Source: Methanohalobium evestigatum Z-7303
Lineage (GTDB): Archaea; Halobacteriota; Methanosarcinia; Methanosarcinales; Methanosarcinaceae
Direction: 5' to 3'
DNA length: 64,000 bases
Assembly: GCF_000196655.1 (NCBI RefSeq)
Contig: NC_014253.1
Location: 1,815,423-1,879,422, forward strand
Shown in pieces: positions 1-64,000 of this stretch. Numbering within the stretch: the first letter of the stretch is position 1; every line of letters begins with the position of its first letter. The notes under the pieces were generated by a model, which saw only the letters and a list, made by a program, of their open reading frames with translations, searched no databases and was not told the origin of the DNA. The translations under genes and the position numbers were made by a program.

Positions 1-388
1 CCGTCACATTACTGTATCCGGCATTTTTAAGATTGTTTCTGGAAAAATTAACCAGTTCCTCGATGCATTCTATCGAATATACATGTCCTGATTCACCTAC
101 AAGTTCTGATATTACAGCTGCATGGTAACCAGAACCAGCTCCCACTTCAAGGACAACCTGACCCTCACTTAAATCAAGTAAATCACACATCATTGCTACC
201 ATATGAGGAGCAGAAATCGTTTGATTTTGCCCTATCATTATAGGGGCATCCACATAAGCATCTATTTGGGATTCCGATGGAACAAAAAGGTGTCTCGGGA
301 CACGATACATAGCATCCAGTATTTCCTGGCTCAGACCCTGATATTTAAGAGAATTTATAAGCCTTAACCTCTCCTCTTTATACTCCAT
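1..388 (-). CDS. pcm: protein-L-isoaspartate O-methyltransferase, 3' part cut off by window edge
   Basis: Repairs isoaspartyl residues in aged proteins by SAM-dependent methylation in the cytoplasm. Only the first 129 codons are inside the window. The start is the ATG at 386-388, which overlaps the end of the upstream zinc-finger gene by 25 bp and implies translational coupling. The family signature QTISAPHM is at about residues 56-63, and the SAM-binding motif I ([14 protein letters not shown]) is at about residues 79-92. Both are typical of PIMT, so identification is firm although the C-terminal half is unseen. No frameshift is visible in the available part. Confidence 0.93.
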
Positions 389-1005
389 GCAGTTCTACCC
401 CGATGCTTTTCTCTGAAAATTTCCTGTGCGAAAAGACGTTTAATGTATTTTGCTTCTACAACATCCCCCTCTTTAATCCTGAAACCATTGTTTCTGATTT
501 TTATTCTTGTTATTACAAAGGAAATATTATCGAAATTGTATTTTTCACCCACAACAAATTCATAACCTCCTGATACTCTTTTGGTTATAGAATACGTTTT
601 CTGGTCGGAATGAAGTGCAATTTTTACATCGACTTCATCTATAGCCCTCCCCCAAACAGAGTCAATATAATCTACTTCTGCTGAATCTACACGTTTTCCT
701 TGTGACTCAATAGAAGTTACAATTATAGGATACACTTCATCTGATACCCCATCATCAACCACTATTTCATCATCTACTTCTACCAGTTCACCTTTATACA
801 TCAGGTTTGTATGGGTAAAAGTTTTTCCGCCTTTACTGATTACCGTTTTTATATAAACGGATTTATCCTTTTCGATTCTTGGTGAATGTATCTCTTCGCA
901 TTCCTTGCATTTTACAAGGACGTTCTGACCGGATTTTAACACTTCATGTAAAACAGGTATATCTGGTGAACATGACGGACATTCAACTTCAATTTCATCA
1001 TTCAT
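364..1005 (-). CDS. archaeal zinc-finger protein, HVO_0476/COG1326-like
   Basis: 213-residue acidic protein of unknown biochemical role. Two CxxC knuckles (C9/C12 and C33/C36) near the N-terminus form a likely zinc ribbon. The remainder looks like small beta-rich domains without catalytic motifs. The architecture and the position directly upstream of pcm match the conserved euryarchaeal family COG1326. The 25-bp overlap with pcm suggests coexpression and perhaps a shared role in protein maintenance, but that is inference. The start ATG at 1003-1005 is preceded by a GGAGAG-like ribosome site. Confidence 0.8.
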
Positions 1006-1136
1006 AATATAACTCTCCTTTATCCAGACCTAAATTATAATTAAAACTACAGCAATCCATTATTTAATGTGGTAATTGTTTATAAAAATAAATAACCAGA
1101 ACGGTTATAAAAGGTTGTTTAAACAAATAGCAAATG

Positions 1137-2006
1137 TTATTTTTTACCTGATGCATGAGAAGCTATAAATTCACGCATCAATTTTGCACCAAGTATAGCG
1201 GTTTGACCTGTATCATAGCCCGGAACTATTTCCATCAAATCAAACCCGATTGATATTGGTGCCAGTGCATGTATAATATGCCTGACATCAAAAGGGTCTA
1301 AGCCGAATGGTTCAGGAGTTCCGGTTGCAGGTGCATGGGTAGAATCGAATGCATCCATATCCAGTGACAGATATATGGAATCACTATTTAGATATTCTAC
1401 AACTTCAGATATTACAGTGTTTATTCCCTGTTTTCTTATATCTTCAGGAGTGTAGAATTTTATATTGTTATCCCTTGCAAATTCCCACTCTTCTCTGGTG
1501 CCACTGCGTACCCCCAACAATACATAATTACTGCTGATATCGTCTGTAATATGTCTGGAAACCGAGGCATGGCTGTGTTTTACACCATCAAACTCATCAC
1601 GAAGGTCAAAATGTGCATCCAGTACAACAACACCGAAATCATCACCTACATTTTCTTTACACGCTTTGACACACGGATAAGTCAGAGAATGCTCTCCACC
1701 GACCATCAACGGTACTTTATTATTCCTTAACAATGAATCCGTTTCATTATAAAGTTCTCTGAGTGTATCATCAACTGATGCAAAGGTTTCAAGGTTTCCA
1801 GCATCATAGATATTTAAATCCACAAAATCAATATCAAAATAAGAATTATAGCTTTCAAAATTTGATGATGCTGTGCGAACGGAATCAGGTGCCCAGCGGC
1901 TACCTACACGATAAGATGAAGTTCCATCAAATGGAACTCCAAATATTACATATCTGGCAGATTCATAATCCGCCATTGCATCCATTATACCCGGCTGGTA
2001 AAACAT
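1137..2006 (-). CDS. speB: agmatinase (ureohydrolase family)
   Basis: Hydrolyses agmatine to putrescine and urea in polyamine synthesis. The 289-residue length fits the arginase/agmatinase family. The binuclear Mn ligands are visible: GGEHS (H106), DAHFDLRDEF (D130, H132, D134) and SLDMDAFD (D216, D218), followed by the usual APATGTPEP loop. It is followed on the same strand 26 bp away by the eIF5A gene. That pairing is recurrent in methanogens and makes sense because eIF5A is modified from a polyamine. The enzyme could act on a related guanidino compound, but the motifs favour agmatinase. Confidence 0.92.
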   Translation of the reverse strand: MFYQPGIMDAMADYESARYVIFGVPFDGTSSYRVGSRWAPDSVRTASSNFESYNSYFDIDFVDLNIYDAGNLETFASVDDTLRELYNETDSLLRNNKVPLMVGGEHSLTYPCVKACKENVGDDFGVVVLDAHFDLRDEFDGVKHSHASVSRHITDDISSNYVLLGVRSGTREEWEFARDNNIKFYTPEDIRKQGINTVISEVVEYLNSDSIYLSLDMDAFDSTHAPATGTPEPFGLDPFDVRHIIHALAPISIGFDLMEIVPGYDTGQTAILGAKLMREFIASHASGKK

Positions 2007-2032
2007 ATACAGTTATTTATTTTTTGTAATAG

Positions 2033-2419
2033 TTATGTCCTCATTTCAATTTTTTGATTGCCCATTGCTGTAATATAGGTGATTTCTTCACCTTCGTTTA
2101 CCTTATCTTTATATTCTTCGGGGACAGGAAGCTCAAAGGTTGAATAGTCATCCATATCCATTAACTGAGCAACGCTTCCATCAAAGGACAAAACCTGTGC
2201 ACTTTTACGCTCTACAACCGGTGTATAGATTTTTGACGATACTGAGCTTACTATAGAGCGTTTTTGACCATCAAAAATTCCTATGGCATCAATTCTTGCT
2301 TTTGCAGACCCGTGTTTACCGGGTTTTGATTTAGAAATGCTTTTTATTATACAGGGTTCCTCGTCTATTACTACATATCTTCCTTCTTTAAGTTCTTTAA
2401 CTGTTATCTGTTCTTTCAT
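2033..2419 (-). CDS. eif5A: translation initiation factor 5A
   Basis: Elongation and termination factor that helps ribosomes through difficult peptide bonds. The 128-residue length is normal for archaeal aIF5A. The modification loop SKPGKHGSAK places the lysine that becomes (deoxy)hypusine at K35. The N-terminal SH3-like and C-terminal OB-like halves are both present. It lies upstream of speB on the minus strand, so one transcript would carry the substrate-making enzyme and the modified factor. A ribosome site (AAGGAGG) lies just upstream of the ATG at 2417-2419. The approximately 200 bp beyond it up to 2620 holds the AT-rich promoter region and no gene. Confidence 0.95.
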   Translation of the reverse strand: MKEQITVKELKEGRYVVIDEEPCIIKSISKSKPGKHGSAKARIDAIGIFDGQKRSIVSSVSSKIYTPVVERKSAQVLSFDGSVAQLMDMDDYSTFELPVPEEYKDKVNEGEEITYITAMGNQKIEMRT

Positions 2420-2620
2420 TTATATAATCCTCCTTGTAACAAATTAACTTTACAAATGTTTGTTGTGACCTACGCGTATAATGAAGCCATTCCATATATC
2501 AAGTTATCGAATCAGAACAAATCATGTTTGGTATTTGACCTTTATAAACCGATTCATCGTTATATTACAGAATTAATGCATAATTTAATACATATATTTT
2601 TATTTTAAAAATGATACATT

Positions 2621-4336
2621 TTAAACAACTGACCAATCAATACCAAGTTCATCCAGTTTATTAGATTCTGGGACACCTTTTTTATTCCACCCACGAAAAT
2701 GATAATAATCAAAAACCGCCTCTTCAAATTCGTTTTTATCAATACCATTATCATCAAAAAAACGGCCAGGGAGTGTATCATCAGAAACTGTGAAACCTGA
2801 TCTGTTATTGAACAGCCGTTCAAGGTTCCATGTACGCTCCCCTGAACGCAATAAATCCTCTGGTGTGTAGTAAACACCTGTAACAGAACTTAGCATCGAT
2901 GCCAGTACAGTTTCATCAAGTGCAAAAACCGAATAATTACACAGAGATAATGAATTGATTGCAGCTATAAGGTTCTGGAAATACTGCAAAATTCCGGCTT
3001 TACCACTAAAAGTCTGTCTGTCCAGAAGTTTTGGTTTGCCCAGTACCTCTGGAGCTATCATATAGGAATCTCTATAACATCCACCATGATTGGATGTAGC
3101 ATATCCAAGAGCCTGCCCCTGTATTCCACGTGGATCATACCCCGGTAATTCAAAGGACTTTACACTCATACCCACATCTTTACCTATTGCATTCATGAAA
3201 GATGATGAACCGTTACAGAGTTTACTTTTACCTTCTCCTATATCCTCTATCATCTGCAAAAGGTTTTCAGAACCAATATTCTTGGATGCAAGTTCCAGAT
3301 ATGATGCTATTGTAGAACCACATGATACAGAATCAATACCATAATCTCTGCAAAGATTACAAGCTTTTATTATAGTGTCAAAATCATTGTTACCCACAGC
3401 AGGACCAAATGCCCATATGGTATCATAATCCGGTATTAGCCTGTTATCTTTTGTTTGGAATTTACACGCTATAGGACAACCCGAACAACCAGATAGTTTC
3501 TCAGTGTCATAATTGTTTTTGATGTATTCTGCAGAAAGCAAATCTATACCACCAAATGAAGTATATCTGAAATTATAGGCTGGAAGTACATTCATATAAT
3601 TCATAAGAGCCATAAAAGCAGATGTCCCATAGACTTTCAAACCCTTTGATACCACAGGATTTGCATCAAGTAACTGTCCAGCATGAACCACTGTTTTTCC
3701 AAATTCAGTTTCATCAAAAATGTATGGTTTATTGCTCCCTTTTACCACTATAGCTTTAAGGTTCTTAGAACCTGATATTGCTCCAAGTCCCCCTCGCTCT
3801 GATGAATACATATAGTCATTAACTATATTTGCCAGTAGTATCTGGTTTTCACCCGATTTACCTATACATGCAACTTTTCCCCCATGATGCAAAATATCAG
3901 TTGTTTCAACTGTATTTTTGTTCCACAGGTGTGTGGCGGATTTTAATTCTACATGATTATCCTCAATTTGCAGGTAAACCGGTGATTTGGCTTTTCCTTT
4001 GATAACAAGTGCATCAATACCTGCAAGTTTCAATTCTTTACCAAAAAATCCGCCGGTTTCTGCACTAAAAATTGTATTTGTTAGAGGAGATTTGGATGTT
4101 ATAGAACACATCCCATTAAGCGGGGTTTCTGTTCCTGCAAGAGGTGATGTTGTTACAATAAGAGGATTATCGGGACTTAACGGGTTTACACGGGGCGAAC
4201 ATAAATCACAAAGTATCCTGACTCCAAGCCCACGACCTCCTATATAAGTACGGAGATTTTTTTCATCAGTAGTGGTTTCTGTTACTGTACTACTGCTGAG
4301 GTCAACTGTAATTGTCTTTCCCATCCATCCATACAT
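2621..4336 (-). CDS. tungsten-containing aldehyde ferredoxin oxidoreductase family protein
   Basis: 571 residues, slightly shorter than the usual 600-620. Family members oxidise aldehydes to acids with ferredoxin as acceptor, using a tungstopterin and one [4Fe-4S] cluster. The N-terminal GGRGLGVR pterin-binding motif is clear. The cluster cysteines appear as CSGCPIAC near residues 284-291, and the distal cysteine is in SLCNYS near 466. The C-terminal CDE-less tail and the overall sequence point to an uncharacterised paralogue rather than classical AOR or FOR, so the substrate cannot be named. The gene is monocistronic and divergent from the antiporter gene. Confidence 0.88.
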   Translation of the reverse strand: MYGWMGKTITVDLSSSTVTETTTDEKNLRTYIGGRGLGVRILCDLCSPRVNPLSPDNPLIVTTSPLAGTETPLNGMCSITSKSPLTNTIFSAETGGFFGKELKLAGIDALVIKGKAKSPVYLQIEDNHVELKSATHLWNKNTVETTDILHHGGKVACIGKSGENQILLANIVNDYMYSSERGGLGAISGSKNLKAIVVKGSNKPYIFDETEFGKTVVHAGQLLDANPVVSKGLKVYGTSAFMALMNYMNVLPAYNFRYTSFGGIDLLSAEYIKNNYDTEKLSGCSGCPIACKFQTKDNRLIPDYDTIWAFGPAVGNNDFDTIIKACNLCRDYGIDSVSCGSTIASYLELASKNIGSENLLQMIEDIGEGKSKLCNGSSSFMNAIGKDVGMSVKSFELPGYDPRGIQGQALGYATSNHGGCYRDSYMIAPEVLGKPKLLDRQTFSGKAGILQYFQNLIAAINSLSLCNYSVFALDETVLASMLSSVTGVYYTPEDLLRSGERTWNLERLFNNRSGFTVSDDTLPGRFFDDNGIDKNEFEEAVFDYYHFRGWNKKGVPESNKLDELGIDWSVV

Positions 4337-4473
4337 ATTAAGTTATCCCGCATTTTATAATTGTAATTATAGGTGAAATTTAATATTAAAATTTTAAATT
4401 CTGGACAATAATAAATATTCTATTAAATTTGAATGTTACCAGATGGTGTATACAAAAATAGGTGGGAAGAGAT

Positions 4474-5679
4474 ATGGTTGCTGTCTATATAATGCTTGTA
4501 GGTGCTATCGTAGTTTTTGCAATGATTCTTCGTTCTGGTATGAAAGAAATTGGAATTCCATCAATGATTAGTTTTTTTGTGCTGGGATTTTTGGTTCGTT
4601 TTATGGATAATCAGTGGAATCTGATTTCTGAACAGGGTTTCCAAATTTTTAATTTTCTGGCAGAACTTGGTGTAATAGTTTTGCTGTTTCGTGTGGGGCT
4701 TGAAAGCAAGGTCACCAAACTGATAAGATGGCTACCTACTGCAAGTAAAATCTGGATTGGTGGTGTATTTTTTAGTGGTTTGCTCGGTTTTTTAGCCTCC
4801 TACTATCTATTGGGATGGGAGCTTGTACAAAGTCTGTTTGTTTCAGTGGCAATGACTGCAACAAGTGTAGGAGTTACGGTGAGCATATGGCAGGAAGCAA
4901 ATCTATTGTACACGCATCATGGTGAAATATTACTGGATGTAGCAGAACTGGATGATATATCTGGTGTTATACTTATGGCTTTATTGTTTGCTGTTGCACC
5001 TGTGCTTAAAAGTGGAAATATTGTTGCAGCTCTGCCTATGTTGCCAGAAATACTTGGATTATTCATTCTGAAATTAATTGCATTTATTGCATTCTGTATT
5101 TTCTTTTCGCGCTATCTTGAAGCCCATATAACAGAATTTCTTGAAAGAATTCAGGTGGGAAAAGGCACATTGCTGGTCATTCTGGGTATAGGAATGGTAG
5201 TTGCCGCTACTGCTGAAATGCTTGGTTTTTCAGTGGCAATAGGTGCTTTTTTTGCAGGTCTTATTTTCAGCCGAGACCCGGATTCAGTAAAATTTGACGG
5301 TTCATTCGAACCTTTATATGACCTGTTCATGCCTTTTTTCTTTGTCGGAATCGGATTAAAAATCAATCCAGAAGTTATTACAGGTTCCCTTGTTCCAGTT
5401 GTTATACTGATTCTGGTAGCATTTGCAGGTAAATTAATAGGACATGGTAGTATTGCATATTTTGTTACCGGTTCATCGGGTGCACTCATACTCGGAACCA
5501 GTATGATACCAAGAGCAGAAATTGCTCTTATTATAATGCAAAAAGGATTATCCCTTGGTGACTGGGCAGTAACACCGCAAATATTTGCCAATATGGTTAT
5601 AGTATCGGCAGTAACTTCGCTAACAATACCTCTAATATTGCGTCCTGTGCTAAACCGACAGTCCCAAAAGCTTACATAA
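4474..5679 (+). CDS. cation:proton antiporter, CPA2/Kef type
   Basis: Polytopic membrane protein of about 401 residues with roughly 12 hydrophobic segments, typical of the Na+/H+ exchanger domain of the KefB/GerN/NapA group. It probably exchanges Na+ or K+ for protons across the cytoplasmic membrane. The aspartate-containing helix (AELDDISGVILM) matches the ion-binding region. There is no C-terminal RCK/TrkA-N domain, so it is a short form. An in-frame GTG lies 12 bp upstream, but the ATG at 4474 has an AGGTGGG ribosome site at suitable spacing and is preferred. Ion homeostasis fits a salt-adapted organism. Confidence 0.85.
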   Translation: MVAVYIMLVGAIVVFAMILRSGMKEIGIPSMISFFVLGFLVRFMDNQWNLISEQGFQIFNFLAELGVIVLLFRVGLESKVTKLIRWLPTASKIWIGGVFFSGLLGFLASYYLLGWELVQSLFVSVAMTATSVGVTVSIWQEANLLYTHHGEILLDVAELDDISGVILMALLFAVAPVLKSGNIVAALPMLPEILGLFILKLIAFIAFCIFFSRYLEAHITEFLERIQVGKGTLLVILGIGMVVAATAEMLGFSVAIGAFFAGLIFSRDPDSVKFDGSFEPLYDLFMPFFFVGIGLKINPEVITGSLVPVVILILVAFAGKLIGHGSIAYFVTGSSGALILGTSMIPRAEIALIIMQKGLSLGDWAVTPQIFANMVIVSAVTSLTIPLILRPVLNRQSQKLT

Positions 5680-5790
5680 ATTGTTTACCAGTGTAGATAA
5701 TATAAAAATAATTTTTTTCATACCAACCTATAAATATATATTAGGCTTACTTTTTTATTGGTTAAAACTAATAGGGGGAGACCTGAAAAT

Positions 5791-6021
5791 ATGGCAGATA
5801 AAACAAATAAAGTTCCAGAAAATGTAGAAGGACCATATTATGTAGATGAAGATTGTACCGCATGTGGGCTTTGTGTCGATACAGATCCCGAACATTTTGC
5901 AATGAATGATGATGAATCCTACACCTATGTATACAAACAGCCAGAAACAGATGACGAAATAGATGCCTGTGAGGAAGCACTGGAAGCATGTCCCGTTGAA
6001 GCTATCGGAAATGATGGTTAA
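5791..6021 (+). CDS. single-cluster [4Fe-4S] ferredoxin
   Basis: Small, strongly acidic electron carrier of 76 residues. A CTACGLC motif supplies three cluster cysteines and CPVEAI near the C-terminus the fourth. The second cluster found in 2[4Fe-4S] ferredoxins is absent. The start is set at the ATG at 5791, 10 bp after a GGGGGAG ribosome site. A TTG 33 bp earlier is in frame but has no such site. The high Asp/Glu content resembles halophilic proteins. Its redox partner is not indicated by neighbours. Confidence 0.9.
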   Translation: MADKTNKVPENVEGPYYVDEDCTACGLCVDTDPEHFAMNDDESYTYVYKQPETDDEIDACEEALEACPVEAIGNDG

Positions 6022-6026
6022 ATATT

Positions 6027-6407
6027 TTAAATTTTATCTTTTTTATAATTCTTTTCAAGTTCTATAAGTTTTTTCTTCTCTTCAAGTTTTTGCGGATTAA
6101 AGCCGCCACCAAATCCTCCAAGACCACTTTTTGATACCACTCTGTGGCACGGTATTACTATGGGATAAGGATTTTTAGACAATACTTTCCCTACTGCCTG
6201 TGAAGCCCTCGGTTTTTTTATCCTTTTAGCAAGTTCCGAATAGGTAATCGTTTCGCCATAGGGTATTTCCCGGGTTTCATTGAGAACCATTTGTTCAAAT
6301 TCTGTAAGATGAGATAAATCAAGATCATATTCTGAAAAATCCCTTTTTCTGCCACTTATGTATTTTACAAAATCCTGACAAAGTAAATCAATTCTTACCG
6401 TACTCAT
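6027..6407 (-). CDS. ogt: methylated-DNA--protein-cysteine methyltransferase
   Basis: Suicide DNA-repair protein that transfers alkyl groups from O6-alkylguanine to its own cysteine. The active site PCHRV places the acceptor at C87, and the DNA-binding helix region (ASQAVGKVLSKNP) and the GGFGGG turn are present. At 126 residues it lacks most of the variable N-terminal domain found in longer forms, so it is a minimal version. It overlaps the upstream protease gene by 20 bp and is probably cotranscribed with it. Confidence 0.92.
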   Translation of the reverse strand: MSTVRIDLLCQDFVKYISGRKRDFSEYDLDLSHLTEFEQMVLNETREIPYGETITYSELAKRIKKPRASQAVGKVLSKNPYPIVIPCHRVVSKSGLGGFGGGFNPQKLEEKKKLIELEKNYKKDKI

Positions 6408-7110
6408 CTATATCCCAGTCATCAAATACTTCTTTTTCAATGGATTCTCTTGTCTTTTTATGACGTTTCCAGCTTATTCCAAGAAATAGAAGAACCGCCA
6501 TTACAGCTCCAGAAATAATAAAAAGGTACGGACGGGTTTTTTCAAGTAACAATGGGTTAATATTATCCCTCATTTCATATTCTGGATACATTATGTCATT
6601 TCTGTCGTCGCTATGACCAAGGCCAAGTGCATGTCCAAACTCATGTTTGGCTATTGCATACATATTGGCATCTCCATATTGCTGCCATGAATACCCCTGG
6701 TAATTCCCCACTTCAAGTACGATGTCAGCACGCACATATTTACCATCTATAACATAGGGTCTGCAGTATCCTGCAACTCCGTCAGGTGCTTTTTCCACCT
6801 CTTCAAGATTTTCAACCCATTTTACGTTAATATCGGCTCCTTCACTGGATTCTACAAATTTAAAATCAGGGTCAAAATTCAGGTGACCGTTTCCACCCTC
6901 ATCCCAGTATTCTACTGCTTTTTCTATCTGCTTATAATATGTAGGGCTATAATGTTCAGGAACATTTTCATCATTAATATATACTGTTATAGGTGAATGG
7001 TCCCAAGGATTATCAGATATTCCAGGGCTGTTCTCTCCACCAGCAGAAGTGGGAAGTATGAAAGCAACCAATATCAGAACCGTTGCCAGAATAAGTATTA
7101 ACTTTTCCAT
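6388..7110 (-). CDS. matrixin-like secreted zinc metalloprotease with C-terminal membrane anchor
   Basis: 240 residues. An N-terminal signal peptide (about residues 1-24) is followed by a compact metzincin catalytic domain. The zinc motif HEFGHALGLGH gives H156, E157, H160 and H166, and the Met-turn methionine is M174 in IMYP. One hydrophobic segment (about residues 193-213) and a basic tail would anchor the enzyme with the catalytic domain outside. The reaction is extracellular or envelope-associated proteolysis, substrate unknown. Overlap with ogt looks like operon compaction rather than functional linkage. Confidence 0.88.
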   Translation of the reverse strand: MEKLILILATVLILVAFILPTSAGGENSPGISDNPWDHSPITVYINDENVPEHYSPTYYKQIEKAVEYWDEGGNGHLNFDPDFKFVESSEGADINVKWVENLEEVEKAPDGVAGYCRPYVIDGKYVRADIVLEVGNYQGYSWQQYGDANMYAIAKHEFGHALGLGHSDDRNDIMYPEYEMRDNINPLLLEKTRPYLFIISGAVMAVLLFLGISWKRHKKTRESIEKEVFDDWDIDEYGKN

Positions 7111-7571
7111 ATGTTGATATTCCTATATATTCACCTATACATAAATCAATTGGGAGTTTTAAAAGATATCTATGTACAAATTTTAGATTTCATGAACACA
7201 GAAAATATAATTTGAAAATCATTAATATCTACTTGATAAATGATGAAAAAACATAACCAATAACTAATTTTATGAACATAAATACAATTTTTATAAACAT
7301 CAAATTTATCTATGTGTACACTTATATAGAATCATGTTTCAGCACTATACGATTACAAAGTACCTGACTGCTGGTACATCATCGTTAGTGTTGGATGGTC
7401 TATAGGTCTATAACTACTCGAACTTTGCTGAATTAGGGGCTAACAGTTCCCTAATTCATATCCCTTACTATTCTACTTCTGATGAGTTCTGTTGATTGAT
7501 AATTTTATATAAATGGTAGAATGACAGGTTTTTTATTATAAACCAGTTAAAAGTGATTCTATCCGTTTATC
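7111..7571. other. 461-bp gene-free stretch with two hairpins
   Basis: No convincing reading frame is present. The first 200 bp are very AT-rich promoter-like DNA. Between about 7355 and 7460 the composition is less AT-rich, and two inverted repeats occur: GTACC/GGTAC around 7361-7378, and a 10-bp perfect stem TGAATTAGGG/CCCTAATTCA at 7429-7458 with a 10-nt loop. A TATA-like stretch (ACTTATATAG) lies about 25-30 bp before this structured part. A second one (TTTTATATAAA, about 7503) lies before the following gene. This could be a small RNA gene, but I cannot name a family. Confidence 0.4.
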
Positions 7572-8375
7572 ATGAAAAAAGAAAAAGCAGTAGTATTTGA
7601 TAGTGCCGGTACACTTTTGCAGATGTACCGTGTCGGCAAAAAACCCGGATCAGGACAAATTTTTGATAATATAGAGAGCACTTCAGTGGTTGCAAAATAC
7701 CCGAATAGGGCACTTGTTGTAATTAACACCGAACTACAAACAATTGCAGAAACCAATTCAGAAACCAGACTGATTGATTTTATACATGAAAACAATGTTG
7801 ATATGGACATAAGCTGTTCCAGCAGTAATTTTAAAAAAGAGCAGATATTTGACATAATCAAAAAAAATGATGTTATAGTAGGGGATATACACGACGTTAT
7901 CTGTGCTGTTAGAAAGGGTTGCCCACCTGACCTGTTTTATCTGGCAGCAGGTGTGATAATTGACGCCGGAATTAATACAGTGCTTTGTGTTTTAAGTACA
8001 GGTGGATGGTTATATCCCAATACATCCATTACAATAAGAAAACTACAAAACATGAACATCGATGTCTATATTGCGTCAGGTGACAGTACAAAAAATCTGA
8101 AAAAACTTGCACATTCCATAAATGTTCCAATTGAGGGGGTTTTTGGTATTGCCAATGCCCATGATAAAGAAAGAATTATCCATGATTTAAAAAACAAATA
8201 CAATACTGTAGCTATGGTCGGTGATGGAATGAATGATATATTTGCTCTAAAAGCTGCAGACATGGGCATCTTAACCGTTCAGCAGGGAGATAGTCGACCT
8301 GAGAAACTCCGAAATTCAGCAAATACAATTATAACTGACATTATAGAAGTAGTAGATGTTATAAATCAGATATAA
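7572..8375 (+). CDS. HAD-superfamily phosphatase resembling the P-type ATPase phosphorylation domain
   Basis: Soluble 267-residue protein with HAD motif I as FDSAGTLL (nucleophile D10), motif II around VYIASGDST, and a C-terminal MVGDGMNDIFALKAADMG motif (about residues 214-231). The motif I lacks the second aspartate of ordinary HAD phosphatases, a feature shared with P-type ATPases. Its chemistry may therefore be restricted or it may have a regulatory role. No transmembrane segments are present. It stands directly upstream of atwA on the same strand with about 200 bp between, so a functional link to coenzyme M reductase activation is possible but unproven. Confidence 0.75.
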   Translation: MKKEKAVVFDSAGTLLQMYRVGKKPGSGQIFDNIESTSVVAKYPNRALVVINTELQTIAETNSETRLIDFIHENNVDMDISCSSSNFKKEQIFDIIKKNDVIVGDIHDVICAVRKGCPPDLFYLAAGVIIDAGINTVLCVLSTGGWLYPNTSITIRKLQNMNIDVYIASGDSTKNLKKLAHSINVPIEGVFGIANAHDKERIIHDLKNKYNTVAMVGDGMNDIFALKAADMGILTVQQGDSRPEKLRNSANTIITDIIEVVDVINQI

Positions 8376-8572
8376 TAATACACGTTTTCCTGCTTTGTTT
8401 TTTAAAGTTAACAGCGATATACATATGCGATATGTTTATGTAGTGCTTGATATAATGGATGAATATAATTAATCAAAATATATGTGTTTGTACGTAGTGG
8501 ATTATTCATGGTTTTGTAACAAATAAGAATAACCAATATTAAAATCATTTATCTAACCGGTGGAGGAATAAA

Positions 8573-10171
8573 ATGACATTGTTCATCGAAATTAAAAATT
8601 TGACCGTGGATTTTGACGGTACCAGTGTCCTGAAAAACGTTAACCTGAATATCAATGAAGGAGAGGTTGTTGGTATACTGGGAAGAAGTGGTGCTGGTAA
8701 GACCGTGCTCATGCATGTTTTACGTGGTGTTGAAGAATACAAAAATGCTTCTGGTGAAGTTATTTACCACCTTGCAAGATGCAGTAAATGTGGATATATT
8801 GAGCCACCGAGCAAAGTTGGTGAAGAGTGTAGAGAATGTGGAGAGGAATTACAATCATATGAAGTTGACCTCCTCAAACTCCCTTCCAATGACAAAAACC
8901 GAAGAAACATTGTAAAACGCATTGCTATAATGCTTCAACGTACTTTTGCACTTTATGGTGATGATAGGGTTATTGACAACGTCATAAGTTCACTCAAAGA
9001 AATAGGATACAAAGGTAAAGACGCACTGTCAAAAGCTATGGAACTTCTAGATGAAGTGGAAATGTCACACCGGATGATGCACGTAGCCCGTGATTTAAGT
9101 GGTGGAGAGAAACAGCGTGTCGTTCTTGCAAGACAGCTGGTTCGAAATCCCATGATGCTTATTGCTGATGAACCTACTGGTACACTTGACCCTAAAACTG
9201 CCAGAATAGTACATGATGTTATTTCAGATGCTGTTAATAGTTACAACATGACAATGACCATTACTTCACACTGGCCCGATGTAATAAAACAAATGGCAGA
9301 TAAAGCAATTATCCTGGACAAAGGTGAAATTGTAAATGAAGGCAACCCCAGTGAAATGGCTGATGAATTTACAAATCTTGCCTGCAGTATAGAAAAAGAA
9401 TGTAAAAGAGAAATAGGAGATAAAATTTTACAGGTTCAAAACCTGTCCAAAAAATATGTTTCTGTCACAAGAGGTGTGATTTACGCTGTAAATGATGTAT
9501 CCTTTGATGTATACGAAGGTGAAATTTTTGGCATAGCCGGTGTCAGTGGCGCTGGTAAAACTACTACCTCACAGATACTTATAGGAAATGTCCAGCCTAC
9601 AAAAGGCAGTATAGAAGTAAGAGTTGGCGATGATTGGGTCGATATGACCGTGCCGGGTGCGGAAAATAGAGGACATGCAACCCAGTATATGGGAATTCTT
9701 CATCAAGAATATGGATTATATACCAATAGGACCGTTATTGATAACCTTACCGAATCAATAGGAATCGACCTACCCTACGAACTTGCTGTTAAAAAAGCAA
9801 TTAGTACACTAACAACCACTGGTTTTACTGAAGATGAAGCTAAGTCCCTGTTGCATAATATGGCTGAAGAGTTAAGTGAAGGTGAACGCCACAGAGTTGC
9901 ACTTGCACAGGTGCTTATGAAAGAACCAAACATTGTCATAATGGACGAACCTACCGGTACAATGGACCCTGTGACCAAAAAAGATGTGACAAAGTCGATA
10001 TTAAAAACAAGAGATAAAATGGGTGATACGTTCATAATTGTTTCACATGATATGGACTTTCTGGTTGATGTATGTGATAGAGTTGCTCTGATGCAGGAAT
10101 CCAGAATAATGGACATCGGAGAACCCGAGAATGTACTGGCTCCATTACTTGAAGCCGAAAAGCAAATCTAA
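8573..10171 (+). CDS. atwA: methyl-coenzyme M reductase activation component A2
   Basis: ATP-binding protein that provides ATP to the reductive activation of methyl-CoM reductase (component A2 of the activation system). The 532 residues contain two fused ABC ATPase domains. The first has Walker A GRSGAGKT (about residue 38) and signature LSGGEKQR (about 176). The second has GVSGAGKTTT (about 323) and LSEGERHR (about 433). A zinc-ribbon-like insert CSKCGYIEPP...CRECGEEL sits in the first domain, as in other A2 proteins. No membrane partner gene is adjacent, consistent with a soluble role. The start ATG follows a strong GGTGGAGG site. It heads the methanogenesis marker cluster. Confidence 0.95.
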   Translation: MTLFIEIKNLTVDFDGTSVLKNVNLNINEGEVVGILGRSGAGKTVLMHVLRGVEEYKNASGEVIYHLARCSKCGYIEPPSKVGEECRECGEELQSYEVDLLKLPSNDKNRRNIVKRIAIMLQRTFALYGDDRVIDNVISSLKEIGYKGKDALSKAMELLDEVEMSHRMMHVARDLSGGEKQRVVLARQLVRNPMMLIADEPTGTLDPKTARIVHDVISDAVNSYNMTMTITSHWPDVIKQMADKAIILDKGEIVNEGNPSEMADEFTNLACSIEKECKREIGDKILQVQNLSKKYVSVTRGVIYAVNDVSFDVYEGEIFGIAGVSGAGKTTTSQILIGNVQPTKGSIEVRVGDDWVDMTVPGAENRGHATQYMGILHQEYGLYTNRTVIDNLTESIGIDLPYELAVKKAISTLTTTGFTEDEAKSLLHNMAEELSEGERHRVALAQVLMKEPNIVIMDEPTGTMDPVTKKDVTKSILKTRDKMGDTFIIVSHDMDFLVDVCDRVALMQESRIMDIGEPENVLAPLLEAEKQI

Positions 10172-10323
10172 TCTTTAAGGGAACTTTTTAAATCCGATGA
10201 GGTGGTGGTCGATGTTATAAAGAACAATAATTTTTTAGCCAATAACTGCTTTATGGGGTTGAACAGGAGGTTTTTGACACGGATAACGAAATAGAAGTTG
10301 AAGTTGATGGTCAAAAAATAACC

Positions 10324-11829
10324 TTGCCAGAAGAATCAACACTTGAAGATGCCCTGAAAAAATCCGATGTTACCTACAAAGAAGGAGCTTCAATTGGCAT
10401 ATTTGAAGAGAAAAAAAGTCAGGGTAGAGAGGAAACTAATAAATACAAAATAACGACATCCAAGGGTGAATTCCAGATAGAACTATATGGTAATGAAACC
10501 GAATCAAAAAAACGCTGGATTGAGAACTACAAAGATTTTGATAACTTAAAAGTTGAATGGGAAAATAATGACGCACTGGCGTTTGGTTCATTCAAAAGTA
10601 ATATCAGCCCTGTTTTTGATTCCTACAAGTTTGAAGAATTTGACATAGTGTTCGGCACAGGAGGATTTGATCCCGACAAATCATTTATTATTATCATAAA
10701 AGAACCCCACAAAGCCGAATACGGTATCCCAGAAGATGGAAGTTTTGCTCATGTTATAAGTGGAAGAAAGATTGTTTCAAATCTGGAACAATCCGATACG
10801 ATCAAAAAAGTAGAACCTGTTATAGAATGGGAAGAAACAGGAGAAGGCTACACTACAAATGACCTTTCTACCAAAGTTTCTGACGGAAACAAAATCTATA
10901 CCCATTTTGAAGTGGAAATCAATCCTGACGCTCCTGAAGGTGCTGAAAGTTTTTTTGCACTTGTAAAAGATGGTACATTCAAAATCGATTTTGAAGCAAG
11001 TTCATTCATAGCGGATGACACGCTGAAAGGCGAAATGTCAAAATATGAGAATTTTGAACCAAGACAAACTGGAGCAGTATCTATCAGAACCGCGGGTTAT
11101 AATACCGGACGTACGTATATATCAAGAAAAGACCGACCATCAAGTATTGCACATTCGGTTATTGGATATGTTACAAAAGGTATTGAATTGATAAAAATAG
11201 CCAAACAGGAAGATGTACTCTCGGTTGCTACAATACCAAACCAGATTATGTTGCTTGGGAAAGGTTTTAAAGAAGCCGAATCAAGGCTGGAAAACCTTGA
11301 CATTAAACTTACAAGACAAAATCATACCGAAGATGATGCTGTTATCGTCAGCCAGAACCCTGAAAACACGATTGATATTTTCAATCAGGGTGAAGTCGAA
11401 GCTTATGGAGTTCCTGAATCACACCTTATAAAAATCGAATTATTCGATGATTCAGCACCCAAAACAGTCGATTTTTTCAGACATGCTGCAAGGCTTCAAT
11501 TTAAAAATGTAGGACATCTATCGGTATATTTCACCTATGAAAATACCTATCTTTTCAAAGCTGAACTGGAAGCTGAAAAATATAAAGAAATAATGCCAGA
11601 AAATACCCCTGAAAATAAAGTTAATGCAGGAGATGTCGGAATTACAAATCAGGCTGCAAAAAGAATGGGATACATCGGTGTTAAAACTGAAGACGATGAC
11701 ATGTTCGGTCCCACTGGTGAGAAATTTTCCAGCACCAATATAATAGGAAGGATACTGGACATTGAGAAATTAAAGAACCTGAAAGATGGAGACATCATGT
11801 ATATAATTGAATCCTCTGGAGAGGATTGA
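10324..11829 (+). CDS. mmp3: methanogenesis marker protein 3 (cyclophilin-like)
   Basis: About 500 residues with repeated cyclophilin/peptidyl-prolyl isomerase-like folds. This is the Mmp3 family, reported with the methyl-CoM reductase activation components. The first legal start is TTG at 10324, but the reading frame stays open upstream to 10243 and encodes family-like sequence (DNEIEVEVDGQKITLPEEST). That upstream part has no ATG, GTG or TTG in frame. An AGGAGG ribosome site at 10265-10270 lies where the true start should be, so a one-base indel or an unusual start codon near 10273-10279 is likely. The stop overlaps the mmp6 initiation region. Confidence 0.88.
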   Translation: MPEESTLEDALKKSDVTYKEGASIGIFEEKKSQGREETNKYKITTSKGEFQIELYGNETESKKRWIENYKDFDNLKVEWENNDALAFGSFKSNISPVFDSYKFEEFDIVFGTGGFDPDKSFIIIIKEPHKAEYGIPEDGSFAHVISGRKIVSNLEQSDTIKKVEPVIEWEETGEGYTTNDLSTKVSDGNKIYTHFEVEINPDAPEGAESFFALVKDGTFKIDFEASSFIADDTLKGEMSKYENFEPRQTGAVSIRTAGYNTGRTYISRKDRPSSIAHSVIGYVTKGIELIKIAKQEDVLSVATIPNQIMLLGKGFKEAESRLENLDIKLTRQNHTEDDAVIVSQNPENTIDIFNQGEVEAYGVPESHLIKIELFDDSAPKTVDFFRHAARLQFKNVGHLSVYFTYENTYLFKAELEAEKYKEIMPENTPENKVNAGDVGITNQAAKRMGYIGVKTEDDDMFGPTGEKFSSTNIIGRILDIEKLKNLKDGDIMYIIESSGED

Positions 11830-11831
11830 AA

Positions 11832-12290
11832 ATGCCAGAAAACAATACAAACAATAATAATCAGCAGGATACTATCACAAAACTTGTAGTTATTGATTCT
11901 GACTGGGTACTCCCCTCTGATGCTGCAATGAAAATATATGAATCCGAAACCGAGGTTACAGTCAAGGAAACCTGCTTTGGACTTATGGTTCATGGACCGA
12001 GTGAAGCTGTTAACCGGGCTGTTGAAGATGTTGTCTCTATGGACAGAAACCATATTTTTGTTAAACAACGAGGTTTTCCACCTGGTGATGAAAGAAGATG
12101 TCGTGCAGTGCGAGGTGGAGGTCCAAGACCCGGTTACTATTTCCTCAGAGAAGAGGTTAACATGTTGCCAACAATCGGAAAAGCGCTTGATGATTATGAT
12201 AAAGGTGTTTCAGTTAAAGAAACTAAGAAATCCAAAAAACTGAAAACTTCCAAATTAAAAGACATTATTGAATCAAATGTAGAGGAGTGA
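11832..12290 (+). CDS. mmp6: methanogenesis marker protein 6
   Basis: 152-residue protein of the Mmp6 family, restricted to methanogens and relatives. The conserved block running from CFGLMVHGP through RCRAVRGGGPRPGYY is clear. The C-terminal lysine-rich tail is variable. The biochemical role is not established, but the gene sits between mmp3 and mmp5 in a cluster devoted to activating methyl-CoM reductase. The ATG at 11832 is preferred over an overlapping TTG at 11826 because a GGAGAGG site precedes it. The intergenic distance to mmp3 is only 2 bp. Confidence 0.9.
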   Translation: MPENNTNNNNQQDTITKLVVIDSDWVLPSDAAMKIYESETEVTVKETCFGLMVHGPSEAVNRAVEDVVSMDRNHIFVKQRGFPPGDERRCRAVRGGGPRPGYYFLREEVNMLPTIGKALDDYDKGVSVKETKKSKKLKTSKLKDIIESNVEE

Positions 12291-12294
12291 AATT

Positions 12295-12768
12295 TTGGCT
12301 AAAGTATTCATCTATCCCACAAACAGCCTTATTCTGTATGACCTTGTAGAAAGATTTGGTCATGAACCCCTTGCCATGATGGGAAGAGTCCATGAAAAAA
12401 TAACCACGCCAGGAATTGATTCTCCACCCATAAATATTAATCCAGAAGACCCAAAATACGGATTGAAGTATGCTGCGGTAGAAGTCCCCTCAGGTGTCAG
12501 AGGCAGGTTGGCAATGGCGGGACCCCTTATAGAGAAAGCAGAAGCTGCCATAATAGTAAATGATTCAGCAATAAGTTTTGGTTGTATGGGCTGTGCACGA
12601 ACTAATGAAATGGTCAAATACATGGCAAGACAAAAAGACATCCCTATATTGGAACTTGAATACCCCAGCACTGAGGAAGAAGGGAAGGATTTCGTTTATA
12701 AAATAGCAGATTTTTTAAAATCACTTCCCGGTGCTAAAGAAAATAACCGTGAGGGAGAAAACGAATGA
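12295..12768 (+). CDS. mmp5: methanogenesis marker protein 5
   Basis: 157-residue Mmp5 family protein. Conserved features include an N-terminal [18 protein letters not shown] stretch and a cysteine pair in [13 protein letters not shown] that could bind a metal or an iron-sulfur cluster (inference). Initiation is at TTG 12295, preceded by a GAGGAG site, four bases after the mmp6 stop. The last codons overlap the mmp15 ATG by four bases (ATGA), typical of translational coupling. The exact function is unknown. Gene context places it in methyl-CoM reductase maturation or activation. Confidence 0.9.
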
Positions 12769-14021
12769 GCAGAGATGAGGATGTGGAAGATAAGGTCACA
12801 ATTGCTCTTATTGCATGCGGTCCCGAATATTCAGGAGTGCAATCCGAAATAGAATCCGCTGTTGAATCATTAAACGCCAAACTTGTATATCCTGAAATGG
12901 ATGTTTCTGAACTGGATACAATCGGAAGAGATTTCGGGTTGGAGGTAGCAAGTGCTGACCTGAAACTTTTAATGGCTCGTGCAAAAGCCATTGTAGAGGG
13001 TAGAGCCAAAGTTGATGCTGTTTTTGTTGCCTCCTGTTTTAGATGTGCTGAAGGTGCACTTGTCAGAAATGAAGTTAGAAGATATATTCACCAAAATACC
13101 AGCATCCCGGTTATCAGTTATTCATTCACTGAACGTACAACCGCATCAACACTGCTAACCCGTCTTGAAGCCCTGACAACTGTTGCAAGGAGAAGGCATC
13201 TGCTTGCAAGAGAAAAACAAAAAGGTCTAACAGCCGGTATTGACTCTGGTTCAACGACTACAAAAGCTGTTGTCATGAGGGACAACCAGGTCATCGGGCA
13301 TGGATGGGTCCCCACTATAAAAGTCATTGAAAGCGCTGAAGAAGCATATAAAAAGGCTCTGGATGAAGCTGGTGTAAACAGAGAAGATATACAGTCTATA
13401 GGAACCACCGGATATGGCAGATTTCTGGTAGGAAAAAAATACGATGCCCAACTTAGTCAGGAAGAAATTACTGTCAATTCAAAGGGTGCAGTCTATCTTG
13501 CCGACAAACAGAAGGGAAGTGCAACTGTTATCGACATCGGTGGGATGGATAACAAAGCGATAACTGTTGAAGACGGTATTCCGGGTATGTTTAGTATGGG
13601 TGGTGTCTGTGCCGGTGCATCAGGTCGTTTTCTTGAAATGACCGCTAAACGGCTTGGTGTTGATATTACTGAACTCGGGTCACTTGCAGTAAAAGGTATA
13701 GAGAACAATATAGAGATGAACAGTTACTGTATTGTTTTTGGTATCCAGTCTCTTGTAAATTCACTTGCTAAAGGTGCATCTCCTGAAGATGTTGCTGCAG
13801 CCGCATGTTACAGTGTCATAGAACAGATATTCGAGCAGCAATTGCAGGAAGTTGACATTAGAGAACCGGTTATACTGGTTGGTGGGTCGTCACTTATAGA
13901 AGGTATACCAAGGACTCTGGAGAAATTCCTTAAAGTAGAGGTAATTGTACCTCCTGATTCTCAATATATCGGAGCTGTAGGTGCTTCAATGCTTGCGTCC
14001 GGCTATATAAAGGAGGAGTGA
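12765..14021 (+). CDS. mmp15: methanogenesis marker protein 15, BadF/HgdC-type ATPase
   Basis: 418 residues. An N-terminal methanogen-specific part is followed from about residue 150 by an ASKHA ATPase of the BadF/BadG/HgdC family. The phosphate-binding loop is [14 protein letters not shown]. The cysteines in [10 protein letters not shown] (about residue 284) and in NSYCIVFG (about 325) occupy the positions that ligate a [4Fe-4S] cluster shared by two subunits in activators of 2-hydroxyacyl-CoA dehydratases. By analogy it would couple ATP hydrolysis to low-potential electron transfer, which is the chemistry needed to reduce Ni(II)-F430 to Ni(I). The role is inferred from family and cluster. 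Confidence 0.92.
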
Positions 14022-14022
14022 G

Positions 14023-14622
14023 ATGGAACCTCTTGAAACATTTGTAGTGGAAGCTCCCCAACAGTCCGAATCTGAACAGTACAGACAAATCCTGAAAGAT
14101 GTTATATCGGACATGGTGCTTGCCCAATCCATCGGAAGGATTAAAGTAGTCATAAGACCCGATGAATCACTTTTTCAGATGGCACTGGTTTTAAGAGGAG
14201 GACTTTCTCCTGTCAAAACAAGTGATTTTGCAGATGTTAATGTTGGTGAATTCGGAAAAAATGAAGTGGTCATCAAAATAAACAATGAAAAATATCTATC
14301 CCAGTTGCTCAAGATACTCTGGGATAAATATGGACGTTTGAACGTAAGACAGCCAGAACGTAAAACCGTAGCTGTCAAAACTGAAAACCCCATGGATAAA
14401 ATATCAGATATTGAATATATTATTGTTGATGACCCGAGAAACACTCTAAAAAAAAGGGTTGTTGACATGGCTGTAAGAGTAGCACCCGAAGGTTTCAGGG
14501 TGAGATATCATTCCCTTAAAGGTGATAATTTTATTTTTGTAGCATCCGAAGATGCAATGAAACAGGAATGGATTGAGGAAGCTCATCAGATGCTGGATGA
14601 GCTTACAGACAAGGAGGATTAA
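14023..14622 (+). CDS. mmp17: methanogenesis marker protein 17
   Basis: 199-residue acidic protein of the Mmp17 family, reported as part of the methyl-CoM reductase activation (A3a) preparation. No cysteine motif or nucleotide-binding loop is visible. The sequence looks like a tandem alpha/beta domain protein, suggesting a structural or docking role. The ATG at 14023 follows mmp15 by one base, with GGAGGAG as ribosome site. The end is three bases from the mmp7 start, so this is one operon. Confidence 0.9.
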   Translation: MEPLETFVVEAPQQSESEQYRQILKDVISDMVLAQSIGRIKVVIRPDESLFQMALVLRGGLSPVKTSDFADVNVGEFGKNEVVIKINNEKYLSQLLKILWDKYGRLNVRQPERKTVAVKTENPMDKISDIEYIIVDDPRNTLKKRVVDMAVRVAPEGFRVRYHSLKGDNFIFVASEDAMKQEWIEEAHQMLDELTDKED

Positions 14623-14625
14623 TAA

Positions 14626-15561
14626 ATGGGTGTTGTTCTTGAACCTTATATATATGAAGGCGGAATGTACAAACATGGATTGATTCTGGAACTTCTGGAA
14701 GACCTTGGAGGATATCTGGTTCAGAAAACACCTGCTGGGTCAGAAGTTACACTGGTTATGCTTATTCCAAAAGAGGATGTCCATCTTGTACAGGACCTTG
14801 CCAAAAAATTACTCGGTACACTAACCAAAGCTCCGCTTACAGGTACTGAAATCGCTGTTGTGTCACCTACTCTTGCATCTCATCATCTTCCCCATTCAGC
14901 ATGTGATGTCGCAGAATATCTTCGGCGAGGGGGTTCAAATACCAATATGATAGGACTTGCCAGAGGTATGGGGAGAAGGGTTTCATTATCTGAAGATTAT
15001 GAAAGAAAACTTATCAATGAACATGATGTTGCTGTATTTTCATTCGGGGTTTTTAGTGACTGTATAATTAATAAAAAGCCAAAACTATTCAAAGGTATAA
15101 AAGTACCAATTGTAGCAACAGGAGGCCCTGAACTCAATACAGAAGATGTCCCCGGTGCTGACATGTATGTGGGAGGTATTGGAAGGATAGCCCACCGCAT
15201 GCGAAAAGAAGGAGAGCTGAATTCACTGGATGTTTTGAATGAAAAAGTAGGAGAAATGATTGAAAACAAACGTGAAAAGCTTGCAAAAGACCCATTGTCA
15301 GTAATTCCAGCACGTGTAATGCAGGAAATAGAAAGACAAATTTCAGATATCCAGAATGTACTGTCTCCTGCACCTATAACTCTACAACTGGATGGGCTCA
15401 GAATAAAACTACCATATGAGGATTATCACAAAAATATAGAAAACCTTGAATTTGATGAGGGAGTCGTCCTTTCAGAAATAGCCGATGTAATGCCTTCAAA
15501 AATGAAAAACTATATACTGGTGAAAATAAAACCAGAATCGGAAGTAGGATACTCTATATAA
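14626..15561 (+). CDS. mmp7: methanogenesis marker protein 7
   Basis: 311 residues of the Mmp7 family, described together with Mmp3, Mmp17, McrC and component A2 in methyl-CoM reductase activation. Conserved blocks include VSPTLASHHLPHSACDVAEY near the middle of the N-terminal half, FSFGVFSDC, and GGPELNTEDVPGADMYVGG. The histidines and cysteines in these blocks are candidates for binding the unusual iron-sulfur clusters reported in the activation complex, which I infer rather than see. It is the last gene of the cluster. A 67-bp gap separates it from the next gene. Confidence 0.92.
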   Translation: MGVVLEPYIYEGGMYKHGLILELLEDLGGYLVQKTPAGSEVTLVMLIPKEDVHLVQDLAKKLLGTLTKAPLTGTEIAVVSPTLASHHLPHSACDVAEYLRRGGSNTNMIGLARGMGRRVSLSEDYERKLINEHDVAVFSFGVFSDCIINKKPKLFKGIKVPIVATGGPELNTEDVPGADMYVGGIGRIAHRMRKEGELNSLDVLNEKVGEMIENKREKLAKDPLSVIPARVMQEIERQISDIQNVLSPAPITLQLDGLRIKLPYEDYHKNIENLEFDEGVVLSEIADVMPSKMKNYILVKIKPESEVGYSI

Positions 15562-15628
15562 GTTTATTTTTATGGATATTATATATTAATTAACCCACCT
15601 CAACAATTTTTTTACTGGTGATTGAATT

Positions 15629-16117
15629 ATGGAATTTGAAAAAATAAAAGAGGTTTTGGACAAAGAACCAGATGATGCTGTATCCGAACTATTGGATGAT
15701 ATCAAAGAACATTATGGAGAAGTACCCTATATACTGGATTTCATGAAAAATATGCCTGAACTATTTGTCCCAAAAGTGATGTATGACAACTCCATAATGA
15801 GAGAGTTCAAACGGATGGACCCTGAGACAGTTGAATTGATATCCATAGGTGTATCATCAGCTCTAAGATGTGAACACTGTTTAAAGATGCATATAAGAGT
15901 TGCAAAGCGGCTGGGTCTGTCAAAAGAAGAAATATTTGATGCTATTATGATTGGTGGTACACTGTCCAATGCATCTGTACTTGCTGAAGGCACCCGAGCA
16001 CTTGATTCAGAACTTGGCGAAGATGATAAAGATAAGCAGGAAACCGGATGCCAAAAAGGAGATGTTTGCGATTTGGCTGGTAATAACGATGATAATTCAA
16101 AAGATTGGAGCTCCTGA
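15629..16117 (+). CDS. carboxymuconolactone decarboxylase/AhpD-like family protein
   Basis: 162-residue all-helical protein. The CMD/AhpD catalytic motif CEHCLKMH gives the redox-active cysteine pair C81/C84 and H88. Such proteins act as peroxidase reductants or thiol-disulfide enzymes, so an oxidative-stress role is more likely than aromatic catabolism in a methanogen. The C-terminal tail after residue 130 is acidic and adds two further cysteines (CQKGDVC) not found in short members, which could serve a second redox or metal function. Its 3' end overlaps the convergent presenilin-like gene by 21 bp. Confidence 0.85.
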   Translation: MEFEKIKEVLDKEPDDAVSELLDDIKEHYGEVPYILDFMKNMPELFVPKVMYDNSIMREFKRMDPETVELISIGVSSALRCEHCLKMHIRVAKRLGLSKEEIFDAIMIGGTLSNASVLAEGTRALDSELGEDDKDKQETGCQKGDVCDLAGNNDDNSKDWSS

Positions 16118-16996
16118 TAATATCACACCTACAAAATAACCCAGAATTACACCACTGTTTAGGAAAGGCAAACCTGCCTGTGGTTTCCCTTTCATAATAA
16201 AAACCGACAGTGCAAAAAATCCAATGACTGTACCTATCACTCCACCAAGTGCAGGATACGATATTATTCCTGAATGTTCAATAAATACATTAGCAGAAAC
16301 CACAAGTATTGTCGGCATTACCGCATCTCCAAGACCCATGAAAAATGCATCACGTTCTTTATCATCGTTATTGAAACTTTCTTCTCTGAAAGAATAATCA
16401 AGCCTTTTAGGAATTACAAACAAGATAGGTAATTTTAAATCCATTACTCCTTCTGCCAGAGAAACCATATGCTTGGTTTTATACACCGAAATTGCATCGT
16501 ATACAGCAAGTATTACCAGTAATATAATTGCAGGCATTATAGCAAGAGATATTCCAAATATAGAACTGGCCGCAGCCCCGATAATAATACCCACTATGTC
16601 TATAATATACCATTCGGGGAATTTATAAAGTATTCCAGTCATTCCGATAGCAGATATTAATGATACAGACATTCCAAGAGTTGGAGCTATATTAAACATT
16701 GACGTAAACGCAAAAAGACCGTAATAAAGTGTTGATGCCACAGCAAAAAGGATAAAAAGCTGTATTATCCATTGCTGGTCTCTTTTTATCGCCAGAAGAA
16801 GAATCAATGTAAAGACTATAATAATTCCGATATAATAAAAGGAATTGGAAGCGGATTCCGGATTTTCAAAGGCACGCATATTATTAACTTCCATAGGCAT
16901 AGCCAATGTCAGTGCCAGAATCTGTACAAGTAACAGTATACCAGCCATTATAAGTAGTGGTGAATACTCTTTAAACTTGGAATCTTTAGAACTCAA
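16097..16996 (-). CDS. presenilin/signal-peptide-peptidase homologue (intramembrane aspartyl protease)
   Basis: 299-residue polytopic membrane protein with about nine hydrophobic segments. The two catalytic aspartates are visible in the family motifs YDAIS (D167) and GLGDAVMP (D224), and a GLPFLN motif near residue 277 corresponds to the PAL region. Archaeal homologues (PSH) cleave transmembrane peptides inside the membrane and share the fold of human presenilin. The loop between the two aspartates is short and hydrophilic. Gene ends overlap convergently with the AhpD-like gene, so any link between the two is doubtful. Confidence 0.88.
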   Translation of the reverse strand: MSSKDSKFKEYSPLLIMAGILLLVQILALTLAMPMEVNNMRAFENPESASNSFYYIGIIIVFTLILLLAIKRDQQWIIQLFILFAVASTLYYGLFAFTSMFNIAPTLGMSVSLISAIGMTGILYKFPEWYIIDIVGIIIGAAASSIFGISLAIMPAIILLVILAVYDAISVYKTKHMVSLAEGVMDLKLPILFVIPKRLDYSFREESFNNDDKERDAFFMGLGDAVMPTILVVSANVFIEHSGIISYPALGGVIGTVIGFFALSVFIMKGKPQAGLPFLNSGVILGYFVGVILSGAPIF

Positions 16997-17168
16997 ATAA
17001 CTTCAACCCTTTGTAATTTTATGAAGTAAATAAGGTAATTTCCCAAGAGTATTTGCCCCATATTTAATACTATGCCTGAGTTACATAACAGAAATTATAT
17101 AAATTATCTACTCAATAGTTTTTAAAACAGAAATAAATAACTGATTTAGGTTAAAAGAGTGAAAAACA

Positions 17169-17492
17169 ATGGAAACACGGGATATAGTCTTTTCAGTTAT
17201 TATGGTAATATCCGCCTTCATACTGACATATCAATGGCTCGGAAGGTTTGGTGAAAGTTCAAAGAACCCCCTGATAATATTTGCAGCCATCGTAATGGTC
17301 GGCTCACTGGCTGTACTGATACTATCCATAATAACCCGGCTTCGAAATCTTGAGCAGATGATGGAAACAAAGGAGCGTTCATTGCGTATAAACATACAGA
17401 GTGTAGAAGACAATCTGGACAAAAGAATTGGTGATGTTCAAAACTCTGTGAACAACGCTATGGATGAGCTTAATCGGAAAAAGTATCGCTAA
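17169..17492 (+). CDS. small membrane protein with two TM helices and coiled coil
   Basis: 107 residues, not recognised. Two hydrophobic segments (about residues 7-25 and 35-58) are followed by a heptad-rich charged helix to the C-terminus (about 60-105), probably a cytoplasmic coiled coil. This layout resembles small membrane scaffold or regulator proteins. The ATG at 17169 comes after an AT-rich region without a strong ribosome site. The last 23 bp overlap the end of the convergent gene. No enzymatic motif is visible. Confidence 0.6.
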   Translation: METRDIVFSVIMVISAFILTYQWLGRFGESSKNPLIIFAAIVMVGSLAVLILSIITRLRNLEQMMETKERSLRINIQSVEDNLDKRIGDVQNSVNNAMDELNRKKYR

Positions 17493-17808
17493 AAGACCCA
17501 GAAATCATATCTTCCACATTTTTCATGGTATTTCTGGCATCTTCTACTCCCGATGTCCTCCTGACATCAATTTTACCGCTTTTATAAAGTATAATGGTCT
17601 TGTCCATAAAATCAAACCTTGCCACCCCGAGTTTTTCAGAACAGCTCAACTGTGATATTGAACCAAAATTAAGGTATTGCTGTAATATCTGGCATAAAAT
17701 ATCCATTGATATTTTTTTAACAAATCTTGATTGGGCTATATATTTGCTGGGGTCATCAACACACGGCTGGGTCAAGTCAATGCTGTAATCAGATGTTTCT
17801 ACACTCAT
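17470..17808 (-). CDS. conserved hypothetical protein
   Basis: 112 residues, family not recognised. The central segment (DFMDKTIILYKSGKIDVRRT, about residues 66-85) has the alternating pattern of a beta-hairpin, flanked by helices. It carries cysteines at about positions 16, 39 and 56 but no clear metal motif. The arrangement faintly recalls the beta-strand and basic-turn pattern of TBP-like domains, which is only a shape resemblance. It is convergent with the small membrane protein gene and divergent from fen. Confidence 0.55.
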   Translation of the reverse strand: MSVETSDYSIDLTQPCVDDPSKYIAQSRFVKKISMDILCQILQQYLNFGSISQLSCSEKLGVARFDFMDKTIILYKSGKIDVRRTSGVEDARNTMKNVEDMISGSFSDTFSD

Positions 17809-17897
17809 ATATCACTGATTGATTGAGTTTCTAATAGATAGTTATTGTTACATGTTAATCAACAATTAAATAAAAAGAGGTTCAATAAAGGTAAACC

Positions 17898-18914
17898 ATG
17901 GGCGTTGATATAGGAGAACTTTTACACAAAAAAGAGGTTGAAATATCCAATCTTTCAAACAAAACTGTTGCAATAGACGCTTACAATACTCTGTACCAGT
18001 TTCTAAGTATTATACGGCAGCGTGATGGTACTCCACTGCAGGATTCAAAAGGTAGAACGACATCTCATTTATCAGGTATTTTGTACCGAATTACAAATTT
18101 GGTTGAGGAAGACATCAAACCTGTTTTTGTTTTTGACGGGAAACCTCCTGATTTCAAAACAGATACTCTTGAAAAACGTAAACAATCACGAGAAAACGCA
18201 AACCAGAAATGGAATGAAGCAAAGGAGAAGGGTCTGACAGAAGAAGCCTATAAATATGCACAGGGTTCTGCCAGAATAGATGATCAAATCCTTGATGATG
18301 CAAAATATCTGCTTGAATCTATGGGTATTCCGTACCTTCAATCTCCTTCTGAAGGTGAAGCACAGGCGGCTCACATGGTCCAAAAAGGTGATGCGGATTA
18401 TGTGGGGTCCCAAGACTATGATGCTCTCCTATTCGGTGCTCCCCATGTTATCAGGAACCTTACAATAACAGGAAAACGGAAACTTCCCGGTAAAAATACA
18501 TACATTGATTTAAAACCCGAAACTATCGATATGGAAGAAAATCTGAAATCTATGGGAATCACACGTTCCAAACTTATTGACATTGCCCTATGTGTAGGTA
18601 CAGATTACAATAAGGGTCTGGAAAAAATCGGTCCGAAAAGAGCTCTTAAACTGGTAAAGACGCACGATAGTATTAAATCAATAATTGATGAAACCGGGCA
18701 GAATATAGAAAATGTTGACAAGGTTAAAGATTTTTTTATGAACCCAGAGGTCACCGATGATTATCATCTTAAGTGGAACAGACCAAACAAAGACAAAATA
18801 ATACAGTTCCTTTGTGAAGAACATGATTTTTCAGAAGAACGTGTGGCAAAAGCATGCGACCGTCTGGATTCAAAACTTGGTTCTCAGCAGAAGACACTTG
18901 ACCAGTGGTTTTAA
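17898..18914 (+). CDS. fen: flap endonuclease 1
   Basis: Structure-specific nuclease that removes 5' flaps during Okazaki fragment maturation and repair. The 338-residue length is standard. The N-terminal MGVDIGELL, the acidic metal sites ([24 protein letters not shown]), and the helix-hairpin-helix with CVGTDYNKG are all present. The C-terminus ends in QQKTLDQWF, a canonical PIP box for binding PCNA. The gene is convergent with gpmI, and a perfect inverted repeat sits between them. Confidence 0.97.
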
Positions 18915-18929
18915 TTAATTTAGTAGGGG

Positions 18930-20504
18930 TTAATCCCTGCACTTGTTTAGCAGGGATTCACCAGTCATTTCTCCGGGTTTTTTAATACCCAGAAGTTCCA
19001 GTATAGTAGGTGCTATATCACATAGACAACCACCAGAAAGTTCACAATCACTATTATCATCAATGTATATGCACTGAACAGGATTTGAAGTATGTGCAGT
19101 ATGTATTTTGGAGCCATCGTCATACTCCTGCATCTGCTCAGCATTACCGTGATCTCCGGTTATAAAAGCTCTCCCTCCTGAACGTTTGAGGGTTTCGATT
19201 ACTCTACCCACACAATCATCAACCACTTCTACAGCAGTTACAGTTGCATCAAAATCACCTGTATGACCCACCATATCCATGTTTGCATAATTTACTATAA
19301 GCACATCATAATCACCCGAATTTATTCTTTGAACAAGGTCGTCTGTGACTTCATAAGCACTCATTTCCGGTTTAAGGTCATAAGTTGCTACTTTTGGAGA
19401 AGGTATGAGGCACCGATGTTCCCCTTCAAACTGGGTTTCAATACCTCCGTTTAAAAAGAATGTGACATGTGCATATTTTTCAGTTTCTGCTGTTCGAAGC
19501 TGGGTTAAATTGTTTTCACTTAAGACCTTGCCAAGTGTATTTTCAATGGTTTCTGGTGGATAAGCAATAGGAACATCAAGTGTCTTATCATACTCTGTCA
19601 TGCATACAAAATATACATCTGGATGTTTCTGTCTCTCAAACCCATCAAAATCGTCCAGTACAAACGAATATGTCAACTGTCTGGCACGGTCAGGTCTGAA
19701 ATTGAAAAATATTACTGAATCGTTATCATCGATAGTAGCTGTAGGATTTCCGTTTTCATCTGTTATAACAGTCGGTTTAACGAATTCATCGGTTTCTCCT
19801 CTATCATAACTTTCCCTGACAGCAGTAACAGCATCTTTTGCATAAAGTCCATTACCCAGTGTAAGTACATCGTATGCAAGTTTGGTACGGTCCCACCTTT
19901 TATCTCTGTCCATTGCATAGTATCGACCTGATACCGTTGCAATTTTGGCATTACCCTTCTCCTGTAAAACTGGCTCATTCTTTTGGATATCATCAAGACC
20001 TGCGTATGGAGAAACATCACGCCCGTCCAGAAACGCATGAATGTAGATTTCATCGACACCTTTATCCGCACACATTTTTACAAGTGCATGGACATGGTCC
20101 ATATGACTGTGAACTCCACCATAGGAAAACAGACCCATTAGATGTATTTTAGAATTGTTCTGTTTGACATTTTCTATTGCATCTGTTAATACTTTGTTTT
20201 TATAAATTTCAGAAGTTTCAATTGATTTGTTAATCTTTGTAAAATCCTGATATACCACCCTTCCTGCTCCGATGTTGAGATGACCTACTTCCGAATTTCC
20301 CATCTGACCTTCAGGCAACCCTACTGCTTCACCAGATGCCTGTAAAATAGTTGAAGGGTATTTATTCAGTAAATTGTCAAGGTTGGGTGTATTTGCTGCA
20401 AATACAGCATTACCCTCTTTTCTGGGAAGATATCCCCATCCATCCAGTATCATCAATAAAACCGGATGTTTACCACTGGTTTTTGTTCCTTTATCCTCTG
20501 TCAT
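18930..20504 (-). CDS. gpmI: 2,3-bisphosphoglycerate-independent phosphoglycerate mutase
   Basis: Interconverts 3- and 2-phosphoglycerate in the glycolysis/gluconeogenesis trunk. About 524 residues, as usual for the Mn-dependent iPGM family. The N-terminal MILDGWG metal site, [17 protein letters not shown] containing the phosphorylated serine, and the C-terminal [10 protein letters not shown] and [10 protein letters not shown] metal motifs are intact. The reading frame is open for another 21 codons upstream, but that stretch is atypical. The ATG at 20502-20504 (MTEDKGTK) is preferred, although no strong ribosome site precedes it. The stop codon lies inside the terminal hairpin. Confidence 0.95.
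18932..18958. terminator. inverted repeat between convergent fen and gpmI
   Basis: Perfect 9-bp stem AATCCCTGC/GCAGGGATT with a 9-nt loop, 15 bp after the fen stop and overlapping the last codons of gpmI. Its placement between converging genes suggests a bidirectional transcription end or mRNA 3'-end stabiliser. No long U-run follows, so the function is inferred from position. Confidence 0.5.
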
Positions 20505-20633
20505 ATAACACAGATTGTTTTGATTGGTCTTAAATGCGTTGTTTTTAACGGCTTTAAAAATGTACAATAAACAGGCGACAATGTCGGTTTTTGATGGATA
20601 AATCTAAATAAGGTTTAAACCATATTAACAAAT

Positions 20634-21731
20634 ATGAAAACATCCGTTCAGATAGGCTATGTAATGGGTATACCTATTCGGTTACATATCTCATTTCTGT
20701 TAATACTACCGATATTTGCAACAGTATTTTCAATTGCTCCCGAGCCATTTGGATATGAAAATGTGGAGCCGCCACTCCAATATATACTCGGATTTACAAC
20801 CGCCATACTACTTTTTACCTCTGTTGTACTTCATGAACTTGGACATTCATATTTTGCAAAGAAATTTGGGGTTAAAATCAGCAATATCACATTACATCTG
20901 TTCGGTGGAGTCTCATCCATGGAAGAGATTCCAAGAGACCCCGGTGAAGAAGGTAAAATGGCTTTTGCAGGACCACTTGTAAGTTTCATCATTGGTGGTA
21001 CCCTGCTGCTTTTAAATTTTGGATTGTCATCGGTATTACCAGAATTCACAGAAAGCTACCCATATCGTATATTCTTCATTATAGGTACAATCAACATCGT
21101 ACTTGGTATATTCAATCTTATACCAGCATTCCCAATGGATGGTGGACGTATCTTAAGGTCTTGGTTTGCAAGGAGAATGTCGTATATAAGAGCAACACAA
21201 AGAGCTGCATCGGTTGGCAAATTTTTTGCGGTTTTTATGGGACTGATAGGTCTGCTGATAAACCCCTGGCTTATATTGATTGCATTTTTTATATATATAG
21301 GTGCTTCACAGGAAGCCCAATCAACAACTGTTTCTGTCACATTGGAAAAATACACTGTAAAGGATATAATGACCACCGATGTAGAAACAGTTAATCCATC
21401 GATGAGTATACAGGAACTGCTTGATTTCATGTTTGAAAAAAAACACATGGGATATCCTGTAATGGAAGGAAATAATTTAAAAGGTGTTGTTTCATTTACA
21501 GATGTGCGTAAAGTAATGCCTGAAGAAAGGTCTGCAATGCGCGTTTCCGATATCATGACAAAGGATATCATATCAACAACATCGGATACAAACGCATCTG
21601 AAGCTTTCAAACTCATATCAAGGAACAATGTCGGTAGACTTCTGGTTATTGATAATGGTGAACTAAAAGGCATAGTATCAAGAACAGACCTGATAAGAAC
21701 ACTGAGATTCATGGAAGAAGAAGCTTCCTGA
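20634..21731 (+). CDS. site-2 protease family intramembrane metalloprotease with CBS pair
   Basis: 365 residues. The N-terminal membrane part carries the zinc motif HELGH (H67, E68, H71), and NLIPAFPMDGGRI supplies the third ligand near D169. From about residue 240 two CBS domains follow (KDIMTTDVETVNP and SDIMTKDIISTTS are their starts). This is the archaeal S2P architecture in which CBS domains gate access to the active site, possibly sensing adenine nucleotides. The substrate is unknown. A 26-bp gap separates it from the TraB-like gene. Confidence 0.92.
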   Translation: MKTSVQIGYVMGIPIRLHISFLLILPIFATVFSIAPEPFGYENVEPPLQYILGFTTAILLFTSVVLHELGHSYFAKKFGVKISNITLHLFGGVSSMEEIPRDPGEEGKMAFAGPLVSFIIGGTLLLLNFGLSSVLPEFTESYPYRIFFIIGTINIVLGIFNLIPAFPMDGGRILRSWFARRMSYIRATQRAASVGKFFAVFMGLIGLLINPWLILIAFFIYIGASQEAQSTTVSVTLEKYTVKDIMTTDVETVNPSMSIQELLDFMFEKKHMGYPVMEGNNLKGVVSFTDVRKVMPEERSAMRVSDIMTKDIISTTSDTNASEAFKLISRNNVGRLLVIDNGELKGIVSRTDLIRTLRFMEEEAS

Positions 21732-21787
21732 TTTATCATACAACACCATTATTAATTTTGATAGTAGTCTTCAAAGGCGAGAATAGA

Positions 21788-23176
21788 ATGGACGAAGAAA
21801 TAAATTCAGAAAATAAAATCAACAATTCACAACCAGATTATACAATGTATAAATATCATACTACATCCCAGTCTTCAAGCATTGTTAAAGAAGAGGCTGT
21901 AACTGAAAACAAAGATATGGAAGATGAAACCAATAATCCATCTGCCCCAGAAGACTCCAGCGAACCAACCCAGATAAAAATTATCGGTACAGCACATGTA
22001 TCACAAAAAAGTATTGATGAAGTTGTTGATTCTATAAAGCAAGAAAAACCCGATATAGTTGCAGTAGAACTTTGCAGGAGCCGATACGAAGGGTTAAAAG
22101 GTGAAGATAAATCCAATGAAGAGGTATCTATAAAACAACTGATTGGTGAAGGTAAAATCTATTTCTTTCTGATGCAATGGCTACTTGCCTACATGCAGAA
22201 GAAAATCGGGAAAGAAATGGGTGTTAAACCCGGTTCTGAAATGATTAGTGCTATTGACGCAGCCGAAGAAATCGGTGCGGATATAGCCCTTGTTGACAGG
22301 GACATCCAGATTACCCTTCGTCGGTTCTGGAACAAAATGGGGTTCTTTGAAAAAATAAAGATGATAGGTTCTCTTGTAGGTGGAATTGTTGGTATTGGCG
22401 GAAAACAGATGCAAAATGTGGACATGGACAACATCACCAATCAGGATGTAGTTACAATGCTTGTAGAAGAGCTGCGAAAAATTGCACCTACAGCTGCAGA
22501 AGTCCTTATAGATGAGCGGGATGCCTATATTGCAGGCAGTCTTGTTAATGTTGCAGCAAACGCAGGTAGTGGGAAAAAAATTATAGCAGTGGTAGGTGCA
22601 GGGCACAAATCAGGTATCCAGAAGTATCTTTCACAGCCGGATACAATTCCATCTCTTAATGAATTGAATACCCTTCCAAAAAAAAGAAAATTTAGTATAA
22701 CAAAGGCTTTTGGATTTGCAATTGTTGGTCTTGCTATTGCTACATTTTTGCTTATTATCCTTTCAGGAACACCTCTTGAGCTGTTATTGATGGCTTTCGG
22801 TGGATGGTTCCTGATAAACGGCACCCTGAGCGCCGGTGGTACATTTATCGCTCGAGGACATCCCTATTCTGTCCTTACTGCGTTTTCTACTGCATGGCTC
22901 ACCTCCCTTAATCCGATGATGGCAGCAGGGTGGTTTGCAGGATTAATGGAAGCAAAACAGCGGAAACCCAGAAAACAGGATTTCAAAACAATAACCCAGA
23001 TGGAAACAAAAGAACAGATGTTTAACAATAGACTTTTCAGAGTAGTTCTTGTAGCCGCACTTACCAATATCGGCAGTATGATAGGTACATTTCTGGGTGT
23101 ATATGTGATGCTCCAGATTACAGGCATTGACCCAACAGAAGTCATCGAAGCAGGTCTGCGTAATATAGGGCTTTAA
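21788..23176 (+). CDS. TraB/PrgY/GumN-family membrane protein
   Basis: About 462 residues. An acidic disordered N-terminus (first 60 residues) leads into the TraB domain with IIGTAHVSQKSI, VAVELCRSRYEGL and AVVGAGHKSGI motifs. These resemble the catalytic geometry proposed for Tiki/TraB metalloproteases. The C-terminal third has about four hydrophobic segments and is probably membrane-embedded. Bacterial relatives modulate pheromone peptides, but the archaeal role is unknown. An in-frame TTG 30 bp upstream is less convincing than the ATG at 21788. Adjacent to a site-2 protease gene in the same direction. Confidence 0.85.
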   Translation: MDEEINSENKINNSQPDYTMYKYHTTSQSSSIVKEEAVTENKDMEDETNNPSAPEDSSEPTQIKIIGTAHVSQKSIDEVVDSIKQEKPDIVAVELCRSRYEGLKGEDKSNEEVSIKQLIGEGKIYFFLMQWLLAYMQKKIGKEMGVKPGSEMISAIDAAEEIGADIALVDRDIQITLRRFWNKMGFFEKIKMIGSLVGGIVGIGGKQMQNVDMDNITNQDVVTMLVEELRKIAPTAAEVLIDERDAYIAGSLVNVAANAGSGKKIIAVVGAGHKSGIQKYLSQPDTIPSLNELNTLPKKRKFSITKAFGFAIVGLAIATFLLIILSGTPLELLLMAFGGWFLINGTLSAGGTFIARGHPYSVLTAFSTAWLTSLNPMMAAGWFAGLMEAKQRKPRKQDFKTITQMETKEQMFNNRLFRVVLVAALTNIGSMIGTFLGVYVMLQITGIDPTEVIEAGLRNIGL

Positions 23177-23193
23177 AAGTAAAAAAGAGTTAA

Positions 23194-23216
23194 GTGGTTA
23201 AGTTTTAACCACCTAT
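23194..23216. terminator. inverted repeat between convergent traB-like gene and ftr
   Basis: Perfect 8-bp stem GTGGTTAA/TTAACCAC with a 3-nt loop, followed on the plus strand by a T-rich stretch. It lies between two converging genes and probably ends or stabilises both transcripts. Confidence 0.55.
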
Positions 23217-23219
23217 TAC

Positions 23220-24116
23220 TTATTTTAAGATTTCTTTCAGGTAGAACTGGTGAGGTCCGAGGTTTCCACCGTAGTTTCCAGCACTGATTTTCTTAATTCC
23301 CGGTAATGTTACTGCCGCTTTAACACCTGTTTCTATGGCCTCACTGACCACATCAGTATCCAGTCCATTAATCACAATTTCGTACACAGCATTGACATCT
23401 TTAGGTATCATGCTGCCTTCTACTTTATCTTTGATTGACGGGCAGTATTTTTCATTGGCAGTTGCTTTCAGGAATGTGTATTTGTTTGCACCGGGTTTGG
23501 AACCGCTTGCAACTATACCGCCAGGGAATGGTGTGATTGTTCCTTCTACTTTATTTATTGCTTCAACTGCAGATTGTGCTGCATTAAGTGCAGACATCTG
23601 TGAATCTCCAAATATGAAGAAATTACCACCCGCTACACCTTCAACTGCTCCTATGGACTCTTCTATAAGGAAATCGCCCTCCATTATAGGTATGCTGTAC
23701 ATCTTTCTATCAAGTATCTGGGTTTCGGATTCCATTCCATCCCCAAAGAACTTGAGTTTGTAACCGGTGTCGAATTGTTTTTTAGCTTCAAGGAGACCAT
23801 TAAAAACCGCTGTTGTGGGTGCAGTCAGAACACATTGTCCGAGACGCTTGAGTACCTGATCTTCTAAGTCTTTATAACTGAAATTGCATATCTGGATATA
23901 ATATCCTGGTCTGCCGTCAGGTGTTTCGTTCCAGTTTGCAAACCTTTCAATTCCTGCCTCTGCAGGACACATGATAACCGATGTCCCAAATCCTGTAGCT
24001 TCCTGTGCAGCAACCTTTGCCCAGTATTTAGTTGCGGCTGTTATCAATATTCTACTAACTTTTATAGGAAACGCTTCTGCGAATGTTTCTTCTACTTCTA
24101 CTCCATTAACTTCCAT
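23220..24116 (-). CDS. ftr: formylmethanofuran:tetrahydromethanopterin formyltransferase
   Basis: Second step of CO2 reduction to methane (or its reverse in methyl oxidation): moves the formyl group between methanofuran and tetrahydromethanopterin. The 298 residues are collinear with known Ftr, including the N-terminal EVEETFAEAFPIKVSRILIT and the acidic surface that favours salt-dependent oligomerisation. The C-terminus KISAGNYGGNLGPHQFYLKE is characteristic. The gene appears monocistronic, with an AGGGGTG-type ribosome site before the ATG. Confidence 0.96.
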   Translation of the reverse strand: MEVNGVEVEETFAEAFPIKVSRILITAATKYWAKVAAQEATGFGTSVIMCPAEAGIERFANWNETPDGRPGYYIQICNFSYKDLEDQVLKRLGQCVLTAPTTAVFNGLLEAKKQFDTGYKLKFFGDGMESETQILDRKMYSIPIMEGDFLIEESIGAVEGVAGGNFFIFGDSQMSALNAAQSAVEAINKVEGTITPFPGGIVASGSKPGANKYTFLKATANEKYCPSIKDKVEGSMIPKDVNAVYEIVINGLDTDVVSEAIETGVKAAVTLPGIKKISAGNYGGNLGPHQFYLKEILK

Positions 24117-24224
24117 AAAAACACCCCTTATATAGTACTATATTCTGGTATTGTATTTACATTATGTGTTACCTTACATATACTCTTCGAAATTTACCTA
24201 ATTCAATGCTCTGTATATCAAAAG

Positions 24225-26207
24225 TCAGGATTTAAAAGATAAAAATCTTGCATTTACCGCTACAATAACAGTGCTAAGCGACATAAGGATTGCACCAGCA
24301 GCAGGAGACAGCAGAATTCCCTGATTGTACAATATGCCTGCTGCAAGAGGGATTGCAGCTGCGTTGTATCCTGTCGCCCAGAACAGGTTCTGTATCATTT
24401 TTTTGTACGTAGCTCTGGACAATCCCAGTATAGACACCGCATCCATTGGATTGCTTTTTACAAGGATGATATCTGCGGTTTCAACGGCTACATCTGTACC
24501 TGCACCTATGGCAATCCCCACATCAGCCTGTGCAAGCGCAGGAGCATCATTAACACCATCACCCGTCATGGCTACAATATATCCTCTGGACTGGATTTCC
24601 TTGACCTTTTTTGACTTGTCCTGTGGAAGTACTTCAGAAAAATATTCATCAAGACCCACTTCATTAGCCACCCATCTGGCGACCTGTTCATTATCACCGG
24701 TGAGCATCATGCACCTGACACCCATGCTTTTAAGTTTTGAAACCGCTTCTTTTGATTCCGGTCTGATAATATCGGCAAGAGCTATAGCACCTGTTAATTC
24801 ATCGTCCAGCAGGACATATACCACTGTTTTACCCTGAGTTCTCAATTTATCTATATGTTTATTTTCAGGAATAGATATACCGTTCTCATCCAGGTAACCC
24901 GGGCTTACAACTTTAACATTTCTGCTTTCAACTGTACCTTCAGCACCTTTACCTGGTATTGATTGGAAGTTTTCTACATAAAAATGCTCATTAGATGATG
25001 ATACTATACCTTTTGCTATCGGATGTTCTGAATTGGATTCCAATGAAGCGGCGTATTTAAGAATCTGATTTTCATCCAAATCATTTGTAAAAGGTATTGT
25101 ATCAGTAACTCCGAATTCACCCTTTGTAAGAGTTCCTGTTTTATCAAAAAGAATGGAATTGATGTTACGTGCATTTTCAAAGGCGGAACGGTCTCTTATT
25201 AATAGTCCGTTTTTTGCACCAAGTGTGGATGAAATAGCCACTACCAGTGGAATAGCAAGTCCCAGTGCATGAGGACAGGTTATTACCATTACAGTAACCG
25301 AACGTTCAAGTGAAAAGGCAAGGTCTGTATTCATTACAATGGTCCATAACGCAAAAGTTATAGCCCCTCCACTGAGTGCTATTATTGTCAACCAGAGTGC
25401 AGCCCGGTTTGCAAGATTCTGGGTCCTGGATTTGCTTCCCTGGGCTTCCTGTACAAGGTTTATCAACTGTGAAAGGAAAGAATCTTCTCCTGTCTTTTTA
25501 ACCTCCACTTTAAGTGAAGCTTCCCCATTTATAGAACCACCTATTACCTCATCACCTACACTTTTTGAAACGGGTCTGGACTCTCCAGTGAGCATGGATT
25601 CATCAAGAGAGGATTCACCTTCTACTATATCTCCATCAGCAGGTATTTTTTCACCCGGTTTTACAAGTACTATATCTCCTTCCTGAATCTCTGTTAATGA
25701 TACATCTTCCAAATCACCATCTGATTTGACTCTGTGAGCTTCAGAAGGCATCAATTTGACCAGTTCTTCCATTGAACGGGATGCACTGAGAACAGATTTC
25801 ATTTCTATCCAGTGACCCAAAAGCATTACATCTATAAGTGATGCCAGTTCCCAGAAAAAGAACTTGCCTTCCAGTCCAAAAACCACTGCACTACTGTAGG
25901 CATAAGCAACCGTTATAGCCACCGCTATCAGCGTCATCATCCCGGGCTCTTTTTTATTCAGTTCATCTGCAATCCCTTTTAAAAACGGGTAACCACCGTA
26001 AAAGAATACCACAGTCGACAGAACAAAGAGCAGGTACTGGTCACCTGTAAACCCTATACTAATACCCAGAAATTGCTGGATTAAAGGAGATAACAAAAAA
26101 ATGGGGATTGTAAGGATGGTGGAAATGATAAACCTTTTTTTAAAATCCTCCATCATCATTGCATGATGATCCTGATGACTCCCATGATGCATATTTTCAT
26201 TGTTCAT
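24225..26207 (-). CDS. copB: heavy-metal P-type ATPase, CopB type
   Basis: 660-residue P1B-type pump. The metal site in the sixth membrane helix is CPH (ITCPHALGL, about residues 308-316), the hallmark of the CopB subgroup (P1B-3) that exports copper or silver. The phosphorylation motif DKTGTLT is near residue 354, and [14 protein letters not shown] follows later. The N-terminus is His/Met-rich ([14 protein letters not shown]) and replaces the usual CxxC domain. It starts 17 bp after the cooS stop with a ribosome-like GGATG, so it is probably the second gene of a cooS-copB transcript. Metal specificity is by motif only. Confidence 0.92.
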
Positions 26208-26224
26208 GTTTTCATCCTTTATAT

Positions 26225-28129
26225 TTAAATACCAAGTTTTTTACGATTGTTTCCAATATGTTCAAGCATCGAATTTACAGCTTTTGTTGTATCTGTTTCT
26301 ACATCTACCATTCCACCAGTTATATCTTTACTTTCTTCTGTCAGGAGTTTAACAAGTCTTGGTGCTCCTGTAATAGTGGGTACTGGATTTACATGAGTGT
26401 ATAAACCAAGAGCCACTGAATACATGGCATCAATTGTTGCCTTTTGTTCCATATATTCGGGAGCATTGGCAACTACTGGTAGGTCAGGTATGGCTACATC
26501 TCCAAGTGTTCCAGAAATTATACCCAGCAGGTCACCCAATCGTCCGGTATCTGTACATGTACCATAACTCAATACTGGTGGTATGTTCAATTTTTCACAT
26601 AATTTTTTAAGTCCGGGTCCTGCAAATTTTTGTGCATCTGTACTGCAAAGACCTCCTACCTGCATTGCTCCGTTACCACAGCCCATTGAAAGAACAAGCA
26701 CATCATTTTTGATTAATTCTTTAGCAACATCTATACTGTGCATATCATGACCGTAATCTCTCAGTGTTGTACAGGATACAAGACCTGCAACTCCCCTGAT
26801 AGTCCCGTCTTTAATAGCATCCAGCAATGGATCAACACTTCCCCCGAGCGCGTCTACAAAACTTTCTGTAGAAAAGCCTACTACTGCCTCATTCATCGGC
26901 AAATCGGTTATAGGCTTAGTATTTTCCCTGCGGTTTTTGAAGTTGTCAATTGCCATCTGTAAAAGCTGGTTAGCCTGGTTTTCAGCCTCTTCAGGAATAT
27001 AATTAATACGTTCATTAATACCTTCAAATGATATCAAATCACTTACCGGTACAAGCCTTACATTGTATTTTTCCGCATATTTTGGGTCTATTGGCATGGA
27101 ACAGTTCATGTCGGATACAAACACATCAACACTGCCAGTTGCAAGAACTGCTTCCTGCATAATCCAGTTACCAGTAAACCCATAGAATACATCATCCATG
27201 TCCCATCTCTGAATCATTTCCTGACCGGTTTCAATATTGGCAATGATTCTTAAACCTTTAGCTCCAACTTCTTTTGCTTTATCCTGCCATTCAGGTTTTC
27301 TTGCCTGTTGTACCAGTGCAAACCCAAGGAACGGTTCATGTCCGTTGGGTAAGACATTTATGTAATCAGGATTAAGAACGCCAAGGTCAACACGCATGTT
27401 GTGAGGTTTTGGAACACCATATATAACATCCTGGCAGTATTCATTGACAATCTGGCTCTGATAAGCCATTGCAAGCCCTAGTTTCATCGCTTTAAAAGTA
27501 AGACTTTCATAATCCCCGTCTACATTTGTAAGGCATGAACTGGTTGCTCTCATCATCTCACTGTGGATACCGTCAGGATATATTCCCAAATTATCCCATG
27601 TATCCTGTCGCTCTTTAGGGACAAGTTTTTCCACAATTTTGCTGGGTTTTCCATATTCCCTGTTGAAATCGGACTCTACAAAATCACAGAGGTTAATTGC
27701 AATATCACCTGTTGAACCCGATGTATCAACACCCAATCTTTCAGCAAATGTTTTCAGTTTCTCAGGTTCTTTGATTTCAAACGGTGTTTTACCCTGTGCC
27801 GTTGATCTTAATGTTTTGATTGTTTGTTCGGTATGATACTGATAGGTGGATGCTCCCATGACATTCCTTAACTACATCATCCGCATTGCCATCCCGTCTG
27901 CTGTTATCCCACATACTCCTCTTTTATCCTTGGATGCGTCTGCACGACACGGTCCATTTGAACATAGGTCACATCTTATCCCTTTCTGGCAAAATGGACA
28001 TCTTCTATCAGGGTCTCCCCCTATACCCTGTGCTTCATATCTGTCCCAGATATTGTCCATACCATCTTCTTTTATTCTGTTATATACTTTTAATACCGAA
28101 CCATGATAAGAAATTCTATCTTTTTCCAT
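26225..28129 (-). CDS. cooS: Ni-Fe carbon monoxide dehydrogenase catalytic subunit (CooS) with in-frame UAG at codon 86
   Basis: Oxidises CO to CO2 (or the reverse) at a Ni-Fe-S C-cluster. Translated through one TAG (27872-27874), the gene gives 634 residues, the normal CooS length. The N-terminal part has the B/D-cluster cysteines (C44, C47, C53, C56, C61, C73). The rest has C-cluster ligands in [38 protein letters not shown] and YGTCTDTG. Around the stop the reading is MRMM-(UAG)-LRNVMGAST, where relatives have a continuous MRNMLLRN-like sequence. Nothing is missing or shifted. Either UAG is read as pyrrolysine, or this is a fresh nonsense mutation with a downstream ATG at 27859. A GAGGGG ribosome site precedes the ATG at 28129. 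The cooF and cooC genes are not nearby. Confidence 0.9.
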
Positions 28130-28365
28130 AAAACCCCTCTTGATTATTCTCTGTAAGAATACATCAACAAAAAATTTTCATATTGACGATGTTAACTCCC
28201 CTCTTAATAAAGTATTAGCTGGGTTAATATAGTTTTTTATCATTCAAATATCCCTGTCAGTATGGAACCTGTTTTAACCAGGGTCTTTTATAGAATAGGT
28301 AGTTTCAGGTTTATTGGAAACCAGTTTTTTATTAGATAACCTAAAGTATTAAAACAAGACTTAAC

Positions 28366-29004
28366 TTAAACCCTGCTGGATGGACAAAGTGTATTTACTA
28401 CACAATTTTCACATTCAGGATTTTTCGCGTGACATATTTTGCGCCCGTGAAGGATTAATATCAGTGAGAGTGTATCCCAGTCTCTTTTATCTGCAAGTTT
28501 CATTAAATCCTGTTCGATTTTTTCTGGTGTTTTATTTTGAGTCAAACCAAGTCTTTGAGACAGACGTTTTACATGAGTATCAACAGCAATCCCTTCATGC
28601 ACACCAAAACCCCTTGAAAGTACTATATTAGCAGTTTTTCTTCCGACACCCGATAGTTCCATCATATCATTCATGTTGTCAGGTACTTTTGAATTAAACT
28701 GGGATTTAATCATCTGGGCGCATTTTTTGATATTTTTGGCTTTGTTTTTATAAAACCCGGTAGAATAGATATCTTTTTCCAGTTCTTTGATATCGGCATT
28801 TGCAAGGTCATCCACATAAGGATACTTTTTAAACAAATGCTCTGTCACCCTATTTACCTGTGTGTCCGTTGCCTGTGCTGAAAGTATAGTTGCTATTAAT
28901 AACTGGAAAGGATTATTGAAACGTAATGCAGGCTCAGGATTGGGATATTCCTTCTGTAGCAATGACCATATATTTTCAAAGTTATTGGTATTATCTTCTG
29001 ACAT
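28366..29004 (-). CDS. nth: endonuclease III, HhH-GPD DNA glycosylase/AP lyase
   Basis: Base-excision repair enzyme removing oxidised pyrimidines. The 212 residues include the helix-hairpin-helix MELSGVGRKTANIVL with the catalytic lysine, the catalytic aspartate in VDTHVKRLSQRLG, and a C-terminal [4Fe-4S] loop with four cysteines in CHAKNPECENCVVNTLC. Length and all active-site residues are standard. The 236 bp between it and cooS contain AT-rich promoter sequence for cooS and no gene. Confidence 0.96.
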   Translation of the reverse strand: MSEDNTNNFENIWSLLQKEYPNPEPALRFNNPFQLLIATILSAQATDTQVNRVTEHLFKKYPYVDDLANADIKELEKDIYSTGFYKNKAKNIKKCAQMIKSQFNSKVPDNMNDMMELSGVGRKTANIVLSRGFGVHEGIAVDTHVKRLSQRLGLTQNKTPEKIEQDLMKLADKRDWDTLSLILILHGRKICHAKNPECENCVVNTLCPSSRV

Positions 29005-29043
29005 AATTTAACCAACTTTAAAAAAGAAAAATAGGAATTTGGG

Positions 29044-29922
29044 TTATTGCAACCCAAAATGTTTGATATTGAAATTGGCAGTTTCCTGAATCTTTTTAAT
29101 TTCTTCATCTCCTCCTTCTTTGGTGAAAAGATGCTTGAACCTGCGCTGTAGTTTCAAATATTCTTCTACAGGTTTTGGATTTTTGACCTTTTTGACCTGG
29201 GTTATCTCACCGTTTTCCATCTCGTACATAGGCCAGAGTGCTGTCTGTACTGCCAGTTTACCGACTTCTACAGTCTTTGAAGTGTCAAATCCCCAACCTG
29301 TTGTACATGGTGCATGTGCATGTATATAGGTCGGCCCTTCAATATCAGCTGCCTTTTTGGCTTTTTTCATCAAATCCTTGGGATAAGCAAGTGATGCTGT
29401 TGCTACATAAGGTGAACCGTGTGCTGCCATTATCTCGGGCATATTCTTTTTCGGACGTTCGTTTCCAAATGATTCCTTACCCGCCGGGCTGGTAGTGGTT
29501 GATGCATCATAGGGTGTTGCTCCACTTCTCTGTACACCTGTATTCATATAAGCTTCATTATCCATACAAATATAGGTAATATCATGCCCTCGTTCGAATG
29601 CACCAGAGATTGAACGCATACCTATATCTACAGTACCTCCATCTCCTGCTATAACCACGAATTTTGTATCATCATCTTTGTTCATGGCTTTCCAGGCTGA
29701 TTCAATACCTGATGCTACAGCACCTGCATTTTCAAAAAGAGAGTGTATCCACGGTACATTCCATGATGTATCCGGGTATGGTGTAGTCATAACTTCAAGG
29801 CAACCGGTTGGAGTGGAAACTATACAGTTCTCACCAATCCCTCTCAGCACGAATTTTGCAATCATTGCGTCACAACATCCAGGACAACCACTGTGTCCTG
29901 AACAGAGTAAACTTTCTTTCAT
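29044..29922 (-). CDS. porB: pyruvate:ferredoxin oxidoreductase (pyruvate synthase) beta subunit
   Basis: Thiamine-diphosphate-binding subunit, 292 residues. The [4Fe-4S] cysteines near the N-terminus (CSGHSGCPGCCD) and the TPP/Mg motif GDGGTVDIGMRS are visible, and a later cysteine lies in HAPCTTGWG. With PorA, PorC and PorD it forms the four-subunit enzyme that makes pyruvate from acetyl-CoA and CO2 with reduced ferredoxin, the entry of C2 units into biosynthesis. It overlaps the porA stop by four bases and is the last gene of the operon. Confidence 0.96.
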   Translation of the reverse strand: MKESLLCSGHSGCPGCCDAMIAKFVLRGIGENCIVSTPTGCLEVMTTPYPDTSWNVPWIHSLFENAGAVASGIESAWKAMNKDDDTKFVVIAGDGGTVDIGMRSISGAFERGHDITYICMDNEAYMNTGVQRSGATPYDASTTTSPAGKESFGNERPKKNMPEIMAAHGSPYVATASLAYPKDLMKKAKKAADIEGPTYIHAHAPCTTGWGFDTSKTVEVGKLAVQTALWPMYEMENGEITQVKKVKNPKPVEEYLKLQRRFKHLFTKEGGDEEIKKIQETANFNIKHFGLQ

Positions 29923-31133
29923 ATCAAATCCTCCCTTAAATCAGTAAACTGACTTTCAGTAGAAATACCTGAATTTATTACTTCTTTTGCCTCGTCAACT
30001 ATATTTTCAATAGTATCTTCGGGTATATCCCGTCCACCAAGACCAATCATATATCCTATTACAGGCACGTTAATATCAGAGTTGTACATACATGCCTTGG
30101 TTTCAGTACAGAGTGCTCCTTCATTAACACCGGGTGAAATGTTTTTATCAAGTGTTACAACAACACTGGTATCTTTTACTACTTCTTTTATAGCATCCTT
30201 TGGGAAAGGTCTTAATGCTCTTACTTTTAATAGTCCTACCTTCACACCATTTTCACGGAGACTGTCGATTACATCCCTAATTGTACCTATTATAGAACCT
30301 TTTGCCATTATTATGATTTCAGCATCATCGGTTTTATATTCGTCAATAAGACCTCCATAATACCTGCCAAATACATCATAAAAATCATCTGCAGCTTTTT
30401 CTATTTTGTCAAGTGCTGCTGACATTGCCTGTTCCTGAGCATATCTGAACTCGGTATAACTTGCAGGTGGTGCAAAAGCACCAAATGTTTTCGGGTCTTT
30501 CGGGTCAAGTTTGTATTCAGGATCAAAAGGTGGGAGATAGTCATCTATCAGATCTTCTTCAAGCAAAACCACCGGCTCATAGACATGAGAGAGAAGGAAA
30601 CCATCCATACATACCATAACAGGCAACATTACGTCAGGATCTTCCCCTACCTTATAAGCCTGTGCTATCATATCTCCCGCTTCCTGAACATCTTCAGCAT
30701 AAAGCTGTATCCATCCAGAATCCCTTTCTGATACAGAATCCTGCTGGTCATTCCAGATATTAATGGGTGCACTCAATGCACGGTTTACCACTGTTACCAC
30801 AATTGGCAACCTCATACCAGAGGCATTGAACAATACCTCATGCATGAGTGCAAGACCCTGGGATGTTGTTGATGAATAAGTTCTTGCACCTGTAGCAGAT
30901 GAACCCACAAGAGTTGATAATGCAGAAAATTCTGATTCTACATTGATATAGTCACAGTTTTCTATTTCTCCATCTGCTATAAACTGTGAAAGGTCCTCTA
31001 CAATATGGGTCTGTGGAGTTATCGGGTAAGCTGATATCACGTTGGGTTTACATACTTTGGTTGCATGTGCAACCGCATACGACCCTTCTACAACTGTCAT
31101 CATATCTTTTGTGATGTTTCGAAGTTCAACCAT
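29919..31133 (-). CDS. porA: pyruvate:ferredoxin oxidoreductase alpha subunit
   Basis: 404 residues. The N-terminal pyrimidine-binding domain (AYPITPQTHIVE) and the YSSTTSQGLALMHEVLFNAS stretch are typical of PorA. The C-terminal domain VGLLKVRALRPFPKDAI is also conserved. It works with PorB to bind TPP between subunits. It starts immediately after the porD stop and ends in a 4-bp overlap with porB, indicating coupled translation at matched stoichiometry. Confidence 0.96.
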   Translation of the reverse strand: MVELRNITKDMMTVVEGSYAVAHATKVCKPNVISAYPITPQTHIVEDLSQFIADGEIENCDYINVESEFSALSTLVGSSATGARTYSSTTSQGLALMHEVLFNASGMRLPIVVTVVNRALSAPINIWNDQQDSVSERDSGWIQLYAEDVQEAGDMIAQAYKVGEDPDVMLPVMVCMDGFLLSHVYEPVVLLEEDLIDDYLPPFDPEYKLDPKDPKTFGAFAPPASYTEFRYAQEQAMSAALDKIEKAADDFYDVFGRYYGGLIDEYKTDDAEIIIMAKGSIIGTIRDVIDSLRENGVKVGLLKVRALRPFPKDAIKEVVKDTSVVVTLDKNISPGVNEGALCTETKACMYNSDINVPVIGYMIGLGGRDIPEDTIENIVDEAKEVINSGISTESQFTDLREDLI

Positions 31134-31394
31134 TTATTTCTCCTCCAAAACCATCTCAATTGCTGAAACCGGACATTCGTTTGCACAGACTCCGCACCCT
31201 TTGCAGTAATCATAATCATATTCAAAAAATCCATCTTCTCTGGGGTTAATCGCTTCATCTGGACACAGAAGTTCGCAGAGTTTACATTTGATACATTTAT
31301 CGTACAGGAAAATCGGTTTATAGTTTCTCCAACCGCCTGTTTTGTTCTTTTTAGTAGTGCCGGGTTCACAGACACCGCCTGCAGAAATTGTCAT
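31134..31394 (-). CDS. porD: pyruvate:ferredoxin oxidoreductase delta subunit (2[4Fe-4S] ferredoxin)
   Basis: 86-residue polyferredoxin subunit with two CxxCxxCxxxC motifs (CIKCKLCELLCP and CKGCGVCANECP) carrying two [4Fe-4S] clusters for electron transfer to external ferredoxin. The N-terminal GGVCEPGTTKKNKTGGWRN segment is typical of PorD. The start ATG shares one base with the porC stop region. Confidence 0.95.
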   Translation of the reverse strand: MTISAGGVCEPGTTKKNKTGGWRNYKPIFLYDKCIKCKLCELLCPDEAINPREDGFFEYDYDYCKGCGVCANECPVSAIEMVLEEK

Positions 31395-31942
31395 TATATA
31401 TTGCCCTCCCTTATCATATCGTAGGCTTTTTGTACTGCTTCAGCGTTTTTATCACCTATCTTTCCGGGGAATCTCTCTTTAACAGCTTCTTTAATTGATT
31501 CAGGGTTTATTTCATCTGTTGCTCCTGCAAAAGCCCCCAGAAGTATTGTATTTACAATCGGTCGACCGATGATATCCAGTGCGATTTTTGTAGCATCGAC
31601 TGTCATTATTTTAGCATCTGTATCAATATTGAAATCTTCAGGATTAAAATCGCTGTTTATTATTACAATTCCGTTTTCATCCATACCATGTGCAACATCG
31701 ACGATGTCGATAAGCGTAGGGTCCTGGACTATAACATAATCTGGTTCATATATCTGGCTTCTCAATCTTATGGGTTTATCCCCTATTCTGGTAAACGCCT
31801 GTACTGGTGCACCTCTACGCTCAACTCCAAAAGACGGAAAAGCCTGGCTAAATTTACCATCACTGAAAGCTGCTATTGCAAGCAATTCAGCAGCAGTAAC
31901 GGATCCTTGTCCTCCTCGACCATGTACTCGTATCTCTTTCAT
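31394..31942 (-). CDS. porC: pyruvate:ferredoxin oxidoreductase gamma subunit
   Basis: 182 residues of the Por gamma family: N-terminal [20 protein letters not shown] and [16 protein letters not shown] motifs. First gene of the por operon in the usual gamma-delta-alpha-beta order. The 276 bp upstream (31943-32218) are over 75% AT and contain TATA-like stretches for this operon. They also receive the end of the AAA ATPase gene. Confidence 0.95.
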
Positions 31943-32218
31943 TTATATTCTCCATTACCATGTGTGGAAATAGTAGATAATTTTGATATTTCAGGCAAAT
32001 ATTAATATATAAATTCTATTTTTGCCGTCATAACCGATTAATATTTAAAATCACTACTTTTAACATTGTTAATTCCTATATTAATTAAGAATGTTGCCAT
32101 AATTACAATGTTTAATTGTGTAAAATCATATTTAATCTTTTGGTGGATAATAAAAGGTAACGCTAAATAACACAATTAAAAAATAAAATTAATTGGTATT
32201 CTTGATACAGGAAATTAT

Positions 32219-33652
32219 TCAGATATATCCGGGTATGTGTCCAGGGGTTCCAAATGCCCTCAAATTCTCCAGATTTTTTTGATACTCTTCAATAGCATTC
32301 AAAATATCCTGAGTGGCAATGGGTTCAGCGAGGTTTTTTACTTCATTTTTGGTAGGTTTTTCTGAAAGCTTTCCTCTAAGCGTACTTATCTTTTTCTTTA
32401 TACACAGGTCAACTACACCTTTAACATCTGCACCACTGAAACCCTCACTTTTTGAAGCTATTTTTTCAAGGTCTATATTTTTTTCTGGTTTTTTACCTTC
32501 CAGATGGATACTGTAGATTTGTTTTAAAGCTTCCTTATCAGGCAGTGGGACATGTACCTTTTTATCAAACCTTCCGGGACGCATAAAAGCGCTGTCAATA
32601 CTTTCAGGTCTATTTGTTGCTCCCATTAATATGACATCATCAGAACTTTTTATACCATCCATTTCATCGAGAAGGGTTGATACAATCCTTTGTGTTGCCT
32701 CATGAGAACCTTCTCTTGCAGGTGTTATGGAATCGATTTCATCTATAAACAATATTGTATGAGGTCTTGACCTTGATATTTCAAACATTTCTTTAATGTT
32801 TTGTTCGGCTTCACCATACCACTTGGACACTATATCAGAACCATGCACGTGTATAAAAGGCGTTTCAAGTTCTGTAGCAACTGCCTTTGCAAGGAGGGTT
32901 TTACCAGTACCCGGTGGACCAAAAAGCAGTATCCCATGAGGATGTTCAGCCTGGTATTCCTCAAATACATAGGGATACTTGATACCATAGGCAACCATAT
33001 CCAGCTCCTTTTTGGCTTCTTCACATCCACCGATATCATCAAACTTAACATTTAGCTGTTCAGGTGATATGGTTTCAAATTTTTCCGATTCACTACCTTT
33101 TTCTTCAGCAATTCTGTCATTGGATTCGTTGTAATAATAGGTTCTAAGTGTAGGTTGCGGTTTGAGGCTAAAATCAATATATTCCTCAGATACATCATAG
33201 ACTGTATTAATGTAATCCTCAAGTATTTCAAAAAACGGTGGGATATTATCCTTCAGCATTTCCAGATTGAGATTGTTTGTAGTTGAAAGATAGGCTGAAC
33301 GTTTTATATCTGTAAGAAAAGAAAGTGTGTACAAGTTGGAACCGTAAAACAGTTTATAATCCTTGTCAAAACCTGTTATACTGTATTTTTCCTGATAATT
33401 TTCCAGAAAACTTTGCCATATTTTTTCAGATTCTGTATCTTCCCCAAGATCCATTCGCGCCCCTATTGAATACAGTGTATCTGTTTCTTGATGAGGAATT
33501 ATATCTATTGATGATATATAGTCCACTCCATAATCCTCTCTCATGTTAAGAGATGATGTGAGTCTTACTGGTTCTTTTTTCGTCAATGAATTAAAAATAA
33601 CTCGGTAATCTTTGTTAGTAAAATCTTCAAGATTTACCTTGAAATTCGCCAT
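32219..33652 (-). CDS. single-domain AAA ATPase with unrecognised N-terminal domain
   Basis: 477 residues. The C-terminal half is a classical AAA module: Walker A GPPGTGKTLLAKA (about residue 246), Walker B ILFIDEIDSI (about 306), and second region of homology with ATNRPESIDSAFMRPGRFDK. The first 200 residues form an acidic domain I do not recognise, without the coiled coil of proteasome-activating nucleotidase or the double-psi barrel of Cdc48. It is probably a substrate remodeller. The C-terminus ends in PGYI, close to but not a true HbYX proteasome-docking motif. Monocistronic. Confidence 0.8.
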   Translation of the reverse strand: MANFKVNLEDFTNKDYRVIFNSLTKKEPVRLTSSLNMREDYGVDYISSIDIIPHQETDTLYSIGARMDLGEDTESEKIWQSFLENYQEKYSITGFDKDYKLFYGSNLYTLSFLTDIKRSAYLSTTNNLNLEMLKDNIPPFFEILEDYINTVYDVSEEYIDFSLKPQPTLRTYYYNESNDRIAEEKGSESEKFETISPEQLNVKFDDIGGCEEAKKELDMVAYGIKYPYVFEEYQAEHPHGILLFGPPGTGKTLLAKAVATELETPFIHVHGSDIVSKWYGEAEQNIKEMFEISRSRPHTILFIDEIDSITPAREGSHEATQRIVSTLLDEMDGIKSSDDVILMGATNRPESIDSAFMRPGRFDKKVHVPLPDKEALKQIYSIHLEGKKPEKNIDLEKIASKSEGFSGADVKGVVDLCIKKKISTLRGKLSEKPTKNEVKNLAEPIATQDILNAIEEYQKNLENLRAFGTPGHIPGYI

Positions 33653-33839
33653 ATTTAAATATTGTACTTTTAAATTTATAAACCTTCTGCCCGGTATTTA
33701 TTTTTATTATAAGTACAATTTTTAACATAGAAATATATATATAAACCTCTCATATTCGTTCTGTTAAATCCAAATACCTATAACATTTATTTGTTCAGAA
33801 CGATTATATCATATATAAAAAACAATCCAGGATACAATC

Positions 33840-34823
33840 ATGAAAATTATAGCTTTTGTAGGAATGCCAGCGTCTGGAAAATCTGAAGCATCATCTGTTG
33901 TGGAAAAACTGGGTATTAAGGTCGTCAACATGGGTGATGTCATCAGAGAAGAAGTAGAAAGAAGGTCATTGGAACCAACTGATGCCAATATCGGTGGTGT
34001 TGCCAACCAGCTTAGAAACGAAGAGGGATTTGATGTAGTTGCAAAAAGAAGTGTTCCAAAAATAATGAAACTCTCTGAAGACCTGATAGCTATTGATGGT
34101 ATCCGCGGGATTGCTGAAGTTGAAAGGTTTAAGAAAGAGTTTGGTGAAAAATTTACACTGGTATCTATTGACTCACCTCTTGATATGCGTTTTAAACGTG
34201 TTCAAAAACGCAAAAGAAGCGATGATATGGCTGACATTAATGAATTAAAAGAAAGGGATGAAAGAGAACTCAGCTGGGGTATGGACAAAGCAATGGAAAT
34301 TGCAGATATTGTTATAGAAAATACCGGTACACTTGATGAGTTCAGAAATAAAATCGAATCCCTTGTAGAATATCTCATGGTCGAGGTGGAAGTTTCTGCG
34401 GTTGTCAATCCCACCGAAAATGAGACTTATGTAGCAAATGCCCTAAAAAACATTTTTGGTGATATCGAACTTGAAACACTGGACACCGCACAGCAGCACA
34501 AAAAACGGTTATCAGGTACTGGTGATGTTGAAACCCTGAAAAATCTTCATGAAATGTTTAGAAAAGAAAAAATACTGGACACAGGAAGAATGCAGCTGGA
34601 GGGAGGGCTTTCAATCGATGGTTTATCCACACATTTTATTATTAACAAACAGGTGGCATCAGTGGGCAGGATGAACTTTCCGGCAGATGAGGAACCATTG
34701 GGGTCTATACACGTAACCATTACCACAAGTTCAAAAGATGAAATGGAGAAAATCTTCGACTGGCTGACCCCCCCTACAAAAGAGGGAAGACCCAAATTTG
34801 AAATGGAAATAAGGCAATTCTAA
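33840..34823 (+). CDS. UPF0200/UPF0201 fusion protein (adenylate-kinase-like P-loop plus UPF0201 domain)
   Basis: 327 residues in two parts. The first about 185 residues are a P-loop nucleoside-monophosphate-kinase-like domain (GMPASGKS at residues 8-15, a DGIRG motif, an RxxxRxRSDD-type lid). The rest is a UPF0201 domain (VEVEVSAVVNPTE at its start). Many archaea encode these as separate genes, and the fusion suggests they act together. The biochemical function is unassigned: a phosphotransfer role is inferred for the first part, and RNA-related folds have been suggested for the second. The next gene starts three bases after the stop. Confidence 0.87.
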   Translation: MKIIAFVGMPASGKSEASSVVEKLGIKVVNMGDVIREEVERRSLEPTDANIGGVANQLRNEEGFDVVAKRSVPKIMKLSEDLIAIDGIRGIAEVERFKKEFGEKFTLVSIDSPLDMRFKRVQKRKRSDDMADINELKERDERELSWGMDKAMEIADIVIENTGTLDEFRNKIESLVEYLMVEVEVSAVVNPTENETYVANALKNIFGDIELETLDTAQQHKKRLSGTGDVETLKNLHEMFRKEKILDTGRMQLEGGLSIDGLSTHFIINKQVASVGRMNFPADEEPLGSIHVTITTSSKDEMEKIFDWLTPPTKEGRPKFEMEIRQF

Positions 34824-34826
34824 ATT

Positions 34827-35600
34827 ATGAACACCAAAAGACTTAGTTTTTCATCCCATTCAGTAGTTGATAATCCATTCAACTGGGTCTATGAACTGGA
34901 AGATTACGGATATACTGGGTGGGAAATTGTACAGGAAGGTTCCCAGAAATTGGATAATGATTCACTAAAAAATGTCAGAGAACTGTACGAAACCACTAAT
35001 CTGGATATAACCACCCACCTTCCATTTTCAGACCTGAATCTTTCCAGTTTGAATCCCGGAATACATAGAGAAGTTTTGAACCAGATGAAATATAATCTGG
35101 AAATTGCATCCGAATTTGCAGACATCGCAGTCATTCATCCGGGATATAAGTCCCCTCATGGTGCACAGGTTCCGGAAAAAGCCTGGAATAAAACTATCGA
35201 ATCTCTGGAAATAATCTGTGATTATGCAGATGACTACAATATGCAGATTGCAGTCGAAAATATGCCAAACATTCCTCATATATTCGGTAAAGAGCCCCGG
35301 GAAATGATAGACATCATAAAATCGGTAAACAGAGATAATCTGGGTATTACCTTTGATATTGGGCATGCAAACACCTTGAACATGGTGGATGATTTTTTGA
35401 ATGAATGTAAAAATTGGATTACACATATCCATATCCATGATAATACCGGTAAAAAAGATGAACATCTACCAGTAGGTTCTGGTGATATCAACTGGAAAAA
35501 GGTTTTCAAGGGTTTATCGAATTATAAAGGAAGATATGTTACAGAATTAAGAACTCTTGAAGACGGAATAAAGAGTTTGGAATACATCAAAAGTCTTTAA
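34827..35600 (+). CDS. sugar phosphate isomerase/epimerase-like TIM-barrel protein
   Basis: 257 residues with the xylose-isomerase/endonuclease IV-type barrel. Metal-binding residues are visible in AVIHPGYKS, QIAVENMPN, FDIGHANT, THIHIHDN and YVTELRTLEDG. The spacing and short length are closer to uncharacterised sugar isomerase/epimerases than to true Nfo endonuclease IV. Substrate cannot be inferred. Translationally close to the UPF0200/UPF0201 gene. Confidence 0.82.
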   Translation: MNTKRLSFSSHSVVDNPFNWVYELEDYGYTGWEIVQEGSQKLDNDSLKNVRELYETTNLDITTHLPFSDLNLSSLNPGIHREVLNQMKYNLEIASEFADIAVIHPGYKSPHGAQVPEKAWNKTIESLEIICDYADDYNMQIAVENMPNIPHIFGKEPREMIDIIKSVNRDNLGITFDIGHANTLNMVDDFLNECKNWITHIHIHDNTGKKDEHLPVGSGDINWKKVFKGLSNYKGRYVTELRTLEDGIKSLEYIKSL

Positions 35601-35624
35601 CTTTTTTATTTTAAAAAATACCAG

Positions 35625-35698
35625 CGGGCCGGAAGGGATTTGAACCCTCGACCTATAGATTAAGAGTCTATCGCTCTGCCTGACTAAGCTACCGGCCC
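35625..35698 (-). tRNA. tRNA-Lys (anticodon CUU)
   Basis: 74-nt cloverleaf read on the minus strand. The acceptor stem is GGGCCGG/CCGGCCC, the anticodon stem is ATAGA/TCTAT with loop CTCTTAA, the T-arm is GAGGG-TTCAAAT-CCCTT with one G-T pair, and the discriminator base is G. CCA is not encoded. No intron is present. Confidence 0.96.
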
Positions 35699-35701
35699 AT
35701 A

Positions 35702-35743
35702 ACCGGCAAAGCCGGTGTTCATATCGTATTGTGGTTATATATA
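35702..35743 (-). promoter_or_regulatory. putative tRNA-Lys promoter and leader hairpin
   Basis: A TATA-like element (TATATATAA on the minus strand, 35735-35743) lies about 25 bp before a likely start near 35712. A perfect CCGGC/GCCGG hairpin (35703-35715) overlaps the predicted 5' leader. The decayed transposon begins just upstream, so the promoter is the last native sequence before the insertion. Confidence 0.5.
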
Positions 35744-35751
35744 CGTTTCGG

Positions 35752-36314
35752 ATGCTGACTGCTCTCTCACGAGTAAACTCGTGAGGTTCTCTTGAACCTT
35801 GAGAGCCTCAACCTTTGGCGAGGTCGAGCATTTGCTGGTTCATCGGCGGTACTTGCGAACCGATGCCAAGACCGTTCGTAGAGGTACCATCTCCACAGCC
35901 GTTCATTCCCGCGAGCCCCACGGTATACCCTGATGGCTTATACGTTTTTAAACTATATAAATTATCCTAATGATAGCGATTTTAATGTTTATAATAAAAC
36001 ATATCAAAGATCAACGGGGTTGTTTCATCCAACGGTTAGAACAGGCTGTCCGACAATTAATATTAAAGTGGATATCTTATACAAAATGACCTACCAAGTA
36101 ACATAAATTATCAGTCCTGATTGTTTCTCTTATATCAAGTGACAGCATCCGTGACTGGTTTTTAGATTATTGGATAAATGCTATTAATACATAAATTAAT
36201 TTTTAACCTATATTTATTTCAATAAGAAATAAAAATAGATTGACAGTATCGAATTGTCGGACAAGCTCTATAAACCGTTGGCTTTCACGTACCCCTGTTG
36301 CCCCATCCTCGTAA
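35752..36314 (-). mobile_element. decayed IS1341/TnpB-type element: left end and 3' end of tnpB
   Basis: Minus-strand order is left end, then tnpB tail, then right end. The left end carries GATGGGGCAACAGGGG and one arm of the AACGGTT/AACCGTT hairpin, which is split by an insert. At 35877-35924 the minus strand encodes TVGLAGMN followed by GCGDGTST, the C-terminal signature of TnpB proteins, and the frame closes soon after. Downstream are hairpins CTCACGAGT/ACTCGTGAG (35766-35785) and AGGTTC/GAACCT (35784-35799), as expected for the right end or omega-RNA. The body of tnpB, including RuvC motifs, is deleted. The segment is far richer in GC than its surroundings. A TTAC (35-strand complement at 36311-36314) flanks the left end. 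Confidence 0.75.
36041..36270. mobile_element. MITE-like insertion inside the left end of the decayed TnpB element
   Basis: About 230 bp without coding potential, bounded by imperfect terminal inverted repeats that share a perfect 12-bp core: TGTCCGACAATT at 36047-36058 and AATTGTCGGACA at 36252-36263. It interrupts a hairpin that is intact in the related copy at 59914-59930, which gives independent evidence of insertion. The repeat style resembles termini of IS5/IS1182-like elements, but no transposase is present, so it would need one in trans. Target duplication cannot be assigned with certainty. Confidence 0.7.
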
Positions 36315-36320
36315 ATTTAT

Positions 36321-38132
36321 TTAGTGCTTAACCACGCATTTTGGTAACCCTATAATCTCTACTATATCACTGTTATCCGGACTGTATACTATCATCTGAC
36401 CTTTTTTAAGATAGGGTATTCGTTTTTCATATTCTTTGGGCACGTTTAAAGCGTTGATAGCATTGTCATTTGTCAGGTTGAGTATTATTCTGGTGTTTAT
36501 CTGTTTGAATACTGTATCATCTATATCCTGTGGATCCTGGGTTATAAGGAACAATCCAAGTCCTTCCTTTCTACCCTGACGTGCAGCATCCGCAAATTTT
36601 GAAATGATTCGCCTTGAGTGTTCACCTGATGCCTTTGCAAGATAGCGATGTGCTTCATCCAGTCCAAGAACTATTGGAGTTTTCCTTACCGACTCATTCC
36701 CAGAGGTGCTTAATTTATTATCCACAATTGTAGTCATAAGGGTTAGTACAATCAGGTCGCGTATAAGTGGTGAATTGATGTATTCTGTAGGAAACACACT
36801 GACCTGTCCGGGTTTGAAAACCTCATCAAGGATATCAGTTATAGGTCGAGCATCCTGATCAAATACTTTTTCAAAAGCCCGGTTTTTAACTCTTCTTACA
36901 ATCCCATCGTATGAGGATTCATGGATTTTACCGCTATCTACATAAGCCGATCTTGTTGCCTCGTCTTCAATATAATCAAGGAATCCGCGGTAGGTATGTT
37001 CACCACTCTTTTTGAAATAGTCCTCAAGAAGAATATCAAGAGCAAGATACTGGAGTTCAGTAAGACCTGCCGCTGCGATAAGCCATGAATTGTTTTTCAC
37101 AAGCTCAAAGGGGATGGTAAATTCTACCTGCTGGGCTCTGGATTTGCCATTGTAAGAGTATCCATCCACTTTTGCAACAAAAGTTTTTGTATTGGACCAT
37201 GAACCAAATTCAACATTTTCAGAATTGAAACTGTATTCATCCTGTGTATTTATTTCCGGATTTTCCTCGTACACCTGGGAATATTCATCCTGTGGGTCCA
37301 TTATTACAACACAGGGGTTTTTCCACCTGTTCTCATCACTTCGAAGAACATATCGATTACCATCACTCAGGAATTGGCGAAGAATGTTTTTTGTCATAAA
37401 AGTCTTACCTGTTCCTGTACTTCCACAGACAAGCATATGCCTAAAAACAAGTGGGTCTCCCATGGAATAATCATTTCTAAGGTAATAAGGTACATTAGGT
37501 GGTTCAGCTCTGGTTTTTACAAGTTCCCCTCCTACACTAAGATGTCCCAAGAATATACCCTCTTTCGGAATATTTAACCCGGTCTGGATTTTGATTTTAT
37601 CATCGACAGGAAGAATTGAAGTGTTGGGTTTGGGAATCCTGTCACTCATACGGCGGGTTAGCTGACCATCTCCACCAGATTCATTGTACAATATACATAT
37701 TGGATCAAGAAATGCCAGAAATTTGTAATCCTCTTCATCTGTAGTGTTGGATTTTAACATTCTTCGGGAATGAATCTCTGTTGCATCATCAACTTCAAAT
37801 TCTTGGATATAGCGCAACTTCCATATTCTTGCAAAAAGGTCTTCATCCCCATAGGGCACAAGAACATAAGTTCCAAGACGCACATCCTGCCTTCTGGTTG
37901 TTGTTATATACCCTGTAAGAGTTGCATCAGATTCAGTTATTTCCACTGGCTCTATACCAGTTGTTACAATACCATAAGCGTGGTCTGTGTCATTGGTATC
38001 TACATCTGGTACTTTATATTCCTCAAAATCAAAATCATCGGATTGTTGCGTTTCTTTGTTATCAGTCTCATTTCCTTCTTCAGAATCAAATTGTTCTGAT
38101 GAGAAAGAAAGGATATCCCTGTCTTCAGACAT
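36321..38132 (-). CDS. herA: HerA-like bipolar DNA helicase/ATPase
   Basis: About 603 residues. An acidic disordered N-terminus is followed by a HAS-barrel region and a RecA/FtsK-like ATPase core with Walker A GSTGTGKT (about residue 238) and Walker B LGLDEAH (about 490), then RQGRKEGLGLFLITQDPQ. HerA hexamers work with NurA to resect DNA ends for homologous recombination. The ATG at 38132 lies inside the nurA stop region (8-bp overlap) with GGAG upstream. A longer reading frame from 38171 is less likely. Mre11 and Rad50, which often neighbour this pair, are not in the window. The stop is 6 bp from the transposon end. Confidence 0.9.
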   Translation of the reverse strand: MSEDRDILSFSSEQFDSEEGNETDNKETQQSDDFDFEEYKVPDVDTNDTDHAYGIVTTGIEPVEITESDATLTGYITTTRRQDVRLGTYVLVPYGDEDLFARIWKLRYIQEFEVDDATEIHSRRMLKSNTTDEEDYKFLAFLDPICILYNESGGDGQLTRRMSDRIPKPNTSILPVDDKIKIQTGLNIPKEGIFLGHLSVGGELVKTRAEPPNVPYYLRNDYSMGDPLVFRHMLVCGSTGTGKTFMTKNILRQFLSDGNRYVLRSDENRWKNPCVVIMDPQDEYSQVYEENPEINTQDEYSFNSENVEFGSWSNTKTFVAKVDGYSYNGKSRAQQVEFTIPFELVKNNSWLIAAAGLTELQYLALDILLEDYFKKSGEHTYRGFLDYIEDEATRSAYVDSGKIHESSYDGIVRRVKNRAFEKVFDQDARPITDILDEVFKPGQVSVFPTEYINSPLIRDLIVLTLMTTIVDNKLSTSGNESVRKTPIVLGLDEAHRYLAKASGEHSRRIISKFADAARQGRKEGLGLFLITQDPQDIDDTVFKQINTRIILNLTNDNAINALNVPKEYEKRIPYLKKGQMIVYSPDNSDIVEIIGLPKCVVKH

Positions 38133-39378
38133 CGGTTTCACTCCAGCGTATATCGTTATATGAGGTGTCAATTCCAGTATTGAACTGTTGTTTTATATAT
38201 TCACGTTCGGACTTGCGTATTTTTGCTATTGAATCAGCCTTGGATAATGCTTTGGGTATCCCGTTTATAGAAATGTCATATAGGACTTTTCGTTTTACCA
38301 TGTCTCTTATATTTTCATTTTTGGTAAGTCCATACGGTGATTCAATTTTGAAGATGACATCCATCCATGGCACATATACCATAAAAAAGGTCAATGAATA
38401 ATCATCTGCAGGATATTTATGTTCAAGTGTATCTTCTACCAAAGGAGATGTTGTGTTAAGCATTCGCTCGTAGAATTTGTTGGGTTGAATGAACCAGTTG
38501 GTATAGGTAATATATTTATTTTCATCTGCATCATCATTTTTTAATGAGAGAAGATTTTTGAAAAACTGGGCATCCATCGTCCAGGGAATACCCCTCATAC
38601 CGTTTTGTTTCATCGCCTGCATAACCTGAATGTCCTCTGGATTTTTAACAAATCCCATCAGAGGTTTCTGTTTTTTTATATGCTCATCCATTATGTCAAT
38701 ATAATTTTGAAGTATGGTCTTTGTATGCGGATCATATTGAATCTGGATATCTTCGGATTCCACTACCAACCAGTACATAAGTCGTTTTGGATACACTGGA
38801 CCATCCATTATTAATACACCATTATCATCCAGCCCATCAAGCATCCAGTTTATATGTTCAGATTCCGCCAGATAGAGTGCTATATCATGTACCATACGAC
38901 CAATTCTTTTGTTCAAAAGCCCCGGCTGGATACGTATGATTTTTTTACGCCCTGAACCATCATCAAATTCCTTCCACCCCTGAGTAGTTTTTATGGTTAC
39001 AGTTTCACTGGGATTATAGGTAGCTGCTACAATTGTACGTTTCATATGTAAATCCAGATTAGTAGGTGTAGATGCCAGTGCACAATGACAGAAATCTACA
39101 AAAAATCCGCTATCAAATGGAATTGGATTAGTACTGCCGCTGTCACATGCATAGGTTATATCAAAAGGGTCACTGGATTGAGCTATGTACTCTACATTGA
39201 CTTTACCACGGTACAGTTTTTCCATTGATTTGAGTACTATATTGCCTTTATATTTTAATTCCTGAAGATAACTAAAAATATCGGTTGTTATTTCGGATTC
39301 ATCTTTATCTTCTAAAGACACATCAATATTAGATGCAAGCTGGGATATCTCTTTTATATGAACTGGTTCTAAGGTCAT
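38125..39378 (-). CDS. nurA: NurA-domain 5'-3' nuclease
   Basis: 417 residues. The NurA domain begins with the metal-binding aspartate in ITYACDSGSTNPIPF and continues with a conserved MDGPVYPKRL block carrying the second acidic site. A C-terminal DVIFKIESPYG segment completes the fold. Together with HerA it degrades the 5' strand at double-strand breaks. It is the first gene of a two-gene operon and overlaps herA by 8 bp. Longer than crenarchaeal NurA (about 330), as common in euryarchaeal methanogens. Confidence 0.88.
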   Translation of the reverse strand: MTLEPVHIKEISQLASNIDVSLEDKDESEITTDIFSYLQELKYKGNIVLKSMEKLYRGKVNVEYIAQSSDPFDITYACDSGSTNPIPFDSGFFVDFCHCALASTPTNLDLHMKRTIVAATYNPSETVTIKTTQGWKEFDDGSGRKKIIRIQPGLLNKRIGRMVHDIALYLAESEHINWMLDGLDDNGVLIMDGPVYPKRLMYWLVVESEDIQIQYDPHTKTILQNYIDIMDEHIKKQKPLMGFVKNPEDIQVMQAMKQNGMRGIPWTMDAQFFKNLLSLKNDDADENKYITYTNWFIQPNKFYERMLNTTSPLVEDTLEHKYPADDYSLTFFMVYVPWMDVIFKIESPYGLTKNENIRDMVKRKVLYDISINGIPKALSKADSIAKIRKSEREYIKQQFNTGIDTSYNDIRWSETDV

Positions 39379-39670
39379 GGTTTATAATTAGGATTAATGG
39401 ATTTAATATATAAATAACTGTAACTTTTCTTTTTATAATTCTTTCTATTGATAGTAATCAGTATTATTTGTTTTCAATACCATTCATATATCCAGAGGAT
39501 AATTACCTCACCAGTTTATTATCCAGCACGATTAAAAATTTCAATTAAAAAATGTAAATTATATTTTTAAAACTGCTTATATAAGAAAATCTATATCTAC
39601 GGATTTAAAGGTCATATCTCAAAATTTAAATATATTTACAATATGCACAAAAAATATCGAGGTATTCATT

Positions 39671-41581
39671 ATGGAAAGCTATCAAATATTTTTAATTATG
39701 CTTGCTGTTTATCTGGCAGCACTTGTATCGATTGGATGGTATTTTACAAAAAGACAAAAATCCATAACGGATTTCTGGCTTGCGGGCAGAAACATAGGAT
39801 CAATAGGAGTAGGATTTTCTGCTGCTGCATCATGGCTTACAGCCGGAGCTTTACTTTCTGTTATAGGACTTTATCTGTTAAATGGTATGGGTTCGATATG
39901 GGGATTTGTTGTACCCAATATTCTTGCTCTTTTAATAATTGCAATCCTTGTCAGCAGAATCAAACATCTTCCCGCCATCACCCAACCGGAACTGCTTGAA
40001 CAACGATACAGCAGTGCTATACGTGCCCCTGTGGCTACTATTATTACAATTGTAATGATTCTTTTTGCAGTTGCTGACATCAAAGGGTTTGCCCTTGTTC
40101 TGGAAGTTTTCTTTGGTTTGAGCCCTATTTATGCAGCTGCCATTGTCGCAATTGCTGTATCAATATATGTCACCCTCGGAGGGCTTTCTGCTGTTGTATG
40201 GACAGATGTCCTTCAATTTACATTTCTATCACTATTTGTTATATCCATGGCTATTGTCACCGTCGGAGCTGCCAGTTCAGGTGCATTTGAAGCATCTTCT
40301 GCAATGACAGTATCAGACGTCTTTGGCAATGTTAATTCATCCTGGTGGAATCCTTTCTCTGTGGGTATACCATTTGCACTTATATTCTTGATTGCAATAA
40401 TTCCCGGATGGATTACCGAACAGGATCCATGGCAGAGAGTCTGGGCTGCAAAAGATAGGAAATCAGCAAGGTTTGGAATGACTCTTGGAGCTTTCCTTAT
40501 TACTGTTGTATTTGCTGCCTGTGCTGTTATCGCACTGGGACTGAATTCACTCTATCCAGGCATTGCTGAAGCCGGGTTTCCTGCAGGAATGGCAAGAGCA
40601 GAAACCGCACTTTTGCAATTTATAAACAGTTCGTTTTCAACATTTGTAGTTGGACTCAGTGCAATAGGGCTTGCAGCCGCTGCCATGTCATGTACCGATA
40701 CCTTTGCAACCTCTGGGGCTTCCTGTGTATCCCGCGATATTTACCAGAGATTTATAAAACCCGATGCAACAATGAAACAGATGCGTGTTATTAACAGAAT
40801 AAGTGTACTGTTTATTGTTGCATCTGCAACAATAATATCGTTTTATATTACAAGTATCCTTGATGCTATACATATTGCAACATATATCGCAAGTGCATCC
40901 TATTTCTTCCCGTTAATGGGAGGAATTTACTGGAAAAGAGCAACCAAAGAAGGTGCTATTGCAGGTCTCATTGTGGGAGCTATCGCCCAGATTACACTCA
41001 CTGTGATAGACCTTGCAAACACTGGTTCTATGGCTCAGCCGTATCTTCAAACCATACATCCGATTCTTAGAAGCCATGGTGTAATCGTTGGTATGCTTCT
41101 TAGTGCCGTTGCGTTCTTTGGAGTTTCGTTTGCAACCCAAAAATCCAGCAACATAAATCTTGCACCATTTTTCAAAGAATCCGCAAAAGAGCTTTCAACC
41201 TACTATTCAAAAGAAATAGATGAATCAGACCCTGGATACAATAAATTCCTTAACAGAATCGAAGAAAAAGTTGTTGGAGAAAGGGGACACCTTCATCTGA
41301 ACATAGAAACTTCAGCAACCATAAACTGGGGTAAATTCGTCAATCAGTTGAAATCCTCCTACCCTGCATGGGTCACGTCCACTGGTTATGATTCAGTATA
41401 TCGCCTGACTCATGCTGATATGCTACAGTGTATATCCATAACCAGAGGAAACACCGAAAATGAAATCTGGTTTGCATCTGAACCTGAAGTTGAATACATT
41501 GACACCCAGAGAAAAGAACTTTATGTTGCCTACAATGAAGTTGCTGATGCACTTCACAGAATGGGAATAACTGCCAAATAA
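39671..41581 (+). CDS. sodium:solute symporter with C-terminal soluble domain
   Basis: 636 residues. The first about 490 residues are an SSS-family transporter with about 13 membrane helices (WLAGRNIGSIGVGFSAAASW near the N-terminus, ITEQDPWQRVWAAKD in a loop). The last about 145 residues are hydrophilic and include WGKFVNQLKSSYPAWVTSTG, a domain I do not recognise, possibly regulatory. Uptake of a compatible solute, amino acid or monocarboxylate with Na+ is plausible, but the substrate is not readable. A TATA-rich 290-bp stretch (39379-39670) upstream contains divergent promoters and no gene. Confidence 0.88.
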   Translation: MESYQIFLIMLAVYLAALVSIGWYFTKRQKSITDFWLAGRNIGSIGVGFSAAASWLTAGALLSVIGLYLLNGMGSIWGFVVPNILALLIIAILVSRIKHLPAITQPELLEQRYSSAIRAPVATIITIVMILFAVADIKGFALVLEVFFGLSPIYAAAIVAIAVSIYVTLGGLSAVVWTDVLQFTFLSLFVISMAIVTVGAASSGAFEASSAMTVSDVFGNVNSSWWNPFSVGIPFALIFLIAIIPGWITEQDPWQRVWAAKDRKSARFGMTLGAFLITVVFAACAVIALGLNSLYPGIAEAGFPAGMARAETALLQFINSSFSTFVVGLSAIGLAAAAMSCTDTFATSGASCVSRDIYQRFIKPDATMKQMRVINRISVLFIVASATIISFYITSILDAIHIATYIASASYFFPLMGGIYWKRATKEGAIAGLIVGAIAQITLTVIDLANTGSMAQPYLQTIHPILRSHGVIVGMLLSAVAFFGVSFATQKSSNINLAPFFKESAKELSTYYSKEIDESDPGYNKFLNRIEEKVVGERGHLHLNIETSATINWGKFVNQLKSSYPAWVTSTGYDSVYRLTHADMLQCISITRGNTENEIWFASEPEVEYIDTQRKELYVAYNEVADALHRMGITAK

Positions 41582-41589
41582 TTAAAACT

Positions 41590-41615
41590 GCCACCATTTA
41601 AGGGTGGCTTTTATA
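41590..41615 (+). terminator. hairpin plus T-rich tract after the symporter gene
   Basis: GCCACC/GGTGGC perfect 6-bp stem with a 7-nt loop, starting 9 bp after the symporter stop and followed directly by TTTTATATTT. This is a good transcription terminator candidate. Confidence 0.65.
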
Positions 41616-41691
41616 TTTACCCTTTTTACTTTTTACCTGATTAGCGTTAATTTGATTAAAGAATGTACCTATTAAGGGTTTGAGTATAAAA

Positions 41692-42600
41692 ATGAATTAC
41701 AAAACAGCACTACTTCTGGTTTCGGTACTGATTCCAACCCTATTTGCATCGGGATGTATAGACCAGATAGTACCGATGAATGAAACAAATGATGAACCTG
41801 ACACTTCAAAATATGAACTGGAAGTGTTTTTGGATAAAACTGAGAATGATACATTTGTAAACACCACCACATTTTACCTTTCAACAAACCAGAGTGTAGA
41901 AGCTGTTCACATGGTCAAAAATTCAAAGGAACTGGATATTGTTCCGATAGAAGAACTGGGCGGAGTGGACAAAAATATCATCTCAGATGTTGTGGTTATA
42001 GCCGAAAATGCCAATAATACACATGCTACTATAAAAAATTTTGAAAGGCTTTCTGACAGAAAAGACCCTTTAAACATAAACCACACGGTTACCGATAATG
42101 TTGTAGGCGGACAAAAACATATCTACATCAGATTCAATGAGTCTATAACAGGGTTTGTAGCATACACAATGGATATACCCAGCAAACAGGATTTTACATA
42201 TAACCCTACCTCACCATCTATCATCCGGTTTGTGATACCCGAAGGATATTCAACCGGTAATCCAGTAATAGGAAGACCAAGACCATCTCCTGATGACAAA
42301 TATTATGATGATAAAGGCAGACTCAACCTTATATGGTACAATTTTGAAGGCGACCCAGCTTCAATATTTGACCGTGTAAGGAATTTTGCAGGTTCTGATG
42401 ATTCAGAAGAACCGCAGTTTTCACAGGATTCTATAAATGTAAAATTCTATCCAGAAAATGCCCCATTAATGCTTTCAGTAGGATCAATGGGACTTAGTCT
42501 GGGAGCTCTGGCTGTTGTACTATATTACCGCAATGAAAGAAAGAAGCTTAAAAAAGAGCATGAATGGCTAAATGAATTAGAAAATGAAAAGAAGCGTTGA
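41692..42600 (+). CDS. predicted lipoprotein, DUF5803-like
   Basis: About 302 residues. The N-terminal signal ends in a lipobox (LFASGCID) with the lipidated cysteine near residue 23, so the protein is probably attached outside the membrane. A beta-rich ectodomain follows. A C-terminal hydrophobic segment (VGSMGLSLGALAVVLYY) and basic cytoplasmic tail give a second membrane contact. The layout agrees with the DUF5803 family known from haloarchaea, which I assign tentatively. The start is the ATG at 41692, and a TTG at 41680 is also open. The TnpB element begins right after the stop codon. Confidence 0.7.
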   Translation: MNYKTALLLVSVLIPTLFASGCIDQIVPMNETNDEPDTSKYELEVFLDKTENDTFVNTTTFYLSTNQSVEAVHMVKNSKELDIVPIEELGGVDKNIISDVVVIAENANNTHATIKNFERLSDRKDPLNINHTVTDNVVGGQKHIYIRFNESITGFVAYTMDIPSKQDFTYNPTSPSIIRFVIPEGYSTGNPVIGRPRPSPDDKYYDDKGRLNLIWYNFEGDPASIFDRVRNFAGSDDSEEPQFSQDSINVKFYPENAPLMLSVGSMGLSLGALAVVLYYRNERKKLKKEHEWLNELENEKKR

Positions 42601-42603
42601 TTG

Positions 42604-43918
42604 TCAGCTACTAACTACTGAAGTGGTTAGCTTGTCCTTCCATCTCTTAACTAATAGAAGCTAAGCGGAGGACATTAGGAAGGCTGACGGCTCCCCTGTG
42701 TGCAATGTTCTTCGAAGCATTGTAGTCGGCGTTGTCTTTATGACCGCATTTCTTACACTTGAAGTTAGACTGTTTCTGACGGTTATTTTTATCGATGTAC
42801 CCGCACTCAGAACACTGCTGAGAGGTATACATCGGGTTGATTATCACAACAGGTATTCCTTCAAGTTTTGATTTGTATAATATGAAATCGGTCAATTCAG
42901 AGAACGCCCATTTACCCAATCTGTCTCTCTGCGCTTTAGTAACCGTAGCCTCCGGACGAAAACCGTTGAGGTTTTCCAGTGCAATAGCCCGGGAAGTGTC
43001 TTTAGCGCGTTTGACCAGCTGTTTAGCAACCCGGTGGTTCAGATCGCGTTTGAACCGGCGTTCCTTTTTGGATAATTTCTTGAGGTGCTTCTTGGCTGAC
43101 CAAGTGCCTTTAGATTGTAATCTTGATTTCAGACTGGTATATCGTTCTCGTATCTCATCGGCTTTAGTACCTTTGTAAACTTCGTTATCAGAAGTGGTTG
43201 CTATATTAACAACACCAAGGTCTACTCCCATGACATCATCATTATATTCAACCTCGTTTTCACCTACTTCCATCACAAGCATCAAGTAAAAATTACCGTC
43301 TTCATAAATCAGATCTGTTTGACCTCTGATTCTGTTTTTATCCAGAGGTCGAAAATCACTGTAAGAAATACTAATCTTCTCACGACCGTCCAGAGTAAGT
43401 ATGGACACAGTATCGTTTTCTTTGAACGACAGAACTCTCTGGTCGTAGACCACTGCACCTCTTCTATTGAATTTGTGCATGGTTTTTCTGTCGTTGCTGT
43501 AGCTTTCAGCTACTTTACCGATTGCCCTGACAGTCAATTGGGCAGACAGACTGAATTCCTGCCTGATGTCATAATAAGTCAATTTCTGAATCCCGGTTTT
43601 ACCAAATTTCTTGTTGTGCCATGCAGTCTCAGAAACATAGTTGCAGGCCTCGTTGAACTTTTGCATGGTTGTCAATAGTTTAGCGCGTTGTTCTCTATCA
43701 GGATTCAGTTTTACTTTTAACGTCAGGTACATGCTATCTACAAATATGTCATGCATATATAAACTAATTATGAATCAGAGATGTTACTGCTGGTCATTAA
43801 TGGTTTATTTAAGTTTAGACGCATTTATCACTATTTAAACCAAGTTTAAAGATATCTTTTAATCTCGGATTTAAAGAGAACAGTTAAAACTGTTGGCTTC
43901 CTGCTTCATTTCTCGTGA
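42604..43918 (-). mobile_element. IS1341-type (IS605-superfamily) element carrying only tnpB
   Basis: A single-gene element on the minus strand fitted exactly between two host genes. The left end has two hairpins: TTTAAAC/GTTTAAA at 43834-43850 and AACAGTT/AACTGTT at 43879-43894. The right end has CTAACTAC/GTGGTTAG with a 4-nt loop (42611-42630), including one G-T pair. No tnpA Y1 transposase is present, so mobilisation would require one in trans. Exact boundaries are estimated from the hairpins and neighbouring genes. Confidence 0.8.
42647..43756 (-). CDS. tnpB: TnpB RNA-guided endonuclease
   Basis: 369 residues, apparently intact. The RuvC triad is present: D179 (GVDLGVVNIAT), E261 (ALENLNGF) and D344 (DNADYNASKN). 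The inserted zinc ribbon has C315, C318, C334 and C337 (CSECGY and CKKCGH). TnpB proteins use an omega-RNA transcribed from the right end of their element to cut DNA next to a short motif. The 3' part of the gene and the hairpin at 42611-42630 would belong to that RNA here. An internal ATG at 43732 is an alternative start. All catalytic residues are kept, so it may be active. Confidence 0.95.
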   Translation of the reverse strand: MHDIFVDSMYLTLKVKLNPDREQRAKLLTTMQKFNEACNYVSETAWHNKKFGKTGIQKLTYYDIRQEFSLSAQLTVRAIGKVAESYSNDRKTMHKFNRRGAVVYDQRVLSFKENDTVSILTLDGREKISISYSDFRPLDKNRIRGQTDLIYEDGNFYLMLVMEVGENEVEYNDDVMGVDLGVVNIATTSDNEVYKGTKADEIRERYTSLKSRLQSKGTWSAKKHLKKLSKKERRFKRDLNHRVAKQLVKRAKDTSRAIALENLNGFRPEATVTKAQRDRLGKWAFSELTDFILYKSKLEGIPVVIINPMYTSQQCSECGYIDKNNRQKQSNFKCKKCGHKDNADYNASKNIAHRGAVSLPNVLRLASIS

Positions 43919-43921
43919 TCT

Positions 43922-44665
43922 TTAAATATCAAATTTCATTCCATCATATCCGAGCGGATAATTTTTACTTTCTTCATCATGCGGTTTGAAAAAGTGGCTC
44001 ATATGAACAAACACTACTTTTTTTGCTTTTATTTTTTCTGAAAAATCAAGCGCTTGTATGGCATTCATATGTTTTTTGATGGAGGTTATACTGGGAGGTA
44101 CTATTGCATCCACTACCAAAAGATCGGGTTTGTGGATTAAATCCATACTCTTTTGAGGAACATCTTTGTTGGTATCACCTGTAATAACAACTTTTTTTTC
44201 ACCTTCACAGACCATAACCCCTACCGCTTTTTTAATCGGAAGATGATTTACTTCAAAAAGTACAAAGGTTAATCCTATCAATTCAAAGGGTTCATAGAGC
44301 TGGACATCATGTCTTCTGGGTTTTAAAAAATGGAAATAGTCCATGATATAGTCAAGAGTCTCTGGTACACCGTACACATCCACTTTTTTCTGAACCCTGT
44401 AAAATTCAGGGAAACCTGCAAAATGGTCATAATGCCCATGTGTCCAGATTACACCATCAACTCCGCTTACATCATTGGCTATTAACTGCCATTTCATATC
44501 TGGACTGGTGTCAATCAGAATCTTTCCTGCATCAGATTCAACCAGTATGGAAAAGCGTGTCCTTTTGTTTTTATCGTTTGAATATGCATCTGTACAGGTT
44601 GGACAGTGACAGCCTATTACAGGTACTCCTGTCGTATCACCGGTTCCAAGAAGTGTGATTTTCAT
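43922..44665 (-). CDS. metallo-beta-lactamase fold hydrolase, PhnP-like
   Basis: 247 residues. The metal motif THGHYDH is clear, with further ligands in ITGDTN and HMSHF. The N-terminal pattern GCHCPTC resembles the zinc-binding extra motif of PhnP phosphodiesterases. Such enzymes hydrolyse cyclic phosphates or related phosphodiesters. The physiological substrate is unknown. The TnpB element is inserted immediately after the stop. Upstream is an AAA ATPase gene 15 bp away on the same strand. Confidence 0.85.
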   Translation of the reverse strand: MKITLLGTGDTTGVPVIGCHCPTCTDAYSNDKNKRTRFSILVESDAGKILIDTSPDMKWQLIANDVSGVDGVIWTHGHYDHFAGFPEFYRVQKKVDVYGVPETLDYIMDYFHFLKPRRHDVQLYEPFELIGLTFVLFEVNHLPIKKAVGVMVCEGEKKVVITGDTNKDVPQKSMDLIHKPDLLVVDAIVPPSITSIKKHMNAIQALDFSEKIKAKKVVFVHMSHFFKPHDEESKNYPLGYDGMKFDI

Positions 44666-44680
44666 TGGTATCCTGTGGTT

Positions 44681-45949
44681 TTATGCGTATTCATCGGATT
44701 TAACTATTTCACGTTGGTTGAAGTTTTCCACCGCCTTTTTCAAATCATCCTGTGTAAGCGCTTTTCTGTCCTCCATCAGGGCACTTAATACTCCTTCACG
44801 AATTACCATTCGAAGGTCTGAACCAGCATATCCTTCAGTTATTTGTGCTATTTCTTCGGTATCCAAATCACCATCAATATCACTGGTTACTCTATCAAGA
44901 ATCATTTTTCTCATTTCCATATCAGGTAATGGGAAATTCATAACTTCATCAAAGCGCCTCCATGCAGCGGTATCCAGCATATTTGGATGATTGGTTGCTG
45001 CTATCAATAATACTCCATCATTTGTAAGGCTTACCTCATCAATAGCCTTGAGAAGGGTGTTCACTGCTCTTTTGAGTGCAGCACTTTCGTCAGAGGTTCG
45101 CTTTTTTGCAACAAAATCGAATTCATCAATAAAAAGCACACAGGGGTTTAATCGTTTGGCAAGTGTAAATACACGGTCGATATTTTTGGCTGTTTCTCCA
45201 AGATACTGGTCTGTAACCATTGAAAGTCTGACTTCTACAAACGGCAGTGATAAACGGTGTGATACGGCTCTGGCTACCGAAGTTTTCCCTGTACCGGGTG
45301 CACCTATCAGAAGAAGTTTACCTATATCATACATTCCTATGGTTTTAAGATGTTCACGATACTGGATAGCCTTCACTATCTTTTCAACTTCATCTTCCTG
45401 TTCATCTGTCAGAACAATATCTTCAAAAGTCTGCATTATATCTTCAGGGGCTTCAATATGGGCAAGTTTTAGCATATCCTCGCCCCCTTCTTCCTGCTCA
45501 ATTTCAGTTATTAGAGAATCCACCCATTCCCTGTCTACTTCTTTTGGTGCACTTTTTGACCGGGTACTTTCATAACTGACACCCTCGGTCTCTTTCTTTT
45601 CAAAATAGAAAGACAACGCGGGATTATTCCCAATCCTGTCCATTGCACCATCCTGCTTTTTGAACCAATCTGCACCCATATCAAAAGCAGTAAGTTTCAC
45701 TGTGAATTGCAGTTCATCAATATCCACAAATGGTAGAGACTTTATAGCACTTTTTATATCTTCTATTTCATAGATGTTTTTAATATCAGACACTGAAACA
45801 TTGATTGGTTTTGGAACTGTCTTTTTTTCACGATCCCAGTAATTTTTACGTATTTGTTTAGGTAGGTCGTTTACATCCATTTCAGAATACTTGTTATAAA
45901 CCTCAGCAGTCAATAGCAATTCTACTATATCTAAAGTTTCACCGGACAT
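44681..45949 (-). CDS. AAA ATPase with unrecognised N-terminal domain
   Basis: 422 residues. The AAA core has Walker A GAPGTGKTSVARA (about residue 218), Walker B VLFIDEFDFV (about 275) and the arginine finger region AAWRRFDEVMNF, followed by the small helical lid. The first 170 residues are acidic and not recognised. It is distinct from the ATPase at 32219-33652, which has a different N-terminus. A remodelling role is inferred. The next gene (PhnP-like) is 15 bp downstream, so they may be cotranscribed. Confidence 0.8.
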   Translation of the reverse strand: MSGETLDIVELLLTAEVYNKYSEMDVNDLPKQIRKNYWDREKKTVPKPINVSVSDIKNIYEIEDIKSAIKSLPFVDIDELQFTVKLTAFDMGADWFKKQDGAMDRIGNNPALSFYFEKKETEGVSYESTRSKSAPKEVDREWVDSLITEIEQEEGGEDMLKLAHIEAPEDIMQTFEDIVLTDEQEDEVEKIVKAIQYREHLKTIGMYDIGKLLLIGAPGTGKTSVARAVSHRLSLPFVEVRLSMVTDQYLGETAKNIDRVFTLAKRLNPCVLFIDEFDFVAKKRTSDESAALKRAVNTLLKAIDEVSLTNDGVLLIAATNHPNMLDTAAWRRFDEVMNFPLPDMEMRKMILDRVTSDIDGDLDTEEIAQITEGYAGSDLRMVIREGVLSALMEDRKALTQDDLKKAVENFNQREIVKSDEYA

Positions 45950-46170
45950 GTTTTTACCTGATTTATAAATTTAAAATGTAATATATTTGATGTATTGTTT
46001 ATAATGAATTAAGAATATCCAGAACCTATGAATAGGTATTTGTGTTAAATATATATTGCGATACTAAGTATTCATAATTCAGTTGTATCTTTGAAAGAAA
46101 CCTATATTGGATAATTTGTTTATAAATTTTATGAATGCAGATTAATCAAAAATAAAAAGCATTAATATAT

Positions 46171-46677
46171 TCAGGGTACAAGCTTTAAAATATCAGTCAT
46201 TGATGGTGAATATAGTTCACCGGTTTTAAACATAGAATCTATTATTTTTTCAAATTTGTCAGAATCCACTCCTTTTTCAAAAGCCCAGCTTTTTAGTCTG
46301 CCCATTTCCATTTCACCGTTGTTTGATTCCAGCAAATTAATGATTATTTTTCTCTCATCTTTTTTAAAACTGGTGTGTTTTGATTTATCTTTGTCAGAAT
46401 GGGATACAGGTTTGTATTCACTGAATTCAGTTGCGTCTATAAACCCCATATGTTTTGATATATCCTGAATTTGTTCCTGACCTTGTATCTGGGATTGGAC
46501 TTTTGTACGGGCAGATACCGCATCATCAAGGTTATCACATTGATAGAAAAATCGAAGTTTATCTACATTTAAAGTTGAACCGCAGTTCTGGCATTTTGTA
46601 GTTTTTTTATTGTCGTTTTCAATAATCTGTGCATGTTGCCTGCATTTTGTACAGACTATTACTGCATATCGAAACAT
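46171..46677 (-). CDS. zinc-ribbon protein with winged-helix C-terminus, DUF5817-like
   Basis: About 168 residues from the ATG at 46677 (AAGGTC upstream). A longer frame to 46725 is open but lacks support. Two CxxC pairs near the N-terminus (CTKCRQH and CQNCGS) form a zinc ribbon. A basic linker and a C-terminal helical segment (KIIINLLESNNGEMEM onward) look like a small winged-helix. This resembles the DUF5817 family of haloarchaea and methanogens. A nucleic-acid-binding role is likely but unproven. The 220-bp gap to the AAA gene holds only AT-rich DNA. Confidence 0.7.
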   Translation of the reverse strand: MFRYAVIVCTKCRQHAQIIENDNKKTTKCQNCGSTLNVDKLRFFYQCDNLDDAVSARTKVQSQIQGQEQIQDISKHMGFIDATEFSEYKPVSHSDKDKSKHTSFKKDERKIIINLLESNNGEMEMGRLKSWAFEKGVDSDKFEKIIDSMFKTGELYSPSMTDILKLVP

Positions 46678-46770
46678 ATTTTTGACCTTGAAATACATTA
46701 ATTCAATAATAGATTTATCATACAATTAGACTTTAAATATCAATCCCTACTAAATCATCCGGAAAAGACA

Positions 46771-47193
46771 ATGATAAGAAAAGCCAAAAAATCTGATATA
46801 TCAGCTGTTTTAGAGATAGAAGAATTATCATTCCAGATACCCTGGCCTGACTATCTTTTCAGAACTATTCTTGGCAATCCCGGTTTTGTCGTTTATGAGA
46901 AAAATAATATCATTGTGGGTTATGTAGTAATCGATATTGTCAAAAATTATGCACACATAGCAAATATTGCAGTCCATCCCAAATACCACAGGATGAAAAT
47001 CGGTTCCTACCTTATTAACTGGTGTAAACTGTTTGGCAAAAAAAGAGGGGCAGATGCTTTAATTCTTGAAGTCAGAGAGAAAAATATCAACGCTCAGAGA
47101 TTCTACCATGAAAACGGATTTTATATAAAGGGCATTGTACCAGAATATTACATTGATGACAACGCGATTGTCATGGAAAAGACAATTTCCTGA
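46771..47193 (+). CDS. rimI: GNAT N-acetyltransferase, RimI type
   Basis: 140-residue GCN5-related acetyltransferase. The acetyl-CoA-binding motif appears as VHPKYHRMKIGSYLI, preceded by IANIA and followed by LEVREKNINAQRFYHENGF, matching RimI/Ard1 N-terminal acetyltransferases. It probably acetylates N-termini of proteins cotranslationally. Its end is 6 bp from that of the convergent prenyltransferase-like gene. Confidence 0.88.
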   Translation: MIRKAKKSDISAVLEIEELSFQIPWPDYLFRTILGNPGFVVYEKNNIIVGYVVIDIVKNYAHIANIAVHPKYHRMKIGSYLINWCKLFGKKRGADALILEVREKNINAQRFYHENGFYIKGIVPEYYIDDNAIVMEKTIS

Positions 47194-47199
47194 ACTTGT

Positions 47200-47865
47200 T
47201 CATTTCCCAAATTTCCGCTGGCGTTTCTGGAAATCTCTGATTGCTCTAATCATATCGATTTTTCTCACCTTGTCCCAGTTTACATCGGTAAAGTATAGTT
47301 CTGAATACACAGACTGCCAAATCAAAAAATCAGAAAGGTTTTTTCCTCCAGCACGTATGATCATATCAGGTTCGTGTTTTACAAGTAAACGGGATTCGAT
47401 TTCATTTTCATCGATATCTTCCGGGTCAATTTTTTGTGAACTGACATCAGACAACACCGAACGCACCGCATTTGTGATTTCACTTTTTCCACCAAATCCA
47501 AGAAATAGATATACATGCATTGATGAGCCTTTGTGCTCCTTCTTTAAATACCCATTATTATCATAAATTTCAAATCCGACATCTTTAGGAAGCCTATGTG
47601 ATCTGGTTTCCAGCATTTCCACAGGGTAAGAAATTCCGTTTATAGACAGATTTTTACCGCCAGTGGATAAATTAACATATATACTGATTATATTTATACC
47701 AAGTTTTCTATACCACAAAATTACAGAAAACAATTTTGATAATCCGTCCTTGCCAGATATATCTGTATCTGAAAGAACTATTGTTACATGTTCGGGTACC
47801 TTATCAGGTGATTTTTTGATTTTTCTCAACAGTATTTTTTCATATAATAATGCTATCAAATTCAT
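47200..47865 (-). CDS. divergent cis-prenyltransferase (UppS-like)
   Basis: 221 residues. The C-terminal half is clearly UPP synthase-like: PDMIIRAGGKNLSDFLIWQS and SELYFTDVNW, then RDFQKRQRKFG. The N-terminal half lacks the canonical HVAIIMDGNRRWA motif and reads HVTIVLSDTDISGKDG instead, so the usual catalytic Asp-Gly-Asn environment is altered. It may be a non-catalytic partner comparable to the Nus1/NgBR type subunits of dolichol synthases, or an enzyme with changed chemistry. It lies directly downstream of ychF on the same strand, 19 bp apart. Confidence 0.75.
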   Translation of the reverse strand: MNLIALLYEKILLRKIKKSPDKVPEHVTIVLSDTDISGKDGLSKLFSVILWYRKLGINIISIYVNLSTGGKNLSINGISYPVEMLETRSHRLPKDVGFEIYDNNGYLKKEHKGSSMHVYLFLGFGGKSEITNAVRSVLSDVSSQKIDPEDIDENEIESRLLVKHEPDMIIRAGGKNLSDFLIWQSVYSELYFTDVNWDKVRKIDMIRAIRDFQKRQRKFGK

Positions 47866-47884
47866 GTTTTTGAGTCTGATATTT

Positions 47885-49066
47885 TTATTTGGCAGAGGAT
47901 ACTATCTTTACAACATCACCGTTGTCAAGTTCGTGTTTTTCACCCATACGCATCCTTGTTCTACCGTCAACAGCGTAAAGGAAATGGTCACCAATATCAG
48001 AATGTACCTGATAGGCAAGGTCATGAGGTGTAGAACCTCGTTTCATAAGATAGGCATCAGGTAAAATTCTTCCTTTTTTATCAGTCCATTTATTTTCATC
48101 CTCAACAGGATACACAATAACCATATCGAGTAAATCAAAAACCGCCCTGTTTATACATTCCTGTACCCCTGTACCTCCCCTGCTTTTAAGAAAATCTCTC
48201 AAATCTTCAATACCTTTTTTCTGTTCCTTTGTCATATTTTCAGAAATTATAGTAAAATCATCACTGCCGGGCAAGTATTTTATGGCATTGTTTTTGGATG
48301 CGGATTTGAGTGCAAATTCTGCTGCCGCACTTGTAGAAACAACCATTATATCAAGGTTGAGTAGTTTTTCTATATTTTCTTCAGAAGCCACATCGATTTT
48401 ATTGGCAGCAACAATTACCGGTTTACTTATGGAACGGATATTATCACAGAGTGTTACCAGATTATCATCAGTCCATTTTACATGGTTTCTTGATAGTTCT
48501 GATGTCACCAGTGCTTCATGAACCTGATGATCCGATACCCCTGCACCTCCAAGCTGGTTGGCTAAGGCTTCTTCAAGTTTAAGGTTTTCTGCTTTGATTT
48601 TTCTGGACAAACTGTCCCAGTTACGTTTCAGTATTCCATACATCCACATGGTTATTTCACGGTTTAAAAATTCTATATCATCCATGGGATCATGGCCACC
48701 TTTATCAACAGGATTTCCCTCTATATCGGTACTTCCTGAAGCATCGATGACATGTATAATTGCTTTTGCCTGCCTCAACTCATCAAGGAATGCGTTTCCA
48801 AGTCCTCGACCTTTCCATGCATCAGGTACCAGTCCTGCAACATCAATCACTTCAACTGGTACAAAACGAATACCTTCGACACAATTACCGCATCGCTGGT
48901 TTAACTTCATACATGGGCACTCGGTTCTTACATAAGTAACTCCGTGATTGGCACTGATTGTTGTAAAAGGATAATTGGCTATATCTACATCCGCCATTGT
49001 GGCGGATTTAAAGAATGTGGATTTACCAGAATTCGGTTTTCCTGCTAGACCTATGGTTATTGACAT
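47885..49066 (-). CDS. ychF: YchF/Obg-related nucleotide-binding protein with TGS domain
   Basis: 393 residues. P-loop GKPNSGKS (residues 9-16), switch region NYPFTTISAN, DVAGLVPDA, and specificity motif ANKID. A C-terminal TGS domain begins around residue 325. The archaeal insertion with CPCMKLNQRCGNC contains four cysteines that may bind zinc. Members bind the ribosome and hydrolyse ATP or GTP, contributing to translation control. Confidence 0.92.
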   Translation of the reverse strand: MSITIGLAGKPNSGKSTFFKSATMADVDIANYPFTTISANHGVTYVRTECPCMKLNQRCGNCVEGIRFVPVEVIDVAGLVPDAWKGRGLGNAFLDELRQAKAIIHVIDASGSTDIEGNPVDKGGHDPMDDIEFLNREITMWMYGILKRNWDSLSRKIKAENLKLEEALANQLGGAGVSDHQVHEALVTSELSRNHVKWTDDNLVTLCDNIRSISKPVIVAANKIDVASEENIEKLLNLDIMVVSTSAAAEFALKSASKNNAIKYLPGSDDFTIISENMTKEQKKGIEDLRDFLKSRGGTGVQECINRAVFDLLDMVIVYPVEDENKWTDKKGRILPDAYLMKRGSTPHDLAYQVHSDIGDHFLYAVDGRTRMRMGEKHELDNGDVVKIVSSAK

Positions 49067-49172
49067 GGTTTTTTCTAATCCTCCGTAGGACTTAACTTTT
49101 ATTCAAGACGTGATAATCAATAATATTTATATTATAAAAGGACATTAGGGAATTGCTAACTATATCCAACGC

Positions 49173-49244
49173 GTCCCGATGGGGTAGCGGACATCCTTGA
49201 GGCCTGCGGAGCCTTAGACCCGAGTTCAAATCTCGGTCGGGACG
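49173..49244 (+). tRNA. tRNA-Arg (anticodon GCG)
   Basis: 72-nt cloverleaf. Acceptor GTCCCGA/TCGGGAC, D-arm GGGT...ATCC, anticodon stem GAGGC/GCCTT with loop CTGCGGA, and T-arm CCGAG-TTCAAAT-CTCGG. The discriminator is G and CCA is not encoded. The anticodon GCG would read CGC/CGU arginine codons. Confidence 0.9.
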
Positions 49245-49344
49245 TTACATATATTCTACTTTTTTTAAAAAGAAATACTTATCTGTATTGATACCAATTT
49301 TTGTTATAGGCAATTATTAGTCAGGGGTTATTTGGAGTGTGTAT

Positions 49345-49764
49345 ATGATGGAAGAAATTGATACCATAGTTAACAAAATTAACGCCAATACATTAGAATC
49401 ATCTGATTTATTATCATTTTCAAAAAACTTGGAAGATAAAATAAATCAAGGAGAAATACAGGCATCAAAGGATGATGCACAATGGTTCCAGATTTATGGA
49501 TTCATATTAAAAAAACTTGAAATCTTTGAAGAGGGAAATCCCTACGATATGAGAGGCAGTGACTGGAGAAACTACATAGACAGTTTTGATAAATTAAGGT
49601 CGTTGACAGCTGATATGGAAGAGAAAAACCTGATAGAAAACCCAGTATGGCATGTCCAAGATGTATCATTTTATGATATTAAAAACCCCGAATTGTATAG
49701 AGAGTATGTTTATTTCCGAACCAGAAACCACATTGAAAAGTTAAAATCCCTTAACCCCCTATAA
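49345..49764 (+). CDS. hypothetical acidic protein
   Basis: About 139 residues, not recognised. Predominantly helical and acidic, with an aromatic-rich C-terminal half (PVWHVQDVSFYDIKNPELYREY). No signal peptide, membrane segment or metal motif. The ATG at 49345 has GGAG 7 bp upstream. An in-frame GTG six bases earlier is less likely. Single gene between tRNA-Arg and the large oxidoreductase. Confidence 0.6.
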   Translation: MMEEIDTIVNKINANTLESSDLLSFSKNLEDKINQGEIQASKDDAQWFQIYGFILKKLEIFEEGNPYDMRGSDWRNYIDSFDKLRSLTADMEEKNLIENPVWHVQDVSFYDIKNPELYREYVYFRTRNHIEKLKSLNPL

Positions 49765-49906
49765 TATTTTTTATGCAATCGGTTTTGTGTGGTTTTTGAT
49801 AAACCATACAAATGTTTATATAGATTGAAGAATATACGATTATATGTAAAAATAACCAATTATTAAAATACAGTTTAATTCAAATCAATATTAAGGGGAC
49901 TCAATA

Positions 49907-52900
49907 ATGGTAAAACATATATCAGAGTTAAGTGGGGAGCAAAAATCAGAACTTAGCAATATTTTTGGACCCCATGTAAATTTCAAAAAACGTGAACGTC
50001 ACTATTACGGCCATGATATCGGGACACTTCCAACTCTGGTCAAACCAATGCTTGGAAAAAGTGAACCTTCCGCTGTTGTAAAAGTGGAAAATGAAGATGA
50101 AGCAGTAAAACTGATCAAGTTTGCCAACAAATACAATATTCCAGTTGTTCCCCGAGCTGGAGCATCATCCGGATATGGTGGTGTTATCCCTACAAAAGGC
50201 GGTATTGTAGCCGACATTACAACAATGAACCAGATACAGGATATTGACCATGAAAACCTCAAAGCTACCGTCGGGGCAGGAATAAGATGGGAAAGACTTG
50301 AAAAAAAACTCAACAATCAGGGGTTATCAGTACAGGCATTACCTACAAGTGCCCCCTCATCAACTGTCGGTGGATGGCTTGCTCAAAACGGTATAGGTTT
50401 CGGAAGTTTTGAATACGGATGGTCACAGAACACAATGGAATCAGCACGTGTTGTCCTTCCAACCGGCGAAGTCAAAGAGTTTTCAGGGGATCAGATAAAA
50501 AATCTTACCGGCACAATGGGCACAACCGGAATTATATCCCAGATTACTCTCAAACTTAGAAATTATGAAGATACAAAGGGTATATCCGCTGAGTTCAAGG
50601 ATGCGGAATCACTGAAAAAAGCTATCCATTCTGCTGATGAACAGAATATTCCTCTGTGGTCGGTCACATTTCTGAATCCTAACTGGGTTGAGCTGAAAAA
50701 CAAAACACCTGAGAAACATCAGCATGGTCGTTCTGACAAAATACCGAATCCAGAATTGCCGGTAGCATACGTGTGCAATTTCCTCTACCCTGAATCAAGA
50801 GAAAATGATGTCAGACCCCTAAAAGACATAATCCAGAATTCTGGAGGAAAAGTACTTCCCGATAAAATCGCAGAGCATGAGATTAACGAATCCTACAAAT
50901 CCATGAAGATAAAACGATTGGGTCCATCATTTATCCCTGCCGAAGTTCTGGTACCACTGGAAAATATGGACAAAGTATTTGACGAAATAAACAATCATAT
51001 AGACCTGCCTGTTCTTGTGGAAGGGATGATGAGCAATGACGGATATGTCGTCCTTTTGTGTTTCATGAGACATTCAGAACGCTCCCTGAAGTTTAACACC
51101 GCATTCCCGCTTTCACTCAGTATTGTCAATATTGCTGAAAAATATGGAGGACGTATATATTCATCAGGTCTATACTTTGCACAAAAAGCCGAAAGTGTGT
51201 TTGCAGATAATTACAGAGATATCCAGAACTTCAAAAAGCAGCACGACCCCAATGATTTGATGAATCCTGATACCCTTACTGGAAAATCGGGTCTTAACAC
51301 TGCCATATCACTTGGCGAAAAATTCGAACCTCTTGGAAGGATGATAGGGAATAAATCAGGTATCGGGTCTGAAAAATTTACCAAAGAAGAAAAAGGAATA
51401 CCTCCCGAGGTCGTTGAACTTGCATATTCATGTTCCCAGTGTGGATATTGTGTCAGTGAATGTGACCAGTATTATGGACGCGGATGGGAATCCCAGTCCC
51501 CAAGAGGTAAATGGTTCTTCATCAAAGAATACCTGGCAGGCAGAGATGAACTCGACCAGGGGCAGACCAATACATTCCTCTCCTGTACTACCTGTGAGAT
51601 GTGTGACACCAGATGCGAACTCAACATGCCGATTGAGCAATCATGGAGGAAACTGAGACCAAAACTTGTCCAAGAAAAAGAAATGATGACCATACCGCCA
51701 TTTGAAATTATGGCTCAGAGTCTGCTTAAAGAAAGAAACATCTGGGCTAATTACATGAAGAATAGGGCAGACTGGATACCTGATGACCTAAAAGAGAAAA
51801 TAAGTGATGAATCCAAGTACGGATACTTTGCAGGATGTACAGCATCCTTTGTTGAAAAGGATATTGCAGTTGGTACAGCCCGCATGCTTGATGATGCTGA
51901 CATCGATTTCACAGTGCTTGGTGATAAAGAATCCTGCTGTGGAATCCCTATGCTTATGGCTGGTAAATGGGATGTGTTCGAGAAAATCATGAAGATGAAC
52001 ATATCCAACATGAAAAGCAAAGGAGTTGAAACTGTAATTACATCCTGTCCCGCCTGCTGGATGATGTGGCATGATGTATATCCAGAGTGGGCTGAAAAAC
52101 TTGGTATTGAATACAACTTTGAAGTCAAACATTATTCAGAAGTACTGGTTGATAAACTGGATGTCTTGAAACCAAAACTTAAACAACCGTTGAACAAGGT
52201 TGTAACCTGGCATGATTCATGCCATATAGGAAGAGCCGGTGGTGTGTATGAGCCGCCCAGACAATTGCTTAAATCAGTACCAGGTGTTGAATTCAAAGAA
52301 CTTGAAAACAATAGAGACAAAGCTCACTGCTGTGGTTCTGTGATGACCCTTGTTGCAGACCCTCACGTTGCGCATAATGTAGCCAACATTCGTCTTGATG
52401 AAGCAAAAGATGTGAACGCTGATGTCGTTGCCACATTGTGTCCATGCTGCCTTGTACAGTTCAGGACTGCTGTGGATGAATATAACCTTAATATGGATAT
52501 CCAGGACCTTGGTGCGATTGTAGCCCGCAGCCTCGGATACGATATACCGGATTCTACACAGGACACTCTTGATGCCTGGCTTACCTTCGATAAAATGATT
52601 GAGCTTTTGCAGCCGCAGAACATGGCTGATATGATGGAAGAACTTATGCCAGAAATGATGGAAGCTATGCCGTCCTACCTGAAACCTATGATGAAATCAG
52701 TGAAGTATGTACCCGGCATGGATGCCTTGATGAAACCTATGATGCCGAAAATGATGCCCATGTTGATGCCATCAATTATGCCAAAGGTTATGCCCAGTAT
52801 GCTTAAGGCTGTTGAAAAAAGAGTACCAATGCCGGATTATATAAAAGAACAGATGCCGGATTTGATGCCGAAAGCCATGGAAAATCTGATGCCTAATATG

Positions 52901-52960
52901 CTACCTCAATTGATACCATATCTAACACCTAAGATGATAGAATATATCAAAAAGAATTAA
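49907..52960 (+). CDS. FAD-linked oxidase fused to Fe-S/CCG-domain reductase, with Met-Pro-rich tail
   Basis: 1017 residues. An N-terminal FAD-binding domain (AGASSGYGGVIPTKGG) and FAD-oxidase C-terminal domain resemble D-lactate/glycolate dehydrogenases. Two ferredoxin-type motifs follow (CSQCGYCVSEC near residue 508 and CTTCEMCDTRC near 560). Two CCG repeats of the heterodisulfide-reductase HdrB type come next (ESCCGIPM near 678, DSCHIG near 770, HCCGSVM near 807, LCPCCLVQF near 846). It likely oxidises a 2-hydroxyacid and passes electrons to membrane or soluble carriers. The last 115 residues are an unusual run of Met-Met-Pro repeats. Confidence 0.88.
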   Translation: MVKHISELSGEQKSELSNIFGPHVNFKKRERHYYGHDIGTLPTLVKPMLGKSEPSAVVKVENEDEAVKLIKFANKYNIPVVPRAGASSGYGGVIPTKGGIVADITTMNQIQDIDHENLKATVGAGIRWERLEKKLNNQGLSVQALPTSAPSSTVGGWLAQNGIGFGSFEYGWSQNTMESARVVLPTGEVKEFSGDQIKNLTGTMGTTGIISQITLKLRNYEDTKGISAEFKDAESLKKAIHSADEQNIPLWSVTFLNPNWVELKNKTPEKHQHGRSDKIPNPELPVAYVCNFLYPESRENDVRPLKDIIQNSGGKVLPDKIAEHEINESYKSMKIKRLGPSFIPAEVLVPLENMDKVFDEINNHIDLPVLVEGMMSNDGYVVLLCFMRHSERSLKFNTAFPLSLSIVNIAEKYGGRIYSSGLYFAQKAESVFADNYRDIQNFKKQHDPNDLMNPDTLTGKSGLNTAISLGEKFEPLGRMIGNKSGIGSEKFTKEEKGIPPEVVELAYSCSQCGYCVSECDQYYGRGWESQSPRGKWFFIKEYLAGRDELDQGQTNTFLSCTTCEMCDTRCELNMPIEQSWRKLRPKLVQEKEMMTIPPFEIMAQSLLKERNIWANYMKNRADWIPDDLKEKISDESKYGYFAGCTASFVEKDIAVGTARMLDDADIDFTVLGDKESCCGIPMLMAGKWDVFEKIMKMNISNMKSKGVETVITSCPACWMMWHDVYPEWAEKLGIEYNFEVKHYSEVLVDKLDVLKPKLKQPLNKVVTWHDSCHIGRAGGVYEPPRQLLKSVPGVEFKELENNRDKAHCCGSVMTLVADPHVAHNVANIRLDEAKDVNADVVATLCPCCLVQFRTAVDEYNLNMDIQDLGAIVARSLGYDIPDSTQDTLDAWLTFDKMIELLQPQNMADMMEELMPEMMEAMPSYLKPMMKSVKYVPGMDALMKPMMPKMMPMLMPSIMPKVMPSMLKAVEKRVPMPDYIKEQMPDLMPKAMENLMPNMLPQLIPYLTPKMIEYIKKN

Positions 52961-53162
52961 GATTTCAGCCATCATCAGCATATACTTTTCATTTTCATCT
53001 TCTTTTTATAGAATAATTTTATATAGAACCTCTTACATCCACAAATGTTAGAACCAAAAGAATGGGATATTTCCCTGTTTGGATAATACAAAAAATATTC
53101 TGGTTATATTGATTTAAAGTGTTATTAAAATATAATCATCAAGAACCCAAGGAGGTTATAAA

Positions 53163-54830
53163 TTGGCAGGACAAATGCAATATGGTGGACAAGCACCAAA
53201 CGGACAACCAATCTACATTCTGGGAGAAGGATCCCAGAGAACCAAAGGAAGAGACGCACAGAGCAACAATATAATGGCAGGTAAAGCAGTCGCAAACGCT
53301 GTAAGGAGTACACTCGGTCCAATAGGAATGGACAAGATGCTTGTTGATTCCATGGGTGATGTTGTTATTACAAATGACGGAGCAACCATACTTAAAGAGA
53401 TGGATATCGAGCATCCTGCCGCCAAAATGATTGTGGAAGTAGCCAAGACACAGGATGATGAAGTAGGTGACGGTACTACAAGTGCAACTGTTATAGCTGG
53501 TGAATTACTCAAAAAAGCTGAAGAATTACTTGATGATGGTGTACATCCAACAATCATTGCTTCAGGTTACAGAAATGCAGCAGATAAAGCAGCCGAGTAT
53601 ATAAATGAAATCGCTGTTGATGTATCTCCTGATGACACCGAAACCTTAAAGAAGATAGCATCAACCGCAATAACCGGCAAAGGAGGAGAAGAATACAAAG
53701 ACACACTGGCACAACTTTCAGTAGATGCTGTTAAGGCTGTTTCTGAAAAGACTGAATCCGGCACATCCGTTGATACAGACGAAATAAAAATCGAAAAACA
53801 TGCCGGCGGAAGCATGAGGGATTCTGAACTTATTAATGGTGTTGTAATCGATAAAGAACGTCTGCACACCAACATGCCTAAGAAGGTAGAAAATGCAAAA
53901 GTACTGCTTTTGAGCGCACCTATTGAATTCCAGAAGACAGAAATGGATGCTGAAATCAAAATCACATCACCTGACCAGATGCAGCAGTTCCTCGACCAGG
54001 AAGAAAAAATGATTAAAGACATGGTCGATAAAATCATCAACAGTGGCGCAGACGTTGTATTCTGTCAGAAAGGTATCGATGACATGGCACAGCACTACCT
54101 GCAAAAAGAGGGAATCTTTGCACTCAGAAGGGTTAAACAGAGCGACATGGACAGGCTTGCCAAAGCAACTGGTGCCAACATCGTACAGGACGTCGATGAA
54201 ATCAGTGAATCCGACCTCGGGTCTGCCGGTAACGTTGAAGAAAAGGATGTCAGCGGAACAAAAATGACCTATGTTACCGACTGCGAATCACAGAAATCCG
54301 TTTCTGTAATCCTTCACGGCGGTACAGAACACGTAGTAGACAGTCTTGAAATCGCATTAAACGATGCACTACGTGTTGTAGGTGTAGCAGTTGAAGACGG
54401 CAAAGTCGTTGTCGGTGGCGGTGCTTCTGAAGTCGAACTTGCAATGAAATTGTACAACTACGCCGCATCACTTGAAGGAAGAGAACAGCTTGCAGCCCAT
54501 AAATTCGCTGAAGCTCTCGATATCATCCCACAGACACTGGCAGAAAATGCTGGTCTTGATGCAATTGACAAACTTGTAGAACTCCGTTCCCAGCATGAGA
54601 AAGGCAACAAATATGCCGGACTTGATGTCCGCAACGGTGAAATTGTTAACATGTGGGAAGATGATGTTATCGAACCATTAAGAATTAAAACTCAGGCTAT
54701 CAATGCAGCAACTGAAGCCGCAGTAATGATTCTCAGAATCGATGACGTTGTCGCTACAAGCGAGAAATCCGGCGGAGGAGAAGAAGCCGCCATGGGTGGC
54801 GGCATGGGTGGAATGCCGATGGGAATGTAA
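53163..54830 (+). CDS. thsA: thermosome subunit (group II chaperonin)
   Basis: 555 residues of a CCT/thermosome ATPase: [34 protein letters not shown] and [10 protein letters not shown] motifs are all standard. The C-terminus ends in a Gly-Met-rich repeat ([11 protein letters not shown]), as in halophilic and methanogen subunits. It folds proteins inside a two-ring cavity with ATP. Initiation at TTG 53163 follows a strong AAGGAGG site. About 200 bp of AT-rich sequence upstream hold the promoter. Confidence 0.97.
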
Positions 54831-54835
54831 ATTCC

Positions 54836-54850
54836 CTTTCTTTTTTTATT
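54836..54850 (+). terminator. T-rich terminator after thermosome gene
   Basis: TTTCTTTTTTTATT begins six bases after the thermosome stop codon, a typical archaeal oligo-T termination signal. It also serves as the 3' flank of the convergent gene. Confidence 0.55.
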
Positions 54851-55526
54851 GTTCAAATGTGGATTTTAACGCATTAAGCGGTCCATATACCACAAGTCTG
54901 TCATTTTCTTTGATAACTTCATCTGACTTGGGTACAGATATCCATTCACCATTTCGCTCAATACCAATCACAAGCAGGTTTTTCTCTGACAATTTAAGGT
55001 CATTTAATGATGTTCCTGAGAGGATAGAATCTTCTTTTACTATAACTCTTATCAATCCATAACCCTCAAGAAGATGGAGCAGTCCTTCAGTAACTTCTTC
55101 TTCAAAATTAGTGGTTTTTAAAAGTCTGTTTTCTATAAACACGTCCCATCTTTGTAAAAAACCTGTATGAGTAGCTATTTTATAGACAACAACCAGACCC
55201 AGAAAAAGAATGACTATATTTATCGGTATCTGAAACCCTTCACTAACAACTACAGTTGATGTCATGGTTACAATAACTGTAACAATCCCTGCATTACCTA
55301 AAATCATGAGCCATATTATAATCCGGCGTCTTCTGGGATTGTTTACAATCAATTCAGCTTCTTTTGTTGTAAAACCTGTCCCTGTAAAAGCCGATAATGC
55401 CTGAAATCTGGATCTCTTCTGGTCAAGACCGGTCATCATTAAAGCAATAGATGATGCTCTTACAATAAGGAATGAAGTAAATATAACCAGTAATGTGGTA
55501 AAAGGAAAATAAAAAAACCCATCCAT
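54846..55526 (-). CDS. membrane protein with TrkA-C (RCK C-terminal) domain
   Basis: About 226 residues. Three or so hydrophobic segments (residues 6-25, 75-97, 105-125) with a TGTGFTTKEAE stretch reminiscent of Trk/Ktr potassium transporter pore regions. The C-terminal about 80 residues form a TrkA-C ligand-binding domain (VIVKEDSILSGTSLNDLKL). It may be a small regulator of a potassium or other ion channel. The ATG at 55526 follows GAGGTG, and the longer TTG start at 55541 is less likely. Convergent with thsA. Confidence 0.78.
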   Translation of the reverse strand: MDGFFYFPFTTLLVIFTSFLIVRASSIALMMTGLDQKRSRFQALSAFTGTGFTTKEAELIVNNPRRRRIIIWLMILGNAGIVTVIVTMTSTVVVSEGFQIPINIVILFLGLVVVYKIATHTGFLQRWDVFIENRLLKTTNFEEEVTEGLLHLLEGYGLIRVIVKEDSILSGTSLNDLKLSEKNLLVIGIERNGEWISVPKSDEVIKENDRLVVYGPLNALKSTFEQ

Positions 55527-55642
55527 CTGAGTGCACCTCAAAAGGATATCCCATTTAAAGTTTATTTAATTTTTCCAGCAATATATTCATGTATTCTTTT
55601 TAATTTATATAATATAGACATAAAAAGATTATACAGGTGTAT

Positions 55643-56125
55643 ATGTTGAGCGTATTTGAAAAATATCTGGCAGACGGTGAAGATTTGTTGTACAAAGTAA
55701 AAAGCAGAAACAGAGCCGATATCGGTTTTACAAATAAAAGAATAATATCCCTGAAACCTACAGGTTTGGTTAACAAAAAGGAAAATTGTAAAGACATATC
55801 CTACACCCACATTTCATCTATTGTTACAGGTTATAAGAACCATTACTGGATGTTGCTGGCAGGTCCGGTTATATTGTTGGCAGGGTTTGTATTATACCTA
55901 ACCTCCGGATATTACAACCCCATGGATATATTTTCAAAATCCGGTTCTATAGTTATGGCTGCAGGCGTATTTGTTTTTGTCGCTGGATTCCTGATAAGAG
56001 AATTTCTGAGAGAACTCTCAGTAACTTTTGTTACCTGCAGTGAAAAATACAAAGTAAGTCTTAAAGGCTCATCAATCGAACAGGCACAAACAATCAATGA
56101 GATTATAAGAGAAAATACCAAATAA
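55643..56125 (+). CDS. membrane protein with PH-like domain
   Basis: About 160 residues. A soluble N-terminal beta-rich part (EDLLYKVKSRNRADIGFTNKR, resembling bacterial PH domains) is followed by two hydrophobic segments (about residues 68-90 and 103-124) and a short soluble C-terminus. Such proteins are often stress or envelope factors, but the role is unknown. ATG at 55643 chosen over GTG at 55637 (CAGGTG upstream). Confidence 0.65.
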   Translation: MLSVFEKYLADGEDLLYKVKSRNRADIGFTNKRIISLKPTGLVNKKENCKDISYTHISSIVTGYKNHYWMLLAGPVILLAGFVLYLTSGYYNPMDIFSKSGSIVMAAGVFVFVAGFLIREFLRELSVTFVTCSEKYKVSLKGSSIEQAQTINEIIRENTK

Positions 56126-56160
56126 AAAGAATTACAAAGATATCGTTCCATTTTGACAAA

Positions 56161-56234
56161 ATTTTTAAATAATTGTTAACCCGTTGTCAACTTGATGTTG
56201 ACAATGTTGATATAAAATTTTAGTGGTTAACAAT
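56161..56234 (+). promoter_or_regulatory. bioY promoter with nested palindromes (candidate biotin repressor operator)
   Basis: A TATA-like TTTTTAAATAA (56162-56172) is followed by two nested perfect inverted repeats. The outer repeat is TTGTTAACC (56173-56181) with GGTTAACAA (56225-56233). The inner one is TTGTCAAC (56184-56191) with GTTGACAA (56197-56204), 5-nt spacer. The half-site agrees with the reported BirA-type biotin operator half TTGTTAACC, and the last repeat abuts the start codon. Binding by a BirA-type repressor encoded elsewhere would shut off the biotin transporter operon when biotin is plentiful. The assignment rests on sequence similarity and context. Confidence 0.7.
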
Positions 56235-56783
56235 ATGGATGGCGATGAATCAGAAACAAATATAACCGGTTCTTCTGAAATAAAGAAAATGGTTTTTGCG
56301 TCCCTTTTTGCAGCAATGACTGCAATAGGTGCATATATGAAGATTCCTATTGGTCCTGTTCCTATCACATTTCAGGTTTTGTTTGTATTTCTGGCGGGGT
56401 CTATACTTGGCAAAAAATGGGGCCCCCTTAGTATGATTGTCTACATACTTCTGGGTGTTGCCGGATTACCAGTTTTTGCCGGTGGTGCTTCTGGTATCGG
56501 TGTCCTGTTTGGACCTACAGGTGGTTATATCATAGGATTTGTTCTTGCCACCTTTGTTATCGGGATGCTGACAGAAAAAGTAAAATCTGCAGGTTTAGTT
56601 CTAAACAGCTTTTACATGATTATCGGATTAATTATAATTTATACACTGGGTGCAACACAACTTATGATTGAAGCACAGCTTGAACCAATCGAAGCAATTA
56701 TGTCAGGTGTCGCTCCCTTTGTAACCGGTGATTTAATATCAATATTGATTGCTGCATATATCACCACAAAATATGAGATATAA
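56235..56783 (+). CDS. bioY: biotin-binding ECF transporter S component BioY
   Basis: About 182 residues with six hydrophobic segments. The BioY core motifs are plain: KIPIGPVPITFQVLFVFL, LGVAGLPVFAGGASG and FGPTGGYIIGF. It binds biotin in the membrane and works with the EcfA-EcfA'-EcfT energising module encoded immediately downstream. ATG at 56235 is used. A GTG at 56223 is also in frame but would lie within the operator. Confidence 0.95.
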   Translation: MDGDESETNITGSSEIKKMVFASLFAAMTAIGAYMKIPIGPVPITFQVLFVFLAGSILGKKWGPLSMIVYILLGVAGLPVFAGGASGIGVLFGPTGGYIIGFVLATFVIGMLTEKVKSAGLVLNSFYMIIGLIIIYTLGATQLMIEAQLEPIEAIMSGVAPFVTGDLISILIAAYITTKYEI

Positions 56784-56785
56784 AA

Positions 56786-57616
56786 ATGATAGATATCAAA
56801 AATCTGGTTTATCAATATGAAAGCAACAGTAAATACCCGGTTTTGAACAGCATAAACCTTCAGGTTAAAAAAGGCGAATTTGTATCAATAGTAGGAGAAA
56901 ACGGATGTGGAAAATCAACTCTTGTACAGCACCTTAATGCTATACTTATCCCTTCAAAAGGAACTGTGCAGATTGAAGGTTTAGATACAAAAAAACAATC
57001 CAACATATGGTCTATACGACAGAAGGTGGGGATGGTTTTCCAGAACCCCCAATCCCAGTTTATAGGTACTACTGTTCAGGAAGACGTTGCATTCGGACCT
57101 GAAAATCTGGCACTCTCCAACCATGAAATTCGAACCAGATTGGATGATGCACTGGAACAGGTAGGAATGTTGGATTTTAAAGAATACAACCCTATGTCAT
57201 TAAGTGGTGGACAAAAACAATGTGTAGCTATTGCCGGTGTACTGGCTATGAAACCCGAATACATTGTTCTGGACGAAATAACTTCCATGCTTGATGATAA
57301 ATCGCAAAAAACGATATTTGATATCATGAAATATCTCCAGAAAAACGGAATAACGATAATCTATGTCACACACAGGATAAAAGATGTCGTCAATTCCGAC
57401 CGGATTATTGTGTTATCAAAAGGCAGTATCCTGTATAATGACAAACCTCAAACGGTTTTAAAAGAACCTTCTCTTCCAGAATCAGGGATTGAAATACCTC
57501 CCATAGTAGAACTTGCCAACAAGCTGGAAAAAGATGGGATTATAGATACATATAATAACAAATATCTGCCTTTTTCAAATAAAGAGCTTCTGGAGGATTT
57601 ATGTCAATCAATATAA
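56786..57616 (+). CDS. ecfA1: ECF transporter ATPase A1
   Basis: 276-residue ABC ATPase. Walker A GENGCGKSTL, Q-loop NPQSQFIG, signature LSGGQKQ and a Walker B LDEITSMLD. The replaced glutamate-proline (DEIT instead of DEPT) is seen in several EcfA proteins. It starts two bases after the bioY stop and overlaps ecfA2 by 16 bp. It forms the heterodimeric motor for biotin uptake with EcfA2. Confidence 0.95.
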   Translation: MIDIKNLVYQYESNSKYPVLNSINLQVKKGEFVSIVGENGCGKSTLVQHLNAILIPSKGTVQIEGLDTKKQSNIWSIRQKVGMVFQNPQSQFIGTTVQEDVAFGPENLALSNHEIRTRLDDALEQVGMLDFKEYNPMSLSGGQKQCVAIAGVLAMKPEYIVLDEITSMLDDKSQKTIFDIMKYLQKNGITIIYVTHRIKDVVNSDRIIVLSKGSILYNDKPQTVLKEPSLPESGIEIPPIVELANKLEKDGIIDTYNNKYLPFSNKELLEDLCQSI

Positions 57617-58416
57617 AAAACGTAGACTTTTCCTACAATAAAAATACACAACTTGAAACCCGTGTACTTGAAAACATAAATCTGACAATAGATAAAAACG
57701 AATTTGTAGGCATAACAGGCAAAATCGGTTCCGGGAAATCAACTCTGATAAAATTGTTTAACGGTTTATTTGTACCAGATAATGGATATGTTTATGTTGA
57801 CGGGGCGGATGCTTCAGATAAAAAAACCAGAAAAAAAGTGGGATTGCTGTTCCAGAACCCACATGACCAGATTTTTTCTAAAACCGTTTATGAGGAAATA
57901 GCCTTTGCTCCGTCCAATTTCGGAATTAGAGGTGATGAGCTGACTGAACGTGTCCATGAATCCCTTCACCTTGTAGGTTTAGATACAAAAATAACTGATA
58001 TTTCACCTTTTAAGTTAAGCGGTGGAGAGATGCGCAGAGTAGCTCTTGCAGGTGTTCTGGCTATGAAACCTGAATATCTTATTCTGGATGAACCTACATC
58101 AGGCATGGACATAAAAGGTAAAAAAGAACTCTATTCAAACCTAAAAAAGATACACGGTACCGGAACATGTGTTGTTATTGTCTCTCATCAAATTGATGAT
58201 TTGCTGCCTTTGGTGAATAAAATTGTACTGATGGATAATGGAAAAATTACATTTGCCGGAACACCTTCTGAATATCTTGAAAATATAAGTTCACCTGTTC
58301 CTGAAATCACCCAACTTATGCAGGGGCTTAAAAGTAAGGGATTTAACGTACGAAATGATGTATTAACAGTTGACGATGCATACGAACAAATTAGAAAACT
58401 GCTGACGAAAAAATAG
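57601..58416 (+). CDS. ecfA2: ECF transporter ATPase A2 (ends in UAG)
   Basis: 271-residue ABC ATPase: Walker A GKIGSGKSTL, Q-loop NPHDQIFS, signature LSGGEMRR, Walker B LDEPTSGMD. The translation ends at a TAG (58414-58416), the only UAG terminus I find among the 62 complete genes of the window. The frame continues without a shift into ecfT through a second TAG at 58423-58425. TGGAGG precedes its ATG. Pairs with EcfA1. Confidence 0.95.
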   Translation: MSINIKNVDFSYNKNTQLETRVLENINLTIDKNEFVGITGKIGSGKSTLIKLFNGLFVPDNGYVYVDGADASDKKTRKKVGLLFQNPHDQIFSKTVYEEIAFAPSNFGIRGDELTERVHESLHLVGLDTKITDISPFKLSGGEMRRVALAGVLAMKPEYLILDEPTSGMDIKGKKELYSNLKKIHGTGTCVVIVSHQIDDLLPLVNKIVLMDNGKITFAGTPSEYLENISSPVPEITQLMQGLKSKGFNVRNDVLTVDDAYEQIRKLLTKK

Positions 58417-58430
58417 AGGGTGTAGTCACT

Positions 58431-59208
58431 ATGCACAGCTTTTTTTTTTAATTATGTTCCGGGAAATTCATTAATACATCATCTTGACCCAAGAACTAAA
58501 TTATTAGCCGTTATGGTTGCAAGCATATTCATATTCAATGCTGAAACTTTTTCAGAACTGATTACAATTGCAGGGTTTTTTGTTATAATTACTTTTATTT
58601 CAGGTGTTAATTACAGGATATTTTTTAAATCACTGCGCCCCATGTCCCTATTTTTTGTTTTTCTGTTTTTTATTCAACTATTTTTAAGTGACGGCAAACC
58701 AATATTTACAATCGGATTTATTAATCCCACTTATGAAGGTTTAATAACAGGGCTACAGATAACAACCAGATTCATATTTTTGATTCTATTTGCATCTCTT
58801 CTCACTGCAACAACTCAGCCGGTTATGATTACCAGTGGGATTGAAAGGTTAATCCGCCCCCTGCCTTTAAAATACATAGGGATTTCATCGTTCGACATTG
58901 CAACCATGATGTCACTTTCCATCAGATTTATTCCACTTTTGTTTGATAATGCAAAAAAAATACAATATGCACAAATGTCTCGAGGTGTGGATTTTAAACA
59001 TAATATTTTCAAAAGCTTTTCATCGGTAGCTGTTCCGTTGATAATGAGTACAAAGCGTACTGCCCAGGACATAGCTATCGCAATGGAGAGTCGATGTTAT
59101 CAGGGAATATATCGAACTTCTTTGTTCGAACTTGAAATGAAGAATGCAGACTGGACAGTTCTGTCAGGGATTTCTGTAATGGTTCTGCTTTTTATGTTTT
59201 TAATTTAA
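58431..59208 (+). CDS. ecfT: ECF transporter transmembrane protein EcfT; start region disrupted by a T10 run
   Basis: Membrane scaffold that couples the ATPases to BioY. Five or so hydrophobic segments and the coupling motif region (MESRCYQGIYR) are present. The conserved N-terminus FNYVPGNSLIHHLDPRTKL is encoded from 58447 in a frame with no proper start. The ATG at 58431, which has a GAGGGTG ribosome site, would read MHSFFF and then stop because the run at 58440-58449 has ten T residues. Nine T would join it perfectly. The first legal in-frame ATG is 58513, which would delete the conserved N-terminus. Transcript slippage, UAG readthrough or a sequence error are the options. Confidence 0.85.
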
Positions 59209-59236
59209 TTTTTTAGTTATACCCTGTAATTAAAAT

Positions 59237-59265
59237 TTTATATATAAACAAATGTTCATTTATTC
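59237..59265 (+). promoter_or_regulatory. arsR promoter and putative operator
   Basis: TTTTATATATAA (59236-59247) is about 25 bp before the ATG at 59266, suggesting a leaderless or nearly leaderless mRNA. Directly after it the palindrome AAATGTTCATTT (59250-59261) has the form of an ArsR/SmtB operator. Autorepression is inferred. Confidence 0.55.
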
Positions 59266-59586
59266 ATGGATTATAGAGAATGTGAGCGTTTAGATGAAGA
59301 ACTGATAAAAAGTTTGGAATCGTCAGCTCCTGATGATAACACTATTTCAAAAATGTCCAGAGTGTTTCAAGCTCTCCAATCCAAAAGTCGATTAAAAATC
59401 CTATTGATACTTTCTAAAAAAAGTATGCGTGTCTGTGAAATGGTATATGCACTTGGTATGTCACAGTCTGCCATTTCACACAGTCTTAGGGTTTTGAATT
59501 ATCTTGACCTTGATAGAATGGATAAAAGAGGTAAAACTATATATTCTATCGCAGATGAGCATATTCTGACGTACTCCAACGGATAA
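59266..59586 (+). CDS. ArsR-family transcriptional regulator, C-terminus reshaped by transposon end
   Basis: 106-residue winged-helix repressor. The recognition helix region MSQSAISHSLRVLNYLDLD and wing KRGKTIYSIADEHI are standard. A CEMVY motif gives one possible metal-sensing cysteine in the alpha-3 region, with further cysteines not forming a full CVC site. The stop codon lies inside the hairpin of the decayed TnpB element (ACGGAT/ATCCGT at 59576-59589). The last few residues (about TYSNG) are therefore transposon sequence and the C-terminal helix is probably truncated. Likely regulates the downstream permease. Confidence 0.88.
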   Translation: MDYRECERLDEELIKSLESSAPDDNTISKMSRVFQALQSKSRLKILLILSKKSMRVCEMVYALGMSQSAISHSLRVLNYLDLDRMDKRGKTIYSIADEHILTYSNG

Positions 59587-59961
59587 ATCCGTAGGGTTGT
59601 GTGGTCACCATCCATCTTGACGTTGCCACTTGCGGGGCGCCAGTACTCCCGTACGATGCATCTCTGTCTGCACCGCATCGTTTGTGCTCGACACCAGGCA
59701 ATGTTTGGTAGAACCTGATGATACACAAACAACCGACTGAACAATGTCTTACATCAGGCAGCTTGCTCAAAGCAACTGTACACTGAAAGCATTGCTACAT
59801 CTATAATACTGTATATACTATACAAAAATAAAAAAATATTGGTTCAAAAAACAATAACCAACGGGGTTGTTTCATCATTCTTTAAACTTCGTTTAAAGAT
59901 GTCTTTTAAAGAAAACGGTTAGAAACCGTTGGCTTTCACGTACCCCTGTTGCCCCATCTTC
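59570..59961 (-). mobile_element. decayed TnpB-type element between arsR and the permease gene
   Basis: The left end at the high-coordinate side has GATGGGGCAACAGGGG (minus strand). It also has hairpin AACGGTT/AACCGTT (59914-59930), hairpin TTTAAAC/GTTTAAA (59881-59897), and GATGAAACAACCCCGTTG shared with the copy near 36.0 kb. The low-coordinate side (59590-59770) is GC-rich and ends in hairpin ACGGAT/ATCCGT, as expected for tnpB tail and right end. However, I could not read a convincing TnpB protein there. Most of the gene is missing. A TTAC on the minus strand (59962-59965) borders the left end. Confidence 0.65.
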
Positions 59962-60008
59962 GTAACTCTTATTGACATGTGCATGGAACATATTACGGAG
60001 CAGTAAAC

Positions 60009-61082
60009 ATGATATGGGTGAATGTATATAACTATATACTGGGCATATTATCAGAATCTTGGTTTATTTTTGAAGAGGCTGCTCCTTATATGTTTCTGGG
60101 TTTTGGTGCTGCTGCACTAATACACATTTTTGTCCCAGATGAAAAGATAATGGATTATCTGGGATCATCAGCAGGGAAGTTTAAATCTGTACTCAATGCA
60201 TCACTTGCAGGCATACCACTTCCCCTGTGTTCATGCGGAGTTATACCTACTGCAATATCATTGAAAAAACGGGGTGCTACAAGAGGAGCTACACTTTCTT
60301 TCTTAATCTCAACTCCAGAAACCGGAGTTGATTCGATTGCTATAACCTATGCATTAATCGACCCTATAATGACAGTCTTTCGACCGGTTGTTACATTCAT
60401 CACCGCATTAAGTGCCGGTATCACAAACAATATATTTATAAAAGATGAAATACCAAACTTTTCAAACCCTTCAAATGAATCATCTAACTGCGCCTGTGAA
60501 TCATGTGACTTGGATAAGGTAAATACAGAACAAAAAATGTCAAAGCGGTTTATAGAAGGATTTAGATACTCCTTTGTCGAACTTCTTGGTGATATCTCGA
60601 AATGGCTCATCCTTGGAATTATTTTTGCCGGTGTTATATCATATGCTGTTCCTGACAATTGGATTCAGTCATATCTTGGCGGTGGAATAAATTCCATGCT
60701 TATAATGCTTATAATCGGAATACCTTTGTATATATGTGCCAGTGCATCCACTCCACTTGCATCTGCACTCATTGCAAAAGGGACAAGTCCGGGTACAGCA
60801 TTTGTATTTCTGCTTGCAGGACCCGCCACAAATACGGCTACATTGACAATGGTTACCCGATATCTTGGTAAGTTTACAGCCATAATATATCTGATGATAA
60901 TTGCTATATGTTCTCTCGGTTTCGGTCTTATCCTAGATATGATATATTTTAAACTTGGAATCGAGGCAATGGCTGAGGTAGGAAAAGCAAGTGAAATACT
61001 TCCTGCAGAAGTTAAAACATTTTTTGCTGTACTTCTTGTACCAATTATAGTATATGGTATGTACCAAGAAGTTAATGAATAA
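60009..61082 (+). CDS. permease of the DUF318/SO_0444 type, putative metal efflux
   Basis: About 357 residues with eight to ten hydrophobic segments. The two conserved blocks PLCSCGVIPTAISLKKRGAT and SASTPLASALIAKG frame a cytoplasmic loop with NCACESCD cysteines that may bind metal or metalloid. Relatives export arsenic or transition-metal ligands and commonly pair with ArsR regulators. Here the transposon remnant separates it from arsR. ATG at 60009 with GGAG upstream is preferred over a GTG at 59979, which would include remnant-flanking sequence. Confidence 0.85.
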   Translation: MIWVNVYNYILGILSESWFIFEEAAPYMFLGFGAAALIHIFVPDEKIMDYLGSSAGKFKSVLNASLAGIPLPLCSCGVIPTAISLKKRGATRGATLSFLISTPETGVDSIAITYALIDPIMTVFRPVVTFITALSAGITNNIFIKDEIPNFSNPSNESSNCACESCDLDKVNTEQKMSKRFIEGFRYSFVELLGDISKWLILGIIFAGVISYAVPDNWIQSYLGGGINSMLIMLIIGIPLYICASASTPLASALIAKGTSPGTAFVFLLAGPATNTATLTMVTRYLGKFTAIIYLMIIAICSLGFGLILDMIYFKLGIEAMAEVGKASEILPAEVKTFFAVLLVPIIVYGMYQEVNE

Positions 61083-61154
61083 ACAAAAGAGAGATTATAT
61101 ACAATAAACTAAATACTGTCTAACAGCCATAACCATGTTTTCAGAGGAAGATAA

Positions 61155-61619
61155 ATGGAAGATACAGATAAAACCGGTAGAGACAAATTGACCAAAAGCA
61201 AAAGTGACCGTATGCTTGCCGGTGTTTGTGGAGGTATTGCTGAATATTTCGATGTTGACCCGGTACTTGTAAGAGTTGCTTTTGTGGTTCTTGCACTGGT
61301 AAATGGACTTGGTATATTGTTATATATCATCCTTGCTATCGTTATGCCTGAACCTGAGAACAACGATAAAACGCCTGAACAAAACACAACCAGTGAAAAC
61401 GGTACTGATGAATACAGCGAAAATGATACCTATACAAAAACACAGCATAAATCCAACCGTACTGACCGCACCTTATGGCTTGGAGTTATTTTAATTATTC
61501 TTGGTATTTTTCTTATTATTGACAGGTTTAATGTCTTCTGGTGGTTAGGATGGGATGTACTCTGGCCAGGTATACTAATATTAATTGGATTCTGGATTAT
61601 TACCAGAGTTAGAAGATAA
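61155..61619 (+). CDS. PspC-domain membrane protein
   Basis: 154 residues. The N-terminal PspC module (SKSDRMLAGVCGGIAEYFDV) contains one hydrophobic helix. An acidic Asn/Thr-rich linker leads to a C-terminal pair of hydrophobic segments (LWLGVILIILGIFLIIDRF, then WPGILILIGFWIITR), similar to LiaF/DUF5668-like ends. In bacteria PspC proteins sense envelope stress, and archaeal function is unknown. Preceded by an AGAGGAAG ribosome site. Confidence 0.85.
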   Translation: MEDTDKTGRDKLTKSKSDRMLAGVCGGIAEYFDVDPVLVRVAFVVLALVNGLGILLYIILAIVMPEPENNDKTPEQNTTSENGTDEYSENDTYTKTQHKSNRTDRTLWLGVILIILGIFLIIDRFNVFWWLGWDVLWPGILILIGFWIITRVRR

Positions 61620-61646
61620 TTTACAACCTAATAAAGTGGATTTTAC

Positions 61647-62108
61647 ATGAGTTTTGATTATTCAAATAAGGGTGTTTACTTTCTGATATTTAAAAATAAG
61701 CCATCTAAAGTAACAACCGGAAAACTTGGATATATATCGTTCAAAGAGGGTTATCATGTTTATGTAGGGTCTGCTCTTGGACCCGGTGGATTAAAACGGG
61801 TTAAGAGGCATATTAGTCTATCTAAAAACCGGGATAAAAATCCCAGATGGCATATAGATAATCTTCATATCAGCCAATGTTTCAAATTGTTTGCAACAAT
61901 ATGCGCAATCACAGATAAAAAATATGAATGTTTGGTTGCACAGAAGTTAATCCAGAACAACTGGAATTACATCCCTGATTTTGGATGTAGTGATTGTTCC
62001 TGCCAGTCTCATCTGTTTTATAGAAAAAGTAATCCAATAGATGAAATAAAGCACTTATTTTTAGAATTTGGACTTGAACCATACATAAACCATTTAAATT
62101 TTAAATGA
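61647..62108 (+). CDS. DUF123 / GIY-YIG-like nuclease domain protein
   Basis: 153 residues. GVYFLIF and GYHVYVGSALGPGG follow the GIY-YIG arrangement of DUF123 (COG1833). WHIDNLH and a C-terminal DFGCSDCSCQSHLFY cysteine cluster match that family. It is probably a structure-specific nuclease or DNA-binding protein, with the role unassigned. The stop overlaps the possible ATG of the SMR gene (ATGA at 62105-62108). Confidence 0.85.
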   Translation: MSFDYSNKGVYFLIFKNKPSKVTTGKLGYISFKEGYHVYVGSALGPGGLKRVKRHISLSKNRDKNPRWHIDNLHISQCFKLFATICAITDKKYECLVAQKLIQNNWNYIPDFGCSDCSCQSHLFYRKSNPIDEIKHLFLEFGLEPYINHLNFK

Positions 62109-62137
62109 ATATTAGTATAAAAGACCTTAGTCTAAAA

Positions 62138-62455
62138 ATGGAATGGATATACCTTTTTATTGCTGCCACTTTTGAAATCGGATGGGCGGTATCATTAAAA
62201 TATACCGAAGGATTCAGCAAACTTTACCCCACTATAGTAATGGTCATATTCATGGTCTTAAGTTTCTATTTCCTGTCCCAAGCCGTCAAAAATCTGCCCA
62301 TCGGAACAGGATATGCTGTCTGGACTGGTACAGCAGTAATTGGAACTGCCATCCTTGGAGTATTCCTTTTTAATGAACCATATAATATAGGAAGGGTTTT
62401 ATGTATAATGTTGATTGCCACAGGTATAGTAGGTCTAAAGTTTATATCAGGATAA
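62138..62455 (+). CDS. small multidrug resistance family exporter, SugE/Gdx type
   Basis: 105 residues, four transmembrane helices. WIYLFIAATFEIGWAVSLKY carries the essential membrane glutamate of SMR transporters. The GTGYAVWTGTAVIGTAILG block is of the SugE/Gdx (guanidinium exporter) subtype rather than EmrE. An in-frame ATG at 62105 overlaps the upstream stop and would add 11 residues by translational coupling. I prefer 62138 because family proteins begin at that point, but neither has a clear ribosome site. Confidence 0.85.
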   Translation: MEWIYLFIAATFEIGWAVSLKYTEGFSKLYPTIVMVIFMVLSFYFLSQAVKNLPIGTGYAVWTGTAVIGTAILGVFLFNEPYNIGRVLCIMLIATGIVGLKFISG

Positions 62456-62484
62456 TTGGTTTATAAACACTGGGAGTGACTAAT

Positions 62485-62886
62485 ATGTACAAAACATTCA
62501 ATTTAAATACTAAATCGCGCAATGAAATGGTAGATATTACAAGCGAAGTAAAAAACGCCCTGAAAGAACTCAACGCTGATAACGGAATCGCAACCATTTA
62601 CTGCCGGCATACAACCGGTGGTATAACCATCAATGAAAATGCTGACCCATCAGTACAGCATGATATTATCGAATTCCTTAACAAACTTGTCCCTGCAAAT
62701 CAATCGTATTTCAAGCACATGGAAGGGAATGCAGACAGTCATGTTAAATCGTCGATAATTGGAACATCAGAGCAAGTTATAATAGAAGAAGGAAAACCAG
62801 TGCTTGGTAGATGGCAGGGTATATTTTTTACCGAATTTGATGGACCCAGAAACAGAAAAGTACATGTTAAATTCAGCAGTGATTAA
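62485..62886 (+). CDS. UPF0047/YjbQ family protein
   Basis: About 133 residues, the usual size. The conserved CRHTTGGITINENADP and HVKSSIIGTSEQVII with GRWQGIFFTEFDGPRNRKV are all present. Members bind metal and some show thiamine-phosphate synthase activity, so a side reaction of thiamine metabolism is possible. The ATG at 62485 follows GGGAGTG, and a GTG at 62476 overlaps that site. Confidence 0.92.
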   Translation: MYKTFNLNTKSRNEMVDITSEVKNALKELNADNGIATIYCRHTTGGITINENADPSVQHDIIEFLNKLVPANQSYFKHMEGNADSHVKSSIIGTSEQVIIEEGKPVLGRWQGIFFTEFDGPRNRKVHVKFSSD

Positions 62887-62908
62887 GGTCTTACATATAA
62901 TCTAAAAG

Positions 62909-63868
62909 TTAACGTTTTTCTTTTACCAAACTATCCAGAATATTCCTACTTTTTACAATATCATCAAGTGTTTGTTTTATTATTTTTCCATCCCTAATCT
63001 GTTTTTCTGCATCAAGATTATGCTTTTTTGCATATGCAATTAATTTCTGTGTTTCACTTTCTGTAAGAATCGCGTCATGATAATTACTTACAGGCAAAAT
63101 TTCTAGATTCAAGTTTTCATTTTCCAGTAGTGGAATTATTCTTCTAAAACCGTCAATCCCTATCTCACCATCACCTATACATTTGTGGTCTGCCACCCCG
63201 TACCACGGGTGCGGATTATAAGGATCACAATCATGAACATGATAATACACTGGTACCCCAGTGTTTTTTACATCAACTATAAATTGTTTCAACTTTTCAA
63301 TCGACTCGTTTTTTGTATATCCCTGTTTAACCCTGTAAAAATAATAGACATGACCTATATCTATACATGAGCCGATATGTTCCATATTTGTGTGGGATAT
63401 TTGTCTTATCAACTTGAGATAGTAATTAATTTCAAGCGTATTACTGAATTCGATATACAAATTATTGTTAAGATTTTTAAGATAAGGTTCAATCAGTTTT
63501 AAGGCATTGATATAACTGTTTAACCTTGAATCAGAAAGAGTTGTAAGGTAAGGGTCTGTTTCATCATGGACAATGTAACCTGTACCTGACGTACCGGTTA
63601 AAAATTCAATTGCAGATTCAACATATTTCCTATTTCTTTCCGGGATGTCATCTGAAAAATAGAAACCCAATTCCCCACTTTTTCGTATATGTACATTATA
63701 ATCCAATACATTGTTTACAGATTTTAATAAACTAACAGCTTCATACTGTTGTTTATAGGAATAAATATTTAATTCCAGACCTATACTATTTAGGATTGCT
63801 TTTTCCAGCTGCATATTAATTATTGGATGATTCCCACCCCAACAGTCGAATCTCATAAAATAATTCAT
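62909..63868 (-). CDS. TIM-barrel protein of the xylose isomerase-like family
   Basis: 319 residues. Likely metal-binding motifs: NLYIEFSNT, SCIDIGHVYY, YYHVHDCDPYN and GDGEIGIDGFRRI. Longer than the barrel protein at 34827-35600 and only distantly similar. An additional hydrophilic C-terminal region (after about residue 275) is not seen in standard isomerases. Substrate unknown. The 130 bp after it to the window edge hold AT-rich DNA with no gene. Confidence 0.75.
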   Translation of the reverse strand: MNYFMRFDCWGGNHPIINMQLEKAILNSIGLELNIYSYKQQYEAVSLLKSVNNVLDYNVHIRKSGELGFYFSDDIPERNRKYVESAIEFLTGTSGTGYIVHDETDPYLTTLSDSRLNSYINALKLIEPYLKNLNNNLYIEFSNTLEINYYLKLIRQISHTNMEHIGSCIDIGHVYYFYRVKQGYTKNESIEKLKQFIVDVKNTGVPVYYHVHDCDPYNPHPWYGVADHKCIGDGEIGIDGFRRIIPLLENENLNLEILPVSNYHDAILTESETQKLIAYAKKHNLDAEKQIRDGKIIKQTLDDIVKSRNILDSLVKEKR

Positions 63869-64000
63869 GGTTTATACCTGATTTTTAATTCAATTATCAA
63901 CAATTAAATTCATTAGTTTTAAAAAATATTAAGATTTAAGGAGAGTTGCAGAAACTCATATACTACCCCAATCCTTAACCAGATTGTATAGCTTTTTTAA

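Follow-up and report, generated by a model that had tools for sequence, protein, structure and literature searches.

Two in-frame UAG codons and a displaced ecfT start suggest a possible pyrrolysine-dependent EcfA2–EcfT fusion in Methanohalobium evestigatum

In the pyrrolysine (Pyl) methylamine methyltransferases MtmB, MtbB and MttB, an in-frame UAG within one conserved gene is read as pyrrolysine, and the mtbB and mttB genes of the Methanohalobium evestigatum genome carry such in-frame TAG codons. Kivenson and colleagues (Science, 2025) have reportedly described an archaeal ‘Pyl code’ in which all TAG codons are read as Pyl, and the genome analysed here shares with it that TAG is nearly missing as a gene end and is present inside ordinary genes. 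The locus that we describe differs from the methyltransferases in that two UAGs lie between genes (that is, ecfA2 and ecfT) that are separate in relatives, and we know of no Pyl code case in which two genes are joined through Pyl with loss of the downstream start; among the literature matches listed, none concerns a Pyl-made gene fusion by its title. A second comparison can be made with genes rescued by slippage (for example, those of endosymbionts and IS elements, and Thermus dnaX), with which ecfT shares a one-base excess in a long T run near the start of an intact gene, although ecfT has a parallel open route through the UAGs and is known from sequence alone. The third comparison is with ECF modules (BioY, EcfA, EcfA' and EcfT), whose gene content and order are shared by the M. 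evestigatum operon; the difference would be that here an ATPase and the T component form one chain. Fused A1–A2 ECF ATPases have been described (PMC6828968, in the part available), and the available portions of the literature on fused ECF components contain A–A fusions only and no A–T fusion. Likewise, no A–T fusion occurs among the listed T-component matches in 149 genomes of the class, in which the largest open frame is 400 aa. Pyl reading, T-run slippage and ECF modules are each already known separately.

The window (that is, the whole stretch of 64,000 nucleotides that was analysed) sits in contig 1 (2,242,317 bases) of the 2,406,232-base genome and contains an operon with the gene order bioY, ecfA1, ecfA2, ecfT, the features of which are the following.

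56223-56783, plus strand: bioY, S component of a biotin-type ECF transporter (Pfam PF02632, E 2.5e-42)
56786-57616, plus strand: ecfA1, ECF ATPase (TIGR04520, 336 bits, above the cut-off)
57601-58416, plus strand: ecfA2, ECF ATPase with a TAG end (TIGR04521, 312 bits, slightly below the cut-off of 330)
58414-58416, plus strand: first UAG (from the sequence)
58416-58422, plus strand: Shine-Dalgarno (SD)-like GAGGGTG ahead of ATG 58431 (from the sequence and the sister alignment)
58423-58425, plus strand: second UAG, in the ecfA2/EcfT frame (from the sequence)
58431-58433, plus strand: ATG at which ecfT started ancestrally, out of frame in this genome (in-frame ATG in relatives)
58440-58449, plus strand: run of ten Ts disrupting the frame of ATG 58431 (from the sequence; nine Ts in the sister)
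58450-59208, plus strand: conserved body of ecfT (NYVPGNSLIHHLDPRTK...), intact, with no in-frame start upstream (PF02361, E 1.4e-42)

The ecfT product is an ECF T component (EcfT/CbiQ) on the basis of its PF02361 score (146 bits versus a gathering score of 25), and it matches the solved T components 4hzu, 4huq and 5d3m at E 7e-36 or better; its score falls below the cut-off of the narrower TIGR02454 (CbiQ) model (85.5 versus 111.8 bits).

The first-pass annotation of this DNA had ecfA2 and EcfT in one frame with two UAGs and no other stop between them, and this matches letter for letter. The 3' end of ecfA2 reads AAA AAA TAG, followed by AGG GTG TAG TCA CTA TGC ACA GCT and then by TTT TTT TTT AAT TAT GTT, and the frame stays open until the EcfT stop TAA (59206-59208), such that eight sense codons lead from the second TAG to conserved EcfT. 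From the second TAG to ATG 58513, the EcfT frame contains no ATG, GTG or TTG. The ATG at 58431, which had been named together with its ribosome site as a competing start, lies in a different frame that encodes MHSFFF and then ends at TAA 58449-58451 because of the ten Ts at 58440-58449. Synthesis of complete EcfT needs reading of the UAGs, slippage at the T run or absence of the tenth T. Two further start codons were considered and rejected. GTG 58420, previously offered as an EcfT start, has as its only SD-like bases a GAGG abutting it without spacing, is followed directly by UAG and is used as a start by no relative; ATG 58513, as a main start, lies inside the conserved protein and would remove the NYVPGNSLIHHLDPRTK segment that relatives conserve. 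We also rejected a local RNA structure promoting UAG reading, as 58396-58520 folds no better than shuffled sequences do (z 0.04), and a scan for sigma-70 and hairpin-terminator signals, which covered no archaeal signals, found none at the junction.

In this genome, UAG acts as a sense codon, being depleted as a gene end and internal to conserved genes. The window holds 60 greedy open reading frames (ORFs) of 100 aa or more, which end in TAA (42), TGA (17) or TAG (1), the last of these being ecfA2, which had correctly been singled out as the sole UAG-ending gene here. A sample of 864 kb (36% of the genome), made up of the window plus 40 stretches taken at intervals along the chromosome, contains 747 such ORFs, which end in TAA (520), TGA (214) or TAG (13); in the sample from the sister species introduced below, 4 of 354 ORFs are UAG-ended. 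The 13 TAG ORFs comprise mtbB and mttB (in which the TAG is internal), three copies of a TnpB transposase, a SAM-methyltransferase and a PAS/GAF protein (both with an internal TAG), the end of an amino-acid kinase, ecfA2 and four short ORFs of unclear standing. Beyond the stop, an open frame of at least 60 codons follows 6 of 12 TAGs, 48 of 516 TAAs and 18 of 212 TGAs in the 864 kb (6/12 for TAG versus 66/728 for TAA and TGA together, Fisher p 0.0004; these counts leave out one TAG and six TAA/TGA ORFs that run off their stretch).

Within this set, the SAM-methyltransferase gene (L108:10732-11535; contig 1 1160732-1161535) is conserved and has one internal TAG, at the site of which four homologs of 62-66% identity carry E, M, T and M without a stop, and a distant homolog has K. 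The PAS/GAF sensor-like protein (L100:17849-19999) has its TAG within a conserved cysteine-rich stretch, where E and D stand in two proteins of the sister species and E in a distant protein from G003. Both of these conserved genes lie outside methylamine metabolism, although for each alone the internal UAG may be a nonsense mutation. The methyltransferase is in its own right a candidate Pyl protein outside methylamine metabolism. The TAG-ending TnpB (IS605 OrfB) copies lie at L100:6332-7564, L116:18145-19377 and L090:9112-9561, the L100 copy being named from an ending in common with the scanned L116 copy; the frame of the L116 copy continues via two TAGs to a 464-aa ORF without a Pfam match.

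The decoding machinery is present. Profile matches identify pylB (523 bits) and pylS (367 bits), pylC and pylD are the ORFs neighbouring pylB (assigned from order and sequence), and a tRNA with anticodon CUA lies directly upstream of pylS (L094:2969-3037, minus strand; L001); with these five components, the genome has the gene set of a Pyl-decoding archaeon. The species is listed as a Pyl user in the available part of one paper (PMC3639795). The location of pylS, approximately 0.6 Mb away from pylBCD in a split pyl cluster, agrees with the interrupted M. evestigatum cluster reported in the available part of another (PMC3941956), in which low amber use in such methanogens is described as codon avoidance. 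UAG as a sense codon in this genome, and with it the link to pyrrolysine that was at first a conjecture, is supported by the pyl machinery, the depletion of UAG at gene ends, the internal TAGs of conserved genes and the more frequent continuation of frames past TAG.

Comparison with the nearest relative, a Methanohalobium sp. MAG (G001; hereafter the sister, with EcfT 94% identical), shows what has changed at the junction. The sister has nine Ts, and its ATG CAC AGC TTT TTT TTT AAT TAT runs directly into EcfT, while its ecfA2 stop is TAA and lies in a different frame from ecfT. The operon alignment (3,199 bases, 95% identical) contains just two gaps of one base each, both at the ecfA2–ecfT junction: an extra G (AGGTG to AGGGTG) and an extra T (T9 to T10), which are jointly required to bring EcfT into the ecfA2 frame. 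Together with TAA versus TAG, these two gaps are the exact differences that leave UAGs alone between ecfA2 and EcfT. Because of the inserted G, the SD match for ATG 58431 is weaker (4 bases here versus 5 in the sister). For the extra G and the TAA/TAG difference, the sister comparison cannot polarise which species changed.

For the T run, the wider family supplies the direction. EcfT matches were found in 52 of 60 genomes, and loci were built for the best 30 of these matches; the junction set (38 loci, that is, 30 plus 8, minus four same-contig duplicates and minus the window) comprised 33 distinct relatives. All 33 have an in-frame EcfT ATG, which in 31 precedes the NYVPG motif by exactly six codons, the position that ATG 58431 takes with nine Ts, and in the remaining two by seven and three codons. 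On the basis of this in-frame ATG in other relatives, the frame of ATG 58431 is ancestral and the T-run change took place in this genome: ATG 58431 is the ancestral ecfT start, put out of frame here by the extra T. The ribosome-site competitor proposed earlier therefore survives as the ancestral start but not as one that is in frame as the sequence stands. In the 32 of 33 relatives in which it was resolved, ecfA2 stops at TGA (19), TAA (11) or TAG (2); the two TAG-ending genes belong to one genus and are followed by an independent ATG 117 and 149 bases further on. In most family members, the ecfA2 stop overlaps the ecfT start by 1 to 8 bases, which indicates that close coupling of the pair is the normal state. 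A joined ecfA2–ecfT frame was not seen in any of the 33 distinct relatives examined. Given that all relatives have an independent ATG, the putative fused frame would be no older than a recent event confined to this lineage, and is not a conserved readthrough or fusion device. The junction comparison for which the first-pass annotation had called thus speaks against an ancestral fusion, as separate genes with non-UAG stops dominate; the UAG-read EcfA2–EcfT fusion suggested there is still a live hypothesis, because UAG acts as a sense codon, although its frame is not conserved.

We suggest, with a probability of roughly 0.4 (the probabilities for competing readings were set by judgement), that EcfT now arises mainly as the C-terminal portion of a fused EcfA2-Pyl-Arg-Val-Pyl-EcfT chain; still more tentatively, the pyrrolysine code may have made a natural fusion of an ABC ATPase and its membrane partner, with the downstream start lost. 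tRNA-Pyl would decode both UAGs, and the product would be one 535-residue polypeptide, EcfA2-KK-Pyl-R-V-Pyl-SLCTAFFF-EcfT, with Pyl residues at positions 272 and 275 of the fused chain. Since UAG is hardly ever a gene end, UAG reading would be the default and a single chain of 535 residues its expected outcome. As a possible history, the ecfA2 stop may have mutated to UAG, which in a Pyl-reading cell would amount to stop loss, after which slippage in the T run would have joined the ecfA2 and EcfT frames and the independent ecfT start would have been left to decay. With the length of the T run irrelevant to the start, the run would be free to drift, which could account for a break beside a rare UAG end. 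The function of the fusion, the reach of its linker and the efficiency of UAG reading are putative.

The coincidence needed to produce such a junction by chance can be approximated. Adjacent same-strand genes in one frame are ordinary (113 of 419 close pairs in the 864-kb sample), but TAG-only same-frame links are rare, with four in that sample: mtbB, mttB, one TnpB transposase and the ecfA2–ecfT junction. The chance per junction is approximately 0.3%, that is, the product of a UAG end (at most 13/747), a matching frame (1/3) and 0.57 (the chance that 11 codons include neither TAA nor TGA). As the site was originally picked for its UAGs, these are not countable as independent evidence, whereas the T-run break of the ATG 58431 frame is evidence independent of that choice, and the original UAG-based selection did not bear on whether the downstream gene had lost its start, as at most 6 of 136 ORFs have. 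Against the fusion stand the lack of any relative with a joined frame, the lack of an A–T fusion among the T-component matches listed for the class, the location of the break in a ten-T run (a classic site of error or slippage), the persistence of ATG 58431 with a usable SD, and the consideration that nearly all of the purifying selection on ecfT could predate the change.

That selection is evident from the gene itself. Relative to the sister, ecfT has a dN/dS of 0.17, the lowest among five measured genes (bioY 0.29, ecfA1 0.21, ecfA2 0.38 and one neighbour gene 0.42; an arsR-like gene was left out of the scoring owing to gaps), and its body contains no stop and no second lesion. The low dN/dS and the intact frame indicate that EcfT is under purifying selection as a protein that is still wanted, and they rule against an old ecfT pseudogene; without a second lesion, the break at the start is either young or bypassed. 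Alternatively, the allele may simply be broken, such that this strain makes no EcfT, through drift in a biotin-supplied culture or through a phase-variable T run, and the fused frame is coincidental. The loss of the ecfT start, the weakened SD and the ability of a T run of nine or ten to flip length are all in keeping with this, but the intact, constrained body is not, and the depletion of UAG makes fusion likely anyway; we regard a broken allele as the most improbable of the explanations weighed here.

In another reading, the ten Ts are real and EcfT is still begun at ATG 58431, either because RNA polymerase slips and some of the transcripts carry 9 or 12 Us (giving partial full-length EcfT) or because the ribosome slips +1 at UUU UAA, with the UAGs incidental. 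The ten Ts stand immediately after MHS, UUU UAA permits perfect +1 re-pairing of tRNA-Phe, EcfT is intact and constrained, and an A/T run of at least nine lies at the frame break (T10, 58440-58449), as in slippage genes; slippage would likewise let the T run drift, without any need for the UAGs. Slippage at A/T runs of nine or more is known in bacteria, including the correction of endosymbiont frames (PMC1088944, in the part available), and for a few archaeal genes frameshifting has been either shown or predicted (PMC5009743 and PMC8211752, likewise in part). However, U-tracts in archaea serve termination, as described for Methanococcus maripaludis in the available part of PMC8716108, no archaeal case was found in the available portions of the literature on transcriptional slippage in archaea, no run is conserved across the family, and the rare UAG end of ecfA2 is left unexplained. 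Production of EcfT from ATG 58431 in this way seems to us unlikely, if a serious competitor. EcfT begun at this ATG would be expected to release MHSFFFNYVPGNSLIHHLDPR on tryptic digestion, whether or not Met is retained, or HSFFFNYVPGNSLIHHLDPR, in which Met or one additional F may also be present.

The T run could also have been misread. Ten-base homopolymers are the commonest place for sequencing errors, and a spurious tenth T introduced during sequencing or assembly would mean that the run is really nine Ts long, that EcfT begins at ATG 58431 just as it does in the sister and that UAG decoding adds only a short tail to EcfA2. The ATG at this position in the sister and other relatives speaks for such an error. 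The genome has four T/A runs of ten, none longer, and 25 runs of nine, and 12 of these 29 runs lie inside intact ORFs, which argues against it. Over 141 kb aligned to the sister, no ORF-breaking gap was flagged at runs of at least six (the gap scan and the 15-nt phase test miss ecfT, which is just nine bases out of phase), and 6 of 136 ORFs, ecfT included, are more than 15 aa shorter here than in the sister, the other five looking mostly like start choice. Widespread homopolymer errors in the assembly can be rejected, there being no sign of them over the aligned 141 kb; such errors are uncommon in the genome, although the T10 run itself is not thereby cleared. An error here would further need the coincidence of approximately 0.3% calculated above, namely a neighbour with a rare UAG end and a matching frame, and we consider it improbable.

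Should the UAG-read fusion be real, a changed genetic code would alter how genes fuse, and the locus would allow a clear-cut test of whether methanogens that read Pyl still use UAG as a stop. If it is not, the junction marks a place in a genus reference genome where either a homopolymer was misread or slippage occurs. Either way, the TAG-bearing ordinary genes suggest that the Pyl code is needed for annotating this genome.

Three observations concern the surrounding chromosome. A second EcfT-like stretch (contig 1 2204613-2205230) has an internal TAA and is perhaps a decayed T component. A dispersed repeat of approximately 0.4 kb lies at window 59565-59965, with many copies in the sister genome but missing at the sister's corresponding site, and an insertion of a dispersed repeat of approximately 0.56 kb (window 35754-36311) is also missing at the corresponding site of the sister.
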